A stretch of 64,000 nt of DNA from positions 62,001 to 126,000 of the forward strand of contig NZ_KE384211.1 in assembly GCF_000424585.1 (NCBI RefSeq). The letters are read 5' to 3'. A model generated the notes under the pieces. That model was not told where the DNA came from and did not search any database. It was given only the letters and a program-made list of their open reading frames with translations. A program made the translations under genes and the position numbers. Below are positions 1 to 64,000 of this stretch, piece by piece; the first letter of the stretch is position 1, and each line of letters opens with the position of its first letter. The DNA comes from Butyrivibrio sp. MC2013 (GTDB lineage: Bacteria > Bacillota > Clostridia > Lachnospirales > Lachnospiraceae).

Positions 1-857
1 GCAAGACCCTGCTCATAGTCTGCGAAGAAGGCGAGAACGGATATGAGGCCAAGCTCCTTAAGTCTACCAATACTATCCTTGAGACTATTGAGGACGAGGA
101 AGACTTTACACTGGAGAAGCTACAGGAGTTGGATAAAAAGCATGATCCCGAAAGAATCCTCATAGAGTTCAATGGTATGTGGGATTTCAGAAAGATAGAG
201 CTTCCCTCAACCTGGAACAAGGAGCAGCAGATCACTATGATCAACTGCAAGACCTTTGAGATGTATTACACTAACATGAAGTCCCTCCTTGTAGAGCATA
301 TCAGAAACTCAGATATGATCCTCTTTAACAGATGCGACGGCATGAATGAGAAGCTTCCCACCTATAAGCGCAATGTGAAGGCTGTAAACAGGCAGTGCGA
401 TATCATCTTCGAGAATATGAACGGAGAAGTAGATGTTACTCTGGATGAGGACCTTCCTTTTGATCTTAAGGCAGATCCCATAGATCTGAATAATTATGGC
501 TATGGAATGTTCTATCTGGATGCTCTTGAGCATGTAGACCGCTATGAGGGCAAGAATGTAAGGTTCAAGGCTCTTGTTGCCAAGCCCCCGGAATTTAAGG
601 GCAAGAGATTCGTACCGGGGCGCCTTTCAATGAACTGCTGTGCTCAGGATATGCAGTTTCTGGGCTTTGCCTGCGACTGTGATGAGATAGACAACTACGA
701 GGAAAAGAGCTGGGTAGAGCTTACAGCCAGAGTTGAAAAGGAATATGTAGAGGAATATCAGGGAGAAGGCCCTGTGCTCAAGGCTCTCCACATTAAGCCC
801 TGCAAGGAACCTGCTCATCCTATTGTGGACTTTACAATGCCCATTATGGAAGATTGA
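1..857 (+). CDS. CobW-like (G3E) GTPase fused to a DUF1980/YcgQ-like domain, 5' truncated
   Basis: The frame is open from base 3, so the gene starts left of the window; 284 residues are visible. The visible first part has CobW/G3E features: a KTLLIVCEEGE strand, an ILIEFNGMWD strand where CobW proteins carry their metal/effector loop, and MILFNRCD where the NKxD guanine-specificity motif lies. The P-loop would be upstream. The last ~120 residues (YEGKNVRFKALVAKPPEF, then FVPGRLSMNCC) resemble the C-terminal domain of YcgQ/TIGR03943 (DUF1980), which in many genomes sits beside a CobW protein in zinc-responsive loci. I infer a GTP-dependent metal-handling protein; the metal is not known from the sequence. 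No full-length check is possible. Confidence 0.6.
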   Translation, partial: KTLLIVCEEGENGYEAKLLKSTNTILETIEDEEDFTLEKLQELDKKHDPERILIEFNGMWDFRKIELPSTWNKEQQITMINCKTFEMYYTNMKSLLVEHIRNSDMILFNRCDGMNEKLPTYKRNVKAVNRQCDIIFENMNGEVDVTLDEDLPFDLKADPIDLNNYGYGMFYLDALEHVDRYEGKNVRFKALVAKPPEFKGKRFVPGRLSMNCCAQDMQFLGFACDCDEIDNYEEKSWVELTARVEKEYVEEYQGEGPVLKALHIKPCKEPAHPIVDFTMPIMED

Positions 858-1016
858 TCATAGGTAAGAAATATTTAGTAACATAACATGCGCTCTTTAT
901 TATGAAAACGCTGGAATACTGATAAAACCTGTGATATATTGTATGTAGTAATCAATACTACATGTAAGGGTTTTGAAAACAGAGTACTGTTTGTTTTTGT
1001 AATAAGGGGGTAGCAC

Positions 1017-1274
1017 ATGACATCAAAAGATCTTAAGAAGTTTTTTAAGGAGCATCTGGTTCCGAAGAAGCTTTATAAGGTGGGCGGAGAGAAGAATAAT
1101 CGTATTTGCCTTGAGAAATGCGGTGAATACTGGGAGGTCTTCTTCAGAGATCACAAGAAGAAGCTGGGCCTTATACGTTATAAGGACGAGAAGTCAGCCT
1201 GCGAAGGGATGATGAATGAGATCCGCAAACTTATGGAGAGTATCTACGGGATCACCTGGGCTGGAAATAACTAA
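1017..1274 (+). CDS. Small hypothetical protein, 85 aa, lysine-rich
   Basis: An ATG at 1017 follows AGGGGG with six bases between, so the start is well supported. The product is basic and soluble, with a probable helical start (KDLKKFFKEHL), a central stretch of alternating strands (RICLEKCGEYWEVFFRDHKK) and a helical end. No signal peptide, membrane segment or known motif is visible and I do not recognise the family. The gap before it (858-1016) holds a perfect 8-bp hairpin at 943-963 without a T tract. The next gene starts 16 bases after the stop, so the two are probably cotranscribed. Confidence 0.6.
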   Translation: MTSKDLKKFFKEHLVPKKLYKVGGEKNNRICLEKCGEYWEVFFRDHKKKLGLIRYKDEKSACEGMMNEIRKLMESIYGITWAGNN

Positions 1275-1290
1275 TGCATATAGGAGTATT

Positions 1291-1863
1291 ATGAAGAAGC
1301 TGGCAGTGTTTTTTCCCGGCATCGGTTACACCAAAGACAAGCCGCTATTATATTACAGCAGAAAGCTGGCTATGGCACATGGATTTGATATTATCCAGGT
1401 GGACTATGGAAATCTTAGCTTTGAGTCAAAGGGCAATAGAAAAAACGTAGAAGCCTGTATGGATGATGCCTGGAATGCTACAGTAAACTGTCTGGATTCT
1501 GTGGATCTAACAGCTTATCAGGGAGATGAGGATATTATCATATTCTTTTCCAAGAGCATAGGCACTGTCCTTGCCGCCAGATATGCCAAAGAAAAGGGGC
1601 TTCTGACAGGTAATGTCTACTATACACCTTTGGAAGATACCTTTAGCTATGTTAATGATGGCTACGGAATTGCTTTTAGCGGCGATGCAGATCAGTATAC
1701 TGACGGCGAAAAGCTCATGGAGCTTGCTACATTAAACCATATAGAGATGTATATGCTTCCGGATGCTGATCATTCTCTTGAAACAGGGGATGTCCTTAAC
1801 GATATGGATTATCTTACTGATATCATGGAGATGACAGAAGAGTATATCAGGGATTGCGAATGA
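1291..1863 (+). CDS. Small alpha/beta-hydrolase-like protein, 190 aa
   Basis: The ATG at 1291 with TAGGAG eight bases upstream is the likely start; the open frame reaches back to 1216 but that part overlaps the previous gene. The protein begins with MKKLAVFFPGIGY, a typical first strand with an oxyanion-type loop of short alpha/beta hydrolases. FFSKSIGT at about residues 87-94 fits the nucleophile elbow G/S-x-S-x-G (Ser centre). An acidic residue near DGEKLMEL and the histidine in DADHSLETGD near residue 162 could complete a triad. There is no signal peptide, so it is cytoplasmic. The substrate cannot be told from the sequence. Confidence 0.6.
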   Translation: MKKLAVFFPGIGYTKDKPLLYYSRKLAMAHGFDIIQVDYGNLSFESKGNRKNVEACMDDAWNATVNCLDSVDLTAYQGDEDIIIFFSKSIGTVLAARYAKEKGLLTGNVYYTPLEDTFSYVNDGYGIAFSGDADQYTDGEKLMELATLNHIEMYMLPDADHSLETGDVLNDMDYLTDIMEMTEEYIRDCE

Positions 1864-1944
1864 TATTTGATGCAGAGCTTTCTCAAAATACCTAATGATC
1901 ATATTTCATTAATTATTTTTCAAAGCCTGCATTTACTTTGGCTC

Positions 1945-1973
1945 TTGACATTATGGCGATTTTATCATAAACT
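1945..1973 (+). promoter_or_regulatory. Candidate sigma-A promoter for rpsT
   Basis: TTGACA at 1945-1950 and TAAACT at 1968-1973 are 17 bases apart, about 90 bases before the rpsT start. The -35 box is perfect and the -10 box matches 4 of 6 positions. Confidence 0.55.
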
Positions 1974-2060
1974 GTTTGACGTATGTGAGCATTTGCTGTC
2001 CGTGTCCGGCCAAAATGCCCACCCTGATAATTAAAATTAAATTATTTTTCGGAGGTAATT

Positions 2061-2321
2061 ATGGCTAATATCAAATCTGCCAAGAAGAGGATCCTGACAA
2101 GTGCAAAGCGCGCAGAGCGTAACACAGCTATCAAGTCTGCTGTAAAGACTGAGATCAAGAAGGTTAGAGCTGCTATCGAGTCCGGCAACAAGGACGAGGC
2201 TGCTAAGGCTCTTATCAATGCTACATCAGCTATCGACAAGGCTGAGAGCAAGGGCATCTTCAAGAAGAACACAGCTTCTCGTAAGGTTTCCCGTCTGGCT
2301 CAGGCTGTAGCTAAGATGTAA
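2061..2321 (+). CDS. rpsT: 30S ribosomal protein S20
   Basis: S20 binds 16S rRNA early in 30S assembly. The 86-residue product is lysine/alanine-rich and nearly all helical, beginning MANIKSAKKRI and ending KVSRLAQAVAKM, which is the standard S20 form and length. The start is preceded by CGGAGG with seven bases of spacing. It is monocistronic here, with a good promoter about 90 bases upstream and a terminator about 70 bases downstream. The conserved TASRKVSRL segment near the C-terminus is intact. It stands immediately before the large structured intergenic region. Confidence 0.97.
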   Translation: MANIKSAKKRILTSAKRAERNTAIKSAVKTEIKKVRAAIESGNKDEAAKALINATSAIDKAESKGIFKKNTASRKVSRLAQAVAKM

Positions 2322-2391
2322 TCAGATTTTTGATTTATATTGCTGTATACTTCTGTTCCCTCTGACAGGGGCATATAGATGAGATTATAAT

Positions 2392-2420
2392 CGTCGGATC
2401 CATATCCGGCGATTTTTCTT
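2392..2420 (+). terminator. Rho-independent terminator of rpsT
   Basis: CGTCGGAT pairs with ATCCGGCG (8 bp, one G-U) around a four-base loop and is followed by ATTTTTCTT. It ends two bases before the 145-bp repeat, so what lies beyond is probably transcribed separately, if at all. Confidence 0.8.
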
Positions 2421-2421
2421 A

Positions 2422-2566
2422 TATATAAAATAATCAAGATAACCCACCACCTTTAGGTGGTGGGAATATCTTGATTACGGGTGCGGGGTTATAAGCCCCG
2501 TACCCGTAGAACTGCGTCAGCAGTGATTTTATATCGAGCAAAAAGCGAAGCGTTTGCGAGTTTAAC
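2422..2566 (+). repeat. 145-bp structured repeat, copy A
   Basis: This stretch is identical at 144 of 145 positions to the reverse complement of 7538-7682. The single mismatch is T here (TTATATCGAG) against A (TTATAACGAG) in the other copy, at about 2533. It carries three stem-loops in series. The first, 2431-2477, pairs TAATCAAGATA with TATCTTGATTA and, inside it, CCCACCACC with GGTGGTGGG around TTTA. The second, 2478-2506, pairs CGGGTGCGGGG with CCCCGTACCCG. The third, 2511-2524, pairs ACTGC with GCAGT. A GCAAA/TTTGC pairing follows at 2538-2557. No open reading frame is present. It could be a palindromic mobile element lacking its own transposase, or a structured RNA. Confidence 0.9.
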
Positions 2567-2596
2567 GGCTATACACACGACATAGAAATGATTCCT

Positions 2597-2849
2597 CGCT
2601 GCTGCAGAAGTTTTTTCTTTGTTCGCGGCACTCCAAATGGTGTTTTACTATATTCTTCCACAGCCTTCTATTTATACGCCACACTCGAAAGAAACTCGCA
2701 TGGCTTCGCCTGCTCAAACATCTTTCTCGTGGGCGTTTAGAAGGCTGCGTATGAAGAATAAGTAAAACAGCTATTCTTGGATAAAGACTCCAAGAATAGA
2801 TACCATTTGAAGTGAATGCTCACTACAGAAAAAAACTTCTGCAGCAGCG
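2597..2849 (+). repeat. 253-nt imperfect long palindrome with a side hairpin
   Basis: The ends CGCTGCTGCAGAAG and CTTCTGCAGCAGCG are perfect inverted repeats extended by T6/A7 runs (2597-2618 with 2827-2849). Further in, CAAATGGT, GTTTTACT, ATTCTTC and GCCTTCT of the left arm (2633-2669) all recur as reverse complements in the right arm (2738-2810). The right arm also holds an extra perfect 11-bp hairpin (2771-2799, CTATTCTTGGA with TCCAAGAATAG). The terminal loop (about 2680-2732) again contains GAAAGA/TCTTTC and a GGC-TTC-GCC hairpin. No open frame of note crosses it. A MITE-like element or a long structured RNA are the two readings. Confidence 0.8.
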
Positions 2850-2904
2850 CTGATATTATTCTATATCGAGTGTATATATGTATATGTTATTAGACGTACC
2901 TTCA

Positions 2905-3026
2905 GAAACACGCATTTACTGCGTGTTTCGTGAGAACATGAATCTGGCAAATAGGCCCAGCGGCCCTAGCCGCTCTCAAATGGCCTATTTGCATACATTC
3001 TTGGATTATTTATCCAAGAATGTATG
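2905..3026 (+). repeat. Three consecutive strong hairpins before lepA
   Basis: Hairpin one, 2905-2929, pairs GAAACACGCA with TGCGTGTTTC. Hairpin two, 2947-2992, pairs GCAAATAGGCC with GGCCTATTTGC and nests AGCGGC/GCCGCT inside. Hairpin three, 2992-3026, pairs CATACATTCTTGGAT with ATCCAAGAATGTATG. All outer stems are perfect. None is followed by a T tract, so they are not ordinary terminators. Hairpin three shares the core ATTCTTGGA/TCCAAGAAT with the side hairpin inside the long palindrome. About 100 bases of AT-rich sequence then lead to the lepA ribosome binding site. Confidence 0.8.
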
Positions 3027-3126
3027 TTGTTATACATACATGTATTCGTGGAAATAAGGTTATGTTCATGTTATTATATGACATAAAGGTCAAAATTCAT
3101 TAATAATAATTTACAGGTAGGTAATA

Positions 3127-4944
3127 ATGTCTTTTACAGATCAGAGCAAAATCAGAAATTTTTGTATTGTAGCCCATATAGACCATGGTAAGTCTACTCT
3201 GGCAGACAGGCTTATAGAGAAGACCGGTGTCTTGACCAGCAGGGAGATGAGTGCTCAGGTGCTCGATAATATGGATATCGAGCGTGAGAGGGGCATCACC
3301 ATCAAGAGCCAGGCTGTACGTATGGTTTATAAGGCCCAAGACGGAGAAGAATATATCCTTAATATGATAGATACGCCCGGCCACGTTGACTTTGGATATG
3401 AAGTCTCAAGGAGCCTGGCAGCCTGCGACGGAGCAGTGCTTGTAGTAGATGCCACACAGGGAGTAGAGGCCCAGACACTGGCCAATGTATATATGGCTTT
3501 GGATCATGATCTTGACGTTTTCCCGGTTATCAATAAGATCGATCTTCCCAGTGCCCAGCCTCAGGAAGTCAAGGATGAGATAGAGGATATCATAGGTATC
3601 GAAGCTCAGGATGCACCTCTTATATCTGCCAAGAGCGGCATAGGTATTGAGGAAGTCTTGGAGAATGTTGTCCGCAGGATTCCCGCACCTGACGGAGATG
3701 CAAATGCTCCTCTTAAATCCCTTATATTTGATTCTATATATGATCCTTACAGAGGCGTAATAGTATTTGTCAGAATCAGGGACGGCGTACTCAAAAAGGG
3801 CATGAAGGTACGCTTTATGCAGACCGGAGCAGAAGAGGAAGTTGTAGAAGTTGGCTATTTTGGCCCCGGACAGTTTATTCCCTGTGATGAGCTTTCTGCC
3901 GGAATGGTAGGCTATTTTACCGCTTCTATCAAGAATATCCAGGACAGCCGTGTGGGTGATACCGTAACAGCTGTTGAGAATCCTTGCGAGGAAGCACTTC
4001 CCGGATATAAGAAGGTCATGCCCATGGTATATTGCGGCATATACCCTGCTGATTCAGCCAGATATCCCGATCTTCGTGATGCGCTGGAAAAACTCCAGCT
4101 CAATGATGCATCGCTTTTCTATGAGCCGGAGACCTCTCAGGCTCTTGGCTTTGGCTTTAGATGCGGATTCCTGGGACTCCTTCATCTGGAAGTAGTACAG
4201 GAGAGACTAGAGAGAGAATACGATCTGGACCTGGTAACCACAGCCCCCAGCGTTGTATACAAGGTCTACAAGACAGACGGCAGTGTGATAGAATTGACCA
4301 ATCCCTCTAATCTGCCGGATCCTTCCGAGATTGAATATATGGAAGAACCCATAGTCAGCGGCGAGATCATGGTGACTACGGATTATATTGGTTCTATTAT
4401 GCAGCTATGTCAGGAGAGAAGGGGCAAATATCTGTCTACTGACTATGTGGAGCAGACCAGGGCTATACTCAAATACGATCTGCCCCTTAATGAGATCATA
4501 TATGATTTCTTTGATGCACTTAAATCCAGATCCAGAGGCTATGCTTCCTTTGATTATGAGATCAAGGGCTATGAGAGATCAGATCTGGTTAAGCTGGACA
4601 TCCTGATCAACAGGGAGAACGTAGATGCTCTTAGCTTTATAGTGCATAAGGATGGCGCTTATGAAAGAGGTCGTAAGATGTGTGAGAAGCTCAAGGATGA
4701 GATCCCGAGGCATCTTTTTGAGATCCCTATCCAGGCGGCAGTGGGCGGCAAGGTAATAGCCAGAGAAACAGTCAAGGCTATGCGCAAAGACGTGCTTGCC
4801 AAGTGCTATGGCGGTGATATCAGCCGTAAGAGAAAGCTCCTTGAGAAACAGAAGGAAGGTAAGAAGAAGATGAGGCAGATCGGAAGTGTTGAGATACCTC
4901 AGAAGGCCTTCCTTAGCGTACTGAAGTTGGATGAAGGCAAATAA
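3127..4944 (+). CDS. lepA: Elongation factor 4 (back-translocase LepA)
   Basis: LepA is a ribosome-bound translational GTPase involved in ribosome function and 30S biogenesis. The 605 residues match the usual length. G1 is AHIDHGKST at residues 16-24, G3 is DTPGH at 82-86 and G4 is NKID at 136-139. The EF-G-like domains and the LepA-specific C-terminus ([20 protein letters not shown]) follow. The start has only a moderate AGGTAGG upstream. It is the first gene after the structured interval and is followed by hemW 14 bases downstream, a common Firmicutes pair. Nothing in the protein looks altered. Confidence 0.97.
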
Positions 4945-4958
4945 CATATGGTGACATT

Positions 4959-6296
4959 ATGACTGACGGCTTATCTCTGTACATACATATACCTTTTTGT
5001 GTTAAGAAGTGTAATTACTGTGATTTTTTGTCTTTTTGCCCTGACGAAGCTACTATGAGCAGTTATTTTACAGCTCTGATAAATGAGATATCATCTGGCA
5101 GGGGACTGGTGGAGAGCCTTAGAAGCTACAATAAATCTCCCGAAAAGGATAATAGTATTAAGAGCATTTTCATAGGAGGCGGTACGCCTTCATATGTGGA
5201 TGCTTCATATATCAGATGCATCCTTGATAAAGTCAGGGAAGTATTTGAACTTAGGAAAGATGCCGAGATCACTATTGAAGTAAATCCCGGCTCTGCAAGT
5301 CTTGCAAAATTACAGGAATATAGAAATGCCGGTGTTAACAGAATCAGTATTGGTGCTCAGTCTATGAATGACAGGGAACTGGAGGTTCTGGGCCGCGTTC
5401 ATAACAGTGCTGATTTCCATGAGACATTTAATAATGCCAGGGCTGCCGGCTTTGACAATATCAATGTGGATCTCATGAGTGCCCTTCCCGGGCAAAGCGC
5501 TGCCTCATATAATGAGGGGCTCATGAAGGTCCTCGCACTAAAACCTGAGCATATCTCGGCCTATAGCCTCATCATAGAGCCTGGTACTCCTATGTACGAG
5601 CATTATATGAAGGTTAACGATAGGGATCATGCTGATATTGAAGATGAGCTTGTAAGAGAGGGGCTGGTAGCAGGAGAGAATGCCCCTGCTGCAGAAGATA
5701 GTATTTATCCTCCTCTTCCTTCAGAAGACGAAGAGAGACAGATGTATGAGGATACACTCCTGGTATTAGAGTCTGCAGGATATCACAGATACGAGATATC
5801 CAACTACTCACGTAATGACGGTGACTATGAATGCAGACATAATAAGGTCTATTGGGAAAGAGGAGATTATCTGGCATTTGGTCTTGGCGCCAGCGGCATG
5901 TATGACAATATCCGTTGGGCTAACAGCTCTGATATAGCTGTCTATAATGCCTTTTGGGATCAGCATGAGAAGCTCTCTGCCAAGGAAGTGGCAGCCTACC
6001 TTTTTATGCGCAATCCTATTCCCACTTCCCCCTATGCAGGGATAGAGAACGTGGGCATCAAAGCCCAGATAGAAGAGACTATGTTCCTGGGACTTAGGGA
6101 AATGAAGGGTATATCAAGAGATGATTTTTATAACAGCTTTGGTAAAGAGCTGGATGCCTTCTATTGCGATATATTGCCGGAGCTTATAAGCCAGGGCTTC
6201 ATAGAGGATCTGGGACACAGTATCAGACTTACTCCTCTTGGCATTAGCCTTAGCAACAGTGTACTTGCCCGTTTTCTCCTTGAGGATTATGGCTAA
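4959..6296 (+). CDS. hemW: Radical SAM heme chaperone HemW
   Basis: HemW is a HemN-like radical SAM protein now regarded as a heme-transfer chaperone rather than a coproporphyrinogen dehydrogenase. The cluster motif CVKKCNYC gives Cys14, Cys18 and Cys21, and the following position is Phe23, where true HemN proteins carry a fourth Cys. GGGTPS (near residue 75) contributes to SAM binding. The C-terminal HemN domain ends the 445-residue protein. An inserted acidic stretch near residues 215-255 (ENAPAAEDSIYPPLPSEDEE) makes it longer than the usual 375-400. It lies 14 bases after lepA and converges on pilT with five bases between. Confidence 0.9.
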   Translation: MTDGLSLYIHIPFCVKKCNYCDFLSFCPDEATMSSYFTALINEISSGRGLVESLRSYNKSPEKDNSIKSIFIGGGTPSYVDASYIRCILDKVREVFELRKDAEITIEVNPGSASLAKLQEYRNAGVNRISIGAQSMNDRELEVLGRVHNSADFHETFNNARAAGFDNINVDLMSALPGQSAASYNEGLMKVLALKPEHISAYSLIIEPGTPMYEHYMKVNDRDHADIEDELVREGLVAGENAPAAEDSIYPPLPSEDEERQMYEDTLLVLESAGYHRYEISNYSRNDGDYECRHNKVYWERGDYLAFGLGASGMYDNIRWANSSDIAVYNAFWDQHEKLSAKEVAAYLFMRNPIPTSPYAGIENVGIKAQIEETMFLGLREMKGISRDDFYNSFGKELDAFYCDILPELISQGFIEDLGHSIRLTPLGISLSNSVLARFLLEDYG

Positions 6297-6301
6297 TAGC
6301 T

Positions 6302-7369
6302 TTATCTTGCATGGAACATCTTCATCTGCATTGTATCCTGGTCCTGCGAGAACTGGACAGCCATCTCTCTTGAGATGATACGTTTTTGATACAGCTGGAT
6401 GATAGCTTCGTCCATAGTGATCATACCCATCTTGCGGTTGGTCTGCATGACAGTAATCAGCTGATGGGTCTTGCCTTCACGGATCATATTACGCACAGCA
6501 GAGTTGCAATGCATTACTTCAAAGGCTCCCACACGGGCATTGCCATCTGCGGTAGGGATGAGCTGCTGGGAGATGACTGCTTCCAGCACGTTGGCCAGCT
6601 GTATTCTGATCTGCTGCTGCTGGTGAGGAGGGAATACGTCTATTATACGGTCTACAGTACTGGCTGCTCCTATGGTATGAAGTGTAGAGAAGACCAGGTG
6701 ACCTGTCTCTGCAGCTGTGATAGCAGTAGATATGGTCTCGAGATCACGCATCTCACCTACCAGGATAACATCAGGATCTTCACGAAGTGCAGCGCGTAGT
6801 GCTGCAGCATAAGAATCGGAATCAAGACCTATTTCACGCTGATTGACTATAGACTTATTGTGATGATACAGGTACTCAATAGGGTCTTCCAGTGTGATAA
6901 CATGAGCTTCACGCTCTTTATTGATCAGATCTATTATAGAGGCCAGTGTGGTGGACTTACCTGAACCGGTAGGTCCTGTGACCAATACCAGGCCTCTTTT
7001 TCTTGAATACAGTTCCACTACGCTTCTTGGTATTCCCAGCTTCTCATACGAAGGAATGACAGTAGAAACCACACGCATAGCAAGAGCCACAGAGCCTCTT
7101 TGCTTAAAAACATTCACACGAAAACGACCTATTTCCGGAATGGAAAAGGACATATCATGCTGGCCTGCCGCTTCAAAGAGCTTTTTTTGAGTATCGTTCA
7201 TTATGGAATCAGCTATGATAAGTGTGTCTTTGGGCAGCATCTTGCCAAAACTGTCAAGAGATACCAGTTCTCCATTTACTCGCATCTTAGGCGGAATACC
7301 TACGGTTATATGAACATCTGACGCTCCGGCTTCTTTTGCTGCATACAGGATATCTCTGATATCAGCCAT
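6302..7369 (-). CDS. pilT: PilT-family twitching/retraction ATPase
   Basis: PilT hexamers drive retraction of type IV pili from the cytoplasmic side. From the ATG at 7369 (GGAGGT five to six bases upstream) the product is 355 residues, the normal length; the open frame runs back to 7522 but that part has no family match and lies in repeat-like DNA. The N-terminal PAS-like domain contains ASDVHITVGIPP. Walker A is GPTGSGKST at 132-140, Walker B is VILVGE at 201-206 and the His box is TGHLVFSTLHT at 222-232. The C-terminal VRNMIREGKTHQL is the PilT helix needed for retraction in studied proteins. No other pilus gene is in the window. Confidence 0.93.
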   Translation of the reverse strand: MADIRDILYAAKEAGASDVHITVGIPPKMRVNGELVSLDSFGKMLPKDTLIIADSIMNDTQKKLFEAAGQHDMSFSIPEIGRFRVNVFKQRGSVALAMRVVSTVIPSYEKLGIPRSVVELYSRKRGLVLVTGPTGSGKSTTLASIIDLINKEREAHVITLEDPIEYLYHHNKSIVNQREIGLDSDSYAAALRAALREDPDVILVGEMRDLETISTAITAAETGHLVFSTLHTIGAASTVDRIIDVFPPHQQQQIRIQLANVLEAVISQQLIPTADGNARVGAFEVMHCNSAVRNMIREGKTHQLITVMQTNRKMGMITMDEAIIQLYQKRIISREMAVQFSQDQDTMQMKMFHAR

Positions 7370-7474
7370 AATGACCTCCGTACCATCTTCAAACTTATTA
7401 TCCAAATGAATTAATTTGGTGAATTCCCCGTTTAAATTCTTATCGGCTAAAATAGAAAAATTTATCAGTGTAAA

Positions 7475-7505
7475 TGGACCAGAGGGGGACGGGGTTATTG
7501 GACCA
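7475..7505. repeat. REP-like fragment with flanking TGGACCA repeats
   Basis: TGGACCA occurs at 7475-7481 and again at 7499-7505, flanking a G-rich core GAGGGGGACGGGGTTAT. GGGGACGG-type cores with short flanking repeats are seen in REP elements of RAYT/IS200-like families in Firmicutes. No transposase is near, so this would be an orphan fragment. The identification is by resemblance only. Confidence 0.3.
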
Positions 7506-7537
7506 CCCTTATCCATTATCAAATATTTAAGCTTTTA

Positions 7538-7682
7538 GTTAAACTCGCAAACGCTTCGCTTTTTGCTCGTTATAAAATCACTGCTGACGCAGTTCTACGG
7601 GTACGGGGCTTATAACCCCGCACCCGTAATCAAGATATTCCCACCACCTAAAGGTGGTGGGTTATCTTGATTATTTTATATA
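7538..7682 (-). repeat. 145-bp structured repeat, copy B (inverted relative to copy A)
   Basis: Reverse complement of copy A (2422-2566) with one mismatch. It carries the same series of stem-loops, read on the minus strand. Its right-hand end overlaps the last codons of dprA and supplies that gene's stop (TAA at 7673-7671). The two copies are about 5 kb apart and face each other, so recombination between them would invert lepA-hemW-pilT. Confidence 0.9.
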
Positions 7683-8795
7683 ATAAGAGCCCTGGGGGCT
7701 GATATAGCCTTTTAGCTGCATCATTGTAAGAAGAGGCAGTAATTCGGATGCCTTGCAGTTAATACCTGATAGTGAGAGTTTTTCCAGGATCTGGGATGAG
7801 GACATAGGATAGATATCCATCACAGATAATACAGCTTTTTCCATGTCAGTCAGATGAATGGCAGGAGACGAGGCTTCATTAGTCCTCACTTTTTGCGCAC
7901 TATCATCCTTTTTATCCCCATCAAGACCTGTGAAAAAGCTCTCTTTGATATCATTCACACAAGTAGCGATACCGGCGCCTTGTCTTATCAGGTCATTGCA
8001 GCCGTCGCTGATTCTGTCAGTGATCCTGCCGGGTACTGCAAATATCTCTCGACCTTGTTCGAGGGCCATATCTACAGTGATAAGTGTACCTGACTTTTTT
8101 CTGGCTTCTACTACAAGTACAGCATCAGACAGTCCGGATATTATCCTGTTTCTCACAGGGAAAAAGCCTCTTTGGGGCATTGTTCCCGGAGGGTATTCTG
8201 AGATTATACCTCCTCCTTTTTTTAATTCCTCATATAGCTCTCTGTTATCTGCGGGATAGCAGATATCTACTCCGCAGCCAAGGACCGCAAAAGATCTGCC
8301 TGATACAGACAGTGCTGCTTTTTGGCTGATCCCGTCAACACCCATGGCCATCCCGCTTATGATCTGAATACCAGATTCGGCAAGACCCATGCCAAATTCT
8401 CTTGCGGCGAACCTGCCGTATTCACTGCACATCCTGGCTCCTATTATGGCTACAGATGGGTATGACTCCAACGGGAGCTCACCAAGGAGATATAAAGATG
8501 CAGGAGGATCGGGAATATTACGAAGCTTGGATGGAAATTCATCGGATATGAAAGGTATGATGCGTATTCCCTTTTTGCGCATTTCTTTGTAGCTCTCTGC
8601 GGCATCAAAGCATTTCCTTTTACTTATAAAGTTTCCAAGAGCTCCTGCACTCATATAATTCTTTAGTACATCTTCACCTAGTCTTGATATCTCTTCAATA
8701 TCTCCGTATCTGTCATATAATTTGAATAATGTCCTCTTGCCAAAGCCTTCTATAGAGGCCAGCATATGAAAACATATCTCTTCTTTGACTGTCAT
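7671..8795 (-). CDS. dprA: DNA-processing protein DprA (Smf)
   Basis: DprA loads RecA on incoming single-stranded DNA during transformation. The 374-residue protein has an N-terminal helix-hairpin-helix-like part (SIEGFGKRTLFKLYDRYG), the Rossmann-fold core with GARMCSEYGRFAA, GMAMGVDGISQKAAL, VLGCGVDICYPADN, and FPVRNRIISGLSDAVLVVEA, and a C-terminal winged-helix domain. The start has AAAGGAT seven bases upstream. The last four codons and the stop lie inside a 145-bp repeat, so the exact C-terminus was probably set by an insertion. It is 30 bases downstream of comM, a frequent pair. Confidence 0.93.
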   Translation of the reverse strand: MTVKEEICFHMLASIEGFGKRTLFKLYDRYGDIEEISRLGEDVLKNYMSAGALGNFISKRKCFDAAESYKEMRKKGIRIIPFISDEFPSKLRNIPDPPASLYLLGELPLESYPSVAIIGARMCSEYGRFAAREFGMGLAESGIQIISGMAMGVDGISQKAALSVSGRSFAVLGCGVDICYPADNRELYEELKKGGGIISEYPPGTMPQRGFFPVRNRIISGLSDAVLVVEARKKSGTLITVDMALEQGREIFAVPGRITDRISDGCNDLIRQGAGIATCVNDIKESFFTGLDGDKKDDSAQKVRTNEASSPAIHLTDMEKAVLSVMDIYPMSSSQILEKLSLSGINCKASELLPLLTMMQLKGYISPQGSYYIK

Positions 8796-8825
8796 TTTAC
8801 AGATCCTTTCTGATTGTTTAATGTA

Positions 8826-10388
8826 TTATTCCATATAGCTTTTCTGTCTGGGATCGTTCATTCGATAGCAGGCAGCTTCAGCAAGATGGCATTCCTGTAT
8901 ATTCTCGGACCCGTCAAGGTCTGCGATGGTCCTGGCTACTTTGATGATCCTGTGATAGGCTCTGGCTGACAGGTCCATGGATGCGTAGAGTTTCTCCATA
9001 AACCTTCTCTCAGAGGGACCAAATTTGCAGTATTTCTCAATGTCCCTGGGGGTCATTTCCGAGTTAAAAGATATATTGGCATCCTTAAACCTCAGCTTTT
9101 GGATCTCTCTTGCCTTTAGGACCCTTTGCCTGATGCTGCTGCTGGATTCAGATGCGGTGCTTCCTCCCGATAGCTCTATATAGTCAACCTTTGGTGCATC
9201 AATGCTCAGATCTATCCTGTCCAGCAAGGGGCCGGACAGATGGCCCATGTAGTTATTTATCTGCTTCTGGCTGCAGCGGCATTTGCCTCTATCGGGATAA
9301 TGACCGCAGGGACAGGGATTCATGGCTGCGATGAGCATGAACGCAGCAGGATAAGAATAGTTGCCGGCAGCACGTGCTATATTGATCTTATGGTCTTCTA
9401 AGGGCTGTCTCATGATATCCAGGGTAGTTCTGGAGAACTCTGCGATTTCATCAAGAAAGAGTACTCCTCTATGAGATAGAGATATTACTCCGGGCCTTGG
9501 AATCTTGCCGCCGCCTGTGAGCGCAGAGGCTGTAATTGAATGATGAGGAGCTTCAAAGGGCCTTTTGGTGATCAGGGCTTTTCCCGGGGGCATAAGACCT
9601 GCAACGCTGTAAATTGTTGATACTTCAAGACTTTCTTCAAGTGAAAGAGGAGGGAGTATTCCCGGCAATCTTTTGGCTATCATGCTTTTACCTGCTCCCG
9701 GCGGCCCTATCATGAGCACATTATGAAAGCCGGCTGCAGCAATCTCCATAGCCCGCTTTAGTGCTGATTGCCCATATATATCTGCAAAGTCCAGATTGTC
9801 ATCACCTTCTTCATCTGCAAAGATCCTATCTATGTCTACTTTGGCAGGGGGGATCAGTCTGTCTCTTTCCTTTGCATCTGAATTAAGATAAGCGATGCAT
9901 TCTGTTAGATTTCTGACACCTATTATCCTGGCGTCTTCTGCGCAGACGGCACCTTCCATTGCATTGTCATAGGGCAGGATACAGGTTTTGATTCCGCTTT
10001 CTATCGCCTTCCTGATCATTGGCAGTACTCCGCTTACAGCCCTGACTTCTCCGTCCAGGCCCAGCTGACCTATGATAAAGCAGCCCTCAAGCGATTCCTT
10101 TTCTATTTCACCCATACAGGCCAGGATACCTACTGCCACAGGAAGATCTATGCTAACGCCTTCCTTTCTCAGATCCGCAGGAGAGAGGTTTACTGTGATC
10201 CTGCTGGGCGGAATCTTGATCCCTGAATTCTTGAGAGCCACCTTGACTCTTTCCTGGGCTTCCCTGACTTCCGCGCCGGGCAGCCCCACCATATTAAAAG
10301 ATGGCAGGCCTTGAGATACATCGATCTCAACACCTATCAGATAACTGTTGATGCCATGTATGGCACCTGCTGTGATAGTACTGAACAT
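8826..10388 (-). CDS. comM: YifB/ComM family Mg-chelatase-like AAA ATPase
   Basis: ComM is a hexameric branch-migration helicase helping integrate transformed DNA. The ATG at 10388 is preceded by AAAGGAG with seven bases of spacing and gives MFSTITAGAIHGINSYLIGVEIDVSQG, the standard family start; the frame extends 21 codons further but without a binding site. The 520-residue product has the Lon-like N-terminal domain, Walker A GPPGAGKSM, Walker B VLFLDEIAEF, the NPCPCG zinc-finger-type segment and the C-terminal Mg-chelatase domain. It is the first gene of a comM-dprA reverse unit. Confidence 0.93.
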   Translation of the reverse strand: MFSTITAGAIHGINSYLIGVEIDVSQGLPSFNMVGLPGAEVREAQERVKVALKNSGIKIPPSRITVNLSPADLRKEGVSIDLPVAVGILACMGEIEKESLEGCFIIGQLGLDGEVRAVSGVLPMIRKAIESGIKTCILPYDNAMEGAVCAEDARIIGVRNLTECIAYLNSDAKERDRLIPPAKVDIDRIFADEEGDDNLDFADIYGQSALKRAMEIAAAGFHNVLMIGPPGAGKSMIAKRLPGILPPLSLEESLEVSTIYSVAGLMPPGKALITKRPFEAPHHSITASALTGGGKIPRPGVISLSHRGVLFLDEIAEFSRTTLDIMRQPLEDHKINIARAAGNYSYPAAFMLIAAMNPCPCGHYPDRGKCRCSQKQINNYMGHLSGPLLDRIDLSIDAPKVDYIELSGGSTASESSSSIRQRVLKAREIQKLRFKDANISFNSEMTPRDIEKYCKFGPSERRFMEKLYASMDLSARAYHRIIKVARTIADLDGSENIQECHLAEAACYRMNDPRQKSYME

Positions 10389-10689
10389 ATTACGACTCCT
10401 TTCGTTATTTGGATCAGCATCATGCTTTTGAGCATACGAAAACAAACGCACCCGTACGCTGCGAAAAAACGTTTATTTATTCATGGAAAAAACTATCTGT
10501 GAACACAGATTGTCACCAGAAAATAAGATTGTGATTTTCACCCACGCAAATATAGCATAAAATATATTTAGTATCAAGGGGGGGGATTTTCCGGCTTTTA
10601 AGACAGTTTTAAGATTGCATATATATAATCGCTGATGTAGAGGTGAATGCTGCGAATTTACACTACGGTGAGGAGATATTTGATCTGTC
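10389..10689. promoter_or_regulatory. Divergent regulatory interval comM / transporter operon
   Basis: This 301-base interval has no gene. It contains a perfect operator-like dyad ATCTGTGAACACAGAT at 10495-10510 (7-bp arms, AA centre), an eight-G run at 10578-10585 and a TATAAT at 10624-10629 that could serve the forward transporter operon, though I see no good -35 for it. AGGAG at about 10672 precedes the first permease with an unusually long spacing. A catabolite- or sugar-responsive repressor site is a possible reading of the dyad. Confidence 0.35.
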
Positions 10690-11571
10690 ATGAATAAACT
10701 TAAGGCGAAAATGACCAGGGACAGACTTGTTTCTTACGCCTTTCTTGCCCCAAGCTTATTGGGAGTACTGATTTTTTACGGGGCACCATACGGCGTTGTA
10801 GTATATTTTTCCCTTGTTAATAATCCCATACAAAACGTATTCGTTGGTTTTGATAATTTTGCAAGAGTGATAGCTAATCATGCTTATAATCAGGCGCTGG
10901 GCAATACACTGCGGTTTTCTGCAGTTGCTGTACCTCTTGCAGTTATACTATCCCTTTTCCTGGCTCTTATCATGGAGTCCAGGATTCCTGCAAAGAGTGT
11001 GTTCAGGACCATGTTCCTCTCGCCTATGGTAGTGCCCATTGCTTCCATAGTGCTGATCTGGCAGGTCATGTTCAATTATAACGGCCTTACCAATAAGATA
11101 CTTGGCGCTCTTATTGGGATGCCACCTGTTGACTGGCTCAAGTCTTATCAGGCTCCTTTTGTTATCCTGGTCCTATTTCTATGGAAGAGCCTGGGATACA
11201 ATATGATCCTATTTATGTCAGCGCTGTCCAATATACCTGAAGAGATGTATGAAGTAGCTTCTCTTGAAGGTGCTGACAAGCTGCAGCTGCTTTTTATGAT
11301 CAAGATCAGATATATTTCACCGACCATTATTTTTACAGCTCTTATGAGTCTGATCAATTCCTTTAAGGTATTCAGAGAGATATACCTGATGACGGGCAAG
11401 CATCCTCATGAAGCTCTATATATGCTGCAGCATTATATGAACAATATGTTCGAGACCCTGGATTATCAGAATCTTTCAGCAGCTGCCATACTTATGTCAT
11501 TGGCAGTGGCTGCGATCGTGGCTGTCCTTTTTGTCATCGAATCAAGAATAGGAAGGGATATGGAAGAATAA
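10690..11571 (+). CDS. Carbohydrate-type ABC permease, MalF/LacF/UgpA family
   Basis: Inner-membrane permease half of a CUT1-type importer. The 293 residues show six membrane spans beginning at LVSYAFLAPSLLGVLIFYGAPY, and the EAA loop EEMYEVASLEGADKLQLLFMIKIRYISP near residues 190-217, which docks to the ATPase. Family length is typical. Its stop overlaps the next ATG by one base (TAATG), so the two permeases are translationally coupled. No ATP-binding subunit is in the operon; in Firmicutes a shared MsmK-like ATPase elsewhere often serves such systems. The sugar, if it is a sugar, cannot be told from the permeases. Confidence 0.9.
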   Translation: MNKLKAKMTRDRLVSYAFLAPSLLGVLIFYGAPYGVVVYFSLVNNPIQNVFVGFDNFARVIANHAYNQALGNTLRFSAVAVPLAVILSLFLALIMESRIPAKSVFRTMFLSPMVVPIASIVLIWQVMFNYNGLTNKILGALIGMPPVDWLKSYQAPFVILVLFLWKSLGYNMILFMSALSNIPEEMYEVASLEGADKLQLLFMIKIRYISPTIIFTALMSLINSFKVFREIYLMTGKHPHEALYMLQHYMNNMFETLDYQNLSAAAILMSLAVAAIVAVLFVIESRIGRDMEE

Positions 11572-12614
11572 TGATAAATAAAAGCCATTCCGGGCTGCCA
11601 TACAGGGAATGTATTATCGAGAGAGCTCCCAAAAGGGAGGATGTCTCAAAAGATGTCAGACGATACTCTAAAAAAGAGATTGAAGAAGAGGTAGCAAGAT
11701 ACAGGCAATATATAATCAGTCACAGGCTGGGGAAGAAAATGTCTGTAATAATGACTATCCTTGGAACTATGGTTTGCGGGCTATTTGCAGTGATGTTCCT
11801 TTTGCCTTTGATACTGACATTTACCAATTCCTTTATGGGCCCCGAAGAGATAACAGCCGATTACGGCTCTATATTTTCCACCAGCAGTTATGGCGGCAAG
11901 GTATTTGTCTCCAAAACAGTGGAGCTTAAGTTCATACCTGACAGAGTGACTTTATCACAGTATTTTACAGTACTGCTCAAAAGTCCTGAGTATCTGGAGA
12001 AATTCTGGAACTCAATGATATATACAGTGCCCATAGTGGTATTCCAGCTGATAGCTGCATCCATGGCATCCTATGGCTTTGCCAAATATCCATCAAAGAG
12101 AAAGAATGTACTATTCTTTTTCTATACCATCATAATGATGATGCCATATCAGGTCACGCTGGTACCTAACTATCTGGTAGCTAATTTCTTTCATCTGGTA
12201 GACAGCTCATGGGCAATATGGCTGCCCGGTATATTCAGTCCTTTTGCGGTATATCTTCTCACCAAGTATATCAGGAGGATACCAAAGGCAATATTTGATG
12301 CTGCAAGGATAGACGGAGCAGGAGAATGGCAGGTATACAGACAGATAGTACTTCCCCTGTGTAAGGGCGCGCTGGCATCAGCAGCTATTCTTATATTCAT
12401 AGATTACTGGAATATGGTAGAACAGCCGCTGATACTATTGACAGATGAATATAAGTATCCGTTGTCGGTATTTTTGTCCCAGATCAATCAGGGAGAGATA
12501 TCCCTTGCGTTTGCGGTTGCTGTTATATATATGGTGCCGCCTCTACTGGTATTTCTCTATGGAGAAGAGTATCTGGTAAACGGTATTGTTTATCAGGGAG
12601 GAGTCAAAGGCTAG
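11571..12614 (+). CDS. Carbohydrate-type ABC permease, MalG/LacG family
   Basis: Second permease of the importer. The 347 residues are longer than the usual 275-300 because of an N-terminal cytoplasmic extension of about 55 residues (charged, RYSKKEIEEEVARYRQY) and an extra loop of about 35 residues after the first span (EEITADYGSIFSTSSYGGKVFV). The EAA motif PKAIFDAARIDGAGEWQVYRQIVLP lies near residues 240-265. It overlaps the first permease by one base and is followed after 73 bases by the HlyD-like gene. The extensions are unusual and could be contacts with the accessory proteins of this operon. Confidence 0.88.
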   Translation: MINKSHSGLPYRECIIERAPKREDVSKDVRRYSKKEIEEEVARYRQYIISHRLGKKMSVIMTILGTMVCGLFAVMFLLPLILTFTNSFMGPEEITADYGSIFSTSSYGGKVFVSKTVELKFIPDRVTLSQYFTVLLKSPEYLEKFWNSMIYTVPIVVFQLIAASMASYGFAKYPSKRKNVLFFFYTIIMMMPYQVTLVPNYLVANFFHLVDSSWAIWLPGIFSPFAVYLLTKYIRRIPKAIFDAARIDGAGEWQVYRQIVLPLCKGALASAAILIFIDYWNMVEQPLILLTDEYKYPLSVFLSQINQGEISLAFAVAVIYMVPPLLVFLYGEEYLVNGIVYQGGVKG

Positions 12615-12687
12615 TTTCAGATATTATTGACAACGGGTTTTGCTGATAAGTGATAAGACAATAATCAAAAGGGGAAATCATTAAGTC

Positions 12688-14670
12688 ATGAAAAGAAAAG
12701 CTAACGATAATGATATTAAAAACAAGGTTTTGGATACTATCAGTATTGATAGCGCGGACGAGAACAAAAGTGAAGAAAAAGTTCAAATGACTGCAAGCAG
12801 CCATATTGAAGATGAAGAATATCCTGTAGTGACAAGTGAAGCTGAAAATATTCAGAAAAACGCAGATGATCAGATCTATAGTGAGGATGATCTGGAAGAA
12901 GCTCTTGATGCCGAAGCCAAAAAGCTTTCAAAGAAGAGAAGGGTAAAATATGAGAATATTCCTGATGGCATGACCAGGCAGGAATATATCACCATGAAGA
13001 GAAAGGACAAGATCAAGAACTTTACGATCCTCTTTCTGGTGATACTGCTTCTCCTTACCTTCTTTTCCAATACAATAAGAAATATGACTCTGCCCATGGT
13101 GGCAACTGCCTATGTACAGGACGGGCGCATATCTCCACAGATCAGAGGCAGCGGTACTGCTGATGCAGGCCAGCCCTATAATGTAGTCCTGTCAGAATCA
13201 AGGACCATAGAGCTTCTGGATGTAAAGGTAGGAAGCGAAGTAAAGGCCGGAGATACCATCTGTACACTGGAAGACAGCCAGTCAACAGAGCTGACAGACG
13301 CGGAAAATGCTGCTCAGCAGGCCAAGGATGCTTATGAGCTTGCAATGTTTGATACCAGCATACCTGCTGCAGATGTACAGGCTATAAGGGCAGGGGGAGA
13401 GATCTCACTTGACAGCTATATCACTCAGATGGGTCAGGCCAATTCCGCTTATAATCTGGCTCTTAAGGATGATACCGATGTACAGGCAGGCATAGATATG
13501 CTCCAGTATGAAAAGACTATCGCAGGCCTTTATGTGACTGCCAATAATGATCATGACAATCCTGCTGCCGGTTCTACCACAATGTCTGATGCTGATATCA
13601 AGTACCAGCTTACAAGGCTGGATACTCAGATATCCGAGGGGGAGAAGGACGTAACTGACCTTTCTGCCAAGAAGGAAGAGCTGCTGGCTCTGGTACAGAG
13701 CTATACAGAAAAGATTGACGGCGGTGCTACGCTGTCCGAGTCTGAACAGAGCAGCTATATCAGTGCTCAGATAGAGCTTGATGATGTGATAGGTCAGCTC
13801 TATGTGGCAGAATCCAAGCTAAATGCTGCCAGTGATGAGAAGATCAAGCTTACCGACTTTGGCAATCTGGAAGAGAGAAATGCAGCTTATTATGACGGCA
13901 GGATCGAATCTGAGAACCAGCACAAAAAAGAAACAGCCCTTGTTTTGGAGAATGCAACAAGACAAAGAGATGAGATCCTGGCCAAGATCAAGGCTGAGAT
14001 AGGTCTCATATCCCTGAGAAAAGCCTATACAGATGCCAAGGATAAGGCAGATAAATTAAAGAGCAAGGTCATAGATACAAAGGTTACTGCTCCTCAGGAC
14101 GGCGTTATCACTGCAATCAACTATCATGCAGGAGAAACAGTACCTCAGGGAGAGACTCTCTGCTCCATACAGCTCTCAGGTACTGATATTACAGTTAGCT
14201 TTAATGTATCAGCCGATCAGGCAAGAAAGGTCAAGGTAGGAATGGAGGCACAGCCTCAGAACGCATGGTATTACGACCAGTTCAAGGCTACTCTGATCTC
14301 CATCACCAATGATCCTGAGAATCCTTCCTCCTCAAGGAGGCTGAATTTTAAGGTGGAATGCCCTGATATAGCTGCAGGAGATTCTGTTTCTCTGACTCTG
14401 GGAGAGCAGGGAGCAGACTATGACATGGTAGTGCCCAACTCGGCTATCAAGGAGGATAACAGCGGCAAGTTCATCCTGATCATAGAGAGCAGGAATTCAC
14501 CTCTTGGCAACAGATATATTGCCAGACGAGCTGATATCCAGGTACTTGCCTCAGATGACATCAATTCAGCCATCAGCGGCAGCTTTGAGAACTATTCCTA
14601 TGTGATCACTACTGCCAGTGGCCCTGTTAAATCCGGAGACCAGGTGAGATTATCGGAGAGTGATCTGTGA
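12688..14670 (+). CDS. HlyD/RND-type adaptor-like protein with long cytoplasmic tail, 660 aa
   Basis: Membrane-fusion-like protein of a Gram-positive cell. An acidic then basic cytoplasmic segment of ~110 residues precedes one membrane span (NFTILFLVILLLLTFFSNTI, 111-130). Outside the membrane are a lipoyl-like half (NVVLSESRTIELLDVKVGSEVKAGD), a long alpha-helical coiled-coil hairpin and the second lipoyl half (DTKVTAPQDGVITAIN, then HAGETVPQGETLCSI), followed by a beta-barrel domain. In known systems such adaptors bridge a permease to partners outside the membrane. Here it sits between sugar-type permeases and a MacB-like protein in one operon, an uncommon neighbourhood. AGGGGAAATCATTAAGTC gives a weakly spaced ribosome site. 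Confidence 0.8.
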   Translation: MKRKANDNDIKNKVLDTISIDSADENKSEEKVQMTASSHIEDEEYPVVTSEAENIQKNADDQIYSEDDLEEALDAEAKKLSKKRRVKYENIPDGMTRQEYITMKRKDKIKNFTILFLVILLLLTFFSNTIRNMTLPMVATAYVQDGRISPQIRGSGTADAGQPYNVVLSESRTIELLDVKVGSEVKAGDTICTLEDSQSTELTDAENAAQQAKDAYELAMFDTSIPAADVQAIRAGGEISLDSYITQMGQANSAYNLALKDDTDVQAGIDMLQYEKTIAGLYVTANNDHDNPAAGSTTMSDADIKYQLTRLDTQISEGEKDVTDLSAKKEELLALVQSYTEKIDGGATLSESEQSSYISAQIELDDVIGQLYVAESKLNAASDEKIKLTDFGNLEERNAAYYDGRIESENQHKKETALVLENATRQRDEILAKIKAEIGLISLRKAYTDAKDKADKLKSKVIDTKVTAPQDGVITAINYHAGETVPQGETLCSIQLSGTDITVSFNVSADQARKVKVGMEAQPQNAWYYDQFKATLISITNDPENPSSSRRLNFKVECPDIAAGDSVSLTLGEQGADYDMVVPNSAIKEDNSGKFILIIESRNSPLGNRYIARRADIQVLASDDINSAISGSFENYSYVITTASGPVKSGDQVRLSESDL

Positions 14671-15770
14671 TTATGAAAGATAAAAAGCTTAGTATCAGAG
14701 CCGGAAAGCTGTTAAAGAAAATACGTGAGCTCTTTTGCCTTGCCAGGTTCAGGATGATAGTTTTGCCTATACTTATAATGATATGTATCATCCTGACCCT
14801 TGTAAGAGGCGCTATCATCAGATCCATGCTGGATCAAAACGCGTATATGAGCTGGGACAGTCATAAGAGCTATGGCCAGGTTACTGCTTTTTTTGCCGAG
14901 AAGGCCATGTTGAGCGCCGGCAGCATCAAAGAGATCGAATACAATCTGGACAAGGCCATGACTGAGAACTCCATTAAATCCGAAAACGGAGAGAGGCTCT
15001 TTAAGGACTGCTATTCGGCTATAGATAATGTCAATGTAGGCAGCACCGGCAAGACTTCAAATGTGAGAGCAGTAGGAGTAGGCGGAGACTTTTTCCTTTT
15101 CCATGAGCTGAAGCTGGTAAATGGGTCATTTTTTGACAAGGACAATGAAATGAAGGATCTCATAGTGATAGATGAGGACCTGGCCTGGTCATTGTTTGGA
15201 TCTGACGACGTGCAGGGCAAGACCGTTTTGATCAATGATATTCCCCATATTATCAGCGGCGTGGTGGCAAGGCAAAGGGGCAGGATATCAGATGCTGCGG
15301 GACTGGACAGGAGTGTTATTTATATGTCATATGAAAGCCTCTATGCCATGAATGAAACTCCCGTAGGTGCTTTTGAAGTAATGCTGCCTGAAAAAGTAGA
15401 CGGCTTTGGTATGAGGATTGTCAGTGACAAGCTGGATTATGATGAAAGCGATATGACCATTGTAGACAACAGAAACAGGTTTGGCCTTTCGGAAATGGTC
15501 AAAGTATTTTTATCTTTTCCTTCCAGGTCAATGCAGCTGACGGATTATAAGCTTCCCTACTGGGAAAACATTGCAAGAGCAGCAGAGGACATCATAAGCA
15601 TATTACAGATTTTTATTTTAGCTTCCATGGTCCTTGCCTTTGCAGATGCTTTTTCCATAGGTGTAGTGATATATCGTAACAAAGGTTTTACTGCAAGATC
15701 TATTATTAACGGCATTGCAGATAAAGTATATGCATGGCAGTCAAAGAGACGCCCTGCGGAAAGCGAGTGA
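14667..15770 (+). CDS. MacB/FtsX-like extracellular-core protein, two membrane spans, 367 aa
   Basis: The start is a GTG overlapping the previous stop (GTGA); an ATG six bases later is the alternative. After one N-terminal span (FRMIVLPILIMICIILTLVRG, about 27-47) comes a ~250-residue extracellular domain with the MacB periplasmic-core pattern: VRAVGVGGDFFLFHELKLVNGSFF, then DLIVIDEDLAWSLFG, then GKTVLINDIPHIISGVV. One hydrophobic span follows near residue 310. A full MacB/FtsX permease has four spans, so the three C-terminal ones are reduced to one here, and no ATPase is adjacent. It may be a scaffold or a decayed permease; translational coupling to the adaptor argues for a joint function. 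Confidence 0.7.
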   Translation: MIMKDKKLSIRAGKLLKKIRELFCLARFRMIVLPILIMICIILTLVRGAIIRSMLDQNAYMSWDSHKSYGQVTAFFAEKAMLSAGSIKEIEYNLDKAMTENSIKSENGERLFKDCYSAIDNVNVGSTGKTSNVRAVGVGGDFFLFHELKLVNGSFFDKDNEMKDLIVIDEDLAWSLFGSDDVQGKTVLINDIPHIISGVVARQRGRISDAAGLDRSVIYMSYESLYAMNETPVGAFEVMLPEKVDGFGMRIVSDKLDYDESDMTIVDNRNRFGLSEMVKVFLSFPSRSMQLTDYKLPYWENIARAAEDIISILQIFILASMVLAFADAFSIGVVIYRNKGFTARSIINGIADKVYAWQSKRRPAESE

Positions 15771-15772
15771 AT

Positions 15773-18058
15773 ATGAAGAGATCAAAGAAAGCAACTTGTC
15801 TCCTCCTTGCAGGAGTGATGGCAATGTCAGCTCTGTCAGGCTGCGGCGCACGCGGGGGCGGAGCCGGTAAGGCAGGAGAACGTAATTATGACCTTATCTA
15901 CAAAGAAGAGGCTATAACTGTTGATGCAGATCTTACAGATCTGTATTCCTTAGTATGTAAGAATGACAGGCTCTTTGCCAGCGGTACCAAGTACAGCGAG
16001 GATTACAGCACAAGCTCATACAGGATAGTGAGCTTTAATGAGGACGGCTCAGACGTACAGGAACTGGATATTCCTTTAGAAACGAATGATAATTATTCAA
16101 ATTATATCCAGTACACCATCCCTGATAAGGAAGGCAATATTTACACTCTGTTGGATTCCTATTTTGTATCTGATGACGGCAATGTATCAGAGGACACCTA
16201 TGTCATCTACAAATATGACGCTTCAGGCAAGGAGCTATGGAACAGCCAGGTCAGCAAGACCTCCAGCAGCAACGATTATATCTATTACAACTCCATGGTA
16301 GTCCATGATGAGTATGGTATATTCCTCCAGGGCAGTAATGGTATTACCAATATTGATAAGAACGACGGTTCTATAAAGGGAACGATCAAGACTGATACTG
16401 ATATAGGCTCAGTTTTTATTGGCAAGGATAATAAGATATATGCTACAGTAAGCGATGATAATAAGGGAAACCTTTGCGAAGTGGATGCAAATACCGGAAA
16501 GCTCACAAACTTTGTAAAGCTCCCTGTTTCCCTATATAATTATTCAACTCCCAAAGAGTCAGCTGAGCATGATATGCTCTTTACCGATTCAAACGGCGTC
16601 TCAACCTATGATATCGGTGACAATGAGATCATAGACAGGTGCTCATATATTGATTCTGACATTAATCCAGATGATGTATACACTGCCTGCCAGCTCTCCA
16701 ATGGCGACTTTGTGGTATATCTGAGCAGCTATGATGATAATACAGGTGTTAATAACTTCAGAGTATCAAGGCTTGTCAAGGTAGATCCAAAGGAAGCTGC
16801 CAAGCAGAAGGTCATTACTCTTGGCTGCCACTATCTCAACTATACAGTTCAGAAGCAGATCCTGGAGTTCAACAAGCTGGGCGGTGAATACAGGATATCT
16901 GTAAAGGATTATTCCAAGTATGATACAGAGGATGATTATCAGGCAGGTCTAAAGAAGCTAAATACTGATATCATCTCAGGAAATGCGCCTGATATCATTC
17001 TGGCAGACAGTGATATGCCTCTTAATTCCTATATTTCCAAGGGAGTACTTGAATGTCTTGATCCTTATATTGAAAAGGATGAGGAGATTGATACGGCAGA
17101 TTATCTTTCAAATGTGGTAGAGTCCTTTAAGACAAATGGTAAGAGCTATTTTGTAGTTCCTTCCTTCCAGATATATACCGTTGCTGCCAGAGAGTCTCTT
17201 CTGGAAGGCAAGGATAGCTGGGACTTTGATGATGTAATTGCTATAGCTCAGAAGAATAATATTGATCTGGGTAATGTATTTGGTGTCACCAATAGAGAAA
17301 GCTTCCTCTATATGGCTATTTACCTTGATTCTTATTCGTTTATAAACTGGGATGAGCATAAGTGCAGCTTTAACGATGGCGAGTTTGCAAAGCTCCTTGA
17401 ATTCTGCAAAAAGCTTCCCAAGACTACACCTGATGAAGTATGGGACGAAGATACAGATTCCTGGTACAGATCCGGTAAAGCTCTTGCCAAGCCTCTATAT
17501 CTCTACGGCTTCTCAGAATATGTTCAGGAGAGGAACGGATACTTTGGCAAAGACTTTAAGCTCATAGGCTTCCCCGGAGCCAAGGGCAACGGAAGCTGCC
17601 TGGTGCCTTCGCTTCAGTTTGCTATCAATGCATCATCTAAGGACAAGGACGGAGCATGGCAGTTCATTAAGAGATTCCTGTCAAAGGAATACCAGGATAA
17701 TATAGAATATGACTTCCCTGTACTGACATCATCTATTGAAGAAAATGCTGATGTATCCATGATGGATCTTAATGATCAGGACGGCGGAGATGTTCATATC
17801 CTTAATAAGATGCAGGAGTATAATTCAAGCATCTACCTGGGAAATGAGGAGATTAAGATCGATCCTCTTACTCAGGAAGAGCGTGATGAGATGATGGATT
17901 TTGTCAAGTCTGTAGATGAACATATATCCTACAATTCAGAGATTGCTGATATTATCATCGAAGAGAGCACACCTTTCTTTGAAGGACAGAAATCTGTTCA
18001 GGAGGTATGTGATATCATCCAGAGCAGAGTTTCTGTATATGTAAATGAGAACAGCTAA
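15773..18058 (+). CDS. Solute-binding lipoprotein with N-terminal propeller-like domain, 761 aa
   Basis: Start is ATG 15773, two bases after the previous stop. A lipoprotein signal ends in LSGC with Cys24 as lipid site. Residues ~35-340 have repeated strand patterns (YRIVSFNEDGSDVQEL, YVIYKYDASGKELWN, GNLCEVDANTGKLTN) like a beta-propeller sensor. From ~343 on, KQKVITLGCHYLNYTVQKQILEFN, followed by NAPDIILADSDMPLNSYISKGVLECLDPYI, is a family-1 extracellular solute-binding domain. It would feed the two permeases of the operon. At ~760 residues it is nearly twice the family length. The propeller could bind wall or ligand polymer; ligand unknown. Confidence 0.85.
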   Translation: MKRSKKATCLLLAGVMAMSALSGCGARGGGAGKAGERNYDLIYKEEAITVDADLTDLYSLVCKNDRLFASGTKYSEDYSTSSYRIVSFNEDGSDVQELDIPLETNDNYSNYIQYTIPDKEGNIYTLLDSYFVSDDGNVSEDTYVIYKYDASGKELWNSQVSKTSSSNDYIYYNSMVVHDEYGIFLQGSNGITNIDKNDGSIKGTIKTDTDIGSVFIGKDNKIYATVSDDNKGNLCEVDANTGKLTNFVKLPVSLYNYSTPKESAEHDMLFTDSNGVSTYDIGDNEIIDRCSYIDSDINPDDVYTACQLSNGDFVVYLSSYDDNTGVNNFRVSRLVKVDPKEAAKQKVITLGCHYLNYTVQKQILEFNKLGGEYRISVKDYSKYDTEDDYQAGLKKLNTDIISGNAPDIILADSDMPLNSYISKGVLECLDPYIEKDEEIDTADYLSNVVESFKTNGKSYFVVPSFQIYTVAARESLLEGKDSWDFDDVIAIAQKNNIDLGNVFGVTNRESFLYMAIYLDSYSFINWDEHKCSFNDGEFAKLLEFCKKLPKTTPDEVWDEDTDSWYRSGKALAKPLYLYGFSEYVQERNGYFGKDFKLIGFPGAKGNGSCLVPSLQFAINASSKDKDGAWQFIKRFLSKEYQDNIEYDFPVLTSSIEENADVSMMDLNDQDGGDVHILNKMQEYNSSIYLGNEEIKIDPLTQEERDEMMDFVKSVDEHISYNSEIADIIIEESTPFFEGQKSVQEVCDIIQSRVSVYVNENS

Positions 18059-18072
18059 TATAGGGGGAGATC

Positions 18073-18507
18073 ATGCTGGATATAACAATCAAATACTTTT
18101 CTGATGATATGGAAAGGATAGAGCTCATAGATGGCAAATCCGACTGGTTTGACCTCAGAGCCTTTGAGGATGTGACTTTGGCAAAAGGTGAAGCTGCTCT
18201 GATACCTCTTGGAGTAGCCATGAAGCTTCCTGATGGCTATGAAGCCCATATAGCACCAAGGAGCTCCACTTTTAAAAATTTTGGGATCATCCAGACCAAC
18301 AGCGTAGGAGTGGTAGACAACTCCTACAGCGGTGATCAGGACATGTGGAGGATGCCTGTACTGGCTATGAGAGATACTATCATCCATAAAGGTGACAGGA
18401 TCTGCCAGTTCAGAATTTTTGAAAAACAACCAGTAATTACTTTTACTGAGGTAGATCATCTTACAGGCCCTGACAGGGGCGGATTTGGCTCCACCGGAAC
18501 TCGTTAA
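18073..18507 (+). CDS. dut: Deoxyuridine 5'-triphosphate nucleotidohydrolase (dUTPase)
   Basis: Hydrolyses dUTP to dUMP, keeping uracil out of DNA. The 144-residue trimeric-type enzyme shows motif 1 SDWFDLRA (usually AGxDLxA, so slightly changed), motif 2 [11 protein letters not shown], motif 3 [10 protein letters not shown] with the catalytic-water Asp, motif 4 RICQFRI and motif 5 GGFGSTG at the C-terminal tail. AGGGGGAG precedes the ATG by six bases. It follows the binding-protein gene by 14 bases and closes the transcription unit with a terminator; a functional link to the transporter is unlikely. Confidence 0.9.
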
Positions 18508-18516
18508 AACCTTTTA

Positions 18517-18566
18517 AAGGCCCGATTTTTTTCTGAATTTTTAGGAAACTCGGGTCTTATTTTTTG
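18517..18566 (+). terminator. Terminator after dut
   Basis: AAGGCCCGA pairs with TCGGGTCTT (9 bp, one G-U) around a 24-base loop and is followed by ATTTTTTG. It ends the 10.7-18.5 kb operon. Confidence 0.7.
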
Positions 18567-18641
18567 AAAATTCTTTCCGATATCTTTTGTAGCGTATCCG
18601 TATGCGCTGACTCAAAATGATATTAACATGGAGGAAAGAAT

Positions 18642-20699
18642 ATGAAATTTAAGAGTATTCAAGTAAGGATGCTTGCGATGATCGTCCCTATCATAGCTAT
18701 AGCTATGATAGCTCTGACAGCGGTTGCTGCGGTTTCTTCTATCAAGAGTGTTGATGAAAGAGTCGGTTATGAGATGAGCGCTCATACCCAGAGCAATGTT
18801 AATGACATCGGCAAAAAGCTTACATTTGTCCAATCAGCAGCTATTGCTTTATCTGAAGCTGTAGATTCCACTTATAAAAGTGCATCTCTTGAAGAGTATC
18901 AGGATCTTATCACGGAGATCATTGAATCCAGTGATATGTTCCTTGGTTCAGGTATCTGGCTTGAACCCTATGTAAGAGATGAAAATGAAAAATATTTTGG
19001 TCCATATGTATACAAATCAGGAAGCGAAGTCATATTTACCATGGAGTACAATACTCCTGAATATGACTATTTGAACAGGCCCTTCTATACAGCCTGCTAT
19101 TCACTGAAAAAAGGTGAAGCACAGATTGGTATGCCGTATTACGATGAACCCTCCGGCAATACACTTTCAACAACTGCGGTTGCCATTTTTGAAGGAGATA
19201 CCCTCATTGGATGTGCTACATGCGGTATTTCCCTTGAGACTATCACATCACTGGTTGATAGTATAGAGATTGGTGAAACAGGACGCGCATTTCTTATCGC
19301 TGGTGACGGCACATATATCGCAGGTACTGATAATGACAAGATCATGAATGCTGTGAATATCACTGCTGACGATAATACATCTCTTGCTGCAGCAGGTGCT
19401 GAGATGATCGCCAATCAGACAGGCAACACAAGCTTTAGTGAAAATGGTGAAAAATACAGGCTTTATTACAGAGTGATCCCTGAAACAGGATGGATCCTGG
19501 GCATCAAGGTGGCAGAAAGCCAGCTCAGTGAATCAACAGACAAGATGGTCAGAGATCTGGTCATCGTAGCAGTTATAGCACTGCTTCTTGCTATTGGTAT
19601 AGTGATCCTGTCAGTTAGCAGTATATCAAAGAGCATCAAGGCGGTACAGAAATTCTCAGGCGAGCTGGCAAAGGGTAACTTCAGAGTAGATAACCTTAAG
19701 GTAAAGAGCAAAGACGAGCTGGGTCAGATGGGCGAAGCTCTGAACTCAATGTATAGCAGCAATAAGGATATGATCAGTGATATTGCTGAGAAATCAACCG
19801 AAATTGCAAATTCGTCCCAGACTCTCAGTGATGCTTCTGATGCCCTCAAGGAGGACTTTGAAGAGATCCAGAAGGGCATGATGGATATCAATGATGCCAT
19901 GACCAGCGCCAGTGCAGCTACTGAGCAGGTAAATGCTTCTGCTGAGGAAGTTAACTCCAATATGAATACTCTTGCTGAAAAGACCGAGGAAAGTAGTGAG
20001 AATGCGGGCAAGATCAAAGAGAAGGCCTACGAGATCGAAAAATCCTGTCAGGAGTCCAGTGATTCTGCAAAGAGTATTTGTACAGAGTTTGAAGGCAAAA
20101 TCAAGGAAAGCATGGATAATGCTTCTGTTGTTGAAGAGATCGGGGCAATGGCAAAGACCATATCCGATATTGCAGAACAGATCAATCTCCTGTCACTTAA
20201 TGCTTCTATTGAGGCAGCAAGAGCGGGTGAAGCAGGTAAGGGCTTTGCAGTCGTTGCTACTGAGATCGGTAAGCTCGCTACAGATACTTCCGGTGCAGTA
20301 AAGAATATCCAGGATACTGTATCCAGTGTTCAGGAAGCTTTTACCGATGTTACCAAGAATGCCAACGATCTCCTTGACTTCATCAGAGAGACTGTTATGT
20401 CTGACTATGAGAAGTTCACTGAGACTGCAGGCAGCTATGGTAAGGATGCAGAATACTTCTCGGATATTTCTGCTAAGGTATCTGAGATGAGCCATGGCGT
20501 AGAGAAGATCATGGGCGAAGTATCCCTGGCTATCCAGAATATAGCTGAGTCCACACAGGCTACTGCTGCAGTCAGTGCCAAGATTCTCGATACTGTTGAC
20601 GGTGTATCAGGTACAGTAGACAATGTATCAGATATGTCCAAGCAGCAGTTCGATATTGCAGGTAATCTGGAAGATGTTGTTAATAAGTTCCAGCTTTAA
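18642..20699 (+). CDS. Methyl-accepting chemotaxis protein with dCache sensor
   Basis: A membrane chemoreceptor of 685 residues. One span ([20 protein letters not shown]) is followed by a ~270-residue extracellular dCache_1 domain ([28 protein letters not shown]-like [25 protein letters not shown]), a second span ([20 protein letters not shown], near 305-325), a HAMP-type linker and the long helical signalling domain with hairpin tip [35 protein letters not shown]. dCache_1 domains usually bind small organic ligands such as amino acids. It has GAGGAAAGAAT upstream of the ATG. It is a single-gene unit; no chemotaxis genes are adjacent. The presence implies a motile ancestor or cell. Confidence 0.93.
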
Positions 20700-20723
20700 G
20701 TTGAAGTACATCCCTGCATATAA

Positions 20724-20752
20724 TTGTATATCTTGACATAATGAGTTATAAT
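20724..20752 (+). promoter_or_regulatory. Candidate promoter between the chemoreceptor and gltX
   Basis: TTGTAT at 20724-20729 and TATAAT at 20747-20752 with 17 bases between. It directly abuts a strong hairpin, so part of the hairpin would lie at the very 5' end of a transcript begun here. Confidence 0.45.
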
Positions 20753-20753
20753 T

Positions 20754-20793
20754 ACATGGCTTAAGGCTTCAGGTCCTTAAGCCATGTTTTATT
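20754..20793 (+). terminator. 13-bp perfect hairpin with T tract, chemoreceptor terminator or gltX attenuator
   Basis: ACATGGCTTAAGG (20754-20766) pairs perfectly with CCTTAAGCCATGT (20775-20787), then TTTATT. Its position 55 bases after the chemoreceptor stop fits a terminator; its overlap with the start of a gltX transcript leaves room for a leader role. Confidence 0.6.
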
Positions 20794-20821
20794 AGGAACA
20801 TTATTAGGAGGAATGATATAT

Positions 20822-22276
20822 ATGGCAACCAAGATCAGAACCAGATATGCTCCCAGCCCCACAGGCAGGATGCATGTAGGTAACTTAAGGACAGCTCTTT
20901 ATGCATATCTTATCAGTAAGCACGAAGGTGGAGACTTCATCCTCAGGATTGAAGATACTGACCAGGAGAGATATGTAGAAGGCGCTACAGAGATCATCTA
21001 TAACACACTTAAGGATACCGGTCTGATCCATGATGAAGGTCCGGATATCGGTGGTCCTGTAGGTCCTTATGTACAGTCAGAGAGACAGGCATCAGGCCTT
21101 TATCTGAAGTACGCCAAGGAGCTTGTTGAAAAGGGACAGGCTTATTACTGCTTCTGTACTCCTGAGAGGCTTGAGAGCTTAAAGCAGGTGATAGATGGCA
21201 AGGAAGTATCAGTTTATGACAAGCACTGCCTGCATCTGTCAAAGGAAGAGGTAGAAGAAAAGCTCTCATCAGGTATTCCTTATGTTATTCGTCAGAACAA
21301 TCCTACAGAAGGTACAACCACTTTTAATGACGAGCTCTACGGAGATATCACTGTAGATAACAAGGAACTGGACGACATGGTACTGATCAAGTCTGACGGC
21401 TATCCTACATACAATTTTGCCAATGTTGTAGACGATCATCTCATGGGCATCACACATGTTGTAAGAGGTAATGAGTATATCTCTTCCAGCCCCAAATATA
21501 ACAGGCTCTATGATGCCTTTGGCTGGGAAGTGCCCAAGTACATTCACTGTCCTCTGATCACAGATGAAGAGCATCACAAGCTCAGCAAAAGATCAGGCCA
21601 CAGCTCATTTGAGGATCTTATTGAGCAGGGCTTCATCTCAGAAGCGGTTGTTAACTTTGTAGCTCTTCTTGGATGGTCTCCTGAAGGCAACGAAGAGATC
21701 ATGAGCCTGGATGAGCTGATCAGGGTATTTGATTACAGAAGGATCAACAAGTCACCTGCTGTATTTGATTTTACCAAGCTTAAGTGGATGAACGGCGAGT
21801 ACTTAAAGCGTATGGACGATGATAAGTTCTATGAGCTTGCTCTGCCTTATATGAAGCAGGTTATCACAAAGGATCTGGACTTCAAAAAGATCGCAGCTAT
21901 GATCAAAACCAGGATCGAGATCTGGCCTGATATTCCTGCTATGATCGACTTCTTTGAGGAAGTACCTGAATATGATAATGCCATCTATACTCACAAGAAG
22001 ATGAAGACTGACGCTGAGTCTTCTCTTAAAGTCTTAAAGGAGCTGCTGCCTCTTATTGAGGAGATGGATGACTATTCCAACGATGCCCTTTTTAACAGGA
22101 TCAAGGAATTCATCACAGAGCATGAGTACAAAAACGGATATGTACTCTGGCCCCTCAGGATAGCTCTGTCAGGCAAGGAGATGACTCCCTGCGGTGGTAC
22201 AGAGATCATGGAAGTACTTGGCAAGGAAGAGTCTATTACAAGGATCAGGAAAGCTATAGAGAAGCTTTCAGCATAA
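20822..22276 (+). CDS. gltX: Glutamyl-tRNA synthetase
   Basis: Charges tRNA-Glu with glutamate. ATG 20822 lies ten bases after AGGAGG and yields [20 protein letters not shown]; the in-frame ATG at 20813 is only one base from AGGAGG and is rejected. The class I HIGH motif appears as HVGN ([10 protein letters not shown]), and KLSKRSGH near residue 250 is the KMSKS equivalent. The 484 residues include the C-terminal anticodon-binding domain and match the family. No frame or motif anomaly is seen. The next gene begins 42 bases later. Confidence 0.96.
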
Positions 22277-22318
22277 ATTAATAAGCCAATATGGCAGATA
22301 AGTATCAGGGAGGAGCTT

Positions 22319-24223
22319 ATGTCTATACAGGGAAGTATAAGACTTGCCGGCGGTAACCCTGCACAGATTGAGGCAGTGACCCATATGAAGGGGCCTGCCC
22401 TTGTCCTTGCAGGGCCCGGGAGCGGCAAGACATATGTCATAACAGAAAGAATCAGATTTCTTATCGAGAATGGTCGGGTAGATCCTGCAAGTATTCTCGT
22501 CATTACCTTCACCAGAGCTGCGGCCTCTGAGATGCAGGAGAGGTTCTGCGCTCATACTTGCGGCCGATATCCGGAAGTTACCTTTGGTACGTTTCATTCA
22601 GTCTTTTACAGGATGCTCATGCTGTCAAAGAGATCTTTTCATCCAAAGATCATGAACTATAAGGATAAATGCAGGCTTATAAACGAAGCAGTCTCCCTAA
22701 TTAACAGAAAAAACAATATAGATGACATTTTATCCCAGGATGATATTGATGCCCTTCTTTGTGATATGAGCAGGGTAAGAAATAATCCCACCAAGGGACA
22801 TAGCATTGAGCTTAATGAAGAATTGTCAGCCTCTTTTGATGAGATCATGGAAAGCTATAATAAGCTGTGCAGGGAATATGGCATGATAGATTTTGATGAT
22901 ATGCAGATTCTCTGCAGAGATATGTTGAAGGCTGATCCTGATATTCTAGGGCAATGGAAGAGGAGATTTCGATATATACTCATAGATGAATATCAGGACA
23001 TTAATCCTGTTCAGGATGAGGTTATAAGGCTACTGGGGGGAAAGAGCGGAAATGTATTTGCAGTTGGTGATGATGATCAGTCTATATATGGCTTTAGAGG
23101 TGCTGATCCCGGAATGATGAAGGCTTTTCTTGATCATTATGAGAATGTGCACCTGGTAAAGCTTGTGATCAATTACAGAAGCGGCAGTGAGATCATACGC
23201 GTATCAAGGAAGATGATCGCTGGGTCCCCGTGTCTGATCCCTAAGGAAGTGATCCCTGCTTCAGAAAACAGCTATTCTAAGCTGGAAATGTATTCTTTTG
23301 AAGATCCCCAAAAAGAAAATGCCTATATATGCAGGAAAATCACGCATATCTTAAATGAAGATCCTAAACGAAATATTGCTGTCCTGTTCAGGACCAATTC
23401 TGAAGTTCTGCCCCTTGCAGCCTTGCTTTCCGGATCAGGCATAGACTATTATTGCAAGCAGGCCTGTTCCTCAATATATGAGGACAAAAGTATTGATATG
23501 ATCCTGTCATATATGCGTTTTGGCTTGGGCGGCCACAAAAGAAGTGATTTTTATAAGCTCATGAATCATCCTGTGAGATATATCAGGCGGGAGGCCTTTA
23601 AAAGCGATAAGATATTGAGAAAGGATTATCTGAGCTACTATGCAAACGAACCTGCTATGATCAGGAAGATAGATGAGCTGATGATGAGCCTTGATATAAT
23701 ATCCAGGATGAGGCCTGCTCTGGCTGTAAGATATATTCTTGAAGAATGCGGACTTAGAAAACAGCTGACAAATGACCTTACAGATTCGTCCAGGCAGCGT
23801 GTAACGGGAATGCTTGAAGAGATGTCTCGTGATGCAGCAGGATTTTCTGACATCAAATCTTTTCTAAACCATGCAGAGGAGATGAAAAAGGCTGCAGAAA
23901 AGTCAAGAAATAATAGTGACAACAAGGAGAAAAGAGTATCCCTCATGACATTTCATGCATCTAAGGGTCTGGAATTTGATGCCGTATTTATCCCTGGTAT
24001 CAATGAAGGGATCATGCCTTCCAGAAGGAGCGTAGATGAGCGTGACATAGAAGAAGAGAGGCGTATGCTCTATGTAGGCTTCACCAGGGCAAAGAGGGAG
24101 CTTTATCTTTCCTATGTCAGGGGAGAAGGGGCTATGAACAAAATGCCCTCAAGATTTATCAGGCCTATTATCTCCGAATTTGGCCTTTATGACGAAAGTG
24201 CGTTAAATACTGATCTTGTCTAA
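22319..24223 (+). CDS. UvrD/PcrA-family superfamily 1 DNA helicase
   Basis: ATP-dependent 3'-5' helicase of 634 residues. Motif Q-like NPAQIEAV, Walker A AGPGSGKTYV (near 34-43), motif Ia VITFTRAAASEM, Walker B LIDEYQDINPVQ, motif III VGDDDQSIYGFRGAD, motif IV VLFRTNSE, motif V SLMTFHASKGLEFDAVFIPG and motif VI RRMLYVGFTRAKRELYLSY are all present. It is shorter than PcrA/UvrD (about 720-750) and lacks the C-terminal PcrA tail, so I call it UvrD-like only. GGGAGGAGC precedes the ATG. Two further genes of unrelated function follow. Confidence 0.9.
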   Translation: MSIQGSIRLAGGNPAQIEAVTHMKGPALVLAGPGSGKTYVITERIRFLIENGRVDPASILVITFTRAAASEMQERFCAHTCGRYPEVTFGTFHSVFYRMLMLSKRSFHPKIMNYKDKCRLINEAVSLINRKNNIDDILSQDDIDALLCDMSRVRNNPTKGHSIELNEELSASFDEIMESYNKLCREYGMIDFDDMQILCRDMLKADPDILGQWKRRFRYILIDEYQDINPVQDEVIRLLGGKSGNVFAVGDDDQSIYGFRGADPGMMKAFLDHYENVHLVKLVINYRSGSEIIRVSRKMIAGSPCLIPKEVIPASENSYSKLEMYSFEDPQKENAYICRKITHILNEDPKRNIAVLFRTNSEVLPLAALLSGSGIDYYCKQACSSIYEDKSIDMILSYMRFGLGGHKRSDFYKLMNHPVRYIRREAFKSDKILRKDYLSYYANEPAMIRKIDELMMSLDIISRMRPALAVRYILEECGLRKQLTNDLTDSSRQRVTGMLEEMSRDAAGFSDIKSFLNHAEEMKKAAEKSRNNSDNKEKRVSLMTFHASKGLEFDAVFIPGINEGIMPSRRSVDERDIEEERRMLYVGFTRAKRELYLSYVRGEGAMNKMPSRFIRPIISEFGLYDESALNTDLV

Positions 24224-24334
24224 GCTTTTATATCGATGAGAATAATACTATAAAAGTCTTTAAAAATATATCAATATTTTATAAATATATGCTATGATAA
24301 TGATATAGGGCAAATTTTCTTAAGGAGGTAGTGT

Positions 24335-24679
24335 ATGCTGTTTTCTGATATTGCTATGAAGATCAACCAGCGAATTGAAGACGGAGAGGAGATCACTGTC
24401 GACTTGGATCTTGATAACGGAGAGAAAGTTACATGTGCTACTATGATAATCCTTACAGTTAATGGCAGGGATTATATTGTACTATTGCCTCTTGATAAGA
24501 ATGGACAGAATACTGACGGCAACGTGTGGTTTTATCGTTATCTGACAGGCAAGGACGGTGAGCCGGATCTGGAATACATCAGTGATGATGATGAGTACGA
24601 GGCTGTTTCCGAGGCTTTTGATGAATACCTTGATGAAGCTGAGTTTGACGAGCTGGTAGAATACGAAGACAACGAATAA
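24335..24679 (+). CDS. DUF1292 family protein
   Basis: A 114-residue very acidic cytoplasmic protein with the DUF1292 pattern DNGEKVTCATMIILTVNGRDYIVLLPLD followed by VWFYRYL and an acidic tail (DEYEAVSEAFDEYLDEAEFDEL). The family is widespread in Firmicutes and has no assigned function. AAGGAGG is seven bases before the ATG. A TATGATAAT sequence about 40 bases upstream suggests its own promoter. A terminator follows, so it is a single-gene unit. Confidence 0.88.
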   Translation: MLFSDIAMKINQRIEDGEEITVDLDLDNGEKVTCATMIILTVNGRDYIVLLPLDKNGQNTDGNVWFYRYLTGKDGEPDLEYISDDDEYEAVSEAFDEYLDEAEFDELVEYEDNE

Positions 24680-24704
24680 GATAATGACAGTAATTCAACC
24701 TTTC

Positions 24705-24740
24705 AGAGGTAGGGTCCACTGTGATCCTTCCTCTTTTTTT
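24705..24740 (+). terminator. Terminator after the DUF1292 gene
   Basis: AGAGGTAGGGTC and GATCCTTCCTCT pair around a six-base loop with internal mismatches and are followed by a run of eight T. Confidence 0.75.
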
Positions 24741-24799
24741 ATGCTATAATAGTATGGCTATTGCTTACAATTAATGACAAGAACCGATCGGGGAGATGT

Positions 24800-26770
24800 A
24801 TGAATCTAGATCTGAAATTAACTGTCGCAAGTCCATATCCTTTGGGAATGAGAAGATCCGGGGGGGATCTTTATTTTAGCGGCGTATATAAGAATACAGG
24901 CGCATGTGGTCTGGTATTGTATCCCCTTAAAGACAATAAGCCCGTCAAAGAGAAATCAGTCACAGTATTTCTTTCTGATAGCTTCAAGAGAGGAGATATC
25001 TATTCAGTATGCATAAAAAGGGCTGCAGGCCTATTTGGAGCTTATCAGCTGATCAAGGATGGCAAATGTTATCCGGATCCTTATTCCAAAAGGCTCTACG
25101 GACTTGACAGATTTGGCAGCTTTACTGCAGCTTCTGACATTATCAGCCTCATTTATGAAGATGATTTCAAATGGTCAGATGATAAACGTCCTGCTAGATC
25201 CTATGACAGGTCATTTATTTATCAGCTCCATGTCAGAGGCTATACAATGGCTGACAAGTCTATGCCCTCAAGCCTTCGTGGTACATATAAAGGTCTTGAG
25301 GAGAAGATTGATTATCTAAAGAGCCTTGGGGTTACTGCTATAGAGCTGCTTCCCATATCAGAGCAGATGTCTGTACATAAGCATGGTGTTAATGAGGGAA
25401 TTTTTGGCGACAGGACTATGGCTCATGTCAGCGCTCCAAAGAATAACACCCTTGTCAAGGACGGAGTCATCCTTAAGGGGCACGAAGAGGAGCTAAAGAT
25501 TAATTTCTGGGGCTTTGAGGATAATTTTATATTTGCTCCCAGAAGCGCCTATGCCCAAAAAGGTGCAGATCCCTGCAAGGAGCTCAAGCATATGATCAGG
25601 GCTTTTCACAGGGCAGGAATTGAGGTCATAGTACAGTTTTATTTTACCGATATCATGCCCATGCAGGATGTGATAGCAGCCCTTAGATACTGGGTAAGTG
25701 AATATCATATAGACGGCATTCATATCAAGGGAGCCTTTATAGACTCTGCAATGCTGGCCAGAGAACCACTCTTTTCTGACATCAAGATTATGGACTACGG
25801 CTTTGATATGGGCAGCATCTACAAAGGCATGACTCCTGATCCTGTTAAGAGGAACCTTGCAGAATACAGAGACAATTTTACATATTGCGCTAGGAGATTT
25901 CTCAAGGGTGACGATAATGTCCTTCCGGAGTTCCTAGCCTTATCCCAGGAGACCGGTATCTCTGCAGGCTGCGTACATTATATCTGCAGTTATGAAGGCA
26001 TGCGCCTTATTGATCTTGTCAGCTTCGATCACAAATATAACGAAGCAAATGGTGAAGGCAACAATGACGGTGCATCCTATAATGCATCCTGGAACTGCGG
26101 CGTTGAAGGCCCAAGTCGCAAAAAGGCCATAAACAGCCTCAGGCTCAGGCAGATGAAAAACGCTCTTGCCATGGTATTTTTGTCTCAAGGTGTGCCCATG
26201 ATTTTTGGAGGCGATGAATTTGGTAATTCCCAGGGCGGAAATAATAACCCATATTGCCAGGATAATATCACAGGCTGGATTGACTGGAAGGCTGCTGATA
26301 AATACAAAGAGCTTACCGACTTTGTCAGATATCTTGTCGCTTTAAGGACCAAATATGCAGTATTTAGGAGCCTTATGCCATACAGGCTAATGGACTACAA
26401 GGCGGTGGGTTATCCGGATTTTTCATATCATGGCCAGGAAGCCTTTAAGCCTGATCTGTCTACTTATTCGCATACTATAGGCATGCTTTATTGCGGCCTT
26501 TATACAGACAGAAAAGAGGATCACTCTTTTGTATATGTGATATATAACATGCATTGGGAAAAGAAGGAATTTGCCCTTCCGGGGCTCCCTGCAGGCTGTG
26601 ACTGGAAGCTGATCATGGATACTTCTCTTGAAGAGGGGGTTAAATCCAAATTTAATCCCGCAGACAAGGGAGAAAAGGACTGCTATACAATGGCTCCAAG
26701 GAGCATCTGCTTATTTGTATCCAATGTTGCTCCTTCCATATCCGCCAGCAGGGTAAAACTATTCAGATAA
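24800..26770 (+). CDS. GH13 isoamylase/GlgX-like protein lacking catalytic residues (pseudoenzyme)
   Basis: The 656 residues (ATG 24800 after GGGGAGATGT; frame opens with a TTG at 24761) keep the debranching layout: N-terminal beta domain, YQLHVRGYT, LGVTAIELLPI, VSFDHKYNEANGEGNNDG, SWNCGVEG, and SQGVPMIFGGDEFGNSQGGNNNPYCQDN. Yet region I is EVIVQFYF instead of a DVVYNH type, region II is GIHIKGAF where GFRFDxA holds the Asp nucleophile, region III is IMDYGFDMG where the acid/base Glu sits, and region IV is SYEGM where HDG is expected. All three carboxylates are therefore replaced. Glycan hydrolysis is unlikely; glycogen binding or regulation is my inference. Confidence 0.75.
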   Translation: MNLDLKLTVASPYPLGMRRSGGDLYFSGVYKNTGACGLVLYPLKDNKPVKEKSVTVFLSDSFKRGDIYSVCIKRAAGLFGAYQLIKDGKCYPDPYSKRLYGLDRFGSFTAASDIISLIYEDDFKWSDDKRPARSYDRSFIYQLHVRGYTMADKSMPSSLRGTYKGLEEKIDYLKSLGVTAIELLPISEQMSVHKHGVNEGIFGDRTMAHVSAPKNNTLVKDGVILKGHEEELKINFWGFEDNFIFAPRSAYAQKGADPCKELKHMIRAFHRAGIEVIVQFYFTDIMPMQDVIAALRYWVSEYHIDGIHIKGAFIDSAMLAREPLFSDIKIMDYGFDMGSIYKGMTPDPVKRNLAEYRDNFTYCARRFLKGDDNVLPEFLALSQETGISAGCVHYICSYEGMRLIDLVSFDHKYNEANGEGNNDGASYNASWNCGVEGPSRKKAINSLRLRQMKNALAMVFLSQGVPMIFGGDEFGNSQGGNNNPYCQDNITGWIDWKAADKYKELTDFVRYLVALRTKYAVFRSLMPYRLMDYKAVGYPDFSYHGQEAFKPDLSTYSHTIGMLYCGLYTDRKEDHSFVYVIYNMHWEKKEFALPGLPAGCDWKLIMDTSLEEGVKSKFNPADKGEKDCYTMAPRSICLFVSNVAPSISASRVKLFR

Positions 26771-26783
26771 CAGGAATACTTTT

Positions 26784-27419
26784 ATGAATGATATTAACAA
26801 ACAGGATACTTCTTCTCTCTATTTTAGTGATCCTGATATGGCATCAGGGAGTGGAGAAAAAGTACGACTTACACTCTCAGGCACCTGGGGGCATTTTAAG
26901 ACCATCACCATTCACAGAATGAGAGTATGCAAATACTGCTTTAAAATGGGCCTGTATTATCAGGGCCTGACCCATGATCTGTCAAAATATTCTCCCACGG
27001 AGTTTTTTGTGGGAGCCAGGTATTACCAGGGCTTTAGGTCTCCTAATGCCAAAGAGAGGGATGTTAAGGGTTATTCCAGTTCCTGGCTGCATCACAAGGG
27101 CAGGAACAAGCATCATTTTGAATATTGGGTTGATTTTACAGGCAGACATTCCTTAGCACCCTTTGGCTGTTATCCTGCCAGGATGCCTGACAGATATATA
27201 GCCGAGATGCTGGCTGACAGAGTAGCAGCAAGTGCTACCTACAAGGGAAATGAATACAAGTCTTCCGATCCTTTGGAATATTATCTGACATCCAAACCTG
27301 AAGAGCTGCCTATTCATCCCTATACCAGGCAGAAGCTTGAAGAGTTTCTCTATATGCTTGCAGATAAAGGCGAAGAAGAGACATTTCGCTATATCAGGAC
27401 TGTCTTTTTAAAAAAATAA
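26784..27419 (+). CDS. DUF5662 family protein
   Basis: A 211-residue cytoplasmic protein with several conserved histidine motifs: HRMRVCKYCFKMGLYYQGLTHDLSKYSPTEF, WLHHKGRNKHHFEYW, and PDRYIAEMLADRVAA. The HD-x-x-K and HHKxxNxHHxEYW blocks resemble a metal-binding all-helical fold akin to HD-type hydrolases. The family is common in Clostridia and is uncharacterised. It starts 13 bases after the pseudo-GH13 gene, with only a weak AACAGGAAT upstream, so cotranslation is likely. Confidence 0.7.
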   Translation: MNDINKQDTSSLYFSDPDMASGSGEKVRLTLSGTWGHFKTITIHRMRVCKYCFKMGLYYQGLTHDLSKYSPTEFFVGARYYQGFRSPNAKERDVKGYSSSWLHHKGRNKHHFEYWVDFTGRHSLAPFGCYPARMPDRYIAEMLADRVAASATYKGNEYKSSDPLEYYLTSKPEELPIHPYTRQKLEEFLYMLADKGEEETFRYIRTVFLKK

Positions 27420-27466
27420 GGTGTCAAATATCTTGCTGTCGCTCATGGATGTATCAAAGGAGGATC

Positions 27467-29542
27467 ATGCTGTCTCCTGAAAGGATAAATGCTTTTAACA
27501 ATTCAATATTAAGATACGGCTCCGGAGCTTATGACAGAAATTCCATCGGCGTCCTCAAAGAAAAGACCCTTCACAGCATAGTCAAAGACTATTACGCAGG
27601 AGGCGAAGAGGACAAAGAGGTATCAGTAGCGGGCTATGTAGCTGATATATGCAGGGGAAACGAGATCATAGAGATACAAAACGGGAATTTTTCTCACCTT
27701 TTGCCAAAGCTAAAGGCTTTTCTCCCTGTATATAATGTTACAGTAGTATACCCATTTCCATCCAGCAAACGCATCTTGTGGATAGACCCTGATACAGGCG
27801 AGATATCAGCAGGAAAGAGAACAAAGTCAGGCTGCAATATCTATAATATCTTTAAGGAGCTCTATCTGATAAGGGAGTATTTGTCTCATCCCGGGATAAA
27901 GGTCATAGTTCTTATGATGGACATGGATGAATACCGGCTAAGGGACGGCTGGAGCAAAGATGGTAAAAAAGGCTCCCACAGATATGACAGAGTTCCCACT
28001 GCTCTTGTTGATGAGATAGTATTAAAAGAGCCTTTGGATTACAGCATCTTTATACCGGATGATCTTCCTGATGACTTTACTATCAGCGAATTTGGAAAGA
28101 GAGTCAAATATAAAGGACGCTACTTCTCCGGAGTGGTAAGGTGCCTTGAAAGCCTTGGACTCATAGAGCAAAGCGGCAAAAAGAAAAGAGCTTCGTGTTA
28201 CAAAAGAAGATCATGCAACAAAAATGCTATGAATAATAAAGAGGATAAAAAAATGGCAACTGCTAAAAAGAAAAAAGAAATGGCAAACAGTGAGAGTGTA
28301 ATAGACAGATTCTTAAGATATGTAAAATATGATACTCAGTCCAATGAGCATACAGGAAGCTCTCCCTCTACTCCCGGCCAGCATAAGCTGGCAGCTCTTC
28401 TTGAAAAGGAACTGACAGAGCTTGGGGCAAGTGACGTTTATTATGACAAGGAGCACTGCTACGTATATGCTCATATAGGGTCTAATATCTCTAACAAGAA
28501 AGCTCCTACTCTGGGCTTTATAGCTCATATGGATACTTCCGATGCAGCAAGCGGCAAGAATGTAAAGCCCAGGATCGTAGAGAAATACGACGGTAAGGAT
28601 ATCATCCTTAATGACAAGGATCCTGAAACAGGAGACAAGATAATATTATCTCCAAAGACCTTCCCCAGCCTGAAAGACCATAAGGGTGAGGACCTTATAG
28701 TGACTGACGGTACCACACTTCTTGGCGCAGATGACAAGGCAGGAATAGCAGAGATCATGTCAATGCTGCAGTTTTACCATGATAATCCAGGCTATGGGCA
28801 TGGAGCTCTTTCTATCTGCTTTACACCCGATGAGGAGATTGGTGAAGGTACAAAGTTTTTTGACCTTAAGAGATTCGGTGCAGACTATGCTTATACAGTA
28901 GATGGAGGAGCATTGGGCGAGCTTGAATACGAGTGCTTTAATGCAGCTGAAGTGGAACTGATCATCCACGGCAGGAGCGTACATCCCGGCGATGCCAAGG
29001 GCAAGATGGTCAATGCTACCCTTATTGCCTATGAATTCCAGTCAATGCTGCCTCCCTTTGAGAATCCCATGTACACTGAAGGACGCGAGGGTTTCTATCA
29101 CCTGACTCTCATGAAGGGCACCTGTGAAAAGGCTGTATGCTACTACATCATAAGAGATCATGATAAGACCAAATTTGCCGCCAAAAAGAAGCTGGTAGAA
29201 AAAATAGTAAAGTTCCTCAATGACAAATACGGCGCAGGCACTGTGGAGCTGACCATGGAGGACAGCTATTATAATATGCTCGAAAAGGTGCGTCCTCATA
29301 AGCATCTGATCGAGAAAGCAAGAATGGCTATGGCCATGTGCGGGGTTAGGAGCAAAGAGCATCCCATCAGAGGCGGCACAGATGGAGCCATGCTGTCCTT
29401 TAAAGGACTTCCCTGTCCCAATCTTTGTACAGGTGGATACAATTACCACGGCAGATTCGAGTACGCTTCAGTGCAGGAGATGTATAAATGTGTAGATATC
29501 ATAAAGAATATAATCGCTATCTATGCAGATTATAAAAGATAA
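27467..29542 (+). CDS. pepT: Fusion: PD-(D/E)XK-like/winged-helix protein plus peptidase T
   Basis: One unbroken frame of 691 residues from ATG 27467 (AAAGGAGG three bases upstream). Residues ~1-255 form a domain with GYVADICRGNEIIEIQNGNF, the D...ExQ signature of PD-(D/E)XK nuclease-like folds, and a C-terminal winged-helix-like end (ISEFGKRVKYKGRYFSGVVRCLESLGLIEQ). After a basic linker comes complete peptidase T, an M20B tripeptidase: FIAHMDTSDAASG, LLGADDKAGIAEI, FTPDEEIGEG, VDGG, and EHPIRGGTDGA metal ligands. A second start at 28253 with AGAGGA could make free peptidase T (429 aa). Whether the fusion protein exists in the cell is unknown. Confidence 0.8.
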   Translation: MLSPERINAFNNSILRYGSGAYDRNSIGVLKEKTLHSIVKDYYAGGEEDKEVSVAGYVADICRGNEIIEIQNGNFSHLLPKLKAFLPVYNVTVVYPFPSSKRILWIDPDTGEISAGKRTKSGCNIYNIFKELYLIREYLSHPGIKVIVLMMDMDEYRLRDGWSKDGKKGSHRYDRVPTALVDEIVLKEPLDYSIFIPDDLPDDFTISEFGKRVKYKGRYFSGVVRCLESLGLIEQSGKKKRASCYKRRSCNKNAMNNKEDKKMATAKKKKEMANSESVIDRFLRYVKYDTQSNEHTGSSPSTPGQHKLAALLEKELTELGASDVYYDKEHCYVYAHIGSNISNKKAPTLGFIAHMDTSDAASGKNVKPRIVEKYDGKDIILNDKDPETGDKIILSPKTFPSLKDHKGEDLIVTDGTTLLGADDKAGIAEIMSMLQFYHDNPGYGHGALSICFTPDEEIGEGTKFFDLKRFGADYAYTVDGGALGELEYECFNAAEVELIIHGRSVHPGDAKGKMVNATLIAYEFQSMLPPFENPMYTEGREGFYHLTLMKGTCEKAVCYYIIRDHDKTKFAAKKKLVEKIVKFLNDKYGAGTVELTMEDSYYNMLEKVRPHKHLIEKARMAMAMCGVRSKEHPIRGGTDGAMLSFKGLPCPNLCTGGYNYHGRFEYASVQEMYKCVDIIKNIIAIYADYKR
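28241..28255 (+). promoter_or_regulatory. Internal ribosome binding site and start for peptidase T
   Basis: AAAGAGGAT lies seven bases before an in-frame ATG at 28253 (MATAKKKKEMANSESVIDR). Canonical peptidase T proteins begin close to this point, so separate translation from this site is plausible although no stop codon divides the two parts. Confidence 0.5.
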
Positions 29543-29557
29543 GCTATTTATCATAAG

Positions 29558-29587
29558 CTATTAATAACAAGGTTTTATTATTAATAG
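29558..29587 (+). terminator. Weak hairpin after peptidase T
   Basis: CTATTAATAA pairs perfectly with TTATTAATAG (10 bp), followed by TTTAAG. The stem is entirely AT-rich but for one pair, so termination is likely weak. Confidence 0.35.
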
Positions 29588-29636
29588 TTTAAGAATGTTT
29601 TTTAGCCAAGAGTTAATAAGGAGTATTGTATAATTT

Positions 29637-31136
29637 ATGAAATCAGTTTCTATCAAAAATAACAATATCTATGCTACAGATCCTGAAACAGAGGGTCTCA
29701 TAGAGAGCTTTGACCTTAATATGGCTCCCCCGATGGAAGAGCCAATGAGGCAGTTTTATTATATTGCCAAGGTCAGGAAATATGTTGATGAGCTCGCTAA
29801 CAAGCTGGGACGCCGCCCCAGGGCCTGCAGCGTTGCCTTTGGCTGTCAGATGAATGCCAGGGACTCCGAGAAGATACTGGGTATTCTCAAGGCCGTGGGC
29901 TATGAAGAATGGGAAAGCGAAGATGCTGAGTTTGTAATATACAATACCTGTACTGTAAGGGACAATGCTGATCAGAGAGTCTACGGCAGAATAGGCTATG
30001 CAGGAGGCCTCAAAAAGGCCAATCCCAATATGAAGATAGCTGTATGCGGTTGTATGATGCAGGAAAATACTGCTATTGAGAAGATCAAAAAAAGCTACAG
30101 ACAGGTTGATCTCATATTTGGTACTCACAATCTCTATAAATTTGCAGAGCTCCTTGCTACCATGTTTGAATCCGACCGCATGGTAATAGATATCTGGAAG
30201 GAAGGCACAGATATTGTCGAAGATCTGCCTGTTTCCAGAAAATATGCCTTTAAGTCAGGCGTAAATATCACCTTTGGCTGCAATAATTTCTGTACCTATT
30301 GCATCGTGCCCTATGTAAGGGGCAGAGAGAGGTCCAGAAATCCCAGAGAGATATTAAGGGAAGTAGAGAAGCTTGCTGCTGACGGAGTAAAGGAAGTAAT
30401 GCTCCTGGGACAGAATGTAAATTCCTACGGAACAGGCCTTCCTGATGACGAGAGGATCTCTTTTGCTGAGCTCATAAGAGAAGTGGCTCATGTAGAGGGC
30501 ATAAAGAGAGTCAGATTCATGACCCCTCATCCCAAGGATCTCTCAGATGAGCTGATACAGGTGATCAAAGAAGAACCTGTTATAGCAAGGCATATCCATC
30601 TGCCCCTGCAGTCAGGTTCCAGCGAGATATTAAGGCGTATGAACCGCAAATATACCAAGGAGGCTTATCTGGACCTGGCTCTAAAGATCAGAAGAGAGCT
30701 TCCTGATTGTGCAATTACCACGGATATTATTGTAGGCTTCCCCGGAGAGACGGCTGGTGACGTAGATGATACTCTTGATGTGATCAGCAAGGTAGCCTTT
30801 GATAATGCCTTTACCTTTATTTATTCCAAGAGAAGCGGAACTCCCGCTGCCAACATGGAAGATCAGGTGCCGGAAGACGTGGTAAAGGAGCAGTTTAACA
30901 GAGTACTGTCACTGGTTCAGGAAACAGCCAGAACAAGGAGCACTCTTTGGCAGGATATGGACGCAGAGGTGCTGGTAGAAGGCGTAAATGAGCAGGATGA
31001 CAGCCTGATGACAGGCAGGATGAGCAACAATATGCTGGTACATTTCCCTGCATCATCGGATATGATAGGAAGCTTTGTAAAAGTACATCTTGATGAATGC
31101 AAGGGCTTTTATTACATGGGACATATCGTAGAATAA
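29637..31136 (+). CDS. miaB: tRNA-2-methylthio-N6-dimethylallyladenosine synthase MiaB
   Basis: Radical SAM enzyme that methylthiolates i6A37 of tRNAs, acting after MiaA, which is also encoded here. The 499 residues carry an N-terminal UPF0004 domain with three cluster cysteines (FGCQMNARDSEK, YNTCTVRDNA, VCGCMMQ), the SAM motif FGCNNFCTYCIVPYVRGRERSR, and a C-terminal TRAM domain. An N-terminal addition of about 60 residues before the first cysteine is typical for Clostridia. AAGGAG lies 13 bases before the ATG, a long spacing. mutS follows after 80 bases. Confidence 0.95.
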   Translation: MKSVSIKNNNIYATDPETEGLIESFDLNMAPPMEEPMRQFYYIAKVRKYVDELANKLGRRPRACSVAFGCQMNARDSEKILGILKAVGYEEWESEDAEFVIYNTCTVRDNADQRVYGRIGYAGGLKKANPNMKIAVCGCMMQENTAIEKIKKSYRQVDLIFGTHNLYKFAELLATMFESDRMVIDIWKEGTDIVEDLPVSRKYAFKSGVNITFGCNNFCTYCIVPYVRGRERSRNPREILREVEKLAADGVKEVMLLGQNVNSYGTGLPDDERISFAELIREVAHVEGIKRVRFMTPHPKDLSDELIQVIKEEPVIARHIHLPLQSGSSEILRRMNRKYTKEAYLDLALKIRRELPDCAITTDIIVGFPGETAGDVDDTLDVISKVAFDNAFTFIYSKRSGTPAANMEDQVPEDVVKEQFNRVLSLVQETARTRSTLWQDMDAEVLVEGVNEQDDSLMTGRMSNNMLVHFPASSDMIGSFVKVHLDECKGFYYMGHIVE

Positions 31137-31215
31137 ATGGGATAAATATTCTGCTGATATATTTGACAATTATATTCAGACTTGGATCATTATATAAAAT
31201 TTGCGAGGTAAGATT

Positions 31216-33936
31216 TTGGCTCAGGAGGAAATAACAAGGGGTTTAACAGAGGTTTTGGCGGACAAGCCTGATATGGATAAGGTTTCACCTATGATGAAGC
31301 ATTATCTGCAGACTAAAGCTGAGAATCCTGACTGCATACTTTTTTACAGGCTGGGTGACTTTTATGAGATGTTCTTTGATGACGCTCTTACTGTCAGCAG
31401 AGAGATGGAACTTACGCTCACCGGCAAGGCTTGCGGAATGGATAAGAGAGCTCCCATGTGCGGAGTGCCTTTTCATGCTGCAGACAGCTACCTGAACAGG
31501 CTGGTCAAGAAGGGCTATAAGGTAGCCATCTGCGAGCAGGTTGAGGATCCCAAGACAGCTAAGGGTATAGTCAAGAGAGACATCATCAGGATAGTCACCC
31601 CCGGTACCAATATTGACCAGGGCTCTTTGGAAGAAAGCCGTAATAACTACATCATGAGCCTGGTATATTTTGATAACAGGACCGGTATAGCTATATCCGA
31701 TGTCTCCACAGGAGATTTCTATCTCACAGAAGTAGACAGACTCAAAAGCGTCATGGATGAGATCAGCAAATATTCGCCCACTGAGATCATTTGCAATGAT
31801 GCCTTTATGGTGTCAGGGATCAATATAGAGGATCTGAGGGGGAGACTGGGTATCTGTCTAAATACCCTGGATGCTCATTATTTTGATGAAGAGCTGGCTG
31901 GCCGTACCATTATGGACCAGTTCAAGGTAGGGTCCCTTACGGGCCTTGGCATCAGTGATTTCCCCACAGGTATCATAGCTGCAGGAGCACTGCTCAGATA
32001 TCTGGAAGATATGGCCAGGTCCGACCTTTCCAACATAGGTCATATCACTCCCTATCTGGCATACAAGTATATGCTCCTGGACTCCTCTACCAGACGTAAT
32101 CTGGAGCTTACTGAGACCATGAGGGACAAGAGTAAGAGAGGGTCCCTGCTCTGGGTACTGGATAGGACCAAGACTGCCATGGGTGCCAGGATGCTCAGAC
32201 GTTTTATAGAGCAGCCCCTTATAGATATTGATGAGATGAAGGCTCGTCAGTCAGCTATAGAAGCACTGATGAATAATGCTATATGCAGGGACGAGATCAG
32301 GGAATATCTGGCACCTGTATATGATCTTGAGAGGATCATGAGCCGTATCAGCTACAAGACTGCCAATCCCAGGGATCTCTTATCCTTTAGAAATTCCATA
32401 TCCATGCTGCCTGCCATCAAGATAGCTCTTGAGGATACCAAGGGCTGTGCAGAGCTTGAGCGCCTCTCAGGGGAGATCGATGTATTAAATGACATATGCG
32501 ACCTCATCGGCTCAGCAATTGTAGATGAACCACCCCTTGCCATAAAGGACGGCGGTATAATCAGAGACGGCTACAATAATGATATAGATTCCTACAGGCA
32601 GGCTGCAGTAAATGGCAAGGAATGGCTGGCCCGCCTTGAAGAAGAGACCAGACAGTCAACAGGTATCAAGAATCTCAGGATCAAATATTCCAACGTATTT
32701 GGCTATGCTTTTGAAGTAACCAATTCCAACAAAGACCTGGTACCTGATCACTTTGTGAGAAAGCAGACTCTGACCAATTGCGAAAGATATACTACCCAGG
32801 AGCTCAAAGAGCTGGAAGATACTATCCTTGGAGCCAAGGAAAAATTAAACGGCCTTGAATATGAGCTTTTCTGTGATGTGAGAGACAGGGTAGAAGCAGA
32901 GATGTCCAGGATCCAGAAGACAGCCAAAGCCATTGCCCTTTTGGATGTATATGCCAGTCTGTCTTATGTAGCTGAAAAAGAACATTATGTTAAGCCTCTG
33001 TTATCAGAAAACGGTATAATAAATATTAAAGAGGGGAGACATCCTGTTATTGAAAGGATGATGGACAGGACAGATCTCTTTATTTCCAATGATACCTACC
33101 TTGATGATAACAAGCATATGATATCCATCATCACAGGACCTAATATGGCCGGTAAATCCACCTACATGAGGCAGACTGCACTTATAGTGCTCATGGCTCA
33201 GATAGGAAGCTTTGTTCCTGCCAGCAGCGCAGAGATAGGTATAGTTGACAGGATCTTTACCAGAGTTGGTGCCAGCGATGATCTGGGAAGCGGCCAGTCT
33301 ACCTTTATGGTGGAGATGAATGAAGTAGCCAATATCCTGAGAAATGCCAGCTCAAAGAGCCTTCTGATACTTGATGAGATAGGAAGAGGTACCTCTACTT
33401 ATGATGGCCTTTCTATTGCATGGGCTGTTATAGAACATATTGCCAACAAGAAGCTCCTGGGCGCCAAGACTCTTTTTGCCACACATTATCATGAGCTTAC
33501 AGAGCTTGAAGGCAAGATAGATTCTGTATCCAACTACTGTATAGCAGTCAAGGAAAAGGGTGACGACATAGTATTCCTAAGAAAAATCATCAAGGGCGGA
33601 GCAGATAAGAGCTACGGTATACAGGTGGCAAAGTTGGCAGGTATACCTGCCATGGTAACTGACAGAGCCAGACAGATATGTGATGAACTGGCTAAGAGCG
33701 ATATCACACTTAAGGTCAAGGAGATATCAGCTCAGGACGGACCAAAGGGCAGGAAGCCAAAGCCCAAGCACTATGACGCGGTGGACCTGGGTCAGATGTC
33801 ACTATTTGAAAGTACTACCGACGAAGATGTTATTGAAGAGCTTAAGAGTATAGACATTAGTAATCTTACACCACTGGATGCACTTAATACTCTCTATAAG
33901 CTTCAGAATGATCTGAAGAACAGGTGGAAAGCATAA
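31216..33936 (+). CDS. mutS: DNA mismatch repair protein MutS
   Basis: Recognises mismatches and recruits MutL. The likely start is a TTG at 31216 with GAGG seven bases upstream, giving 906 residues; an upstream TTG at 31201 has no binding site. The mismatch-binding FYRLGDFYEMFFDDA motif (Phe and Glu contact the mismatch) is near residue 47, Walker A GPNMAGKST near 640, and LLILDEIGRGTSTYDGLSIAWAV is the ABC-type Walker B. The C-terminal helix-turn-helix dimer region follows. TTGACA at about 31163 could be a promoter but its -10 is poor. mutL starts 15 bases after it. Confidence 0.96.
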   Translation: MAQEEITRGLTEVLADKPDMDKVSPMMKHYLQTKAENPDCILFYRLGDFYEMFFDDALTVSREMELTLTGKACGMDKRAPMCGVPFHAADSYLNRLVKKGYKVAICEQVEDPKTAKGIVKRDIIRIVTPGTNIDQGSLEESRNNYIMSLVYFDNRTGIAISDVSTGDFYLTEVDRLKSVMDEISKYSPTEIICNDAFMVSGINIEDLRGRLGICLNTLDAHYFDEELAGRTIMDQFKVGSLTGLGISDFPTGIIAAGALLRYLEDMARSDLSNIGHITPYLAYKYMLLDSSTRRNLELTETMRDKSKRGSLLWVLDRTKTAMGARMLRRFIEQPLIDIDEMKARQSAIEALMNNAICRDEIREYLAPVYDLERIMSRISYKTANPRDLLSFRNSISMLPAIKIALEDTKGCAELERLSGEIDVLNDICDLIGSAIVDEPPLAIKDGGIIRDGYNNDIDSYRQAAVNGKEWLARLEEETRQSTGIKNLRIKYSNVFGYAFEVTNSNKDLVPDHFVRKQTLTNCERYTTQELKELEDTILGAKEKLNGLEYELFCDVRDRVEAEMSRIQKTAKAIALLDVYASLSYVAEKEHYVKPLLSENGIINIKEGRHPVIERMMDRTDLFISNDTYLDDNKHMISIITGPNMAGKSTYMRQTALIVLMAQIGSFVPASSAEIGIVDRIFTRVGASDDLGSGQSTFMVEMNEVANILRNASSKSLLILDEIGRGTSTYDGLSIAWAVIEHIANKKLLGAKTLFATHYHELTELEGKIDSVSNYCIAVKEKGDDIVFLRKIIKGGADKSYGIQVAKLAGIPAMVTDRARQICDELAKSDITLKVKEISAQDGPKGRKPKPKHYDAVDLGQMSLFESTTDEDVIEELKSIDISNLTPLDALNTLYKLQNDLKNRWKA

Positions 33937-33950
33937 TCGAGGTTTAGCTT

Positions 33951-36176
33951 ATGAGCATGATCAATATCCTGGATAAGATAACAGTAGACCAGATTGCAGC
34001 GGGTGAAGTGGTTGAGAGACCCTCATCCGTAGTAAAAGAGCTGGTGGAGAATGCATTAGACTCAGGAGCTACTGCCATCACTGTGGAGATCAGAGGCGGC
34101 GGCAGCGAACTTATAAGAGTGTCTGATAACGGCTGCGGTATTGAAAGGTCTGAGATAAAGAAGGCCTTTATGAGACATGCTACCAGCAAGCTTATTAACA
34201 TTTCCGATCTCTTCTCGCTGACTACTCTGGGATTTAGAGGTGAAGCTCTCTCTTCAATAGCAGCCATAGCCCAGGTAGAGATGATCACAAAGACCGTGGA
34301 ATCCCTTACAGGCTGCAGATATGTGATAGAGGGCGGTGAAGAGAAGAGCCTTGAAGAGATAGGCGCCCCTACAGGCACTACCATCATCGTAAGGAATCTC
34401 TTCTACAATACACCTGCCAGAAAGAAGTTCCTGAAATCAGACAGAACAGAAGCAAGCGCCATAGCCGATCTTATGGAGCATCTGGCTCTTGATAATCCTT
34501 CTGTATCCTTTAGCTTTATCAATAACAAGGATGACAGATTCCATACTTCCGGCAACGGAGATCTCAAAGAGCTGATATACAGGATTTACGGACGTGATGT
34601 AAGCCTGGCTCTGGTGCCTGTCAAATGCGAAACAGACGGCGTATCCATGGAGGGCTATGTCGGTGAGCCCAGCATTAATCGATCCAACAGAAACTGCGAG
34701 ATATTCTTTGTAAACGGCAGATATATCAGGGACAAGCTCCTGTCCAAGGCTGTGGAAGAGGGCTGCAGAGAGTACCTGATGCAGCACAAATTCCCCTTCT
34801 GTGTCCTGCACTTTGTAATGGAGCCTGACCTCATAGATGTTAATGTCCATCCCTCAAAGATGGAGATCAAATTCCAGAATCAGCAGACCCTCTTTGAATT
34901 TGTAAGGCAGAATATCCAGCAGATACTACGTAATAAGGAGATGATCCCTGAAGCCCTGCGCAATGAAAAAGAGGATCTGGCTGCAGCTGCCATGAGGCAG
35001 AAGAGGCTTGATGCCTATGCTCTACATGAGCAGATAGGTTCTACAGGAATGACAGGTATATTCCATGGCAATTTTGATACAAAGGGCAATCAGATAGGAG
35101 CAGCTCTTTTCCTTAATGAGAGTCATGATGATCCCGCAAGTCATGCTCATCAGCCCTCAGAGCATATACCTTCACCTGATAATACAAAAAAGGAAGAGTT
35201 CTTTTTTGATGACAGCACTAAGGATGAACCCTCCAGATATAAGGATCAGGATCCAAAGGCTGATAAAGAAAGAACCATAGAGCCTTTTGAAGCAAAGCGA
35301 CTTGAAGAAAAGAAGGATAAGTCAGCCGCAGAAGCCATAGTCCTGAATAATGTGGCCACAAGCCCTGTCAGGATTGCGGACAATGACAAGAATCCCATCT
35401 GGGCAAGGCACGGCGAGGATAATCCTGAAAGGATCAAGGCCAATGAGAAACTGGTGACCAAAATACTGGGCGAAACTGCTGCAAAACCTGCCAGTTATGA
35501 ATCACCTGTTATCAAAAAAGACACTGTTACCATCATCGAAAAGCCCATTCAGATGGAGATGTTCGATGACAAGATGCTCTCAGCTGATAACAGAAAAGAA
35601 TACAAGATCCTGGGCCAGGTCTTTGATACATATTGGATCCTGGAGTTCAGAGACAAGCTGTATATAGTAGATCAGCATGCAGCCCATGAGAAGGTTAACT
35701 TTGAGAGGATGATGAAGCGTTTCAAGGCCAAGGAGCTTCTTAGCCAGAATATCACACCTCCCATTATCCTGACTCTTACAGCCTCTGAAAACGAGATATA
35801 CCTCAGATACAGAGAATACTTTGAGAAGCTGGGCTTTGTCATTGATGAGTTTGGAGGTAATGACTATGCCATGAGGGCTATCCCCATGGATCTCTACGGC
35901 TCAAATGATGCCAAGAGCATGTTCATGGAAGTACTTGATGAGCTGGATAGCTCTTCAGATCACAGAGAACCTGACCTTATATACTACAAGATCGCTTCTA
36001 TGGCCTGCAAAGCCTCTGTCAAAGGCGGCAACAGGATGAATATGGCTGAAATGGAAGCTTTGATAGATGAACTTTTGACACTTGATAACCCCTATAATTG
36101 CCCTCACGGCAGACCCACCATTATATCCATGAGCAAATATGAGCTGGAGAAGCGCTTTAAGAGGGTTGTGGAGTAA
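33951..36176 (+). CDS. mutL: DNA mismatch repair protein MutL
   Basis: GHKL ATPase and strand-nicking factor of mismatch repair. The 741 residues show KITVDQIAAGEVVERPSSVVKELVENALDSG, SDNGCGI and GFRGEALSSI of the ATPase, then a variable linker, and a C-terminal DQHAAHEKVNFE near residue 574, the endonuclease motif DQHA(x)2E(x)4E. ACKASVKGG and CPHGRP complete the metal site. An intact nicking motif fits a species without MutH. The linker (about residues 360-540) is long, acidic and repetitive in K/E/D. GAGG precedes the ATG by seven bases. Confidence 0.96.
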   Translation: MSMINILDKITVDQIAAGEVVERPSSVVKELVENALDSGATAITVEIRGGGSELIRVSDNGCGIERSEIKKAFMRHATSKLINISDLFSLTTLGFRGEALSSIAAIAQVEMITKTVESLTGCRYVIEGGEEKSLEEIGAPTGTTIIVRNLFYNTPARKKFLKSDRTEASAIADLMEHLALDNPSVSFSFINNKDDRFHTSGNGDLKELIYRIYGRDVSLALVPVKCETDGVSMEGYVGEPSINRSNRNCEIFFVNGRYIRDKLLSKAVEEGCREYLMQHKFPFCVLHFVMEPDLIDVNVHPSKMEIKFQNQQTLFEFVRQNIQQILRNKEMIPEALRNEKEDLAAAAMRQKRLDAYALHEQIGSTGMTGIFHGNFDTKGNQIGAALFLNESHDDPASHAHQPSEHIPSPDNTKKEEFFFDDSTKDEPSRYKDQDPKADKERTIEPFEAKRLEEKKDKSAAEAIVLNNVATSPVRIADNDKNPIWARHGEDNPERIKANEKLVTKILGETAAKPASYESPVIKKDTVTIIEKPIQMEMFDDKMLSADNRKEYKILGQVFDTYWILEFRDKLYIVDQHAAHEKVNFERMMKRFKAKELLSQNITPPIILTLTASENEIYLRYREYFEKLGFVIDEFGGNDYAMRAIPMDLYGSNDAKSMFMEVLDELDSSSDHREPDLIYYKIASMACKASVKGGNRMNMAEMEALIDELLTLDNPYNCPHGRPTIISMSKYELEKRFKRVVE

Positions 36177-36185
36177 ACTCATAAT

Positions 36186-37115
36186 ATGAATAAACTTATA
36201 ATCCTTACAGGCCCCACGGCAGTAGGCAAGTCCAGGTTATCCATAAGCCTTGCAAAGGCAGTAGGAGGCGAGATAATATCTGCTGATTCCATGCAGGTAT
36301 ATCGTCATATGGATATTGGTACCGATAAGATAAAGGCAAAGGACACAGATGGTGTCCCTCATCATCTTATTGATGTCCTGGAGCCTGATGAAGATTTTAA
36401 TGTAGTCCTTTTTCAGCAGAAAGCAAAGGAAGCCATGGACGGTATATACAAAAGAGGTCATATACCGATCCTTGTAGGAGGAACAGGCTTTTATATCCAG
36501 TCTGTACTTTATGATATTGATTTTACCCAGACTGATTCTGATACCACTTACAGGAAAGGTCTGGAGCAGATCGCCATGGTCAAGGGCCCGGAAGTACTTC
36601 ATGACAGGCTAAGGCTCATTGATCCTGTATCTGCTGAGGATATACCTGCAGGAAATGTAAAACGTGTGATAAGGGCCCTTGAATTCTATGAAAAGACCGG
36701 CAGGAGAATATCGGATCACAACAAAGAGCAGCATGAAAAAACTTCTCCCTATGATTTCAGATACTTTGTCCTTACTGATGACAGGCAGTATCTCTATGAA
36801 AGGATAGAGAAAAGGATAGACATGATGATAGAAGAAGGTCTGGTAGATGAATGCAGGCGTCTCCTTGATATGGGCCTTAAGGATGATATGACATCCATGC
36901 AGGGGCTTGGATACAGAGAGATTATGGGCTATCTTAAGGGAGAGTATGATCTGGACAGAGCTATTTATCTTATCAAGCTCAACACCAGGCATTTTGCAAA
37001 GAGGCAGCTGACCTGGTTTCGCAGGGAGAAGGATGTGATATGGCTTGACAAGTCCATGTATAATAGAGACGATGCTCTGGTATTAAAAGAGCTCTTATCA
37101 CATTTAGATCAGTAA
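36186..37115 (+). CDS. miaA: tRNA dimethylallyltransferase MiaA
   Basis: Transfers a dimethylallyl group to A37 of tRNAs reading UNN codons, the substrate for MiaB. The 309-residue protein begins MNKLIILTGPTAVGKSRLSISLA with the P-loop GPTAVGKS, followed by DSMQVYRHMDIGTDK, VGGTGFYIQS and TSMQGLGYREIMGYL. It starts nine bases after the mutL stop; the mutS-mutL-miaA order is usual in Firmicutes. Confidence 0.96.
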   Translation: MNKLIILTGPTAVGKSRLSISLAKAVGGEIISADSMQVYRHMDIGTDKIKAKDTDGVPHHLIDVLEPDEDFNVVLFQQKAKEAMDGIYKRGHIPILVGGTGFYIQSVLYDIDFTQTDSDTTYRKGLEQIAMVKGPEVLHDRLRLIDPVSAEDIPAGNVKRVIRALEFYEKTGRRISDHNKEQHEKTSPYDFRYFVLTDDRQYLYERIEKRIDMMIEEGLVDECRRLLDMGLKDDMTSMQGLGYREIMGYLKGEYDLDRAIYLIKLNTRHFAKRQLTWFRREKDVIWLDKSMYNRDDALVLKELLSHLDQ

Positions 37116-37128
37116 ATAGAGGTATAAG

Positions 37129-38436
37129 ATGCACAATAGTAATACAGCTTCAATATATGAAAGTCTTGGGATCTCAAAGGAGGTCTATGAATTTGGCGAA
37201 AAGATTTTAGAAGGCCTTAGAGAAAGATTTGATCATATTGACGAGATCGCAGAATACAACCAGCTTAAGGTAATAGGTGCCATGCAAAAGGCCAGGGTCC
37301 AGGAGGCCTGCCTTATGGGTACCACAGGCTATGGTTATAACGATACAGGCAGGGATACTCTGGAAGAGGTCTATGCCAATATCTTTCATACAGAAGATGC
37401 CCTGGTAAGACCCCAGATCACCTGCGGTACTCATGCTCTTGCCCTGGCACTTATGAGCAATCTTCGCCCGGGCGATGAGCTTTTGTCCCCTGTGGGCAAG
37501 CCCTATGATACCCTCGAAGAGGTCATAGGCATCAGACCTTCCAAGGGTTCACTCAAGGAATACGGCATCAGCTATTCTCAGGTAGACCTTCTTCCTGACG
37601 GAAGCTTTGATTATGAAGGCATCAAAAATGCCATAAATGACAAAACAAGGCTTGTGACAATCCAAAGGTCCAAGGGTTATCAGACTCGTCCCACCTTATC
37701 AGTTGAGAGGATAGGCGAACTGATTTCCTTTATCAAGTCTGTTAAGAGCGATATCATCTGCATGGTAGACAACTGCTATGGAGAATTTATTGAGACAATA
37801 GAGCCTTCCGATCTTGGAGCTGATATGGTGGTAGGATCACTTATCAAGAATCCCGGCGGCGGACTGGCTCCTATAGGCGGATATATTGCAGGCAGGAAGG
37901 ATTGCATCGAAAATGCGGCATACAGGCTTACAAGTCCCGGCCTTGGCAAGGAGGTAGGAGCTTCTCTTGGAGTCCTCCCCAGCTTTTATCAGGGTCTTTT
38001 CCTTGCGCCTACTGTTGCCGCCGGAGCTCTTAAGGGTGCTATCTTTGCTGCCAATATCTATGAGAGATTCGGCTTTGATGTAGTTCCAAACGGCTCTGAA
38101 GAAAGGTATGACATTATCCAGGCTGTGTCTTTTGGAAAGCCTGAAGGCGTCATCGCCTTTTGTGAAGGTATCCAGGCTGCAGCTCCTGTTGACAGCTTTG
38201 TAACCCCCGAACCCTGGGATATGCCCGGCTATGACAGCCAGGTGATCATGGCTGCAGGTGCCTTTGTATCAGGCTCTTCCATAGAGCTGAGCGCAGACGG
38301 CCCAATTTGCCCTCCCTATGCAGTATACTTCCAGGGCGGCCTTACATTTCCTCATGCCAAGTTCGGAATATTGAAAACTGTGCAGTATATGCTTGATAAA
38401 GGGCTTGTAGACAAAGCTCAACTTGTAGTAAAATAA
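37129..38436 (+). CDS. Methionine gamma-lyase-like PLP enzyme (YnbB/aluminium-resistance family)
   Basis: A 435-residue cytoplasmic fold-type I PLP protein of the PF06838 family. ITCGTHALALAL binds the cofactor phosphate, MVDNCYGEFIE carries the Asp contacting the pyridine ring, and GSLIKNPGGGLAPIGGYIAG holds the probable Schiff-base lysine. The family is named for a methionine gamma-lyase similarity and for an aluminium-resistance phenotype, but its physiological substrate is not firmly established. It sits 13 bases after miaA, as in many Firmicutes where it lies beside the mutSL-miaA genes. Confidence 0.88.
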   Translation: MHNSNTASIYESLGISKEVYEFGEKILEGLRERFDHIDEIAEYNQLKVIGAMQKARVQEACLMGTTGYGYNDTGRDTLEEVYANIFHTEDALVRPQITCGTHALALALMSNLRPGDELLSPVGKPYDTLEEVIGIRPSKGSLKEYGISYSQVDLLPDGSFDYEGIKNAINDKTRLVTIQRSKGYQTRPTLSVERIGELISFIKSVKSDIICMVDNCYGEFIETIEPSDLGADMVVGSLIKNPGGGLAPIGGYIAGRKDCIENAAYRLTSPGLGKEVGASLGVLPSFYQGLFLAPTVAAGALKGAIFAANIYERFGFDVVPNGSEERYDIIQAVSFGKPEGVIAFCEGIQAAAPVDSFVTPEPWDMPGYDSQVIMAAGAFVSGSSIELSADGPICPPYAVYFQGGLTFPHAKFGILKTVQYMLDKGLVDKAQLVVK

Positions 38437-38482
38437 TTAAGCACGCTATTTTTCTTTATTTCACAGTTTTCGGAGGTTTGTT

Positions 38483-39487
38483 TTGAATAACTTATTCGGT
38501 ATAGATCTTGGCACAAATGCCATTAAGATATATAACAAGTCAACTGACTCTGTTACAGTCCAGAAGAATATGATCGCCATCCAGAACAAGAATAATGTCC
38601 TGGCATACGGCGATGCAGCATACGAGATGTACGAAAAGGCTCCTGATAATATTTCTGTATCAAGGCCCCTTAACAGCGGTGTCATCGCCCAGATCAATCA
38701 CATGGAGATGCTCATGCGCCTCTTTATCGGCGATGAGATGAATGGCAATGTCAAGGCCGCTGATTATTACATCGCAATACCTTACGATATTACAGCTGTT
38801 GAGCAGAGAGCTTTTACAGATCTGATCCACGAATCCAATATCAAAGCCCGCAAGGTCAATGTAGTATATAAGCCCATTGCAGACGGACTGGGCATGGATG
38901 TGGATGTTAAGAATTCCAATGGTGTACTGGTAGTAAATGTAGGCTTTGATACTACAGAGATCTCAGTATTGTCACTGGGCGGAATAGTACAGTCCAAGCT
39001 CATAAAGGTAGGTGGCAGAAAGTTTGATGATTCCATAAGGACCGCAATCCGTAAGGAATACAGCCTTATCGTAGGCAGCAAGACTGCTGAAAATGTTAAG
39101 ATAGCACTCAGAGACTTAGAGAAAGAGGGCAAGCCTGCTGTAGTATACGGCAGGGATATTGTTACAGGTCTTCCCATTGAAAGAGAGATCCCTACAGATA
39201 TTATCAATTATGCCCTTGTAGAGAACTTTGATAACATACTTGATAATGTAAGAGCAATTCTTGAGCGTACGCCTCCGGAACTGGCTGCGGATATTTACAA
39301 GAACGGCCTCTACCTTACAGGTGGTGCCTCCCAGGTATGTCACCTGGCTCAGCAGATTTCCAACGGCTGCGGACTGAATGTTAATATTTCTGAGGAACCC
39401 GTTGAATCAGTTGCACTTGGTCTTTCCAAGATCATCAAGGATGACCAGTACAAGTCACTTGCCATAGCAGAGGGCTCAGTTAAATGA
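38483..39487 (+). CDS. mreB: MreB-family rod-shape-determining actin homologue
   Basis: Forms membrane-bound filaments that guide side-wall synthesis. The start is TTG at 38483, chosen because GGAGG lies six bases before it and no other start fits. The 334 residues begin NNLFGIDLGTNAIKIY (phosphate 1), followed by VVNVGFDTTEISVLSLGG (phosphate 2) and YLTGGASQVCHLAQQIS (adenosine motif). It is first of mreB-mreC-mreD-mrdA-rodA and overlaps mreC by four bases. Several residues of the standard motifs are slightly changed (GTNAIKIY, GFDTTE for GGGTTE), so it could be a paralogue beside a main MreB elsewhere. Confidence 0.9.
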   Translation: MNNLFGIDLGTNAIKIYNKSTDSVTVQKNMIAIQNKNNVLAYGDAAYEMYEKAPDNISVSRPLNSGVIAQINHMEMLMRLFIGDEMNGNVKAADYYIAIPYDITAVEQRAFTDLIHESNIKARKVNVVYKPIADGLGMDVDVKNSNGVLVVNVGFDTTEISVLSLGGIVQSKLIKVGGRKFDDSIRTAIRKEYSLIVGSKTAENVKIALRDLEKEGKPAVVYGRDIVTGLPIEREIPTDIINYALVENFDNILDNVRAILERTPPELAADIYKNGLYLTGGASQVCHLAQQISNGCGLNVNISEEPVESVALGLSKIIKDDQYKSLAIAEGSVK

Positions 39488-40368
39488 ATCCTGTGATCAA
39501 TAAGAGAGGAGATAAGTTTTCCATTCCGGGCAAATATCTCCTCTTTGCTTTAACAATTGTTTCCATAGCACTTATTGTAATAACATTGACAACTAACCTG
39601 TTTTCCGGTGTCGCTGGCACGGTGGCAGGTGTTTTTGTGGTACCTTTTCAAAAGGGTATCAGCACAGCAGGAAGCTATGTTAAAGATAAGGCCGAATACT
39701 TTGCTGATATGTCCACACTCCGCGAGGAGAACGGTGTTCTTAGACAGCAGGTAGAGGAACTAAAGGAAGAAAATGCCAGGCTTACTCAGGATAAGTATGA
39801 GCTTGATAACCTGAGAGACCTCTACGAACTGGACAAGGAATACAGCTCATATTCCAAAACCGGTGCCAGGATCATAGCCAGGGATACAGGCAACTGGTAC
39901 AGCAATTTCGTTATAGATAAGGGCACTGATGACGGTCTGGATATTGATATGAATATTATCGCAGGTGGCGGACTTGTAGGCAGGATCACTTCCATAGGTC
40001 CCGGATGGTCCAAGGTCACATCTGTGATATCCGATAATATCTCCACCAGCTCCATGGTCCTCAATACAGGTGATAATCTTATAGTAACCGGTGACCTGGA
40101 GAGCTATAGTGAGGGAGTCATTACATTTTCCAAGCTTCAGGATGATATAGATGCTGTAAGCATAGGAGATAAGGTAGTGACCAGCAATATCTCTGATAAA
40201 TATCTTCCCGGTATACTTGTAGGCTATATCACTTCTATTGAAGCTGATTCCAATAATCTTACCAAATCAGGTACACTTACGCCTGCTGTGGACTTTGAAC
40301 ATCTGGATGAGGTTCTGGTCATAACCAGCAAGAAACAGGTAATTAATTCTGAAACTCCTGATGATTAG
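39484..40368 (+). CDS. mreC: Rod-shape-determining protein MreC
   Basis: Bitopic elongasome protein linking MreB to penicillin-binding proteins. The 294 residues have a short cytoplasmic start, one span (YLLFALTIVSIALIVITLTTNLFSG), a coiled coil (LREENGVLRQQVEELKEENARLTQDKYELDNLRDLYEL) and a double beta-barrel with GTDDGLDIDMNIIAGGGLVGRI and GDKVVTSNISDKYLPGILVGYI. Length and order match the family. ATG overlaps the mreB stop (ATGA). Confidence 0.94.
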   Translation: MNPVINKRGDKFSIPGKYLLFALTIVSIALIVITLTTNLFSGVAGTVAGVFVVPFQKGISTAGSYVKDKAEYFADMSTLREENGVLRQQVEELKEENARLTQDKYELDNLRDLYELDKEYSSYSKTGARIIARDTGNWYSNFVIDKGTDDGLDIDMNIIAGGGLVGRITSIGPGWSKVTSVISDNISTSSMVLNTGDNLIVTGDLESYSEGVITFSKLQDDIDAVSIGDKVVTSNISDKYLPGILVGYITSIEADSNNLTKSGTLTPAVDFEHLDEVLVITSKKQVINSETPDD

Positions 40369-40403
40369 TATCATGAGTTCATCATTGAGGTATTAGGATC
40401 AAT

Positions 40404-40922
40404 ATGAGAAAAACTCTTGTTACTTTCGTACTTATAATCATATGCTTTATTTTTCAAAGCTCTGTATTTTCATATTTCAGCTTTGGTGGTATTGTACCTA
40501 ATCTTCTGATCATCATTACTGCTTCAACCGCCATGATGAGAGGGGAGAAGGCAGGACTTTTTACTGGCTTTTTTGCAGGACTTTTGGCTGATATTTTCTT
40601 TGGAGACTTTATCTGTATATATGCCATCATTTATATGTATGAGGGCTATATCTGCGGTTTCTTCCACAGAGTCTTCTTTCCGGATAATTATATTCTTCCC
40701 CTCGCGCTTATCAGTATAAGTGACTTTATATCCGGCTTTATTTATTATATATTGATGTTCCTGCTCAGGGCCAGATTTGATATGGGTCATTATATGACAC
40801 ATGTGATTATTCCCGAGCTTATCTATACCAGTGTGGTAGCAGTATTTGTTTATCCTATTATCCTCTTCGTAAATACGAAAATGGATATGATCGTATCAAA
40901 GGGGGCACGTAAATTTGTTTGA
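40404..40922 (+). CDS. mreD: Rod-shape-determining protein MreD
   Basis: Small polytopic membrane protein of the elongasome, 172 residues with about five spans (LVTFVLIIICFIFQSSVFSYF, LLIIITASTAMM, GLFTGFFAGLLADIFFG, the YILPLALISISDFISGFIYYILMF stretch and a last span VVAVFVYPIILFV). The GLFxGFxxGLLxDxxxG pattern is typical of MreD. It lies between mreC and mrdA, whose TTG start overlaps its end by eight bases. Confidence 0.92.
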   Translation: MRKTLVTFVLIIICFIFQSSVFSYFSFGGIVPNLLIIITASTAMMRGEKAGLFTGFFAGLLADIFFGDFICIYAIIYMYEGYICGFFHRVFFPDNYILPLALISISDFISGFIYYILMFLLRARFDMGHYMTHVIIPELIYTSVVAVFVYPIILFVNTKMDMIVSKGARKFV

Positions 40923-43767
40923 TGACCTTAAAGATATAGTCCTGAAATTTCTTACATCCCGCTTTACCATAATAGGACTGGTGGGACTCCTTCTTACAAG
41001 CGGGCTTGTTACCCGTCTCTTCAATCTCCAGATCGTAAACGGCGAATCCTATCTGGACTCTTTTCAGCTGCGCATCAAAAAGGAAAAGGATATACCTGCT
41101 ACCAGGGGCAATATCTACGATTGTAACGGTAACCTACTGGCATATAATGAGCTGGCCAATTCTGTTGTTATTGAAGATGTATTTGAATCCGGCTCTTCCC
41201 GTCATGCCAATATTAACGAGACTCTGGGCAGGGTAATAGACATTGTAGAGAAAAACGGAGATGAAGTAGTCAGTGACCTTAATATACAGCTTTCAGATTC
41301 CGGAGAATTTGAGTTTACCGTTAGCGGAAGCTCTCTACTAAGGTTCCTTGCCGATGTATACGGCTATTCAAGGACAGATAATCTTAAGTTTGAAGAGAAA
41401 AGCTCCACTGCTCTTGATGTTATGAATTATCTTGGCAACAAGTTCAAGATCGGAGAGTATACAGATCCCCAGGACAAGAGTTCTTTTGTAGCCGGAAGAG
41501 GTATGAGCAGCCGAAGGTTTCTGCAACTGGCAACCCTTAGATATAACATGAATCTCAACTCATTCCAGAAATATATTGATACCTCCATTGCAGAAAACGT
41601 ATCTGATCAGACTGTATCGGATATCATGGAGAACAGTATCGATCTGGAAGGTGTGAGCATAAAAGAGAGCACCTCCAGAAAATATGTTGACTCCAAGTAT
41701 TTTGCTCAGGTAATAGGCTATACAGGCAAGGTATCCTTGTCAGAGCTGGAGACTTTAAGGGCTGAGAATCCCGGTATGAATTATTCCGGCAATGATACTG
41801 TAGGCAAATCCGGTATCGAACAGACCATGGAGACAGTCCTCCAGGGTAAGAAGGGCTCGGAAACCGTATACGTTGACAAGATGGGGCAGGCACTGGAGAC
41901 CAGCGAATACGTAGAGCCTATAGCCGGCAATGATGTCTATCTTACCATTGACAAGGATCTGACTGAGCTTGCTTATGATGTGCTTGAGAGCAGGCTTGCA
42001 GGTATACTTTCTGCCAAGATAGTCAACAGTAAGGAAGTCAATATACCTGCAAATTCCAGCGATCTCATGATCCCTGTTTATGATGTATATTACAAGCTTT
42101 TCGAGAATACGGTCATTGATGTAACCCATTTTGACGATCCCCATGCAGGTGAAACAGAGAAAAAGGTCAAAGAGGTATTTGATGATAAGTTGTCATCAGT
42201 TCTCCTGGGCCTTAGAGCAGAGCTTACAGATACCAAAACCCCTTATGACCAGCTCAGTCTTGAGTACAAGAACTATGAGACCTATATTACAGACAGCTTG
42301 AGAAATAAGGGAGTTCTCACAGGTGAGAATTCTGAGGATGAGACTTATATCAAGTACAAGACAGACGAGACAATATCTCTGAATGAATATCTCCATTATG
42401 CAATAATGCAGAACTGGATAGACATCTCTTTGCTTAACCTGGATAGCCAGTATTCTGCATCAGATGAAGTTTTTATCAATATCGTTGATTATATAAATGA
42501 GTTTTTGACCAGGGATGTGACTTTCCACAAGATGCTATACAGGTATATGCTGGCATCTGATATGGTAACAGGTAGAGATTGCTGCGAGCTGCTGCTTGAG
42601 CAAAAGGTCGTAAGCCTTGACGATGATGAAATGGCCCTCTGGAAGGGTTCTGCTGAAAATTCATATACTTTTATCATGAACAGGATAAAGAAACTGGACC
42701 TCACGCCTGCCCAGCTCAACCTGGATCCTTGTACCGGCTCAATGGTAATAGTGGATGTTAATACCGGAGACGTAAAAGCTCTGGTGTCCTACCCGGGTTA
42801 TGACAATAACAGGATGGCTAATGGAGTAGATGCCAAGTATTATGCCAGCCTGAGAGCCGACCTGTCTAATCCGCTATATAACTATGCAACTCAGCAAAAG
42901 ACAGCTCCCGGTTCAACCTACAAGCCCATGTCAGCAACAGCGGGGCTAATGGAAGGCGTGATCAGCACTGCATCAGAGATCACCTGTACAGGCATATTTG
43001 AAAAGATCTCTCCCCCGGCAAAGTGTTGGATATATCCCTCTGCTCACGGGACACTTGATGTTTCAGGGGGTATTACCAATTCCTGCAACGGTTTCTTTTA
43101 TGAAGTAGGCTACAGACTTGGAAATAATGGAAACGGCTATGACTCGGATATGGGTCTTGAAAGACTGGCCAAATATGCTGATATGTATGGTCTTACTGAC
43201 AAGAGCGGAGTTGAAATAGAAGAGAATGAACCCTCTGTATCTGATCAGGACGCTGTACGTTCTGCCATAGGTCAGGGCACCAATTCCTATACCACAACAC
43301 AGCTGGCCAGGTATATTACGAGTGTAGCCAATAACGGAACCACCTATAATCTGACTCTGATCGACAAGACCACAGACTCAGCCGGCAACCTTTTGGAGGA
43401 TTATTCTGCATCTGTAAGAAATACCATGGACAGCATACCCACTGAATACTGGAATGCTATTCATAAGGGTATGAGAGGCGTGGTAGAGTCAAGATCGGAT
43501 TATAAGGATATGAAGGTTGAGATAGCCGGCAAGACTGGTACGGCTCAGGAGCGTAAGGACAGAGCCAATCACGCTCTTTTTGTGAGCTATGCGCCGTATA
43601 GTAATCCTGAGATATCCATCACGACCAGAGTTGCCTATGGTTATTCTTCAACCTATGCTGCCAAGATCACTCATGATGTATATCAGTATTATTTTGGCGA
43701 AAAGACAAGAGAAGAGCTTTTGGGCGGCGAAGTAGAGCAGGTTAGCGGCGGTACCAATGACGACTAA
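40915..43767 (+). CDS. mrdA: Penicillin-binding protein 2 (class B transpeptidase), 950 aa
   Basis: Cross-links peptidoglycan during elongation. Start is TTG 40915 with GGGGG upstream, overlapping mreD by eight bases. One N-terminal span (FTIIGLVGLLLTSGLVTRLFNL), a pedestal domain (GNIYDCNGNLLAYNE), then the transpeptidase domain with catalytic serine in GSTYKPM (near residue 667), SCN (NSCNGFFYE) and KTGTA (near 872). At 950 residues it is well above the usual 600-750; two insertions lie about residues 60-230 and 360-600, the second within the run-up to the active site. Paired with rodA downstream. Confidence 0.93.
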   Translation: MFDDLKDIVLKFLTSRFTIIGLVGLLLTSGLVTRLFNLQIVNGESYLDSFQLRIKKEKDIPATRGNIYDCNGNLLAYNELANSVVIEDVFESGSSRHANINETLGRVIDIVEKNGDEVVSDLNIQLSDSGEFEFTVSGSSLLRFLADVYGYSRTDNLKFEEKSSTALDVMNYLGNKFKIGEYTDPQDKSSFVAGRGMSSRRFLQLATLRYNMNLNSFQKYIDTSIAENVSDQTVSDIMENSIDLEGVSIKESTSRKYVDSKYFAQVIGYTGKVSLSELETLRAENPGMNYSGNDTVGKSGIEQTMETVLQGKKGSETVYVDKMGQALETSEYVEPIAGNDVYLTIDKDLTELAYDVLESRLAGILSAKIVNSKEVNIPANSSDLMIPVYDVYYKLFENTVIDVTHFDDPHAGETEKKVKEVFDDKLSSVLLGLRAELTDTKTPYDQLSLEYKNYETYITDSLRNKGVLTGENSEDETYIKYKTDETISLNEYLHYAIMQNWIDISLLNLDSQYSASDEVFINIVDYINEFLTRDVTFHKMLYRYMLASDMVTGRDCCELLLEQKVVSLDDDEMALWKGSAENSYTFIMNRIKKLDLTPAQLNLDPCTGSMVIVDVNTGDVKALVSYPGYDNNRMANGVDAKYYASLRADLSNPLYNYATQQKTAPGSTYKPMSATAGLMEGVISTASEITCTGIFEKISPPAKCWIYPSAHGTLDVSGGITNSCNGFFYEVGYRLGNNGNGYDSDMGLERLAKYADMYGLTDKSGVEIEENEPSVSDQDAVRSAIGQGTNSYTTTQLARYITSVANNGTTYNLTLIDKTTDSAGNLLEDYSASVRNTMDSIPTEYWNAIHKGMRGVVESRSDYKDMKVEIAGKTGTAQERKDRANHALFVSYAPYSNPEISITTRVAYGYSSTYAAKITHDVYQYYFGEKTREELLGGEVEQVSGGTNDD

Positions 43768-43809
43768 TATAGCTGTAAGCTTTTGCTAGAGATAATTACG
43801 AGGTTTTAT

Positions 43810-44943
43810 ATGATTAAAGCGGTGTTTAACAGACTTAAAACCTATAAATACAGGAACTACGATTTTATCCTTGTTGTTCTGGTCATATGTCTCTCAATAG
43901 TGGGAGTCATCGCTGTCAGTTCATCCGATGAATCCTTAAGGAGCAAGCAGCTCATGGGTATTGCTCTTGGCGTAGTTGCTATGATCGTTGTGTCCCTCTT
44001 TGACTATGCCTTTTTGTCAAAATTTTACTGGGGCTATTATGCACTGACGATCATACTTCTGGGAGGAGTTATACTACTGGGAAGCGGTAGCCATGGTGCC
44101 CAGAGATGGCTTGATATCGGCGGTTTTCGTTTTCAACCTTCGGAGATATCCAAGGCCCTTCTTATACTGTTTTATTCCAAGTTTTGTTTGCTCAATCAAA
44201 AGAAGGTCAAAACTTTGGGCTATATAGCCAGTTGTCTGCTTTTGCTATTGCCGCCTCTGGCTTTGATATTGCTTGAGCCTGACCTTTCCACCAGTATCAT
44301 GTTTGTCATAATATTTGTATGTATCATGTTTGTAAGCGGCATCAGCTGGAAATTCATTACGGCTGTACTGGTGATAACTATCCCTCTTGGTGCACTTGTC
44401 TTTTACCTTGCTATGATGCCCGGAAGTCCCATTCTCCATGATTATCAGCAGGTGAGGATCCTGGCCTGGCTTCATCCTGAGAATTATGCTGATTCAGATG
44501 CTTATCAGACCATGAATTCCATTATGGCCATAGGATCGGGACAGCTGCAGGGCAAGGGCTTTAATTCCAATGAGATCAACTCGGTTCTTAATGCAGGCTT
44601 TATTTCCGAATCCCAGACAGACTTTATCTTTACAGTTATTGGAGAAGAGTTTGGCTTTATAGGGTCATGTATTGTACTCTTTTTGCTGCTTGCTATAATG
44701 GTAGAGTGTCTTTTGATCGCAGGAAGGGCAAGAGACCTTGCAGGCCAGATCATAGCAACAGGCATTGGCTGCTGGATAGGCTTCCAGGGACTGATGAATA
44801 TAGGCGTTGCAACCGGAGTACTGCCCAATACCGGTATACCGCTGCCTCTTGTCAGCGCCGGACTTACATCCATTGTCAGCGTATACATAGGTATAGGCCT
44901 GGTGCTCAATGTCAGCCTTCAGCAGAGGAACAAATATTTCTGA
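43810..44943 (+). CDS. rodA: SEDS peptidoglycan glycosyltransferase RodA
   Basis: Polymerises lipid II with PBP2. ATG 43810 with CGAGG upstream gives 377 residues and about ten spans; a TTG at 43783 in frame has no binding site. GSGSHGAQRWLDIGGFRFQPSEISKALLILF and LLEPDLSTSIMF are typical SEDS blocks, and the tail GVLPNTGIPLPLVSAGLTS carries the conserved NTGxPLP motif. It follows mrdA by 42 bases in the shape cluster. Confidence 0.95.
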   Translation: MIKAVFNRLKTYKYRNYDFILVVLVICLSIVGVIAVSSSDESLRSKQLMGIALGVVAMIVVSLFDYAFLSKFYWGYYALTIILLGGVILLGSGSHGAQRWLDIGGFRFQPSEISKALLILFYSKFCLLNQKKVKTLGYIASCLLLLLPPLALILLEPDLSTSIMFVIIFVCIMFVSGISWKFITAVLVITIPLGALVFYLAMMPGSPILHDYQQVRILAWLHPENYADSDAYQTMNSIMAIGSGQLQGKGFNSNEINSVLNAGFISESQTDFIFTVIGEEFGFIGSCIVLFLLLAIMVECLLIAGRARDLAGQIIATGIGCWIGFQGLMNIGVATGVLPNTGIPLPLVSAGLTSIVSVYIGIGLVLNVSLQQRNKYF

Positions 44944-45043
44944 GTATCTTTTATGATATCTGTTCTATCGTAAGAGTAAAAATATGATATAATTAATAAC
45001 GTCCAATACCAAAATCAGACAGACAAGGAAATAAAGGAATAAT

Positions 45044-45439
45044 ATGAATATTGCACTTATTGCACATGACGCCAAAAAGAAACTTATGCAGAATTTCTGC
45101 ATTGCATATAGGGGTATCTTATCTAAAAATGAGCTGTTTGCCACGGGCACAACAGGTCGTCTTATAGAGGAAGTTACCAATCTGACCGTACACAAATATC
45201 TCGCAGGTCATTTGGGAGGAGAGCAGCAGATAGGTGCTGCTATTGAGCATAATGAAATCGACCTTGTTATTTTTCTGCGTGATCCTCTGACTGTGAAGTC
45301 CCATGAGCCTGATATCAATAATGTTATGAGACTTTGTGACGTTCACAACATCCCTGTTGCTACCAATCTTGCATCAGCGGAGCTTCTTATCAAATCCCTG
45401 GACAGAGGAGATCTTGAGTGGCGTGAAATGTATAAATAA
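45044..45439 (+). CDS. mgsA: Methylglyoxal synthase
   Basis: Converts dihydroxyacetone phosphate to methylglyoxal and phosphate, an overflow bypass of glycolysis. The 131 residues match the family: [26 protein letters not shown] (phosphate site), [10 protein letters not shown], and [10 protein letters not shown] with the catalytic Asp. It follows rodA by 100 bases; a TATAAT at 44988-44993 suggests its own promoter, but no good -35 is seen. Its stop lies about 17 bases inside the next gene if that gene starts at the GTG I prefer. Confidence 0.95.
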
Positions 45440-46469
45440 CATCTTTCATTATATAAGAGCTTTTTTCAAAGCTGACCACTTTAATGCTAATAGGTATTCT
45501 ATTAGCATTAATAATTTACCCCGACTAATATTTTCTATGATCATTAGCAGTGCGCTTCTTACAGGATGCGGAGCTGCTTCTTATGATCTGCCTTATTCTG
45601 AAAAGGCAGGACCTGATAGTTCTCTTTATGAAGTTGAATTCCTGGATACTTTTTCATCTGATCTCTGTGTAGCTCCTACTGATATCGCTACAGACAAGGT
45701 TGATATGACAGAAAGCTCTGTGGCAGGCCTATTTGACCTGACAGGCAAGAAGACTCTCTATGCCAAAAATGTCAATGAGCAGGTCAACCCTGCATCTCTT
45801 ACCAAGGTGATGACAGCGCTTGTAGCTCTTAAATATGGCAGTCTGTCTCAGACTCTTACTGCAACAGATGCAGTTGTGATAAGTGAGGCGGGAGCCCAGC
45901 TCGCAGGTATCAAGAAGGGCGATAGCATGACTCTGGATCAGGCGCTGCACCTTTTGCTCATATATTCTGCCAACGATGTTGCCATGCTCATAGCAGATAA
46001 TCTGGGCCCCGGGACCGACAGCTTTGTAGCTCTCATGAACAAGGAAGCAAGAGCTCTTGGCGCTACAGGCTGCCATTTTGCCAATCCTCACGGCCTGACC
46101 CAGGAGGATCACTATGTCACAGCTTATGACATGTATCTGATCTTCAATGCTGCCATGCAATATAATGATTTCGTACAGATCATCAATATGTCTTCCTACA
46201 GGACCAGTTATGCAGCAGGAGACGGCAGCACCAAGGAGATAGAAGTTGAAGCCACCAACGGCTATATCAAGGGCGTAAGACAGGCTCCCGGCAATATCAC
46301 AGTAATCGGAGGCAAGACAGGAACTACCAGTGCGGCAGGCCACTGTCTCATACTCCTTGCCAAGGATCAATATGCCAATCCTTATATAGCTGTGATACTA
46401 AGAGCAGACAGTACGGACACTCTTTATGACGAGATGACACGGCTTCTTGAAGAGGCGGTAACTGGTTAA
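45423..46469 (+). CDS. Penicillin-binding D-alanyl-D-alanine carboxypeptidase (S11), lipoprotein
   Basis: Trims the terminal D-Ala of peptidoglycan stem peptides outside the membrane. Motifs are SLTK ([13 protein letters not shown]), SAN ([14 protein letters not shown]) and KTGT ([15 protein letters not shown]). SALLTGC before GAASYDL is a lipobox. The start is uncertain: the frame opens at 45336; a GTG at 45423 would give a 49-residue leader before Cys and is my choice, with AGGAG 12 bases upstream. A perfect 13-bp hairpin at 45481-45511 lies inside this leader. The cytoplasmic leader is longer than normal, so a start nearer the lipobox using a non-standard codon cannot be excluded. Confidence 0.85.
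45481..45511 (+). promoter_or_regulatory. Perfect 13-bp hairpin in the 5' region of the carboxypeptidase gene
   Basis: TTAATGCTAATAG pairs with CTATTAGCATTAA around GTATT. It lies about 60 bases after the likely start, before the lipobox codons, and has no T tract. It could slow early translation or be a protein-binding dyad. Confidence 0.5.
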
Positions 46470-46542
46470 AATGCTTGATAATGTGGCTGTCTTACTACTT
46501 ATGAAGGATTAGTATTTAAGCCTACTTTAGAACAGATATCTA

Positions 46543-46571
46543 TTGTAAAAGATGGCCATGAAAGTTATAAT
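46543..46571 (+). promoter_or_regulatory. Candidate promoter for the P-loop gene
   Basis: TTGTAA at 46543-46548 and TATAAT at 46566-46571 with a 17-base spacer, about 50 bases before the ATG at 46619. Confidence 0.55.
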
Positions 46572-46618
46572 AGTTGTAGGGAATTTCCTAATTTCATAAC
46601 TCAAGGGAGGTAACGCTT

Positions 46619-47038
46619 ATGGTTTCGCTTATCGTAGGTAAAAAGGGGAAGGGCAAGACAAAATGTCTTCTCGACAAGGTTAATTCCGAAATCAAGAACA
46701 CTCTTGGAACAGTCGTATTTCTCGACAAAAACACCAAACACATGTATGAACTGAATAATAAGATACGTCTTATTGTGGTTCCTGATTATATGGTCAACAC
46801 TACAGACGAGTTTATAGGCTTTATCAGTGGTATTATTTCACAGGACAATGATCTTCAGCAGGTATATCTTGATTCGTTCCTTAACATTGCCTGCCTTGAG
46901 GGTAATGATATAACACCTACAATAGAGAAACTTGATAAATTAAGTGATAAGTTCGGAATCGATTTTGTTCTCAGCGTTTCCATGGACAAGGAAGAGCTCC
47001 CTGAAGCTGTTCATTCCAAGATTTCTATTGCACTTTGA
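46619..47038 (+). CDS. Small P-loop protein of unknown function, 139 aa
   Basis: Starts with MVSLIVGKKGKGKTKCLLDK, a Walker A motif GKKGKGKT at residues 7-14; QVYLDSFLNI near residue 82 can serve as Walker B. The rest is short alpha/beta (VVFLDKNTK, LIVVPDYM, FGIDFVLSVSMDKEEL), so it is a minimal P-loop NTPase fold without recognisable extra domains. AGGGAGG is upstream of the ATG. It has its own promoter and terminator and sits just before a HlyD-like gene and sepF. I know no function for it; nucleotide binding is inferred from the motif. Confidence 0.75.
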   Translation: MVSLIVGKKGKGKTKCLLDKVNSEIKNTLGTVVFLDKNTKHMYELNNKIRLIVVPDYMVNTTDEFIGFISGIISQDNDLQQVYLDSFLNIACLEGNDITPTIEKLDKLSDKFGIDFVLSVSMDKEELPEAVHSKISIAL

Positions 47039-47055
47039 TTACAACGCGTACTTAC

Positions 47056-47082
47056 AAGCCGCGGCATAGCCGCGGCTTTTTT
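47056..47082 (+). terminator. Terminator after the P-loop gene
   Basis: AAGCCGCGG pairs perfectly with CCGCGGCTT around CATAG and is followed by TTTT. This is one of the strongest terminators in the window. Confidence 0.9.
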
Positions 47083-47165
47083 GCAGTACCGCCCCGGAAA
47101 GGCTGCCAGGCGTAAATTAGCAGACTTTTTCCGGTCATAAGAACAATTATTACAAGGGGATATAG

Positions 47166-48593
47166 ATGGCAGCTGGCTCTAAGAGCAATATCAGAAAATT
47201 TAATAATCGCGGAGGCTTGGGTGGCCTGACAATCATTTTTTTTGCAGGCCTTCTTATATACGTGATCATCAGTATTGTAAATTACTACAGCAAGAAGCAT
47301 ATTACAGGCTATGAGGTAACTACCGGAAGTCTGTCTCAGAATAATACCTACAGGGCTATAACTCTTCGTAAGGAGAGGGTAGTTAATTCATCAAGCTCAG
47401 GACCTGTATATTATTTTGCAATGGAAGACAGGCATGTTGCCAAAGGGGATCTGGTATGCATCACTGATGAATCCGATACCCTTGCCGACAGCAGAGGTCT
47501 TAATGACAGCTCTACTTCAGTACTTACTGATATTGATTATTCCAAGCTCAGAAACGAGATCAGTTCCTTCCAGTCTTCCTTTGACGAAAGATCTTTTCTT
47601 TCTGTATATGACTTTAGCAGCAGCATAAGGGGCTCTGTTTCCAAGCTTGTTAATTCTTCATATCTTAATTCCATAAGCGATATTGGCTCTCAAAGCGGAG
47701 CTTTCAAATATCAATTTGCACCAGAGAGCGGTACAGTGATCTATTCAATAGACGGCTTTGAAAACTTGACTCTCGAGCAGATGAAGCCTGAGTATTTTGA
47801 TGAAGAGGAATATACTCCTGAATATTTCACTTCCAGAGATATCATCACCACCGGTTCTCCTTGTTATAAGCTGTCTACAGATGAAGACTGGCAGATTGTT
47901 ATACAGGTAGCTGATGAAAAGACTGCTAAGGAGCTTGAAAAAGAAGAATATATTGAAGTCAGATTCTTGAAGAACCAGGCTACAGCATGGGGACAGGTGG
48001 CCAGATATACAGATAATGAAGGCAACTGTTTTGTTTCTCTATCCTTTACCAATTCCATGATAAACTTTGCATCAGACCGCTTCCTCTACGTAGAGCTCAT
48101 AACAGATGCAGTCAAAGGTCTTAAAATACCTTCGTCAGCAATCCTTGATAAGGATTTTTATACCATTGATTCCTCATATATCTATAAGAATGACCAGGGC
48201 AAATATGGTGTAGACAGAAAGACAATATTGGAAGACGGCTCTGTATCAACAGAATTCATAGCTACCAATATCTATGCCAAGCTCCATGAAAAGGATGAAG
48301 ATGGCAACGAGACAGGTTTTGATACCTACTATATAGATACAGATTCCCTAAGTGCAGGTGATGTGATAATAGCTCCTGACAGTAAAGAAGAATTCAGCGT
48401 TGGCATGACATCATCCCTTCACGGCGTATATAACATCAATAAGGGATATGCCGACTTCTGCGTAATAGATATCATGGAGAGCAATGAGAGTTATGCTATA
48501 GTACAATCCAATACCTCCTACGGTCTTAGAGAACACGACTATATCGTATTGGATGCAGAGACAGTGATCAACAACGAGATCATATATAAATAA
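47166..48593 (+). CDS. HlyD-like membrane-anchored protein of the sepF region, 475 aa
   Basis: Basic N-terminus, one span (GLTIIFFAGLLIYVIISIVNYY, near 20-41), then a lipoyl-like first half (YYFAMEDRHVAKGDLVCIT), a helical segment, a second lipoyl half (FKYQFAPESGTVIYSIDGFENL), and barrel-like domains (YIEVRFLKNQATAWGQVARY, ADFCVIDIMESNESYAIV). It lacks the long coiled coil of true adaptors, and no permease is adjacent. Proteins of this type often precede yggS/sepF in Clostridia; here yggS is absent. AGGGG precedes the ATG by six bases. A role in the division machinery is a guess from context. Confidence 0.75.
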   Translation: MAAGSKSNIRKFNNRGGLGGLTIIFFAGLLIYVIISIVNYYSKKHITGYEVTTGSLSQNNTYRAITLRKERVVNSSSSGPVYYFAMEDRHVAKGDLVCITDESDTLADSRGLNDSSTSVLTDIDYSKLRNEISSFQSSFDERSFLSVYDFSSSIRGSVSKLVNSSYLNSISDIGSQSGAFKYQFAPESGTVIYSIDGFENLTLEQMKPEYFDEEEYTPEYFTSRDIITTGSPCYKLSTDEDWQIVIQVADEKTAKELEKEEYIEVRFLKNQATAWGQVARYTDNEGNCFVSLSFTNSMINFASDRFLYVELITDAVKGLKIPSSAILDKDFYTIDSSYIYKNDQGKYGVDRKTILEDGSVSTEFIATNIYAKLHEKDEDGNETGFDTYYIDTDSLSAGDVIIAPDSKEEFSVGMTSSLHGVYNINKGYADFCVIDIMESNESYAIVQSNTSYGLREHDYIVLDAETVINNEIIYK

Positions 48594-48639
48594 TGCAAAT
48601 TATTTAACTGTGTTTTGATATCATGAATTATTAAGAAGG

Positions 48640-48668
48640 TTGACACTTTGCCTTAATATAGTCATAAT
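48640..48668 (+). promoter_or_regulatory. Promoter of sepF
   Basis: TTGACA at 48640-48645, a 17-base spacer, and CATAAT at 48663-48668, about 95 bases before the sepF start. The best-formed promoter in the window. Confidence 0.7.
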
Positions 48669-48761
48669 ATAAGGAGTTGGGAGCATTCATCCTATGGATG
48701 GATATTTGATCATGGAAAGGGTTGTTGCCTCGGTATCGTACACGAGGAGTGAGGAGAGAAT

Positions 48762-49295
48762 ATGAATGTTATGCAGAATTTCCTGAAAGTCATCAGACTT
48801 GGTGAAGAGAATGATTATTACGACGAGAATGATGAAGAGTACTATGACAAGGGTTCCGCAGCTCTGAAGACCGCACCTATCGGTAAAGATGATCCCAGTA
48901 TTGAAGTTCCGGAGGAGAAGCTTAATAAACAGAGTCCATTCAAACCTGTTACCAATATTTCCAATCACAAGAAGACTATATCAGGTGCCGGCATGGAAGT
49001 ATGTGTCATCAAACCCAATTCTTTTGAAGAAGCTAAAGAGATCACAGAAACACTTCTGACCAACAGGGCAGTAGTCCTTAATCTGGAAGGCCTTGATGTT
49101 GAAGTAGCTCAGAGGATCATTGATTTTGCATCAGGCTCCTGCTTTGCTATTTCAGGTAATCTCCAGAAGATTTCAAAGTATATCTTTATTATCACACCTT
49201 CAAGCGTTGATATTACAGGAGATTTTCAGGAGATGATCACCGGATCATTTAATAATACTTCCTTCGTACACGAAGGTCCTCAGCAGATCCTGTGA
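48762..49295 (+). CDS. sepF: Cell division protein SepF
   Basis: Membrane-tethering partner of FtsZ. The N-terminal MNVMQNFLKVIRLGEE is the amphipathic anchor, then an acidic Asp/Glu/Tyr-rich linker (about 16-70), and the C-terminal SepF domain (VCVIKPNSFEEAKEITETLL, AVVLNLEGLDVEVAQRIIDFASGSCFAISGNLQKISKYIFIITPSSVDITG). 177 residues fits the family. GAGGAGTGAGGAGAG lies before the ATG. It has its own promoter and is transcribed apart from aroB. Confidence 0.93.
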   Translation: MNVMQNFLKVIRLGEENDYYDENDEEYYDKGSAALKTAPIGKDDPSIEVPEEKLNKQSPFKPVTNISNHKKTISGAGMEVCVIKPNSFEEAKEITETLLTNRAVVLNLEGLDVEVAQRIIDFASGSCFAISGNLQKISKYIFIITPSSVDITGDFQEMITGSFNNTSFVHEGPQQIL

Positions 49296-49453
49296 TATCT
49301 TCCAATTGCAGAAGCGACTCCCTTTAAGGGGGATTAATTGATTTTGCCTATTTATTCTATATTTTATATAGGTTTAGTATTTTATGCAGCGGGAGTAAGT
49401 ATATATTGCTTCCGCTGTTTTTATCGCATATATCGCGTTATGAAAGGATAAGT

Positions 49454-50551
49454 ATGGACAGATTATCAGTAAAATATCAAAATCAAAAGGCATATGACAT
49501 CGTGATAGACAGCAGTTACAGCGGCCTGGCTTCTGAGGTAGACAAGCTGGGCTTTGCAGGCAGAAGAGCCGCTATCATAACAGATTCCAATGTAGGGCCT
49601 CTCTATGCAGAACTTGTAAGTCAGCAGCTCTGCAAGGTATGCAGCGAAGTATATGTATTTACCATTCCCGCAGGCGAAGAGAACAAGAACCTTACAACAG
49701 TACAGAATATATATGAATTTCTGGTTGCCAAGCATTTTGACAGGCATGATATGCTGGCAGCTCTTGGCGGCGGCGTGACCGGTGATATTACAGGTTTTGC
49801 AGCATCTACATATCTTAGGGGCATTGCATTTATACAGCTCCCAACCAGCCTCCTTGCTCAAACCGACTCCTCAGTAGGCGGCAAGACAGGTGTAGACCTT
49901 GATGGATACAAGAATATGGTAGGCGCTTTTTATATGCCCAGGCTTGTATATACCAACGTGACTACTCTGGACAGCTTAAACGGAAGGCTCCTGTCTGAAG
50001 GCATGGGAGAAGTCCTTAAGCATGGCCTTATCAAGGATCAGAGCTATTATTTCTGGATGATAGAGAATTTCAACGAGATCATTACAAGAGATCATGAGAT
50101 ATTAGAAAAGATGATCAAGCGTTCCTGCGAGATCAAGAGAGACGTGGTAGAGCATGATCCTCATGAGAAAGGTGAAAGAGCCCTTCTGAACTTTGGTCAT
50201 ACCATTGGTCATGCCATTGAAAAGGCCAAGAATTTCACCCTGCTCCATGGTGAATGCGTTGCACTTGGATGCATTGCAGCTGCCTATATCTCCATGAAGA
50301 AGGGGCTTATTGATACCGGTACCTGCTATGAGATAAGAGATATGTTCGTTCCCTTTGGACTGCCCATCAGCGTTGAAGATGTGAATCCTGATGAAATCGC
50401 AGATCTTGTTAAGAGTGACAAGAAAATGGACAACGGTCATATTAGATTCATACTCCTTCATGATATAGGTGATGCCTTTATCAGCACTGATGTAACAGAT
50501 GAAGAGATAAGAGAAGCTGTTAAAGAAATTCTCTTCGTAGACGGAGAATAA
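49454..50551 (+). CDS. aroB: 3-dehydroquinate synthase
   Basis: Second step of the shikimate pathway. ATG 49454 with AAAGGA five bases upstream gives 365 residues; the in-frame TTG at 49406 is not supported. NAD-binding ALGGGVTGDITGFAASTYLRGIAFIQLPTSLLAQTDSSVGGKTGVD and metal ligands GHTIGHAIEK and the H in LLHGECVALG are all present. It precedes lspA by 22 bases. The position beside cell-envelope genes is not functionally telling. Confidence 0.95.
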   Translation: MDRLSVKYQNQKAYDIVIDSSYSGLASEVDKLGFAGRRAAIITDSNVGPLYAELVSQQLCKVCSEVYVFTIPAGEENKNLTTVQNIYEFLVAKHFDRHDMLAALGGGVTGDITGFAASTYLRGIAFIQLPTSLLAQTDSSVGGKTGVDLDGYKNMVGAFYMPRLVYTNVTTLDSLNGRLLSEGMGEVLKHGLIKDQSYYFWMIENFNEIITRDHEILEKMIKRSCEIKRDVVEHDPHEKGERALLNFGHTIGHAIEKAKNFTLLHGECVALGCIAAAYISMKKGLIDTGTCYEIRDMFVPFGLPISVEDVNPDEIADLVKSDKKMDNGHIRFILLHDIGDAFISTDVTDEEIREAVKEILFVDGE

Positions 50552-50573
50552 TAGTTGAAAGGATGATTATCCA

Positions 50574-51206
50574 ATGCCTCAGTTTAACAGTCATAAAAAG
50601 AAATTTATAATATTCGATATTATATTTACCATTCTTCTGATAATCATTGACCTTATGACCAAGAAGGCTGCAGTAAGCTATCTAAAGGATAAGGCAGCAT
50701 TTCCTATAATCAGGAATGTCTTAGAGCTCCATTACCTGGAAAATCATGGCGCTGCTTTTGGTATGCTCCAGAATCAAAAGACCTTCTTTATCATCATCGC
50801 CATACTTATATGCCTGGTGATCTCATATATCCTTTTAATGCTACCTGATGACAAGAGATATACAAGGCTCCACTTTATCCTCTGCACAATTGCAGGCGGC
50901 GCTCTAGGCAATATGTTTGATAGGTTCAACACCGGATACGTTATTGATTTTATATATTTTAAGCTGATCAATTTCCCTATCTTTAATGTTGCCGATATAT
51001 ATGTTACAGTATCAACTTTTTTGCTTGTATATTTCCTTCTTTTTTATTACAAGGAAGAAGATTTTGCTTTCCTGAGTTTTTATAGTCAGAAGACAGCCAA
51101 AAAGGCTGAGAATACTGAACCTATTGAAAAAAACGATGAAGCTGATCAAACGATTGAGACAAAGCCTTGTGATAATACTTCCACTACAGAAAACCATAAT
51201 GATTAA
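50574..51206 (+). CDS. lspA: Lipoprotein signal peptidase (signal peptidase II)
   Basis: Cleaves prolipoproteins such as the two lipoproteins encoded here. Four spans; catalytic Asp pair in GNMFDRFNTGYVIDF and FNVADIYVTVS, with LHYLENHGAAFGM in front. The 210 residues exceed the usual 150-170 because of a charged C-terminal tail of about 45 residues (KTAKKAENTEPIEKNDEADQTIETK) that would lie in the cytoplasm. AAAGGATG precedes the ATG. rluD begins 12 bases after the stop. Confidence 0.95.
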   Translation: MPQFNSHKKKFIIFDIIFTILLIIIDLMTKKAAVSYLKDKAAFPIIRNVLELHYLENHGAAFGMLQNQKTFFIIIAILICLVISYILLMLPDDKRYTRLHFILCTIAGGALGNMFDRFNTGYVIDFIYFKLINFPIFNVADIYVTVSTFLLVYFLLFYYKEEDFAFLSFYSQKTAKKAENTEPIEKNDEADQTIETKPCDNTSTTENHND

Positions 51207-51218
51207 AAAAGGATGCCT

Positions 51219-52136
51219 ATGTCTGAATTTATAGTATCTGCAGAAGATGATGGCAAAAGAATAGATAAATATCTTAGCGAGCTTGATACAGGTCATTCCA
51301 GATCTTTTCTCAAAAATCTCATAAGCTCCGGCAATGCCACAATAAACGGCAAGGAGATCAAAAAGGGCTCTGTTTGCATAAAGGCAGGAGATGTGATAAG
51401 TCTGGATATTCCTGAACCTGTAGAGCTCGATATAGAAGCCGAGAATATTCCTTTGGATATACTATATGAAGATAATGATCTTTTGGTAGTAAATAAACCC
51501 AAGGATATGGTCGTTCATCCCGCTGCAGGTCATTACAGCGGCACTCTGGTTAATGCAGTCATGTATCACTGCGGAGACTCGCTCTCCGGTATCAATGGTG
51601 TCATGAGGCCCGGTATCGTGCACAGAATAGACAAGGATACCACAGGCTCTGTGCTCATTTGTAAGAATGATGAAGCTCATAACAGCATCGCAGCGCAGCT
51701 CAAGGAACATTCCATCAACAGGATTTATCATGCAATATGCTATGGCATTATAAAAGAGGATGAGGGCACCATAGAGGGTGCTATCGGAAGAAACAAAAAT
51801 GACAGATTAAAGATGGCCATTGATGAAATAAACGGCAAGCCTGCAGTAACACATTACAAAGTACTAAAGCGCTTCCCAAATGACAGAATGACCTATATCG
51901 CCTGTAAGCTGGAAACAGGCCGTACCCATCAAATCAGAGTGCATATGGCTTCCATTAATCACCCCCTTCTGGGAGATGAATTATATGCTTCAGGCCGTAA
52001 GAGCCGCTTCAAGCTCCAGGGACAATGCTTACATGCTATGATACTGGGATTTAAACATCCCAGAACAGGAGAGTATATCGAGACTAGGGCTGAGCTTCCG
52101 GATTATTTTAGGCATCTCCTTGAAGTGTTAACCTGA
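51219..52136 (+). CDS. rluD: RluA/RluD-family 23S rRNA pseudouridine synthase
   Basis: Makes pseudouridines in 23S rRNA. The second ATG (51219) is preferred because AAAAGGA then has five bases of spacing. An S4-like domain (GKRIDKYLSELDTGHSRSFLKNLISSG) precedes the catalytic domain with GIVHRIDKDTTGSVLI, which holds the catalytic Asp. 305 residues, as usual. It follows lspA as in most Firmicutes. I cannot decide between RluD and other RluA-type targets from the sequence. Confidence 0.93.
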   Translation: MSEFIVSAEDDGKRIDKYLSELDTGHSRSFLKNLISSGNATINGKEIKKGSVCIKAGDVISLDIPEPVELDIEAENIPLDILYEDNDLLVVNKPKDMVVHPAAGHYSGTLVNAVMYHCGDSLSGINGVMRPGIVHRIDKDTTGSVLICKNDEAHNSIAAQLKEHSINRIYHAICYGIIKEDEGTIEGAIGRNKNDRLKMAIDEINGKPAVTHYKVLKRFPNDRMTYIACKLETGRTHQIRVHMASINHPLLGDELYASGRKSRFKLQGQCLHAMILGFKHPRTGEYIETRAELPDYFRHLLEVLT

Positions 52137-52342
52137 TATTATGTGTTCGCAGCATTTGATTTAATTCATACAATTGCCAGACTATTATTGCTATTTACTG
52201 GTAATTTACCCGATTTTTATATATAATTATTTTATATAGATGATCTTTGCTTATGCAAACAAACTTTGCATATTCAGACAAAGCAAGGCAATAAAATAAT
52301 CTTTACACATGACCACTAATACAAGGCATGGAGGAGGTTGTT

Positions 52343-52978
52343 ATGAATACGATTATTACGGTAGGACGTGAATTTGGTTCAGGCGGCAGAGTGATCGGCG
52401 AAAAGCTTGCAGCTAAATTCGGGATCAAATGTTATGACAAGGAACTGATCGCCAGAGCTGCAAAAGAAAGCGGTTTTTGCGAAGAGATGATCGAAAACCA
52501 TGATGAGAAGCCTACCAGCTCCTTTATGTACAATCTGGTGCTTGATACATATTCCTTTGGATATAATTCATCCAGCTTTGTAGACATGCCTATCAGCCAC
52601 AAGGTATTCCTTGCACAGTTTGATGCCATCAAGGCCATTGCCAAAGAAGGTCCATGCGTTATAGTCGGCAGATGTGCAGACTATGCTTTATCTGATTTTC
52701 CTAATCTAGTAAGGGTATTTATCACCGGTAACGAAGCAGACAAGATCAAAGCTATCAGAGACCGTTTTGATGATGTGACCAGTGACGATAAGGCTATCGA
52801 TCTGATGATCAAGAAGGACAAGCAGCGTCGCAGCTATTACAATTATTACACATCAAAGAAATGGGGCCACTGTAGTTCCTATGACCTTACAGTTAACTCA
52901 TCACTCCTTGGTTATGACGGCACGGTAGATTTCATAGCCAATTATGTAGAGACCTACGAACAGAACAGGAAGAGCTAA
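52343..52978 (+). CDS. Cytidylate kinase-like family protein
   Basis: ATG 52343 with GGAGGAGG five bases upstream gives 211 residues; the frame opens 15 bases earlier. MNTIITVGREFGSGGRVIGEKLAAKFG carries an altered P-loop (GREFGSGGRV in place of GxxGSGKS/T), and KKDKQRRSYYNYYTSKKWGHCSSYDLTVNSS is the LID-like part of cytidylate-kinase-like proteins. Its family includes proteins annotated as cytidylate kinases without biochemical proof. A strong terminator follows. Confidence 0.8.
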   Translation: MNTIITVGREFGSGGRVIGEKLAAKFGIKCYDKELIARAAKESGFCEEMIENHDEKPTSSFMYNLVLDTYSFGYNSSSFVDMPISHKVFLAQFDAIKAIAKEGPCVIVGRCADYALSDFPNLVRVFITGNEADKIKAIRDRFDDVTSDDKAIDLMIKKDKQRRSYYNYYTSKKWGHCSSYDLTVNSSLLGYDGTVDFIANYVETYEQNRKS

Positions 52979-53001
52979 GAGACAGATCAGAGCTTATTAT
53001 T

Positions 53002-53035
53002 ACCCGCAGGAGCTAATGCTTGCTGCGGGTTTTTG
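53002..53035 (+). terminator. Terminator after the cytidylate-kinase-like gene
   Basis: ACCCGCA pairs with TGCGGGT around a 15-base loop, followed by TTTTT. Confidence 0.75.
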
Positions 53036-53077
53036 CATGTGATAGAATGGTGGTGGAAAAGCAACTATGCGCAAAAT

Positions 53078-53199
53078 CCAGGTTTAGCAAATAATAGTAT
53101 CGTGTACGCAGTGGTTAAGCGTATAATAAGGTAAAGGATTCTCAAAATCCATACTTGAACCCGCAATCTACGCACGATACGATTATTCGCTAAACCTGG
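53078..53199. repeat. Inverted-repeat arms upstream of the tyrosine recombinase
   Basis: CCAGGTTTAGC at 53078-53088 followed by AATAAT and GTATCGTG recurs as its reverse complement at 53170-53199 (CACGATAC, ATTATT, GCTAAACCTGG). About 26 of 28 positions match. The arms enclose the first TATAATAAGG promoter-like stretch and a small GGATT/AATCC hairpin. Such arms near a site-specific recombinase resemble recombination sites, but function is not shown. Confidence 0.65.
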
Positions 53200-53440
53200 C
53201 ACTTATAGGTAAGGTAACATAGTTGCCGGCTATCATAATATCGTGCAGGCATTGCTTAGGACTATAATAAGGTAAAGGATTCTCAAAATCCATACTTGAA
53301 CCCGCAATCTACGCACGATACGATTATTCGCTAAACCTGGCACCTATAGGTAAGGTAACATAGTTGCCGGCTATCATAATATCGTGCAGGCATTGCTTAG
53401 GACTATAATAAGGTAAAGGATTCTCAAAAAACATACTTGA
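53122..53440 (+). repeat. 141-bp tandem repeat, two full units and a third partial
   Basis: The stretch TATAATAAGGTAAAGGATTC begins at 53122, 53263 and 53404, an exact period of 141. Units one and two differ at one position that I can see (CACTTATAGG against CACCTATAGG). The third unit diverges after CTCAAAA and passes into the recombinase ribosome site (AAGGGGGGAATATG), losing the GGATT/AATCC hairpin. Each unit holds TATCGTGC and a reversed GCACGATA. The period and lack of spacers exclude CRISPR. It could be a recombination-site array, a promoter array or slipped duplication. Confidence 0.85.
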
Positions 53441-53453
53441 TTAAGGGGGGAAT

Positions 53454-54524
53454 ATGCAAAACAATATAAGTTCAGACAATCTCAAGTATTATCAGGAACA
53501 GGATAAGGAAAACATCCTAAAGCTCCGTGCTGTTATCGATACTCTTCCGAAATTCTGCAGAGAATACTTTCTGTCCATAGCCAACAGTAAAGCTGCCAGG
53601 ACCAGGCTTGGCTATGCTTATGACATCCGCACATTCTTTGAATTTCTTCACGAGCAAAATCCTACCCTTAATAAGCTTAATATTCGGGATTTTACTCTTA
53701 ATGTCCTGGATCAGGTCACACGTGAAGATATTGATGAATATCTTGATTATATTTCACTTTATGACCACGAAGGCCGTGAACTGTCAAATGAGCTTGTAGG
53801 CAAGAAAAGAAAGGCTGCTGCAGTCCGCAGTATGTTTAATTATTTCTTTAAAATGGACAAGATCAGTCATAATGCCCCGTCAAAAATTGAAATGCCAAAG
53901 CTTAAGGAAAAGCCTATCATCCGTCTGGAGCCCAATGAAATTGTAGAAATGCTGGACGTTGTAGAGGAAGGGGATAAATTAACTGATAAGCAGAAAATCT
54001 ACCACAATAAGACCCGCATCAGAGACGTTGCCATCATTACTCTCCTACTGGGCACAGGCATACGTGTCTCTGAATGTGTAGGTATAGACCTTAATGATCT
54101 TGACTTTGAGAACTGCGGTATCAGCATTCACCGTAAGGGCGGCAAGGATTCAGTTATTTACTTTGGAGATGAGGTCAGGGATGCCCTTATGGCATACCTG
54201 GCTGAGAGGAATCTCATAGTACCTATAACCGGACATGAAAAGGCTCTCTTCCTCTCTTTGCAGAACCGTCGCATCTCTGTAAGAGCGGTCGAGAACCTTG
54301 TAAAAAAATATGCGAAAAATGTGACCTCACTTAAGAAGATCACTCCTCACAAGCTCCGTTCCACCTATGGAACCAATCTTTACCGCGAGACAGGCGATAT
54401 TTACCTCGTGGCGGACGTTTTGGGTCACAGTGATATAAATACCACCAGAAAGCATTACGCCGACCAGAGCGACGAGAACCGCCGTAGAGCAGCACGTATA
54501 GTAAGGCTTCGCGAAAATAATTAA
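53454..54524 (+). CDS. xerC: Tyrosine recombinase (XerC/XerD-like), 356 aa
   Basis: Site-specific recombinase with an N-terminal SAM-like DNA-binding domain (ARTRLGYAYDIRTFFEFL) and a catalytic domain with Arg204 (TGIRVSE), Lys228 (HRKGGKD), His299/Arg302 (HKLR), His325 (LGHSD) and Tyr335 (KHYAD), a complete active site. Its length (356) exceeds classic XerC (~300) through a ~45-residue N-terminal extension. AAGGGGGG precedes the ATG. Neighbours are housekeeping genes, so it may be the cell's chromosome-dimer resolvase relative rather than a phage integrase. Direct and inverted repeats lie immediately upstream. The symbol is by family likeness. Confidence 0.88.
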   Translation: MQNNISSDNLKYYQEQDKENILKLRAVIDTLPKFCREYFLSIANSKAARTRLGYAYDIRTFFEFLHEQNPTLNKLNIRDFTLNVLDQVTREDIDEYLDYISLYDHEGRELSNELVGKKRKAAAVRSMFNYFFKMDKISHNAPSKIEMPKLKEKPIIRLEPNEIVEMLDVVEEGDKLTDKQKIYHNKTRIRDVAIITLLLGTGIRVSECVGIDLNDLDFENCGISIHRKGGKDSVIYFGDEVRDALMAYLAERNLIVPITGHEKALFLSLQNRRISVRAVENLVKKYAKNVTSLKKITPHKLRSTYGTNLYRETGDIYLVADVLGHSDINTTRKHYADQSDENRRRAARIVRLRENN

Positions 54525-54578
54525 AAGATCGATTAATTAATAGCGCCTGACCAATCAGGCTTATAACATTACAATATT

Positions 54579-55256
54579 TTAATTGCTACGAGGATGAGGC
54601 ATGTATGAATAGAGATTCATAGCCAGCTGATTAATGGGCATGGTCTGCAGCCATACTCTGCCGGGACCTGTTACTACAGTGTTGAAGAGGCCTTCTCCGC
54701 CCAGTACGATATTGGTCAGACCCTTAACTGTCTCAATGGACATGCTGCAGCTTGCTTCCATGGCAGCCACATATCCGCTGTCGATGACCAGCTGTTCTCC
54801 GGGACCCAGCTGCCTCTCCTGAACAGCTCCGTCTATTTCGAGGAATACAATGCCCTGACCTGAGAATTTCTGCATCAGGAAGCCTTCTCCGCCAAAGAAG
54901 CCTGCACCAGCCTTGTGCTGAAGGAATATATCTATATTCACATTATCATTAGATGCCAGAAAAGAAGTCTTCTGAGCAATGACAGGCATTGTAGTAACAT
55001 CAAAAGCTACGATATCACCGGGTGAATGCTTGGCCAGTGTCAATTCTCCGGGCTGATCGGCAATATAATGATTAAGGGCAATTGACTCACCAACAATAGC
55101 CTTTTTGAAGATACCGCCCAGGCCGCCGGTCTTTGTCTCCATCCTGATTCCTCTGGACATCCAAGCCATAGCTCCGCTCTGACATTTGATGGATTCTCCT
55201 GCACTCATCTGAAGTGTAACAACTGTAAATGGCTGATTACTGATCTGATATTGCAT
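54579..55256 (-). CDS. AIM24/TIGR00266 family protein
   Basis: A 225-residue protein of glycine-rich tandem beta strands (MQYQISNQPFTVVTLQMSAGESIKCQSGAMAWMS, GGLGGIFKKAIVGESIALNHYI, GGEGFLMQKFSGQGIVFLEIDGAV, GGEGLFNTVVTGPGRVWLQTMPI), the AIM24/TIGR00266 fold. The function in bacteria is not established. GGAGGGATAGT precedes the ATG. It is the last gene of the reverse cluster and is separated from rsfS by 33 bases. A 6-bp GCCTGA/TCAGGC hairpin lies in the gap to the recombinase (54544-54560) without a T tract. Confidence 0.88.
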   Translation of the reverse strand: MQYQISNQPFTVVTLQMSAGESIKCQSGAMAWMSRGIRMETKTGGLGGIFKKAIVGESIALNHYIADQPGELTLAKHSPGDIVAFDVTTMPVIAQKTSFLASNDNVNIDIFLQHKAGAGFFGGEGFLMQKFSGQGIVFLEIDGAVQERQLGPGEQLVIDSGYVAAMEASCSMSIETVKGLTNIVLGGEGLFNTVVTGPGRVWLQTMPINQLAMNLYSYMPHPRSN

Positions 55257-55289
55257 ACTATCCCTCCTGACTTTTTTGACATGAAATGT

Positions 55290-55643
55290 TTAGGTAACAT
55301 TAATTTCTACGCCGTCGCGCCATATACGATCAAGGTCATAATACTTGCGGCTCTCGTTGTCAAAGACATGGATGATGATATCGCCGTAGTCCATAAGTAT
55401 CCATTTGCAGGTATCATAGCCTTCAATATTCTTGGGCTGGTAGCCGGCCTTGGACAATGCCTCATCTACATGATCAGCAAGAGCTCTGATCTGAGTTCTG
55501 CTATTGCCGCATGCCAGGATAAATACATCTGACATTACTGATACTTCACTGATATCAATAGATTTGATCTCTTCTGCCTTGGTATTTTCAAGTGCTTCGA
55601 TAGCAAGGTCAGCCATCTTCAATGCTTTTTCTGATGCTCCCAT
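55290..55643 (-). CDS. rsfS: Ribosomal silencing factor RsfS
   Basis: Binds L14 and blocks 30S joining in starved cells. 117 residues with IEALENTKAEEIKSIDISEVSVMSDVFILACGNSRTQIRALADHVDEAL and DTCKWILMDYGDIIIHVFDNESRKYYDLDRIW, the full DUF143 core. It overlaps nothing and follows yqeK by three bases, as in Firmicutes generally. Confidence 0.95.
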   Translation of the reverse strand: MGASEKALKMADLAIEALENTKAEEIKSIDISEVSVMSDVFILACGNSRTQIRALADHVDEALSKAGYQPKNIEGYDTCKWILMDYGDIIIHVFDNESRKYYDLDRIWRDGVEINVT

Positions 55644-55646
55644 TAA

Positions 55647-56237
55647 TTATCCTTTCCCATATAACTTATTTTTATAATATTCAAAAGTCTCCAGAGTCAT
55701 GGGATCTGTTTCATCCTCCTGACTATCCAGATATGACAAGGTATTGTAGAGTATGTGATATACAGCCTTATCCAGGTCTGACAGGGCTTCCTTGCGGATG
55801 ATAGCCATATCCGTCAGCATCTTTCTGTTGGGCTCTATATAGTCTGCTGTAAAGATGATCTTCTCAAGGACGGTCATTCCAGGGCGCCCTGTAGTATGAT
55901 ACCTGATAGCATCCAGTATACCCTTGTCATCTATATCATACTTGTGCTCAGCCAGGCACATTCCGGCTTTTGCATGTATGAGCTTTGGATTCTTTAGCTC
56001 AATCTCTGTGAGCTCTACGCCGTATTTCCTGCAAATCTCTATCTGTTCATCTGAAGGCATGCACTTGGCGCAATCATGGAGCATCCCTGCTATCAGGGCC
56101 CTCTCCGGATCTTCGTCAAATACAAATGCCATATTGGCTGCAGTATAGGCAACTCCCAGAGTGTGATCAAAGCGGTTCTTTTTCAGAACCTTTTCCATTT
56201 CCTGTCTGAATTTCTGCGATGTCTCTAAAATCTTCAT
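55647..56237 (-). CDS. yqeK: HD-domain symmetrical Ap4A hydrolase YqeK
   Basis: YqeK family members hydrolyse Ap4A symmetrically. The second ATG (56237) is preferred because AAAGG then has six bases of spacing. The 196 residues contain HTLGVAYTAANMA, the metal-binding HD in GMLHDCAKCM, HAKAGMCLAE and IRYHTTGRPGM. It lies between nadD and rsfS, the conserved Firmicutes order. Confidence 0.93.
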   Translation of the reverse strand: MKILETSQKFRQEMEKVLKKNRFDHTLGVAYTAANMAFVFDEDPERALIAGMLHDCAKCMPSDEQIEICRKYGVELTEIELKNPKLIHAKAGMCLAEHKYDIDDKGILDAIRYHTTGRPGMTVLEKIIFTADYIEPNRKMLTDMAIIRKEALSDLDKAVYHILYNTLSYLDSQEDETDPMTLETFEYYKNKLYGKG

Positions 56238-56246
56238 TGTCATCCT

Positions 56247-56906
56247 TTATACGATCTTATCCGGCGCATCCATTATATCAGAAGAATTATTATCTTCTGA
56301 ATATAGATTCTGCGAGATGATATACTCTATACATTCGTCAGGAAGCAGGTATTTTACTGACTTATTCTGCCTGATCTTGTCCCTGATCATAGTGGAGCTG
56401 ATATCCATATGTCCCATCATGATAGGCTCTATCCTGGCCTCCGGCACCTGACTCTTAAGATAAGCGATACGCTGCTTGAGGCCGTCCATGTCCGTATCAT
56501 TACGTACTGCAGCCAGTATTGTACAGGCTTTGCAGATATCCTCGTATCTCACCCACTTGTCAAGATAGTTAAGTGAATCAGCTCCCAGGATAAAATAGAT
56601 ATCATCGCCCGGGTAAAGCTCAGACAACTGCTCAAGCGTCTCAATTGTATAAGTATCACCAGGCCTGTCTATCTCAATCCTGGATACGGTAAAAAAGGGA
56701 TTACCTGAAGTAGCCATCTTGCAAAGCTGATATCTGATCTCACCTTCAGGAATATTCTGATCCTTTTTAAGATAACTAAAACCACTGGGGATAAAAATCA
56801 CCCTGTCCAGCGAAAACTGCTCTCTGGCGCATTCTGCCATATACAGGTGCGCATAGTGAATCGGATTAAATGTACCGCCCATGATGCCTATTCTTCTTCT
56901 GAGCAT
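56247..56906 (-). CDS. nadD: Nicotinate-nucleotide adenylyltransferase
   Basis: Makes nicotinic acid adenine dinucleotide in NAD synthesis. ATG 56906 has AGGAGG about five bases upstream; an in-frame ATG 15 bases earlier overlaps that site. 219 residues with IGIMGGTFNPIHYAHLYMAE (nucleotide HxxH as HYAH) and the C-terminal ISSTMIRDKI motif. The last ~20 residues (NNSSDIMDAPDKIV) extend past the usual end. Confidence 0.95.
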   Translation of the reverse strand: MLRRRIGIMGGTFNPIHYAHLYMAECAREQFSLDRVIFIPSGFSYLKKDQNIPEGEIRYQLCKMATSGNPFFTVSRIEIDRPGDTYTIETLEQLSELYPGDDIYFILGADSLNYLDKWVRYEDICKACTILAAVRNDTDMDGLKQRIAYLKSQVPEARIEPIMMGHMDISSTMIRDKIRQNKSVKYLLPDECIEYIISQNLYSEDNNSSDIMDAPDKIV

Positions 56907-56986
56907 GCTTTCCTCCTGCAAACAATATAGAAATGAATAAGTACTTTAAAAAACTCATGTATTTAAAAGTTCGTGAGTCGAAGGTA

Positions 56987-57286
56987 TCATTTACGTGGCA
57001 GCTTAATCACGGGATCCTCATGGAACTGCTTGTAGAGGACTATCTTCCTGCCGATCACCTCTACCAGGTCAGATCTGGTCCTTTCGGATATCATGATACC
57101 GGCTGTCTTAACATCTTCGGGACAGTTCTTGAGAACAGTCAGCTTAATGAGTTCGTGTGTGTTAAATGCTTCTGATACTGCAGCTGTGATCTCGGGTGAT
57201 ACAGCGCTCTTGCCAATTTGGAATAAAGGGTCTATGTTCTGAGCCAGACTTCTGAGGTAGGCTCTCTGCTTACTTGTAAACTGCAT
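56987..57286 (-). CDS. yhbY: RNA-binding protein YhbY (CRM domain)
   Basis: ATG 57286 with GGAGG six bases upstream gives 99 residues; the 20 upstream codons in frame are not supported. FTSKQRAYLRSLAQNIDPLFQIGKSAVSP and ELIKLTVLKNCPED are the CRS1-YhbY pattern, a fold found on pre-50S ribosomes; GRKIVLYKQ closes the domain. It lies between obgE and nadD, as in other Firmicutes. Confidence 0.92.
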   Translation of the reverse strand: MQFTSKQRAYLRSLAQNIDPLFQIGKSAVSPEITAAVSEAFNTHELIKLTVLKNCPEDVKTAGIMISERTRSDLVEVIGRKIVLYKQFHEDPVIKLPRK

Positions 57287-57440
57287 ATCAATCCTCCATA
57301 CATATGCTCTAATTATTATATCGGACTGACAGATACACATTATCATAACAAATGTAACCGGTCATGCTATTAGTAGATCATAAATAGTTAAACAAGTCAC
57401 AGCTCGTCATGAACAACGTGTCCTGTCTTAGCTTCATTTT

Positions 57441-58823
57441 TTATTCTATATCACTTTCTGAATCGTCAAGGTCTTCCAGGTCTTCAAGCTCTTCATCGAC
57501 CTCTCCGCCAGGAGTAGTGTCAGCGTTTCTGTAATAATCGAACAAGAGTCCATACATCCTGACAGTGTCGCCTTCATTAATGCCTTCCTTTTCCAGCATA
57601 TCCAGAATGCCATTATCAGCCAGGAAGTTCTGGAAGAAAGCAAAGCCTTTCTCGGAATCAATGTTTGTATAGCCCAGCATTTTCTCGATTCTGGGTCCTT
57701 CAACAACATATTCATCCTCTTCAGGATCATACTTAACAGTAAAGGCTTCCTGTCTCTCCTTGAGTTCAACTTCGGGATCGAATTCCTGTTCGTATACAAC
57801 AGGCTTCTCGCCCAGCTCGTCCAGATGTCTGCTGACATAATAAAGTATGTCCTTGATACCCATACCTGTAAGGGTTGACATAGGGAATACCTTTACGCCC
57901 TTGGGCTCAAATTCTGCCTTGATCTTGGCTACTACTTCGTCAGCTTCCTCAGGTGTGAGCATATCCAGCTTATTTGCAGCTATGATCTGAGTCTTGGAAC
58001 CCAGGTCAGCGTTATAATCAGCCAGCTCCCTGTTGATCGCATAAATATCTTCAATAGGATCGCGTCCTTCGGTAGATGCTGCATCTACCACATGGATGAT
58101 CATCCTGGTCCTGTCTATATGGCGCAGGAACTCATGTCCCAGGCCGGCACCCTGACTGGCCCCTTCAATAAGACCGGGTATATCAGCTACTACAAAGCCC
58201 TTGGCATCTTCCAGATCCACTACGCCCAGCATAGGGGTCAGTGTCGTGAAATGATAATTGGCAACCTTGGGCTTGGCATTTGAAACCTTTGATAAAAAGG
58301 TAGATTTTCCAACGTTAGGAAAGCCCGCCAGACCTACATCGGCAATAACCTTGAGCTCAAGGATGATCTCAAGCTCCTTTGCCGGCTGTCCGGGCTGTGC
58401 ATACTTAGGGGCCTGCATGGTAGCTGTAGCATAATGCATGTTACCATTACCACCTCTTCCGCCTTTTAATAATAAAAATCTGTGATTATCCCCTGACATA
58501 TCGGTAATGACTTTACCGGTTTGGGCATCTCTGATGACGGTTCCTTCCGGTACGCGAAGGACAATATCGGATCCGGACTTGCCAGTGCAGCGGTTCTGAC
58601 CGCCTTCTGCACCGGGTTCCGCTTTATATTTACCGCCGAAATGGTAGTCGGACAGAGTATTAAGTCCGTTATCTACCTGCAGAATTACGTCGCCGCCTTT
58701 ACCGCCGTCACCACCATTGGGGCCGCCGTTAGCGACGAATTTCTCTCTTCGAAAAGATACGTGGCCGTCTCCGCCCTTACCGCTCTTTACGAAAATACGT
58801 GCCTGATCTACAAACTGAGGCAT
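57441..58823 (-). CDS. obgE: Ribosome-associated GTPase Obg
   Basis: 50S assembly and stress GTPase. 460 residues in three parts: the glycine-rich OBG fold (MPQFVDQARIFVKSGKGGDGHVSFRREKFVANGGPNGGDGG), the G domain with GFPNVGKST, DIPGLIEGASQGAGLG and NKLD, and a C-terminal OCT domain followed by an acidic tail (EVDEELEDLEDLDDSESDIE). GGAGG precedes the ATG. It follows rpmA after a hairpin with a T tract, so it may have partly independent transcription. Confidence 0.96.
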   Translation of the reverse strand: MPQFVDQARIFVKSGKGGDGHVSFRREKFVANGGPNGGDGGKGGDVILQVDNGLNTLSDYHFGGKYKAEPGAEGGQNRCTGKSGSDIVLRVPEGTVIRDAQTGKVITDMSGDNHRFLLLKGGRGGNGNMHYATATMQAPKYAQPGQPAKELEIILELKVIADVGLAGFPNVGKSTFLSKVSNAKPKVANYHFTTLTPMLGVVDLEDAKGFVVADIPGLIEGASQGAGLGHEFLRHIDRTRMIIHVVDAASTEGRDPIEDIYAINRELADYNADLGSKTQIIAANKLDMLTPEEADEVVAKIKAEFEPKGVKVFPMSTLTGMGIKDILYYVSRHLDELGEKPVVYEQEFDPEVELKERQEAFTVKYDPEEDEYVVEGPRIEKMLGYTNIDSEKGFAFFQNFLADNGILDMLEKEGINEGDTVRMYGLLFDYYRNADTTPGGEVDEELEDLEDLDDSESDIE

Positions 58824-58896
58824 CTTCTTTCCTCCTGAATCTCTTCACAGCAGTATATTACCTGCCATTCTTTCAGTTACCAAATTATATAATTTT

Positions 58897-58932
58897 GAAA
58901 AAATAGACCCCAAACATTTCTGTCCGGGGTCC
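58897..58932 (-). terminator. Terminator between rpmA and obgE (reverse)
   Basis: On the minus strand AGGACCCC and GGGGTCT pair around a 14-base loop and are followed by ATTTTTTC. It would end or reduce the rplU-prp-rpmA transcript. Confidence 0.65.
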
Positions 58933-58955
58933 TAAAATCAGTCTAGATAAAAAGC

Positions 58956-59243
58956 TTATTCAGCTTCAACGGGATGAACACTAGCCTGAGTCTTGCTCCT
59001 GCCCTTACGCTCAAATCTCAGAACGCCGTCAACAAGTGCAAACAATGTATCATCGGAACCGATGCCTACATTAACGCCAGGATGAATATGTGTTCCACGC
59101 TGTCTGTAAAGGATGTTTCCAGCCTTTACGAACTGACCATCGGCTCTTTTTGCTCCCAGTCTCTTGGATTCGGAATCACGACCGTTCTTTGTGGATCCTA
59201 CACCTTTCTTATGAGCAAAAAACTGAAGGTTCATCTGTAACAT
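58956..59243 (-). CDS. rpmA: 50S ribosomal protein L27, with cleavable N-terminal extension
   Basis: L27 reaches the peptidyl-transferase centre. The 95 residues begin [21 protein letters not shown]; the nine-residue extension ending FF before AHKKG is the Firmicutes type that the Prp protease removes, and prp is the adjacent upstream gene. The rest ([29 protein letters not shown]) is normal. Confidence 0.97.
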
Positions 59244-59245
59244 GG

Positions 59246-59575
59246 TTATACCTCCTCGAATTTAATGTTCAAAAATTCTTCTCCATACTGTCGGTAAATA
59301 CCGTTTATACCCAGCTCATAAGACTTCATGAGGATTTCACTATCATGGGATATACCGTCTTTAAAAAAACAAGTGATAAGTCCCTCTTCCTCATCTTGAC
59401 TAACGTCCATCTGGTCGGAAGTAAATTCATTTATGGAATTGATGGTATTGATAGTCAGAACCGAAATGGCTGAACAAACAATATCATCGCCGTAGTCTGC
59501 AAAACCTGCATGACCGTGACATATAAATCCCTTGTATGAACCACTGCTATCCTTAATGATCGTTATGTCTGTCAT
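59246..59575 (-). CDS. prp: Ribosomal-processing cysteine protease Prp
   Basis: Removes the L27 N-terminal extension. 109 residues with His22 and Cys34 in [19 protein letters not shown], the known catalytic pair by position. It is placed between rplU and rpmA, two bases before rpmA, exactly the context expected. Formerly annotated ysxB. Confidence 0.95.
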
Positions 59576-59623
59576 AATATCTGTCTTTCAGTATGTTTGT
59601 GCCATTAAGACATTTCTCACTTA

Positions 59624-59932
59624 TCAGAGAGAGATCTTGTCGATCTTAACCTGTGTGAAAGCCTGTCTGTGACCGTTCTTCTTGTGGTAACCGGTCTTGG
59701 GCTTATACTTGTAAACAATGACCTTGCGAGCGCGGTCCTGCTTAAGAACTGTAGCTTCAACCTTAGCTGATGCAACATCTCCTGCAACCTTAAGCTCAGA
59801 GTCGTTGTTTACGGCGATAACCTGATCAAATGTAACCTTCTCGTCAGCTGCAGCATCCAGCTTCTCTACATTGATAACATCGCCTTCGGAAACCTTGTAC
59901 TGCTTTCCACCTGTAACTATAATTGCGTACAT
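59624..59932 (-). CDS. rplU: 50S ribosomal protein L21
   Basis: 102 residues, MYAIIVTGGKQYKVSEGDVINVEKLDA to FTQVKIDKISL, the full family length with YKPKTGYHKKNGHRQ at the C-terminal RNA-binding end. First gene of the reverse unit rplU-prp-rpmA. GGAGG lies seven bases before the ATG, and a candidate L21 leader lies upstream. Confidence 0.97.
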   Translation of the reverse strand: MYAIIVTGGKQYKVSEGDVINVEKLDAAADEKVTFDQVIAVNNDSELKVAGDVASAKVEATVLKQDRARKVIVYKYKPKTGYHKKNGHRQAFTQVKIDKISL

Positions 59933-60056
59933 AAGGCACCTCCTTCTTTAAAAAACTCGCTGATTACGGCGGCGTCCTGCTGTTAAATATGGGCGCACTT
60001 CGGCCTTGTCAAGCGGCATACTCAATTATCTTAAAGGATTCGCGTATAAAAGTCAA
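59933..60056 (-). promoter_or_regulatory. rplU promoters and candidate L21 leader
   Basis: Read on the minus strand, two promoter-like pairs occur: TTGACT (60056-60051) to TAAGAT (60033-60028) with 17 bases, and TTGACA (60012-60007) to TATTTA (59989-59984) with 17 bases. The transcribed leader before the GGAGG contains AACAGCAGGACGCCGCCGTA and TTTTTTAAAGAAGGAGG, as in leaders of Firmicutes rplU genes that are feedback controlled. I infer an L21-type leader; folding was not computed. Confidence 0.45.
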
Positions 60057-60181
60057 TAGATAATTAACGTTATTTCGAATAATCTACAAAAATCCTTCTC
60101 TTAAGCCGTTAACTGTATTTACAAACTGCTGAATAAGGCACGGAAACACTTATACAGCAGGTAATATCTATAAAATACTAC

Positions 60182-60210
60182 TTGAATTGAACTATTACTG
60201 CTGATATAAT
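60182..60210 (+). promoter_or_regulatory. Promoter of tRNA-Gly
   Basis: TTGAAT at 60182-60187 and TATAAT at 60205-60210 with 17 bases between, 11 bases before the tRNA 5' end. Confidence 0.65.
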
Positions 60211-60220
60211 AAGTTTTGTT

Positions 60221-60291
60221 GCAGGCGTAGTTCATCGGTAGAACTCCAGCTTCCCAAGCTGGCGAGACGGGTTCGACTCCCGCCGCCTGCT
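60221..60291 (+). tRNA. tRNA-Gly (anticodon CCC)
   Basis: Acceptor GCAGGCG pairs with CGCCTGC, discriminator T. The anticodon stem CCAGC/GCTGG encloses TTCCCAA, so the anticodon is CCC, reading GGG. The T arm carries GTTCGACTC with four good pairs and an A-C outer mismatch. CCA is not encoded; a T run follows directly, with a further terminator downstream. It is a lone tRNA on the plus strand. Confidence 0.93.
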
Positions 60292-60352
60292 TTTTTTATG
60301 CATACGGATCATCAGATGATCTTTCTAAAACGCGAATTTACCCACTGATATA

Positions 60353-60379
60353 GGCGCCCTGAAAAGGGCGTCTTTTTTC
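60353..60379 (+). terminator. Terminator downstream of the tRNA
   Basis: GGCGCCCT pairs with AGGGCGTC around GAAA and is followed by TTTTTT. It stands between the tRNA and the convergent MFS gene. Confidence 0.75.
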
Positions 60380-60420
60380 TCACAAAGTCCAATATTCAAG
60401 TTGGTTTTATCCAAAAATGT

Positions 60421-61581
60421 TTATTTTCTTATTACTTTGTAGGTCAATTCCATAAATCCAATATTCAGCCCCGCAAATACCAGGAGAAATACGGGCATGA
60501 TCCATATTCCCACGCTTTGCTGGGTAATACCGAATATAGTCGGCATAAATGTGCTGCCCACATAAGCAGATGCCATCTGAAGGCCGATGGCTGCAGCGGA
60601 ATATCTCTTGCCAAAATTCTCAGGTGCCATATGCTGTATAGATGGATATACAGGCCCCATGCCGGTGCCTATTATCACAAAGCCTATTGCTGCAGCTATA
60701 TAACCTGATGTAGGGATAAATACCATAAGTATACCAACAAGCTCTACTGCTATACCCAGCCTGATCATCAGCCTGTCACCCAGCTTATTGGAGATAAAGC
60801 CTGATATCATCCTGCCCAGCATCAGACCGCCGAATATCAATGAACCAAAGGAAGCTATAAGGCCATCACTAAGCCCTGCCTTGGTTCCTGCAAAATAGCT
60901 GGGAGTCCATACAAAACAAATAGCTTCCCCTGAGCAATAAGCAAAAAAGGCGATAAGTGTGAGTACAACGCCGGGAGCCTTGATGGTCTCTCTGATACCT
61001 GCGCCGTTTTTGAGCTCCTCCTCTTCTTCCACAGATTCGCTCTTACTCCACAAAGGCAGTGACAATATTACCACCACAAGGATAGCTATCTGAAGATATG
61101 CAGTCCATCTGTAGCCCTCGTTCCATCTGGCATGCTTTAAGGCGGCTGCCATAATGGAAGGGCTGATCATCGCACCCACTCCGTAGAAGCAGTGAAGAAA
61201 ACTCATCACAGCTCCCGAATAGTGATTGGCTACATAGTGATTGACAGCTGCATCTATGGCTCCTGCGCCCAGTCCGAAGGGAATAGCAAAGATAAAGAGC
61301 ATATAATAGCTCGTGCATACAGAGAAGCCAAACAAGCCAATTACAGTCAAAAAAATAGAGACTATAACAATCCACTTGGTATGGATCTTCTTGATAAACT
61401 TCGGGCTAAAAAGGGCTGATATGATAGTCATAAAGCAGATAGTCATTGACACATATCCTGCATAAGACGAAGGAACACCAAAAAACACCTGCATCTTGGG
61501 CCAGCCTGAACCCAAAAGGGAATCAGGAAGACCAAGGCTTATGAATATCAGATAAATTATTGCAACCAGCAGTGAAGCCAT
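60421..61581 (-). CDS. Major facilitator superfamily transporter
   Basis: Twelve-span MFS permease of 386 residues. ATG 61581 has CGGAGG nine bases upstream and gives MASLLVAIIYLIFISLGLPDSLLGSGWP, the usual first span; the frame extends 13 codons further. ISALFSPKFIKKIHTKWIV is the loop 2-3 region and ISGFISNKLGDRLMIRLG its counterpart in the second half. A charged central loop (SKSESVEEEEELKNG) separates the halves. Such proteins often carry sugars or drugs; the substrate is not evident. Confidence 0.88.
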   Translation of the reverse strand: MASLLVAIIYLIFISLGLPDSLLGSGWPKMQVFFGVPSSYAGYVSMTICFMTIISALFSPKFIKKIHTKWIVIVSIFLTVIGLFGFSVCTSYYMLFIFAIPFGLGAGAIDAAVNHYVANHYSGAVMSFLHCFYGVGAMISPSIMAAALKHARWNEGYRWTAYLQIAILVVVILSLPLWSKSESVEEEEELKNGAGIRETIKAPGVVLTLIAFFAYCSGEAICFVWTPSYFAGTKAGLSDGLIASFGSLIFGGLMLGRMISGFISNKLGDRLMIRLGIAVELVGILMVFIPTSGYIAAAIGFVIIGTGMGPVYPSIQHMAPENFGKRYSAAAIGLQMASAYVGSTFMPTIFGITQQSVGIWIMPVFLLVFAGLNIGFMELTYKVIRK

Positions 61582-61641
61582 ACAGACAATCCTCCGGAAT
61601 AAAAAAAATATAGGATGCACTTCAATGTCATATTATGAGGT

Positions 61642-61866
61642 AGGTGTCAAAAGTTCCTTTTGACACCTTATGACTAACGGATTGTTCCGTTTCTTCGAAA
61701 CTCTCACAATCCTAAAACATTCGCAAATCCGCACTACGTGCTACTTTGCTCATGTTTTGCGGGTCATAAATTCATATTCGATTTCGAGCAAGCTCGAATC
61801 GAAATGACTTTTGACCCTTACGTCATATTATAAATCAAATATACAGGTACTCGTAAGTACCTGTAT
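61642..61866. repeat. Array of five stem-loops between the MFS and EAL genes
   Basis: The 303-base gap between the MFS start and the EAL stop has no gene. It holds AGGTGTCAAAAG/CTTTTGACACCT (61642-61668), GGATTGT/ACAATCC with inner TTTC/GAAA (61679-61712), AACAT/ATGTT with inner GCAAA/TTTGC and GCAC/GTGC (61716-61756), GGGTCA/TGACCC with inner TTCGAGC/GCTCGAA (61761-61817), and ATACAGGTACT/AGTACCTGTAT (61841-61866). CTTTTGACACCTTATGAC at 61657 and CTTTTGACCCTTACGTCA at 61808 are near direct repeats that flank the three inner hairpins. Confidence 0.8.
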
Positions 61867-61884
61867 AAACTTTCGTATATATTT

Positions 61885-63807
61885 TTATCTCCTGCTATTT
61901 TCTTTCATGAAGTTAACAAATTCCAGCGTAGGTATGGCTTTGGAATACAAAAAGCCCTGGAATTCATCTACGCCTATATTCTTTAGGCCCTCTGCCTGCT
62001 CATCTGTCTCTACTCCCTCAGCAACAGTGATATAGCCCAGTTCCTTCATCATCCTGACTGTATGCTCAAGAGCTATAAAGGCGTTCCTTTCAGAGAAAGC
62101 CTTCCAGACCAGGGACTTATCAAGCTTTACTATCTTAAATGGATAATCAAGAAGATAATTGACATTGGCAAGTCCGGAGCCATAGTCATCAAGGGAAAAT
62201 TCAATACCCTCAGCCCTCATGTTCTTCATAAAGTCCAGCAGTCTTTCACTGGAGGCGATGGCAGCAGTCTCTGTGATCTCCAGATTGATCATTTCAGGAG
62301 GTATACGGTATTTGGCCATAGTATTCATAAATATGGTCTTTAAGTCTTTTTGTATGCACTGAGCCGCAGAGAGGTTGATCTCGATAAAGCTGATACCCAG
62401 ACCTTCAAAGTCATATTTTTGCATCAGCCTGCAGACTTCGTCGAATACAAACTCTCCTATCTTGATGATAAGGCCGTTTTCTTCAGCTCTGGGGATAAAG
62501 TCGTCAGGACTGATAAAGCCGTATTCATCATTGATAAGCCTAAGGAGCGCCTCTGCAGAATGATACTCACCTGTCACGGCATCTCTTATAGGCTGGAAAT
62601 AAATCTTAAAGCTGCCGTCAATAAGAGCATTGTGCATTATGGTATCCAGCTTGGCATTTCGCCTGACTGATTCCAGAGTGCCTGTATCTGCATATATGAT
62701 ATCGCTGATCTTCTGCCTCTCAAGCTGATGCAGACAATAGGATATGGCATCTTCCAGTTCAAAGGAGCTGCTCCCATGCTCGGGAAAATGCACTACTATC
62801 ATCTGAGGCCTAAGATATATCCTCATCTGACTGACCTCAAAGGCCTTCATAAGCTCAGTCCTAAGCTGTTCTATGGCAGAAGCTTCGTCAATAGACTTGT
62901 TATCAAGGATGACTGTAAAACGTGTTCCCGAGTTGTAATATACATTTTCCTTGCCTACCACGTTCTGGATCCTTTTGGAGGTCATCTCAAGGACACGATT
63001 ACCTGCCACAACGCCTGCCATCTCATTGACCTGCCTGAAATCCCTAAGCTTGATAGATATGATATTAAAGGGGAGCCTGGTCTTGACACAGCTGTTAAGG
63101 GTGTCCTCAAAGGCCTGCTGATTATAGACCCTTGTTAGAGGATCTATATAATTATCTACATCCTGAATAGAAAGATATATTACCAGTATAGCAAGTGCCA
63201 CAAAGAAGGATGTGATCAGCTGATTGGGATGGAATAGCTGAAATACCACAGAACCCGTATTGGCAACAGTGATAAAGAGCATACCGAATATCTGATCTGT
63301 CTGCAGGGATTCCCAGTTGCGGATAGTCTGATAGATGCAGTCAATAAGGATCAAAACAGATACTGCATATACCACTATCCTAAATGGGCCGCTGCAATAT
63401 TGTCTGTTTTCATCAAAATAAAAGATAAAATGAGTGAGGGGATTGCTGGTGATAAGGACTATATCAAGAAGTGCACAGCACCTTAGAAAGATACTGGTGG
63501 ACTTTAGATATGGTCTGGTCTTATAAATAACACGAAGCAGATAATTGCAATACCAAAGGAGTATGGTATTGATAGACAGATAGAATATGGTATTTACCAG
63601 ATAGTTTGCCCAAAGAGGGATGCTATATGGATAAGAAATAGTATATGCTGTCGCCAGGTCACATACAGCCGCAACAAGAGAGTCTACAACAAGGAGCTTG
63701 TAGGCTCTGTTAGCCTTTGATACATAGTTTTTCCTAAGGAAAAACATGACAAGAACGGCTGTATCTATGCAAATGGCGCAGATATCAAAAGAAATGTTAT
63801 ATTGCAT
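61885..63807 (-). CDS. Membrane EAL-domain protein with degenerate GGDEF
   Basis: A 640-residue protein: about six or seven membrane spans (residues 1-215), a GGDEF domain (YIDPLTRVYNQQAFED onward) and an EAL domain. The diguanylate-cyclase signature GG(D/E)EF is SGTRF, so cyclase activity is not expected. The EAL part keeps AEALLRL, FIEINLSA, NLEITET, DDYGSGLANVNYL, KLDKS, AEGVETDEQ and FQGFLYSKA, as needed for c-di-GMP hydrolysis. I infer a phosphodiesterase regulated by a membrane sensor. A chemoreceptor and pilT in the same window are possible targets of c-di-GMP signals. Only a weak AGAGAG is upstream. Confidence 0.9.
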   Translation of the reverse strand: MQYNISFDICAICIDTAVLVMFFLRKNYVSKANRAYKLLVVDSLVAAVCDLATAYTISYPYSIPLWANYLVNTIFYLSINTILLWYCNYLLRVIYKTRPYLKSTSIFLRCCALLDIVLITSNPLTHFIFYFDENRQYCSGPFRIVVYAVSVLILIDCIYQTIRNWESLQTDQIFGMLFITVANTGSVVFQLFHPNQLITSFFVALAILVIYLSIQDVDNYIDPLTRVYNQQAFEDTLNSCVKTRLPFNIISIKLRDFRQVNEMAGVVAGNRVLEMTSKRIQNVVGKENVYYNSGTRFTVILDNKSIDEASAIEQLRTELMKAFEVSQMRIYLRPQMIVVHFPEHGSSSFELEDAISYCLHQLERQKISDIIYADTGTLESVRRNAKLDTIMHNALIDGSFKIYFQPIRDAVTGEYHSAEALLRLINDEYGFISPDDFIPRAEENGLIIKIGEFVFDEVCRLMQKYDFEGLGISFIEINLSAAQCIQKDLKTIFMNTMAKYRIPPEMINLEITETAAIASSERLLDFMKNMRAEGIEFSLDDYGSGLANVNYLLDYPFKIVKLDKSLVWKAFSERNAFIALEHTVRMMKELGYITVAEGVETDEQAEGLKNIGVDEFQGFLYSKAIPTLEFVNFMKENSRR

Positions 63808-64000
63808 CGATAACTCTCTGGCAAATTGCCCTATGATGTACTTAGATCACATGAGCTAGGGCTGATAATGTTTGCGGCAACCAAAGTTTACTATATACGA
63901 GACATTGACTTTTCTGATCATTTAGCCAAAAGCTCTGCTTAGTTATCGGCATTAACTGTTTCTATATTTAGTTTTAAAAAAATAACAAACGACCTGTGTC

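Follow-up and report, generated by a model that had tools for sequence, protein, structure and literature searches.

A hairpin-rich interval between rpsT and lepA in Butyrivibrio sp. MC2013 is a pile-up of three dispersed non-coding repeats, one of them probably a transposase-free IS200/IS605-type element

In excerpts of the published accounts, transposons of the IS200/IS605 family insert 3' of a short target that is retained in the left flank, do not duplicate it, and carry hairpins near both ends (PMC5934647; PMC7290912). For IS608, the excerpted text describes target choice as set by the element's own DNA (PMC5934647). The PATEs of Haloquadratum walsbyi, as presented in part of their original report, are short and transposase-less, with near-terminal palindromes, no terminal inverted repeats and no target duplication (PMC3119063). 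Their 5' end bears a targeting sequence of 4-5 nt, and their ends are related to those of IS605 (PMC3119063; PMC7290912). According to the same excerpts, PATEs termed 'homogeneous' are more than 90% alike (PMC3119063), and a PATE-like sequence is known in Halanaerobium (PMC7290912).

Here we describe a hairpin-rich interval within a window of 64,000 nucleotides of Butyrivibrio sp. MC2013 (contig NZ_KE384211.1, positions 62,001 to 126,000 of the forward strand), to which all window coordinates refer. The features of the interval and its flanks are the following.

2061 to 2321, plus strand: rpsT (ribosomal protein S20), flanking gene (Pfam S20)
2391 to 2420, plus strand: terminator-like hairpin and T tract behind rpsT, with element A immediately after (from the sequence, by eye)
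2422 to 2426, plus strand: TATAT, the pre-existing target pentanucleotide kept at the left border of A (empty sites, copy alignment)
2427 to 2566, plus strand: element A, 140 nt, probable transposase-free element of the IS200/IS605 type (PATE) (copies, empty sites, fold)
Hairpins of element A: left, 2433-2475; second, 2476-2508; third, 2511-2524; right-end, 2538-2557; right tip, GAGTTTAAC
2598 to 2849, plus strand: element B, about 252 nt, a single long imperfect palindrome (own-genome search, copy alignment)
2880 to 2883, plus strand: GTAT, left border of element C (copy alignment)
2884 to 3025, plus strand: element C, 142 nt, three hairpin arms (four covarying helices), ending in GTAT (own-genome search, covariation)
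3127 to 4944, plus strand: lepA, flanking gene (Pfam LepA_C)

The original prediction, made from the letters of the sequence, was that positions 2422-3026 hold no gene and a series of at least seven strong stem-loops. Both points stand: all ORFs between rpsT and lepA are short (at most 59 aa), the seven listed hairpins are all present, and the folding is far beyond chance, with an energy of -166 kcal/mol for a 619-nt stretch against -65 +/- 4 for shuffled sequence (z = -23.7; DNA parameters, 20 dinucleotide shuffles). The list did, however, miss the right-end hairpin of element A at 2538-2557. From the series, the prediction had proposed either a new large ornate RNA in the size range of ROOL and GOLLD, or a nested set of palindromic elements at an insertion hot spot. 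ROOL and GOLLD are of comparable size range and have many hairpins, and we take it that Rfam includes both families.

Searching the genome itself (G000; 3.81 Mb, 48 contigs) with positions 2380-3080 returned three query blocks, 42-187, 219-471 and 499-655, which hit different sets of places in the genome. These blocks are elements A, B and C: hairpins 2431-2477, 2478-2506 and 2511-2524 belong to A, 2597-2849 is B, and 2905-2929, 2947-2992 and 2992-3026 belong to C. What lies between rpsT and lepA is three different repeats without coding function piled up next to each other, not one RNA. Each sub-block has a dispersed repeat family of its own, which agrees with the nested elements or hot spot of the original prediction; separate IS/MITE families for all sub-blocks was also the outcome it had named as speaking against a large RNA.

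A single structured RNA of about 600 nt, ROOL/GOLLD-like and transcribed from the rpsT-lepA gap, would agree with the very strong folding (z -23.7), with the size, which is in the right range, and with the true covariation in C. Yet it is unsupported, because the blocks are found apart from one another elsewhere in the genome. The Rfam search gave no match in the interval at gathering thresholds and none near threshold at permissive ones, where the best was psRNA14 at 30 bits against a cut-off of 60; the predicted lack of a match to any consensus was accordingly borne out. Comparison with congeners also speaks against a single unit. The two genes are frequently adjacent there, mostly in opposite orientation, and are co-oriented on a single contig in four of 40 congeners; in these four, the gap between the matched segments is 114 nt (G023), 232 nt (G030), 360 nt (G012) and 2010 nt (G069), as against 830 nt in the window, most of which is made up of A, B and C. 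Covariation, which had been put forward as the check on the RNA, is indeed present block by block and strongest in C, but as a property of the repeats rather than of a single-locus RNA. With independent dispersal and with copy number, divergence and host range differing from block to block, we regard the single-unit RNA of about 600 nt as refuted and give it practically no credence. A false 'large RNA' candidate is thereby removed, and well-bordered repeat families stand in its place. Phage records contained no match for the interval, and in the titles and abstract starts of the open-access literature we found no description of repeats A, B or C. Elsewhere in the window, at 61671-61825 on the minus strand, Clostridiales-1 RNA (RF01699) scored 110.6 bits against a gathering score of 48.

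At 140 nt, element A is too short for a transposase, and no gene lies inside it. Terminal inverted repeats are absent; near-terminal palindromes lie at both ends, and the two end hairpins are unlike each other in sequence. In the predicted fold, the left, second and third hairpins are enclosed by a stem that includes the last target bases, and the right-end hairpin follows. Variants of A carry paired changes, read by eye: ACTGC/GCAGT becomes GCTGC/GCAGC, and one copy (L123) has AGAAT/ATTCT for AAAAT/ATTTT.

A pattern search allowing at most three mismatches located the right end of A at 54 places in the genome and the left end at 47, with none for the reversed-pattern controls. These comprise about 44 full copies, one of them split by an assembly gap, and 14 partial copies, of which nine are without the 5' part, four are without the 3' part and one has an internal deletion. 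Among the first 37 full copies, 22 match the consensus at all 146 positions, and the window's copy is one position off it. All 37 are intergenic by a crude ORF call (at least 70 aa); two copies run over the 3' end of a gene, by 7 and 12 nt, and antisense ORFs of doubtful status (74 and 96 aa) touch two copies. Several truncated copies have, by eye, a breakpoint at or near the stop codon of the neighbouring gene (5' truncations L200, L201, L203, L205 and L211; 3' truncations L215-L217), and the stop codon of the neighbour is sometimes provided by the truncated A.

The mode of insertion is visible in empty sites. The joined flanks of 12 of the 33 full insertions in AD3010, RGIG3735 and bin.19 were searched against six A-carrying genomes, and five matched. 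Two of the 13 resulting alignments were excluded, their subject being the filled site itself (the insertion of L135). Nine empty sites for six distinct insertions were obtained, one of which is a similar stretch within the same genome as the insertion. The empty sites already carry TATAT (seven of nine) or TTTAT (two of nine), without the following 140 nt, and the TATAT that precedes AAAATAATC in filled sites occupies the exact place of this pentamer. Because the empty sites already have the pentamer, insertion neither duplicates nor removes any base; the target is kept on the left side, and A itself spans 2427-2566. In the genome under study, the left pentamer of all 37 copies reads T, A or G (35 and 2 copies, respectively), T, A, T; one of six further full copies (L207) has TAAAT. 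At the right border, no motif is found across the 37 copies, and TATAT is not repeated there. These data show that A inserts directly 3' of a pre-existing TATAT or TTTAT without duplication, which is the footprint of IS200/IS605 (single-strand, Y1 HUH) insertion. A second search for empty sites took the joined flanks of ten of the 37 copies to 79 genomes of the genus, the own genome among them, with three candidates scored in each. The matches listed lay on one side of the junctions; a single match crossing a junction (71%) was left out of the empty-site evidence.

This footprint bears on two other ways in which A could have spread. Being short, nearly identical, dispersed and non-coding, A could be taken for a classical MITE of a DDE transposase or the substrate of a site-specific recombinase; with neither terminal inverted repeats nor a target duplication, and with the left TATAT unrepeated at the right border, such an origin is very improbable. 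Somewhat less improbable, but still quite unlikely, is spread through RNA by reverse transcription, in the manner of group II introns. Such a route could likewise leave an insertion 3' of a 5-nt motif with no duplication, the motif lies immediately 5' of the insertion and resembles an intron-binding site, and the compact fold of A has paired changes. Group II introns are recognized by a GUGYG start and a domain V, neither of which is seen in A by eye, and the left end of A resembles an IS605 end instead. The excess of 5'-truncated over 3'-truncated copies (nine to four) could also be read in favour of an RNA route. We dropped it as a sign of reverse transcription, since 3'-truncated copies with gene-adjacent breakpoints exist as well; several breakpoints of both kinds are at or near stop codons and therefore fit later deletions.

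For a transposase that could move A as IS200/IS605-type DNA, we turned to the four Y1_Tnp (PF01797) matches in the genome. Two lie at contig ends and represent one IS family with the left-border motif TTTAG, as judged from two copies; another is an IS200-like copy. The fourth belongs to an IS605 with TnpA and TnpB (Pfam OrfB_IS605, TNB domain) on contig C19 at about 40204 (L009), which shares 82% DNA identity with an element of AD3010 and has the left-border motif TTTAA(C), again judged from two copies. Y1 matches also occur in four of the six other A-carrying genomes, with none in the remaining two, both MAGs. Short BLAST of the Y1 loci for the ends of A gave chance-length matches only, and none of the loci examined contained an autonomous element bearing the ends of A. 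Because the left-border motifs determined for Y1 elements here are TTTAG and TTTAA(C) rather than TATAT, the cognate enzyme of A is a candidate that we infer.

The left ends provide the lead to this candidate. The left 50 nt of A scored 27 against the left end of the IS605 and 30 against its AD3010 homologue, each reached by none of 1000 shuffles. Against the two other Y1 elements the score was 12 each (p 0.55); as shuffling destroys the palindrome, these two are the better control. We made the comparison post hoc, with hand-cut ends, after the likeness had been spotted by eye once the IS borders were known. At the right end, similarity to IS605 gave p 0.002 in one homologue and 0.85 in the other, and p 0.05-0.06 for the last 9 nt. 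On account of the left-end likeness, we propose that A may be moved in trans by the TnpA of this IS605 or by one closely related to it. Because A and the IS605 carry different left motifs, it would have to be A's own DNA that sets the target.

We consider it very likely that the interval is best explained as a three-repeat pile-up in which A is an IS200/IS605-type PATE mobilised in trans, C is probably similar and B is older. Under the mechanism envisaged for A, a Y1 HUH transposase acting in trans, most likely the IS605 TnpA of the same genome or a close relative, would recognise the subterminal hairpins on one strand. The element would be excised as single-stranded DNA and inserted 3' of a TATAT-like pentamer, which would remain in the left flank, the target presumably being chosen by a guide sequence.

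Strand data are available for 57 sites. Local GC skew, taken over at most 1.7 kb on each side with the element masked, is positive in A's orientation at 44 of them (p 4.7e-5). The strands of A also cluster by contig: 48 of 57 copies are in the majority orientation of their contig, compared with a random mean of 42.3 (p 0.01). This bias fits insertion into the lagging-strand template and is confounded with gene direction.

Beyond this genome, a search of 60 relatives (36 of the same genus) found A in none, with one 27-nt match to its 3' part. When 84,980 species genomes were scanned for exact matches to the left-hairpin pattern, 51 stretches from ten genomes were recovered, all titled Lachnospiraceae, with rumen or reticulum named in four of the ten titles. 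The copies in these ten genomes are near-identical, with the same borders or running into a contig end, and a few are truncated. One insertion is common to RGIG3735 (L126) and AD3010 (L131), where the flanks have diverged (right flank 88% identical, left 72%); another is common to L147 and L149, whose flanks are 100% identical and which possibly represent one piece of DNA binned twice. In the MAG RGIG3735 (JAFTEC), many contigs start or stop inside A (for example L116, L138, L145 and L152), and A therefore probably breaks this assembly. Two viral contigs carry the bare CCCACCACCT..AGGTGGTGGG palindrome, with the remainder of A absent by eye; the right-end pattern was found in no viral contig, and plasmid records gave no match for A. 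Element A represents a recent burst, probably of a single-strand transposon, of about 44 full copies, common to several Lachnospiraceae genomes and with empty sites in hand.

Element C has a different distribution. A DNA search matched it in 19 of 61 genomes, and a covariance model built from 14 copies (E <= 0.001) in 29 of 61, some of them weakly. All 29 are among the 37 genomes of the genus, eight of which are without C, and none is among the 24 outside it. At least 50 matches each occur in G000, G007, G012 and G025, and from 1 to 40 in the other matching genomes. Distant relatives of C lie at five places on the Butyrivibrio fibrisolvens plasmid NZ_CP146964.1, the best of them at 127477-127600, with no annotated feature beneath.

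The structure of C is supported by covariation in 15 copies from 12 genomes. There, 96.1% of cells are paired, against 31-38% when the structure is slid, a control that favours the structure to some degree because the copies are related and the structure was derived from the same sequences. Two-sided changes occur in 19 of 40 pairs, where the shuffle mean is 9.3 and none of 500 shuffles reaches this number. Borders and identity were examined in 48 full copies picked from the best-scoring (28 from G000, 12 from G012 and 8 from G007). The 4-mer at the left is GTAT in 30, GCAT in 9 and another sequence in 9; at the right end it is GTAT in 33, GCAT in 14 and TCAT in one, and the two ends are not matched copy by copy. 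Copies are 87-91% alike within a genome and 70-77% between the three genomes. In G000, tandem pairs of C follow a step of 142 nt, the next copy beginning after the GTAT that ends the previous one. We also considered a small protein as the product of C and rejected it, as loop lengths differ by one base between copies.

The border of C resembles that of A in outline, with GYAT on the left of 39 of 48 copies, no matched right repeat (although 47 of 48 right ends are GYAT) and a right end at the foot of a hairpin; by this analogy, C probably spreads in a similar way. A functional RNA element, acting in regulation, processing or termination and selected at the transcript level, would instead explain the strong covariation, the linkers conserved in the 15 copies and the position between genes here. 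It sits poorly with the 50 or more matches in some genomes, with tandem copies at 142 nt joined through GTAT, and with a likeness of 87-91% within genomes against 70-77% between them, that is, amplification within lineages; we judge it unlikely. Whatever its kind, C is a repeat family with no Rfam match and with species-specific sub-families. Anyone who annotates this genus will come across it, dozens of times in the genomes of some species, and it is the part most worth follow-up.

Element B occurs at at least 12 places in the genome, including the window (12 of 92 candidates scored), the others being 75-85% identical and some in pieces. Among the 60 relatives, only one (G002) matched, through a short hairpin. 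In the copies aligned (seven, then six), B is about 250 nt long, both ends lie at the foot of the terminal stem, and hairpins show paired changes; no target duplication is visible by eye around them. B is an older palindromic repeat. A lone B-like terminal stem lies beside an IS200-like element (L051 at about 1800-1855; contig C5 at about 102000) and is perhaps a core-deleted B. B and C have a common hairpin, ATTCTTGGAT..TCCAAGAAT, at window positions 2773-2797 in B and 2997-3021 in C (80% over 25 nt), possibly a common module of the two.

A more far-reaching reading, which we put forward tentatively and hold to be less probable than not, combines two parts: C would be a new structured repeat family, either an RNA element or a GYAT-aimed hairpin transposon that builds its own tandem arrays, and A would retarget a borrowed TnpA by its own guide DNA. 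If true, A would show in nature how a short element can retarget TnpA, given that its target motif is unlike that of the presumed helper IS605. Self-targeting by guide DNA with a borrowed TnpA is made directly testable by A.

How do these elements compare with known systems? The interval differs from ROOL and GOLLD in consisting of three separate repeats and in having no Rfam match. REP/BIME repeats, which go with RAYT transposases, are high-copy intergenic palindromic repeats shorter than A and C. None of the four Y1 matches in the genome is RAYT-like by eye, and three other A-carrying genomes have proteins that we take to be RAYT-looking. Compared with the IS605 of its own genome, A has a similar left-end hairpin and a CAAGA-AA block similarly spaced from the border, but its border motif is TATAT rather than TTTAA(C), and the right-end similarity is weak. 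Like IS608 and other IS200/IS605 elements, as described in the excerpts cited, A inserts 3' of a short target in the left flank, without duplication, and has subterminal hairpins (PMC5934647; PMC7290912); unlike them, it carries no tnpA or tnpB, and unlike IS608, its end hairpins differ from each other. The closest likeness is to PATEs, whose sequence features, so far as the excerpts give them, are matched in A apart from the kinship of both ends with IS605, for which the left end shows a likeness and the right end a weak one. A departs from them in sequence and hosts, in having two further hairpins in one junction, in its presence in several genomes and in its mutually different end hairpins. 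On these sequence features, we file A as a putative transposase-free PATE that would be mobilised in trans.
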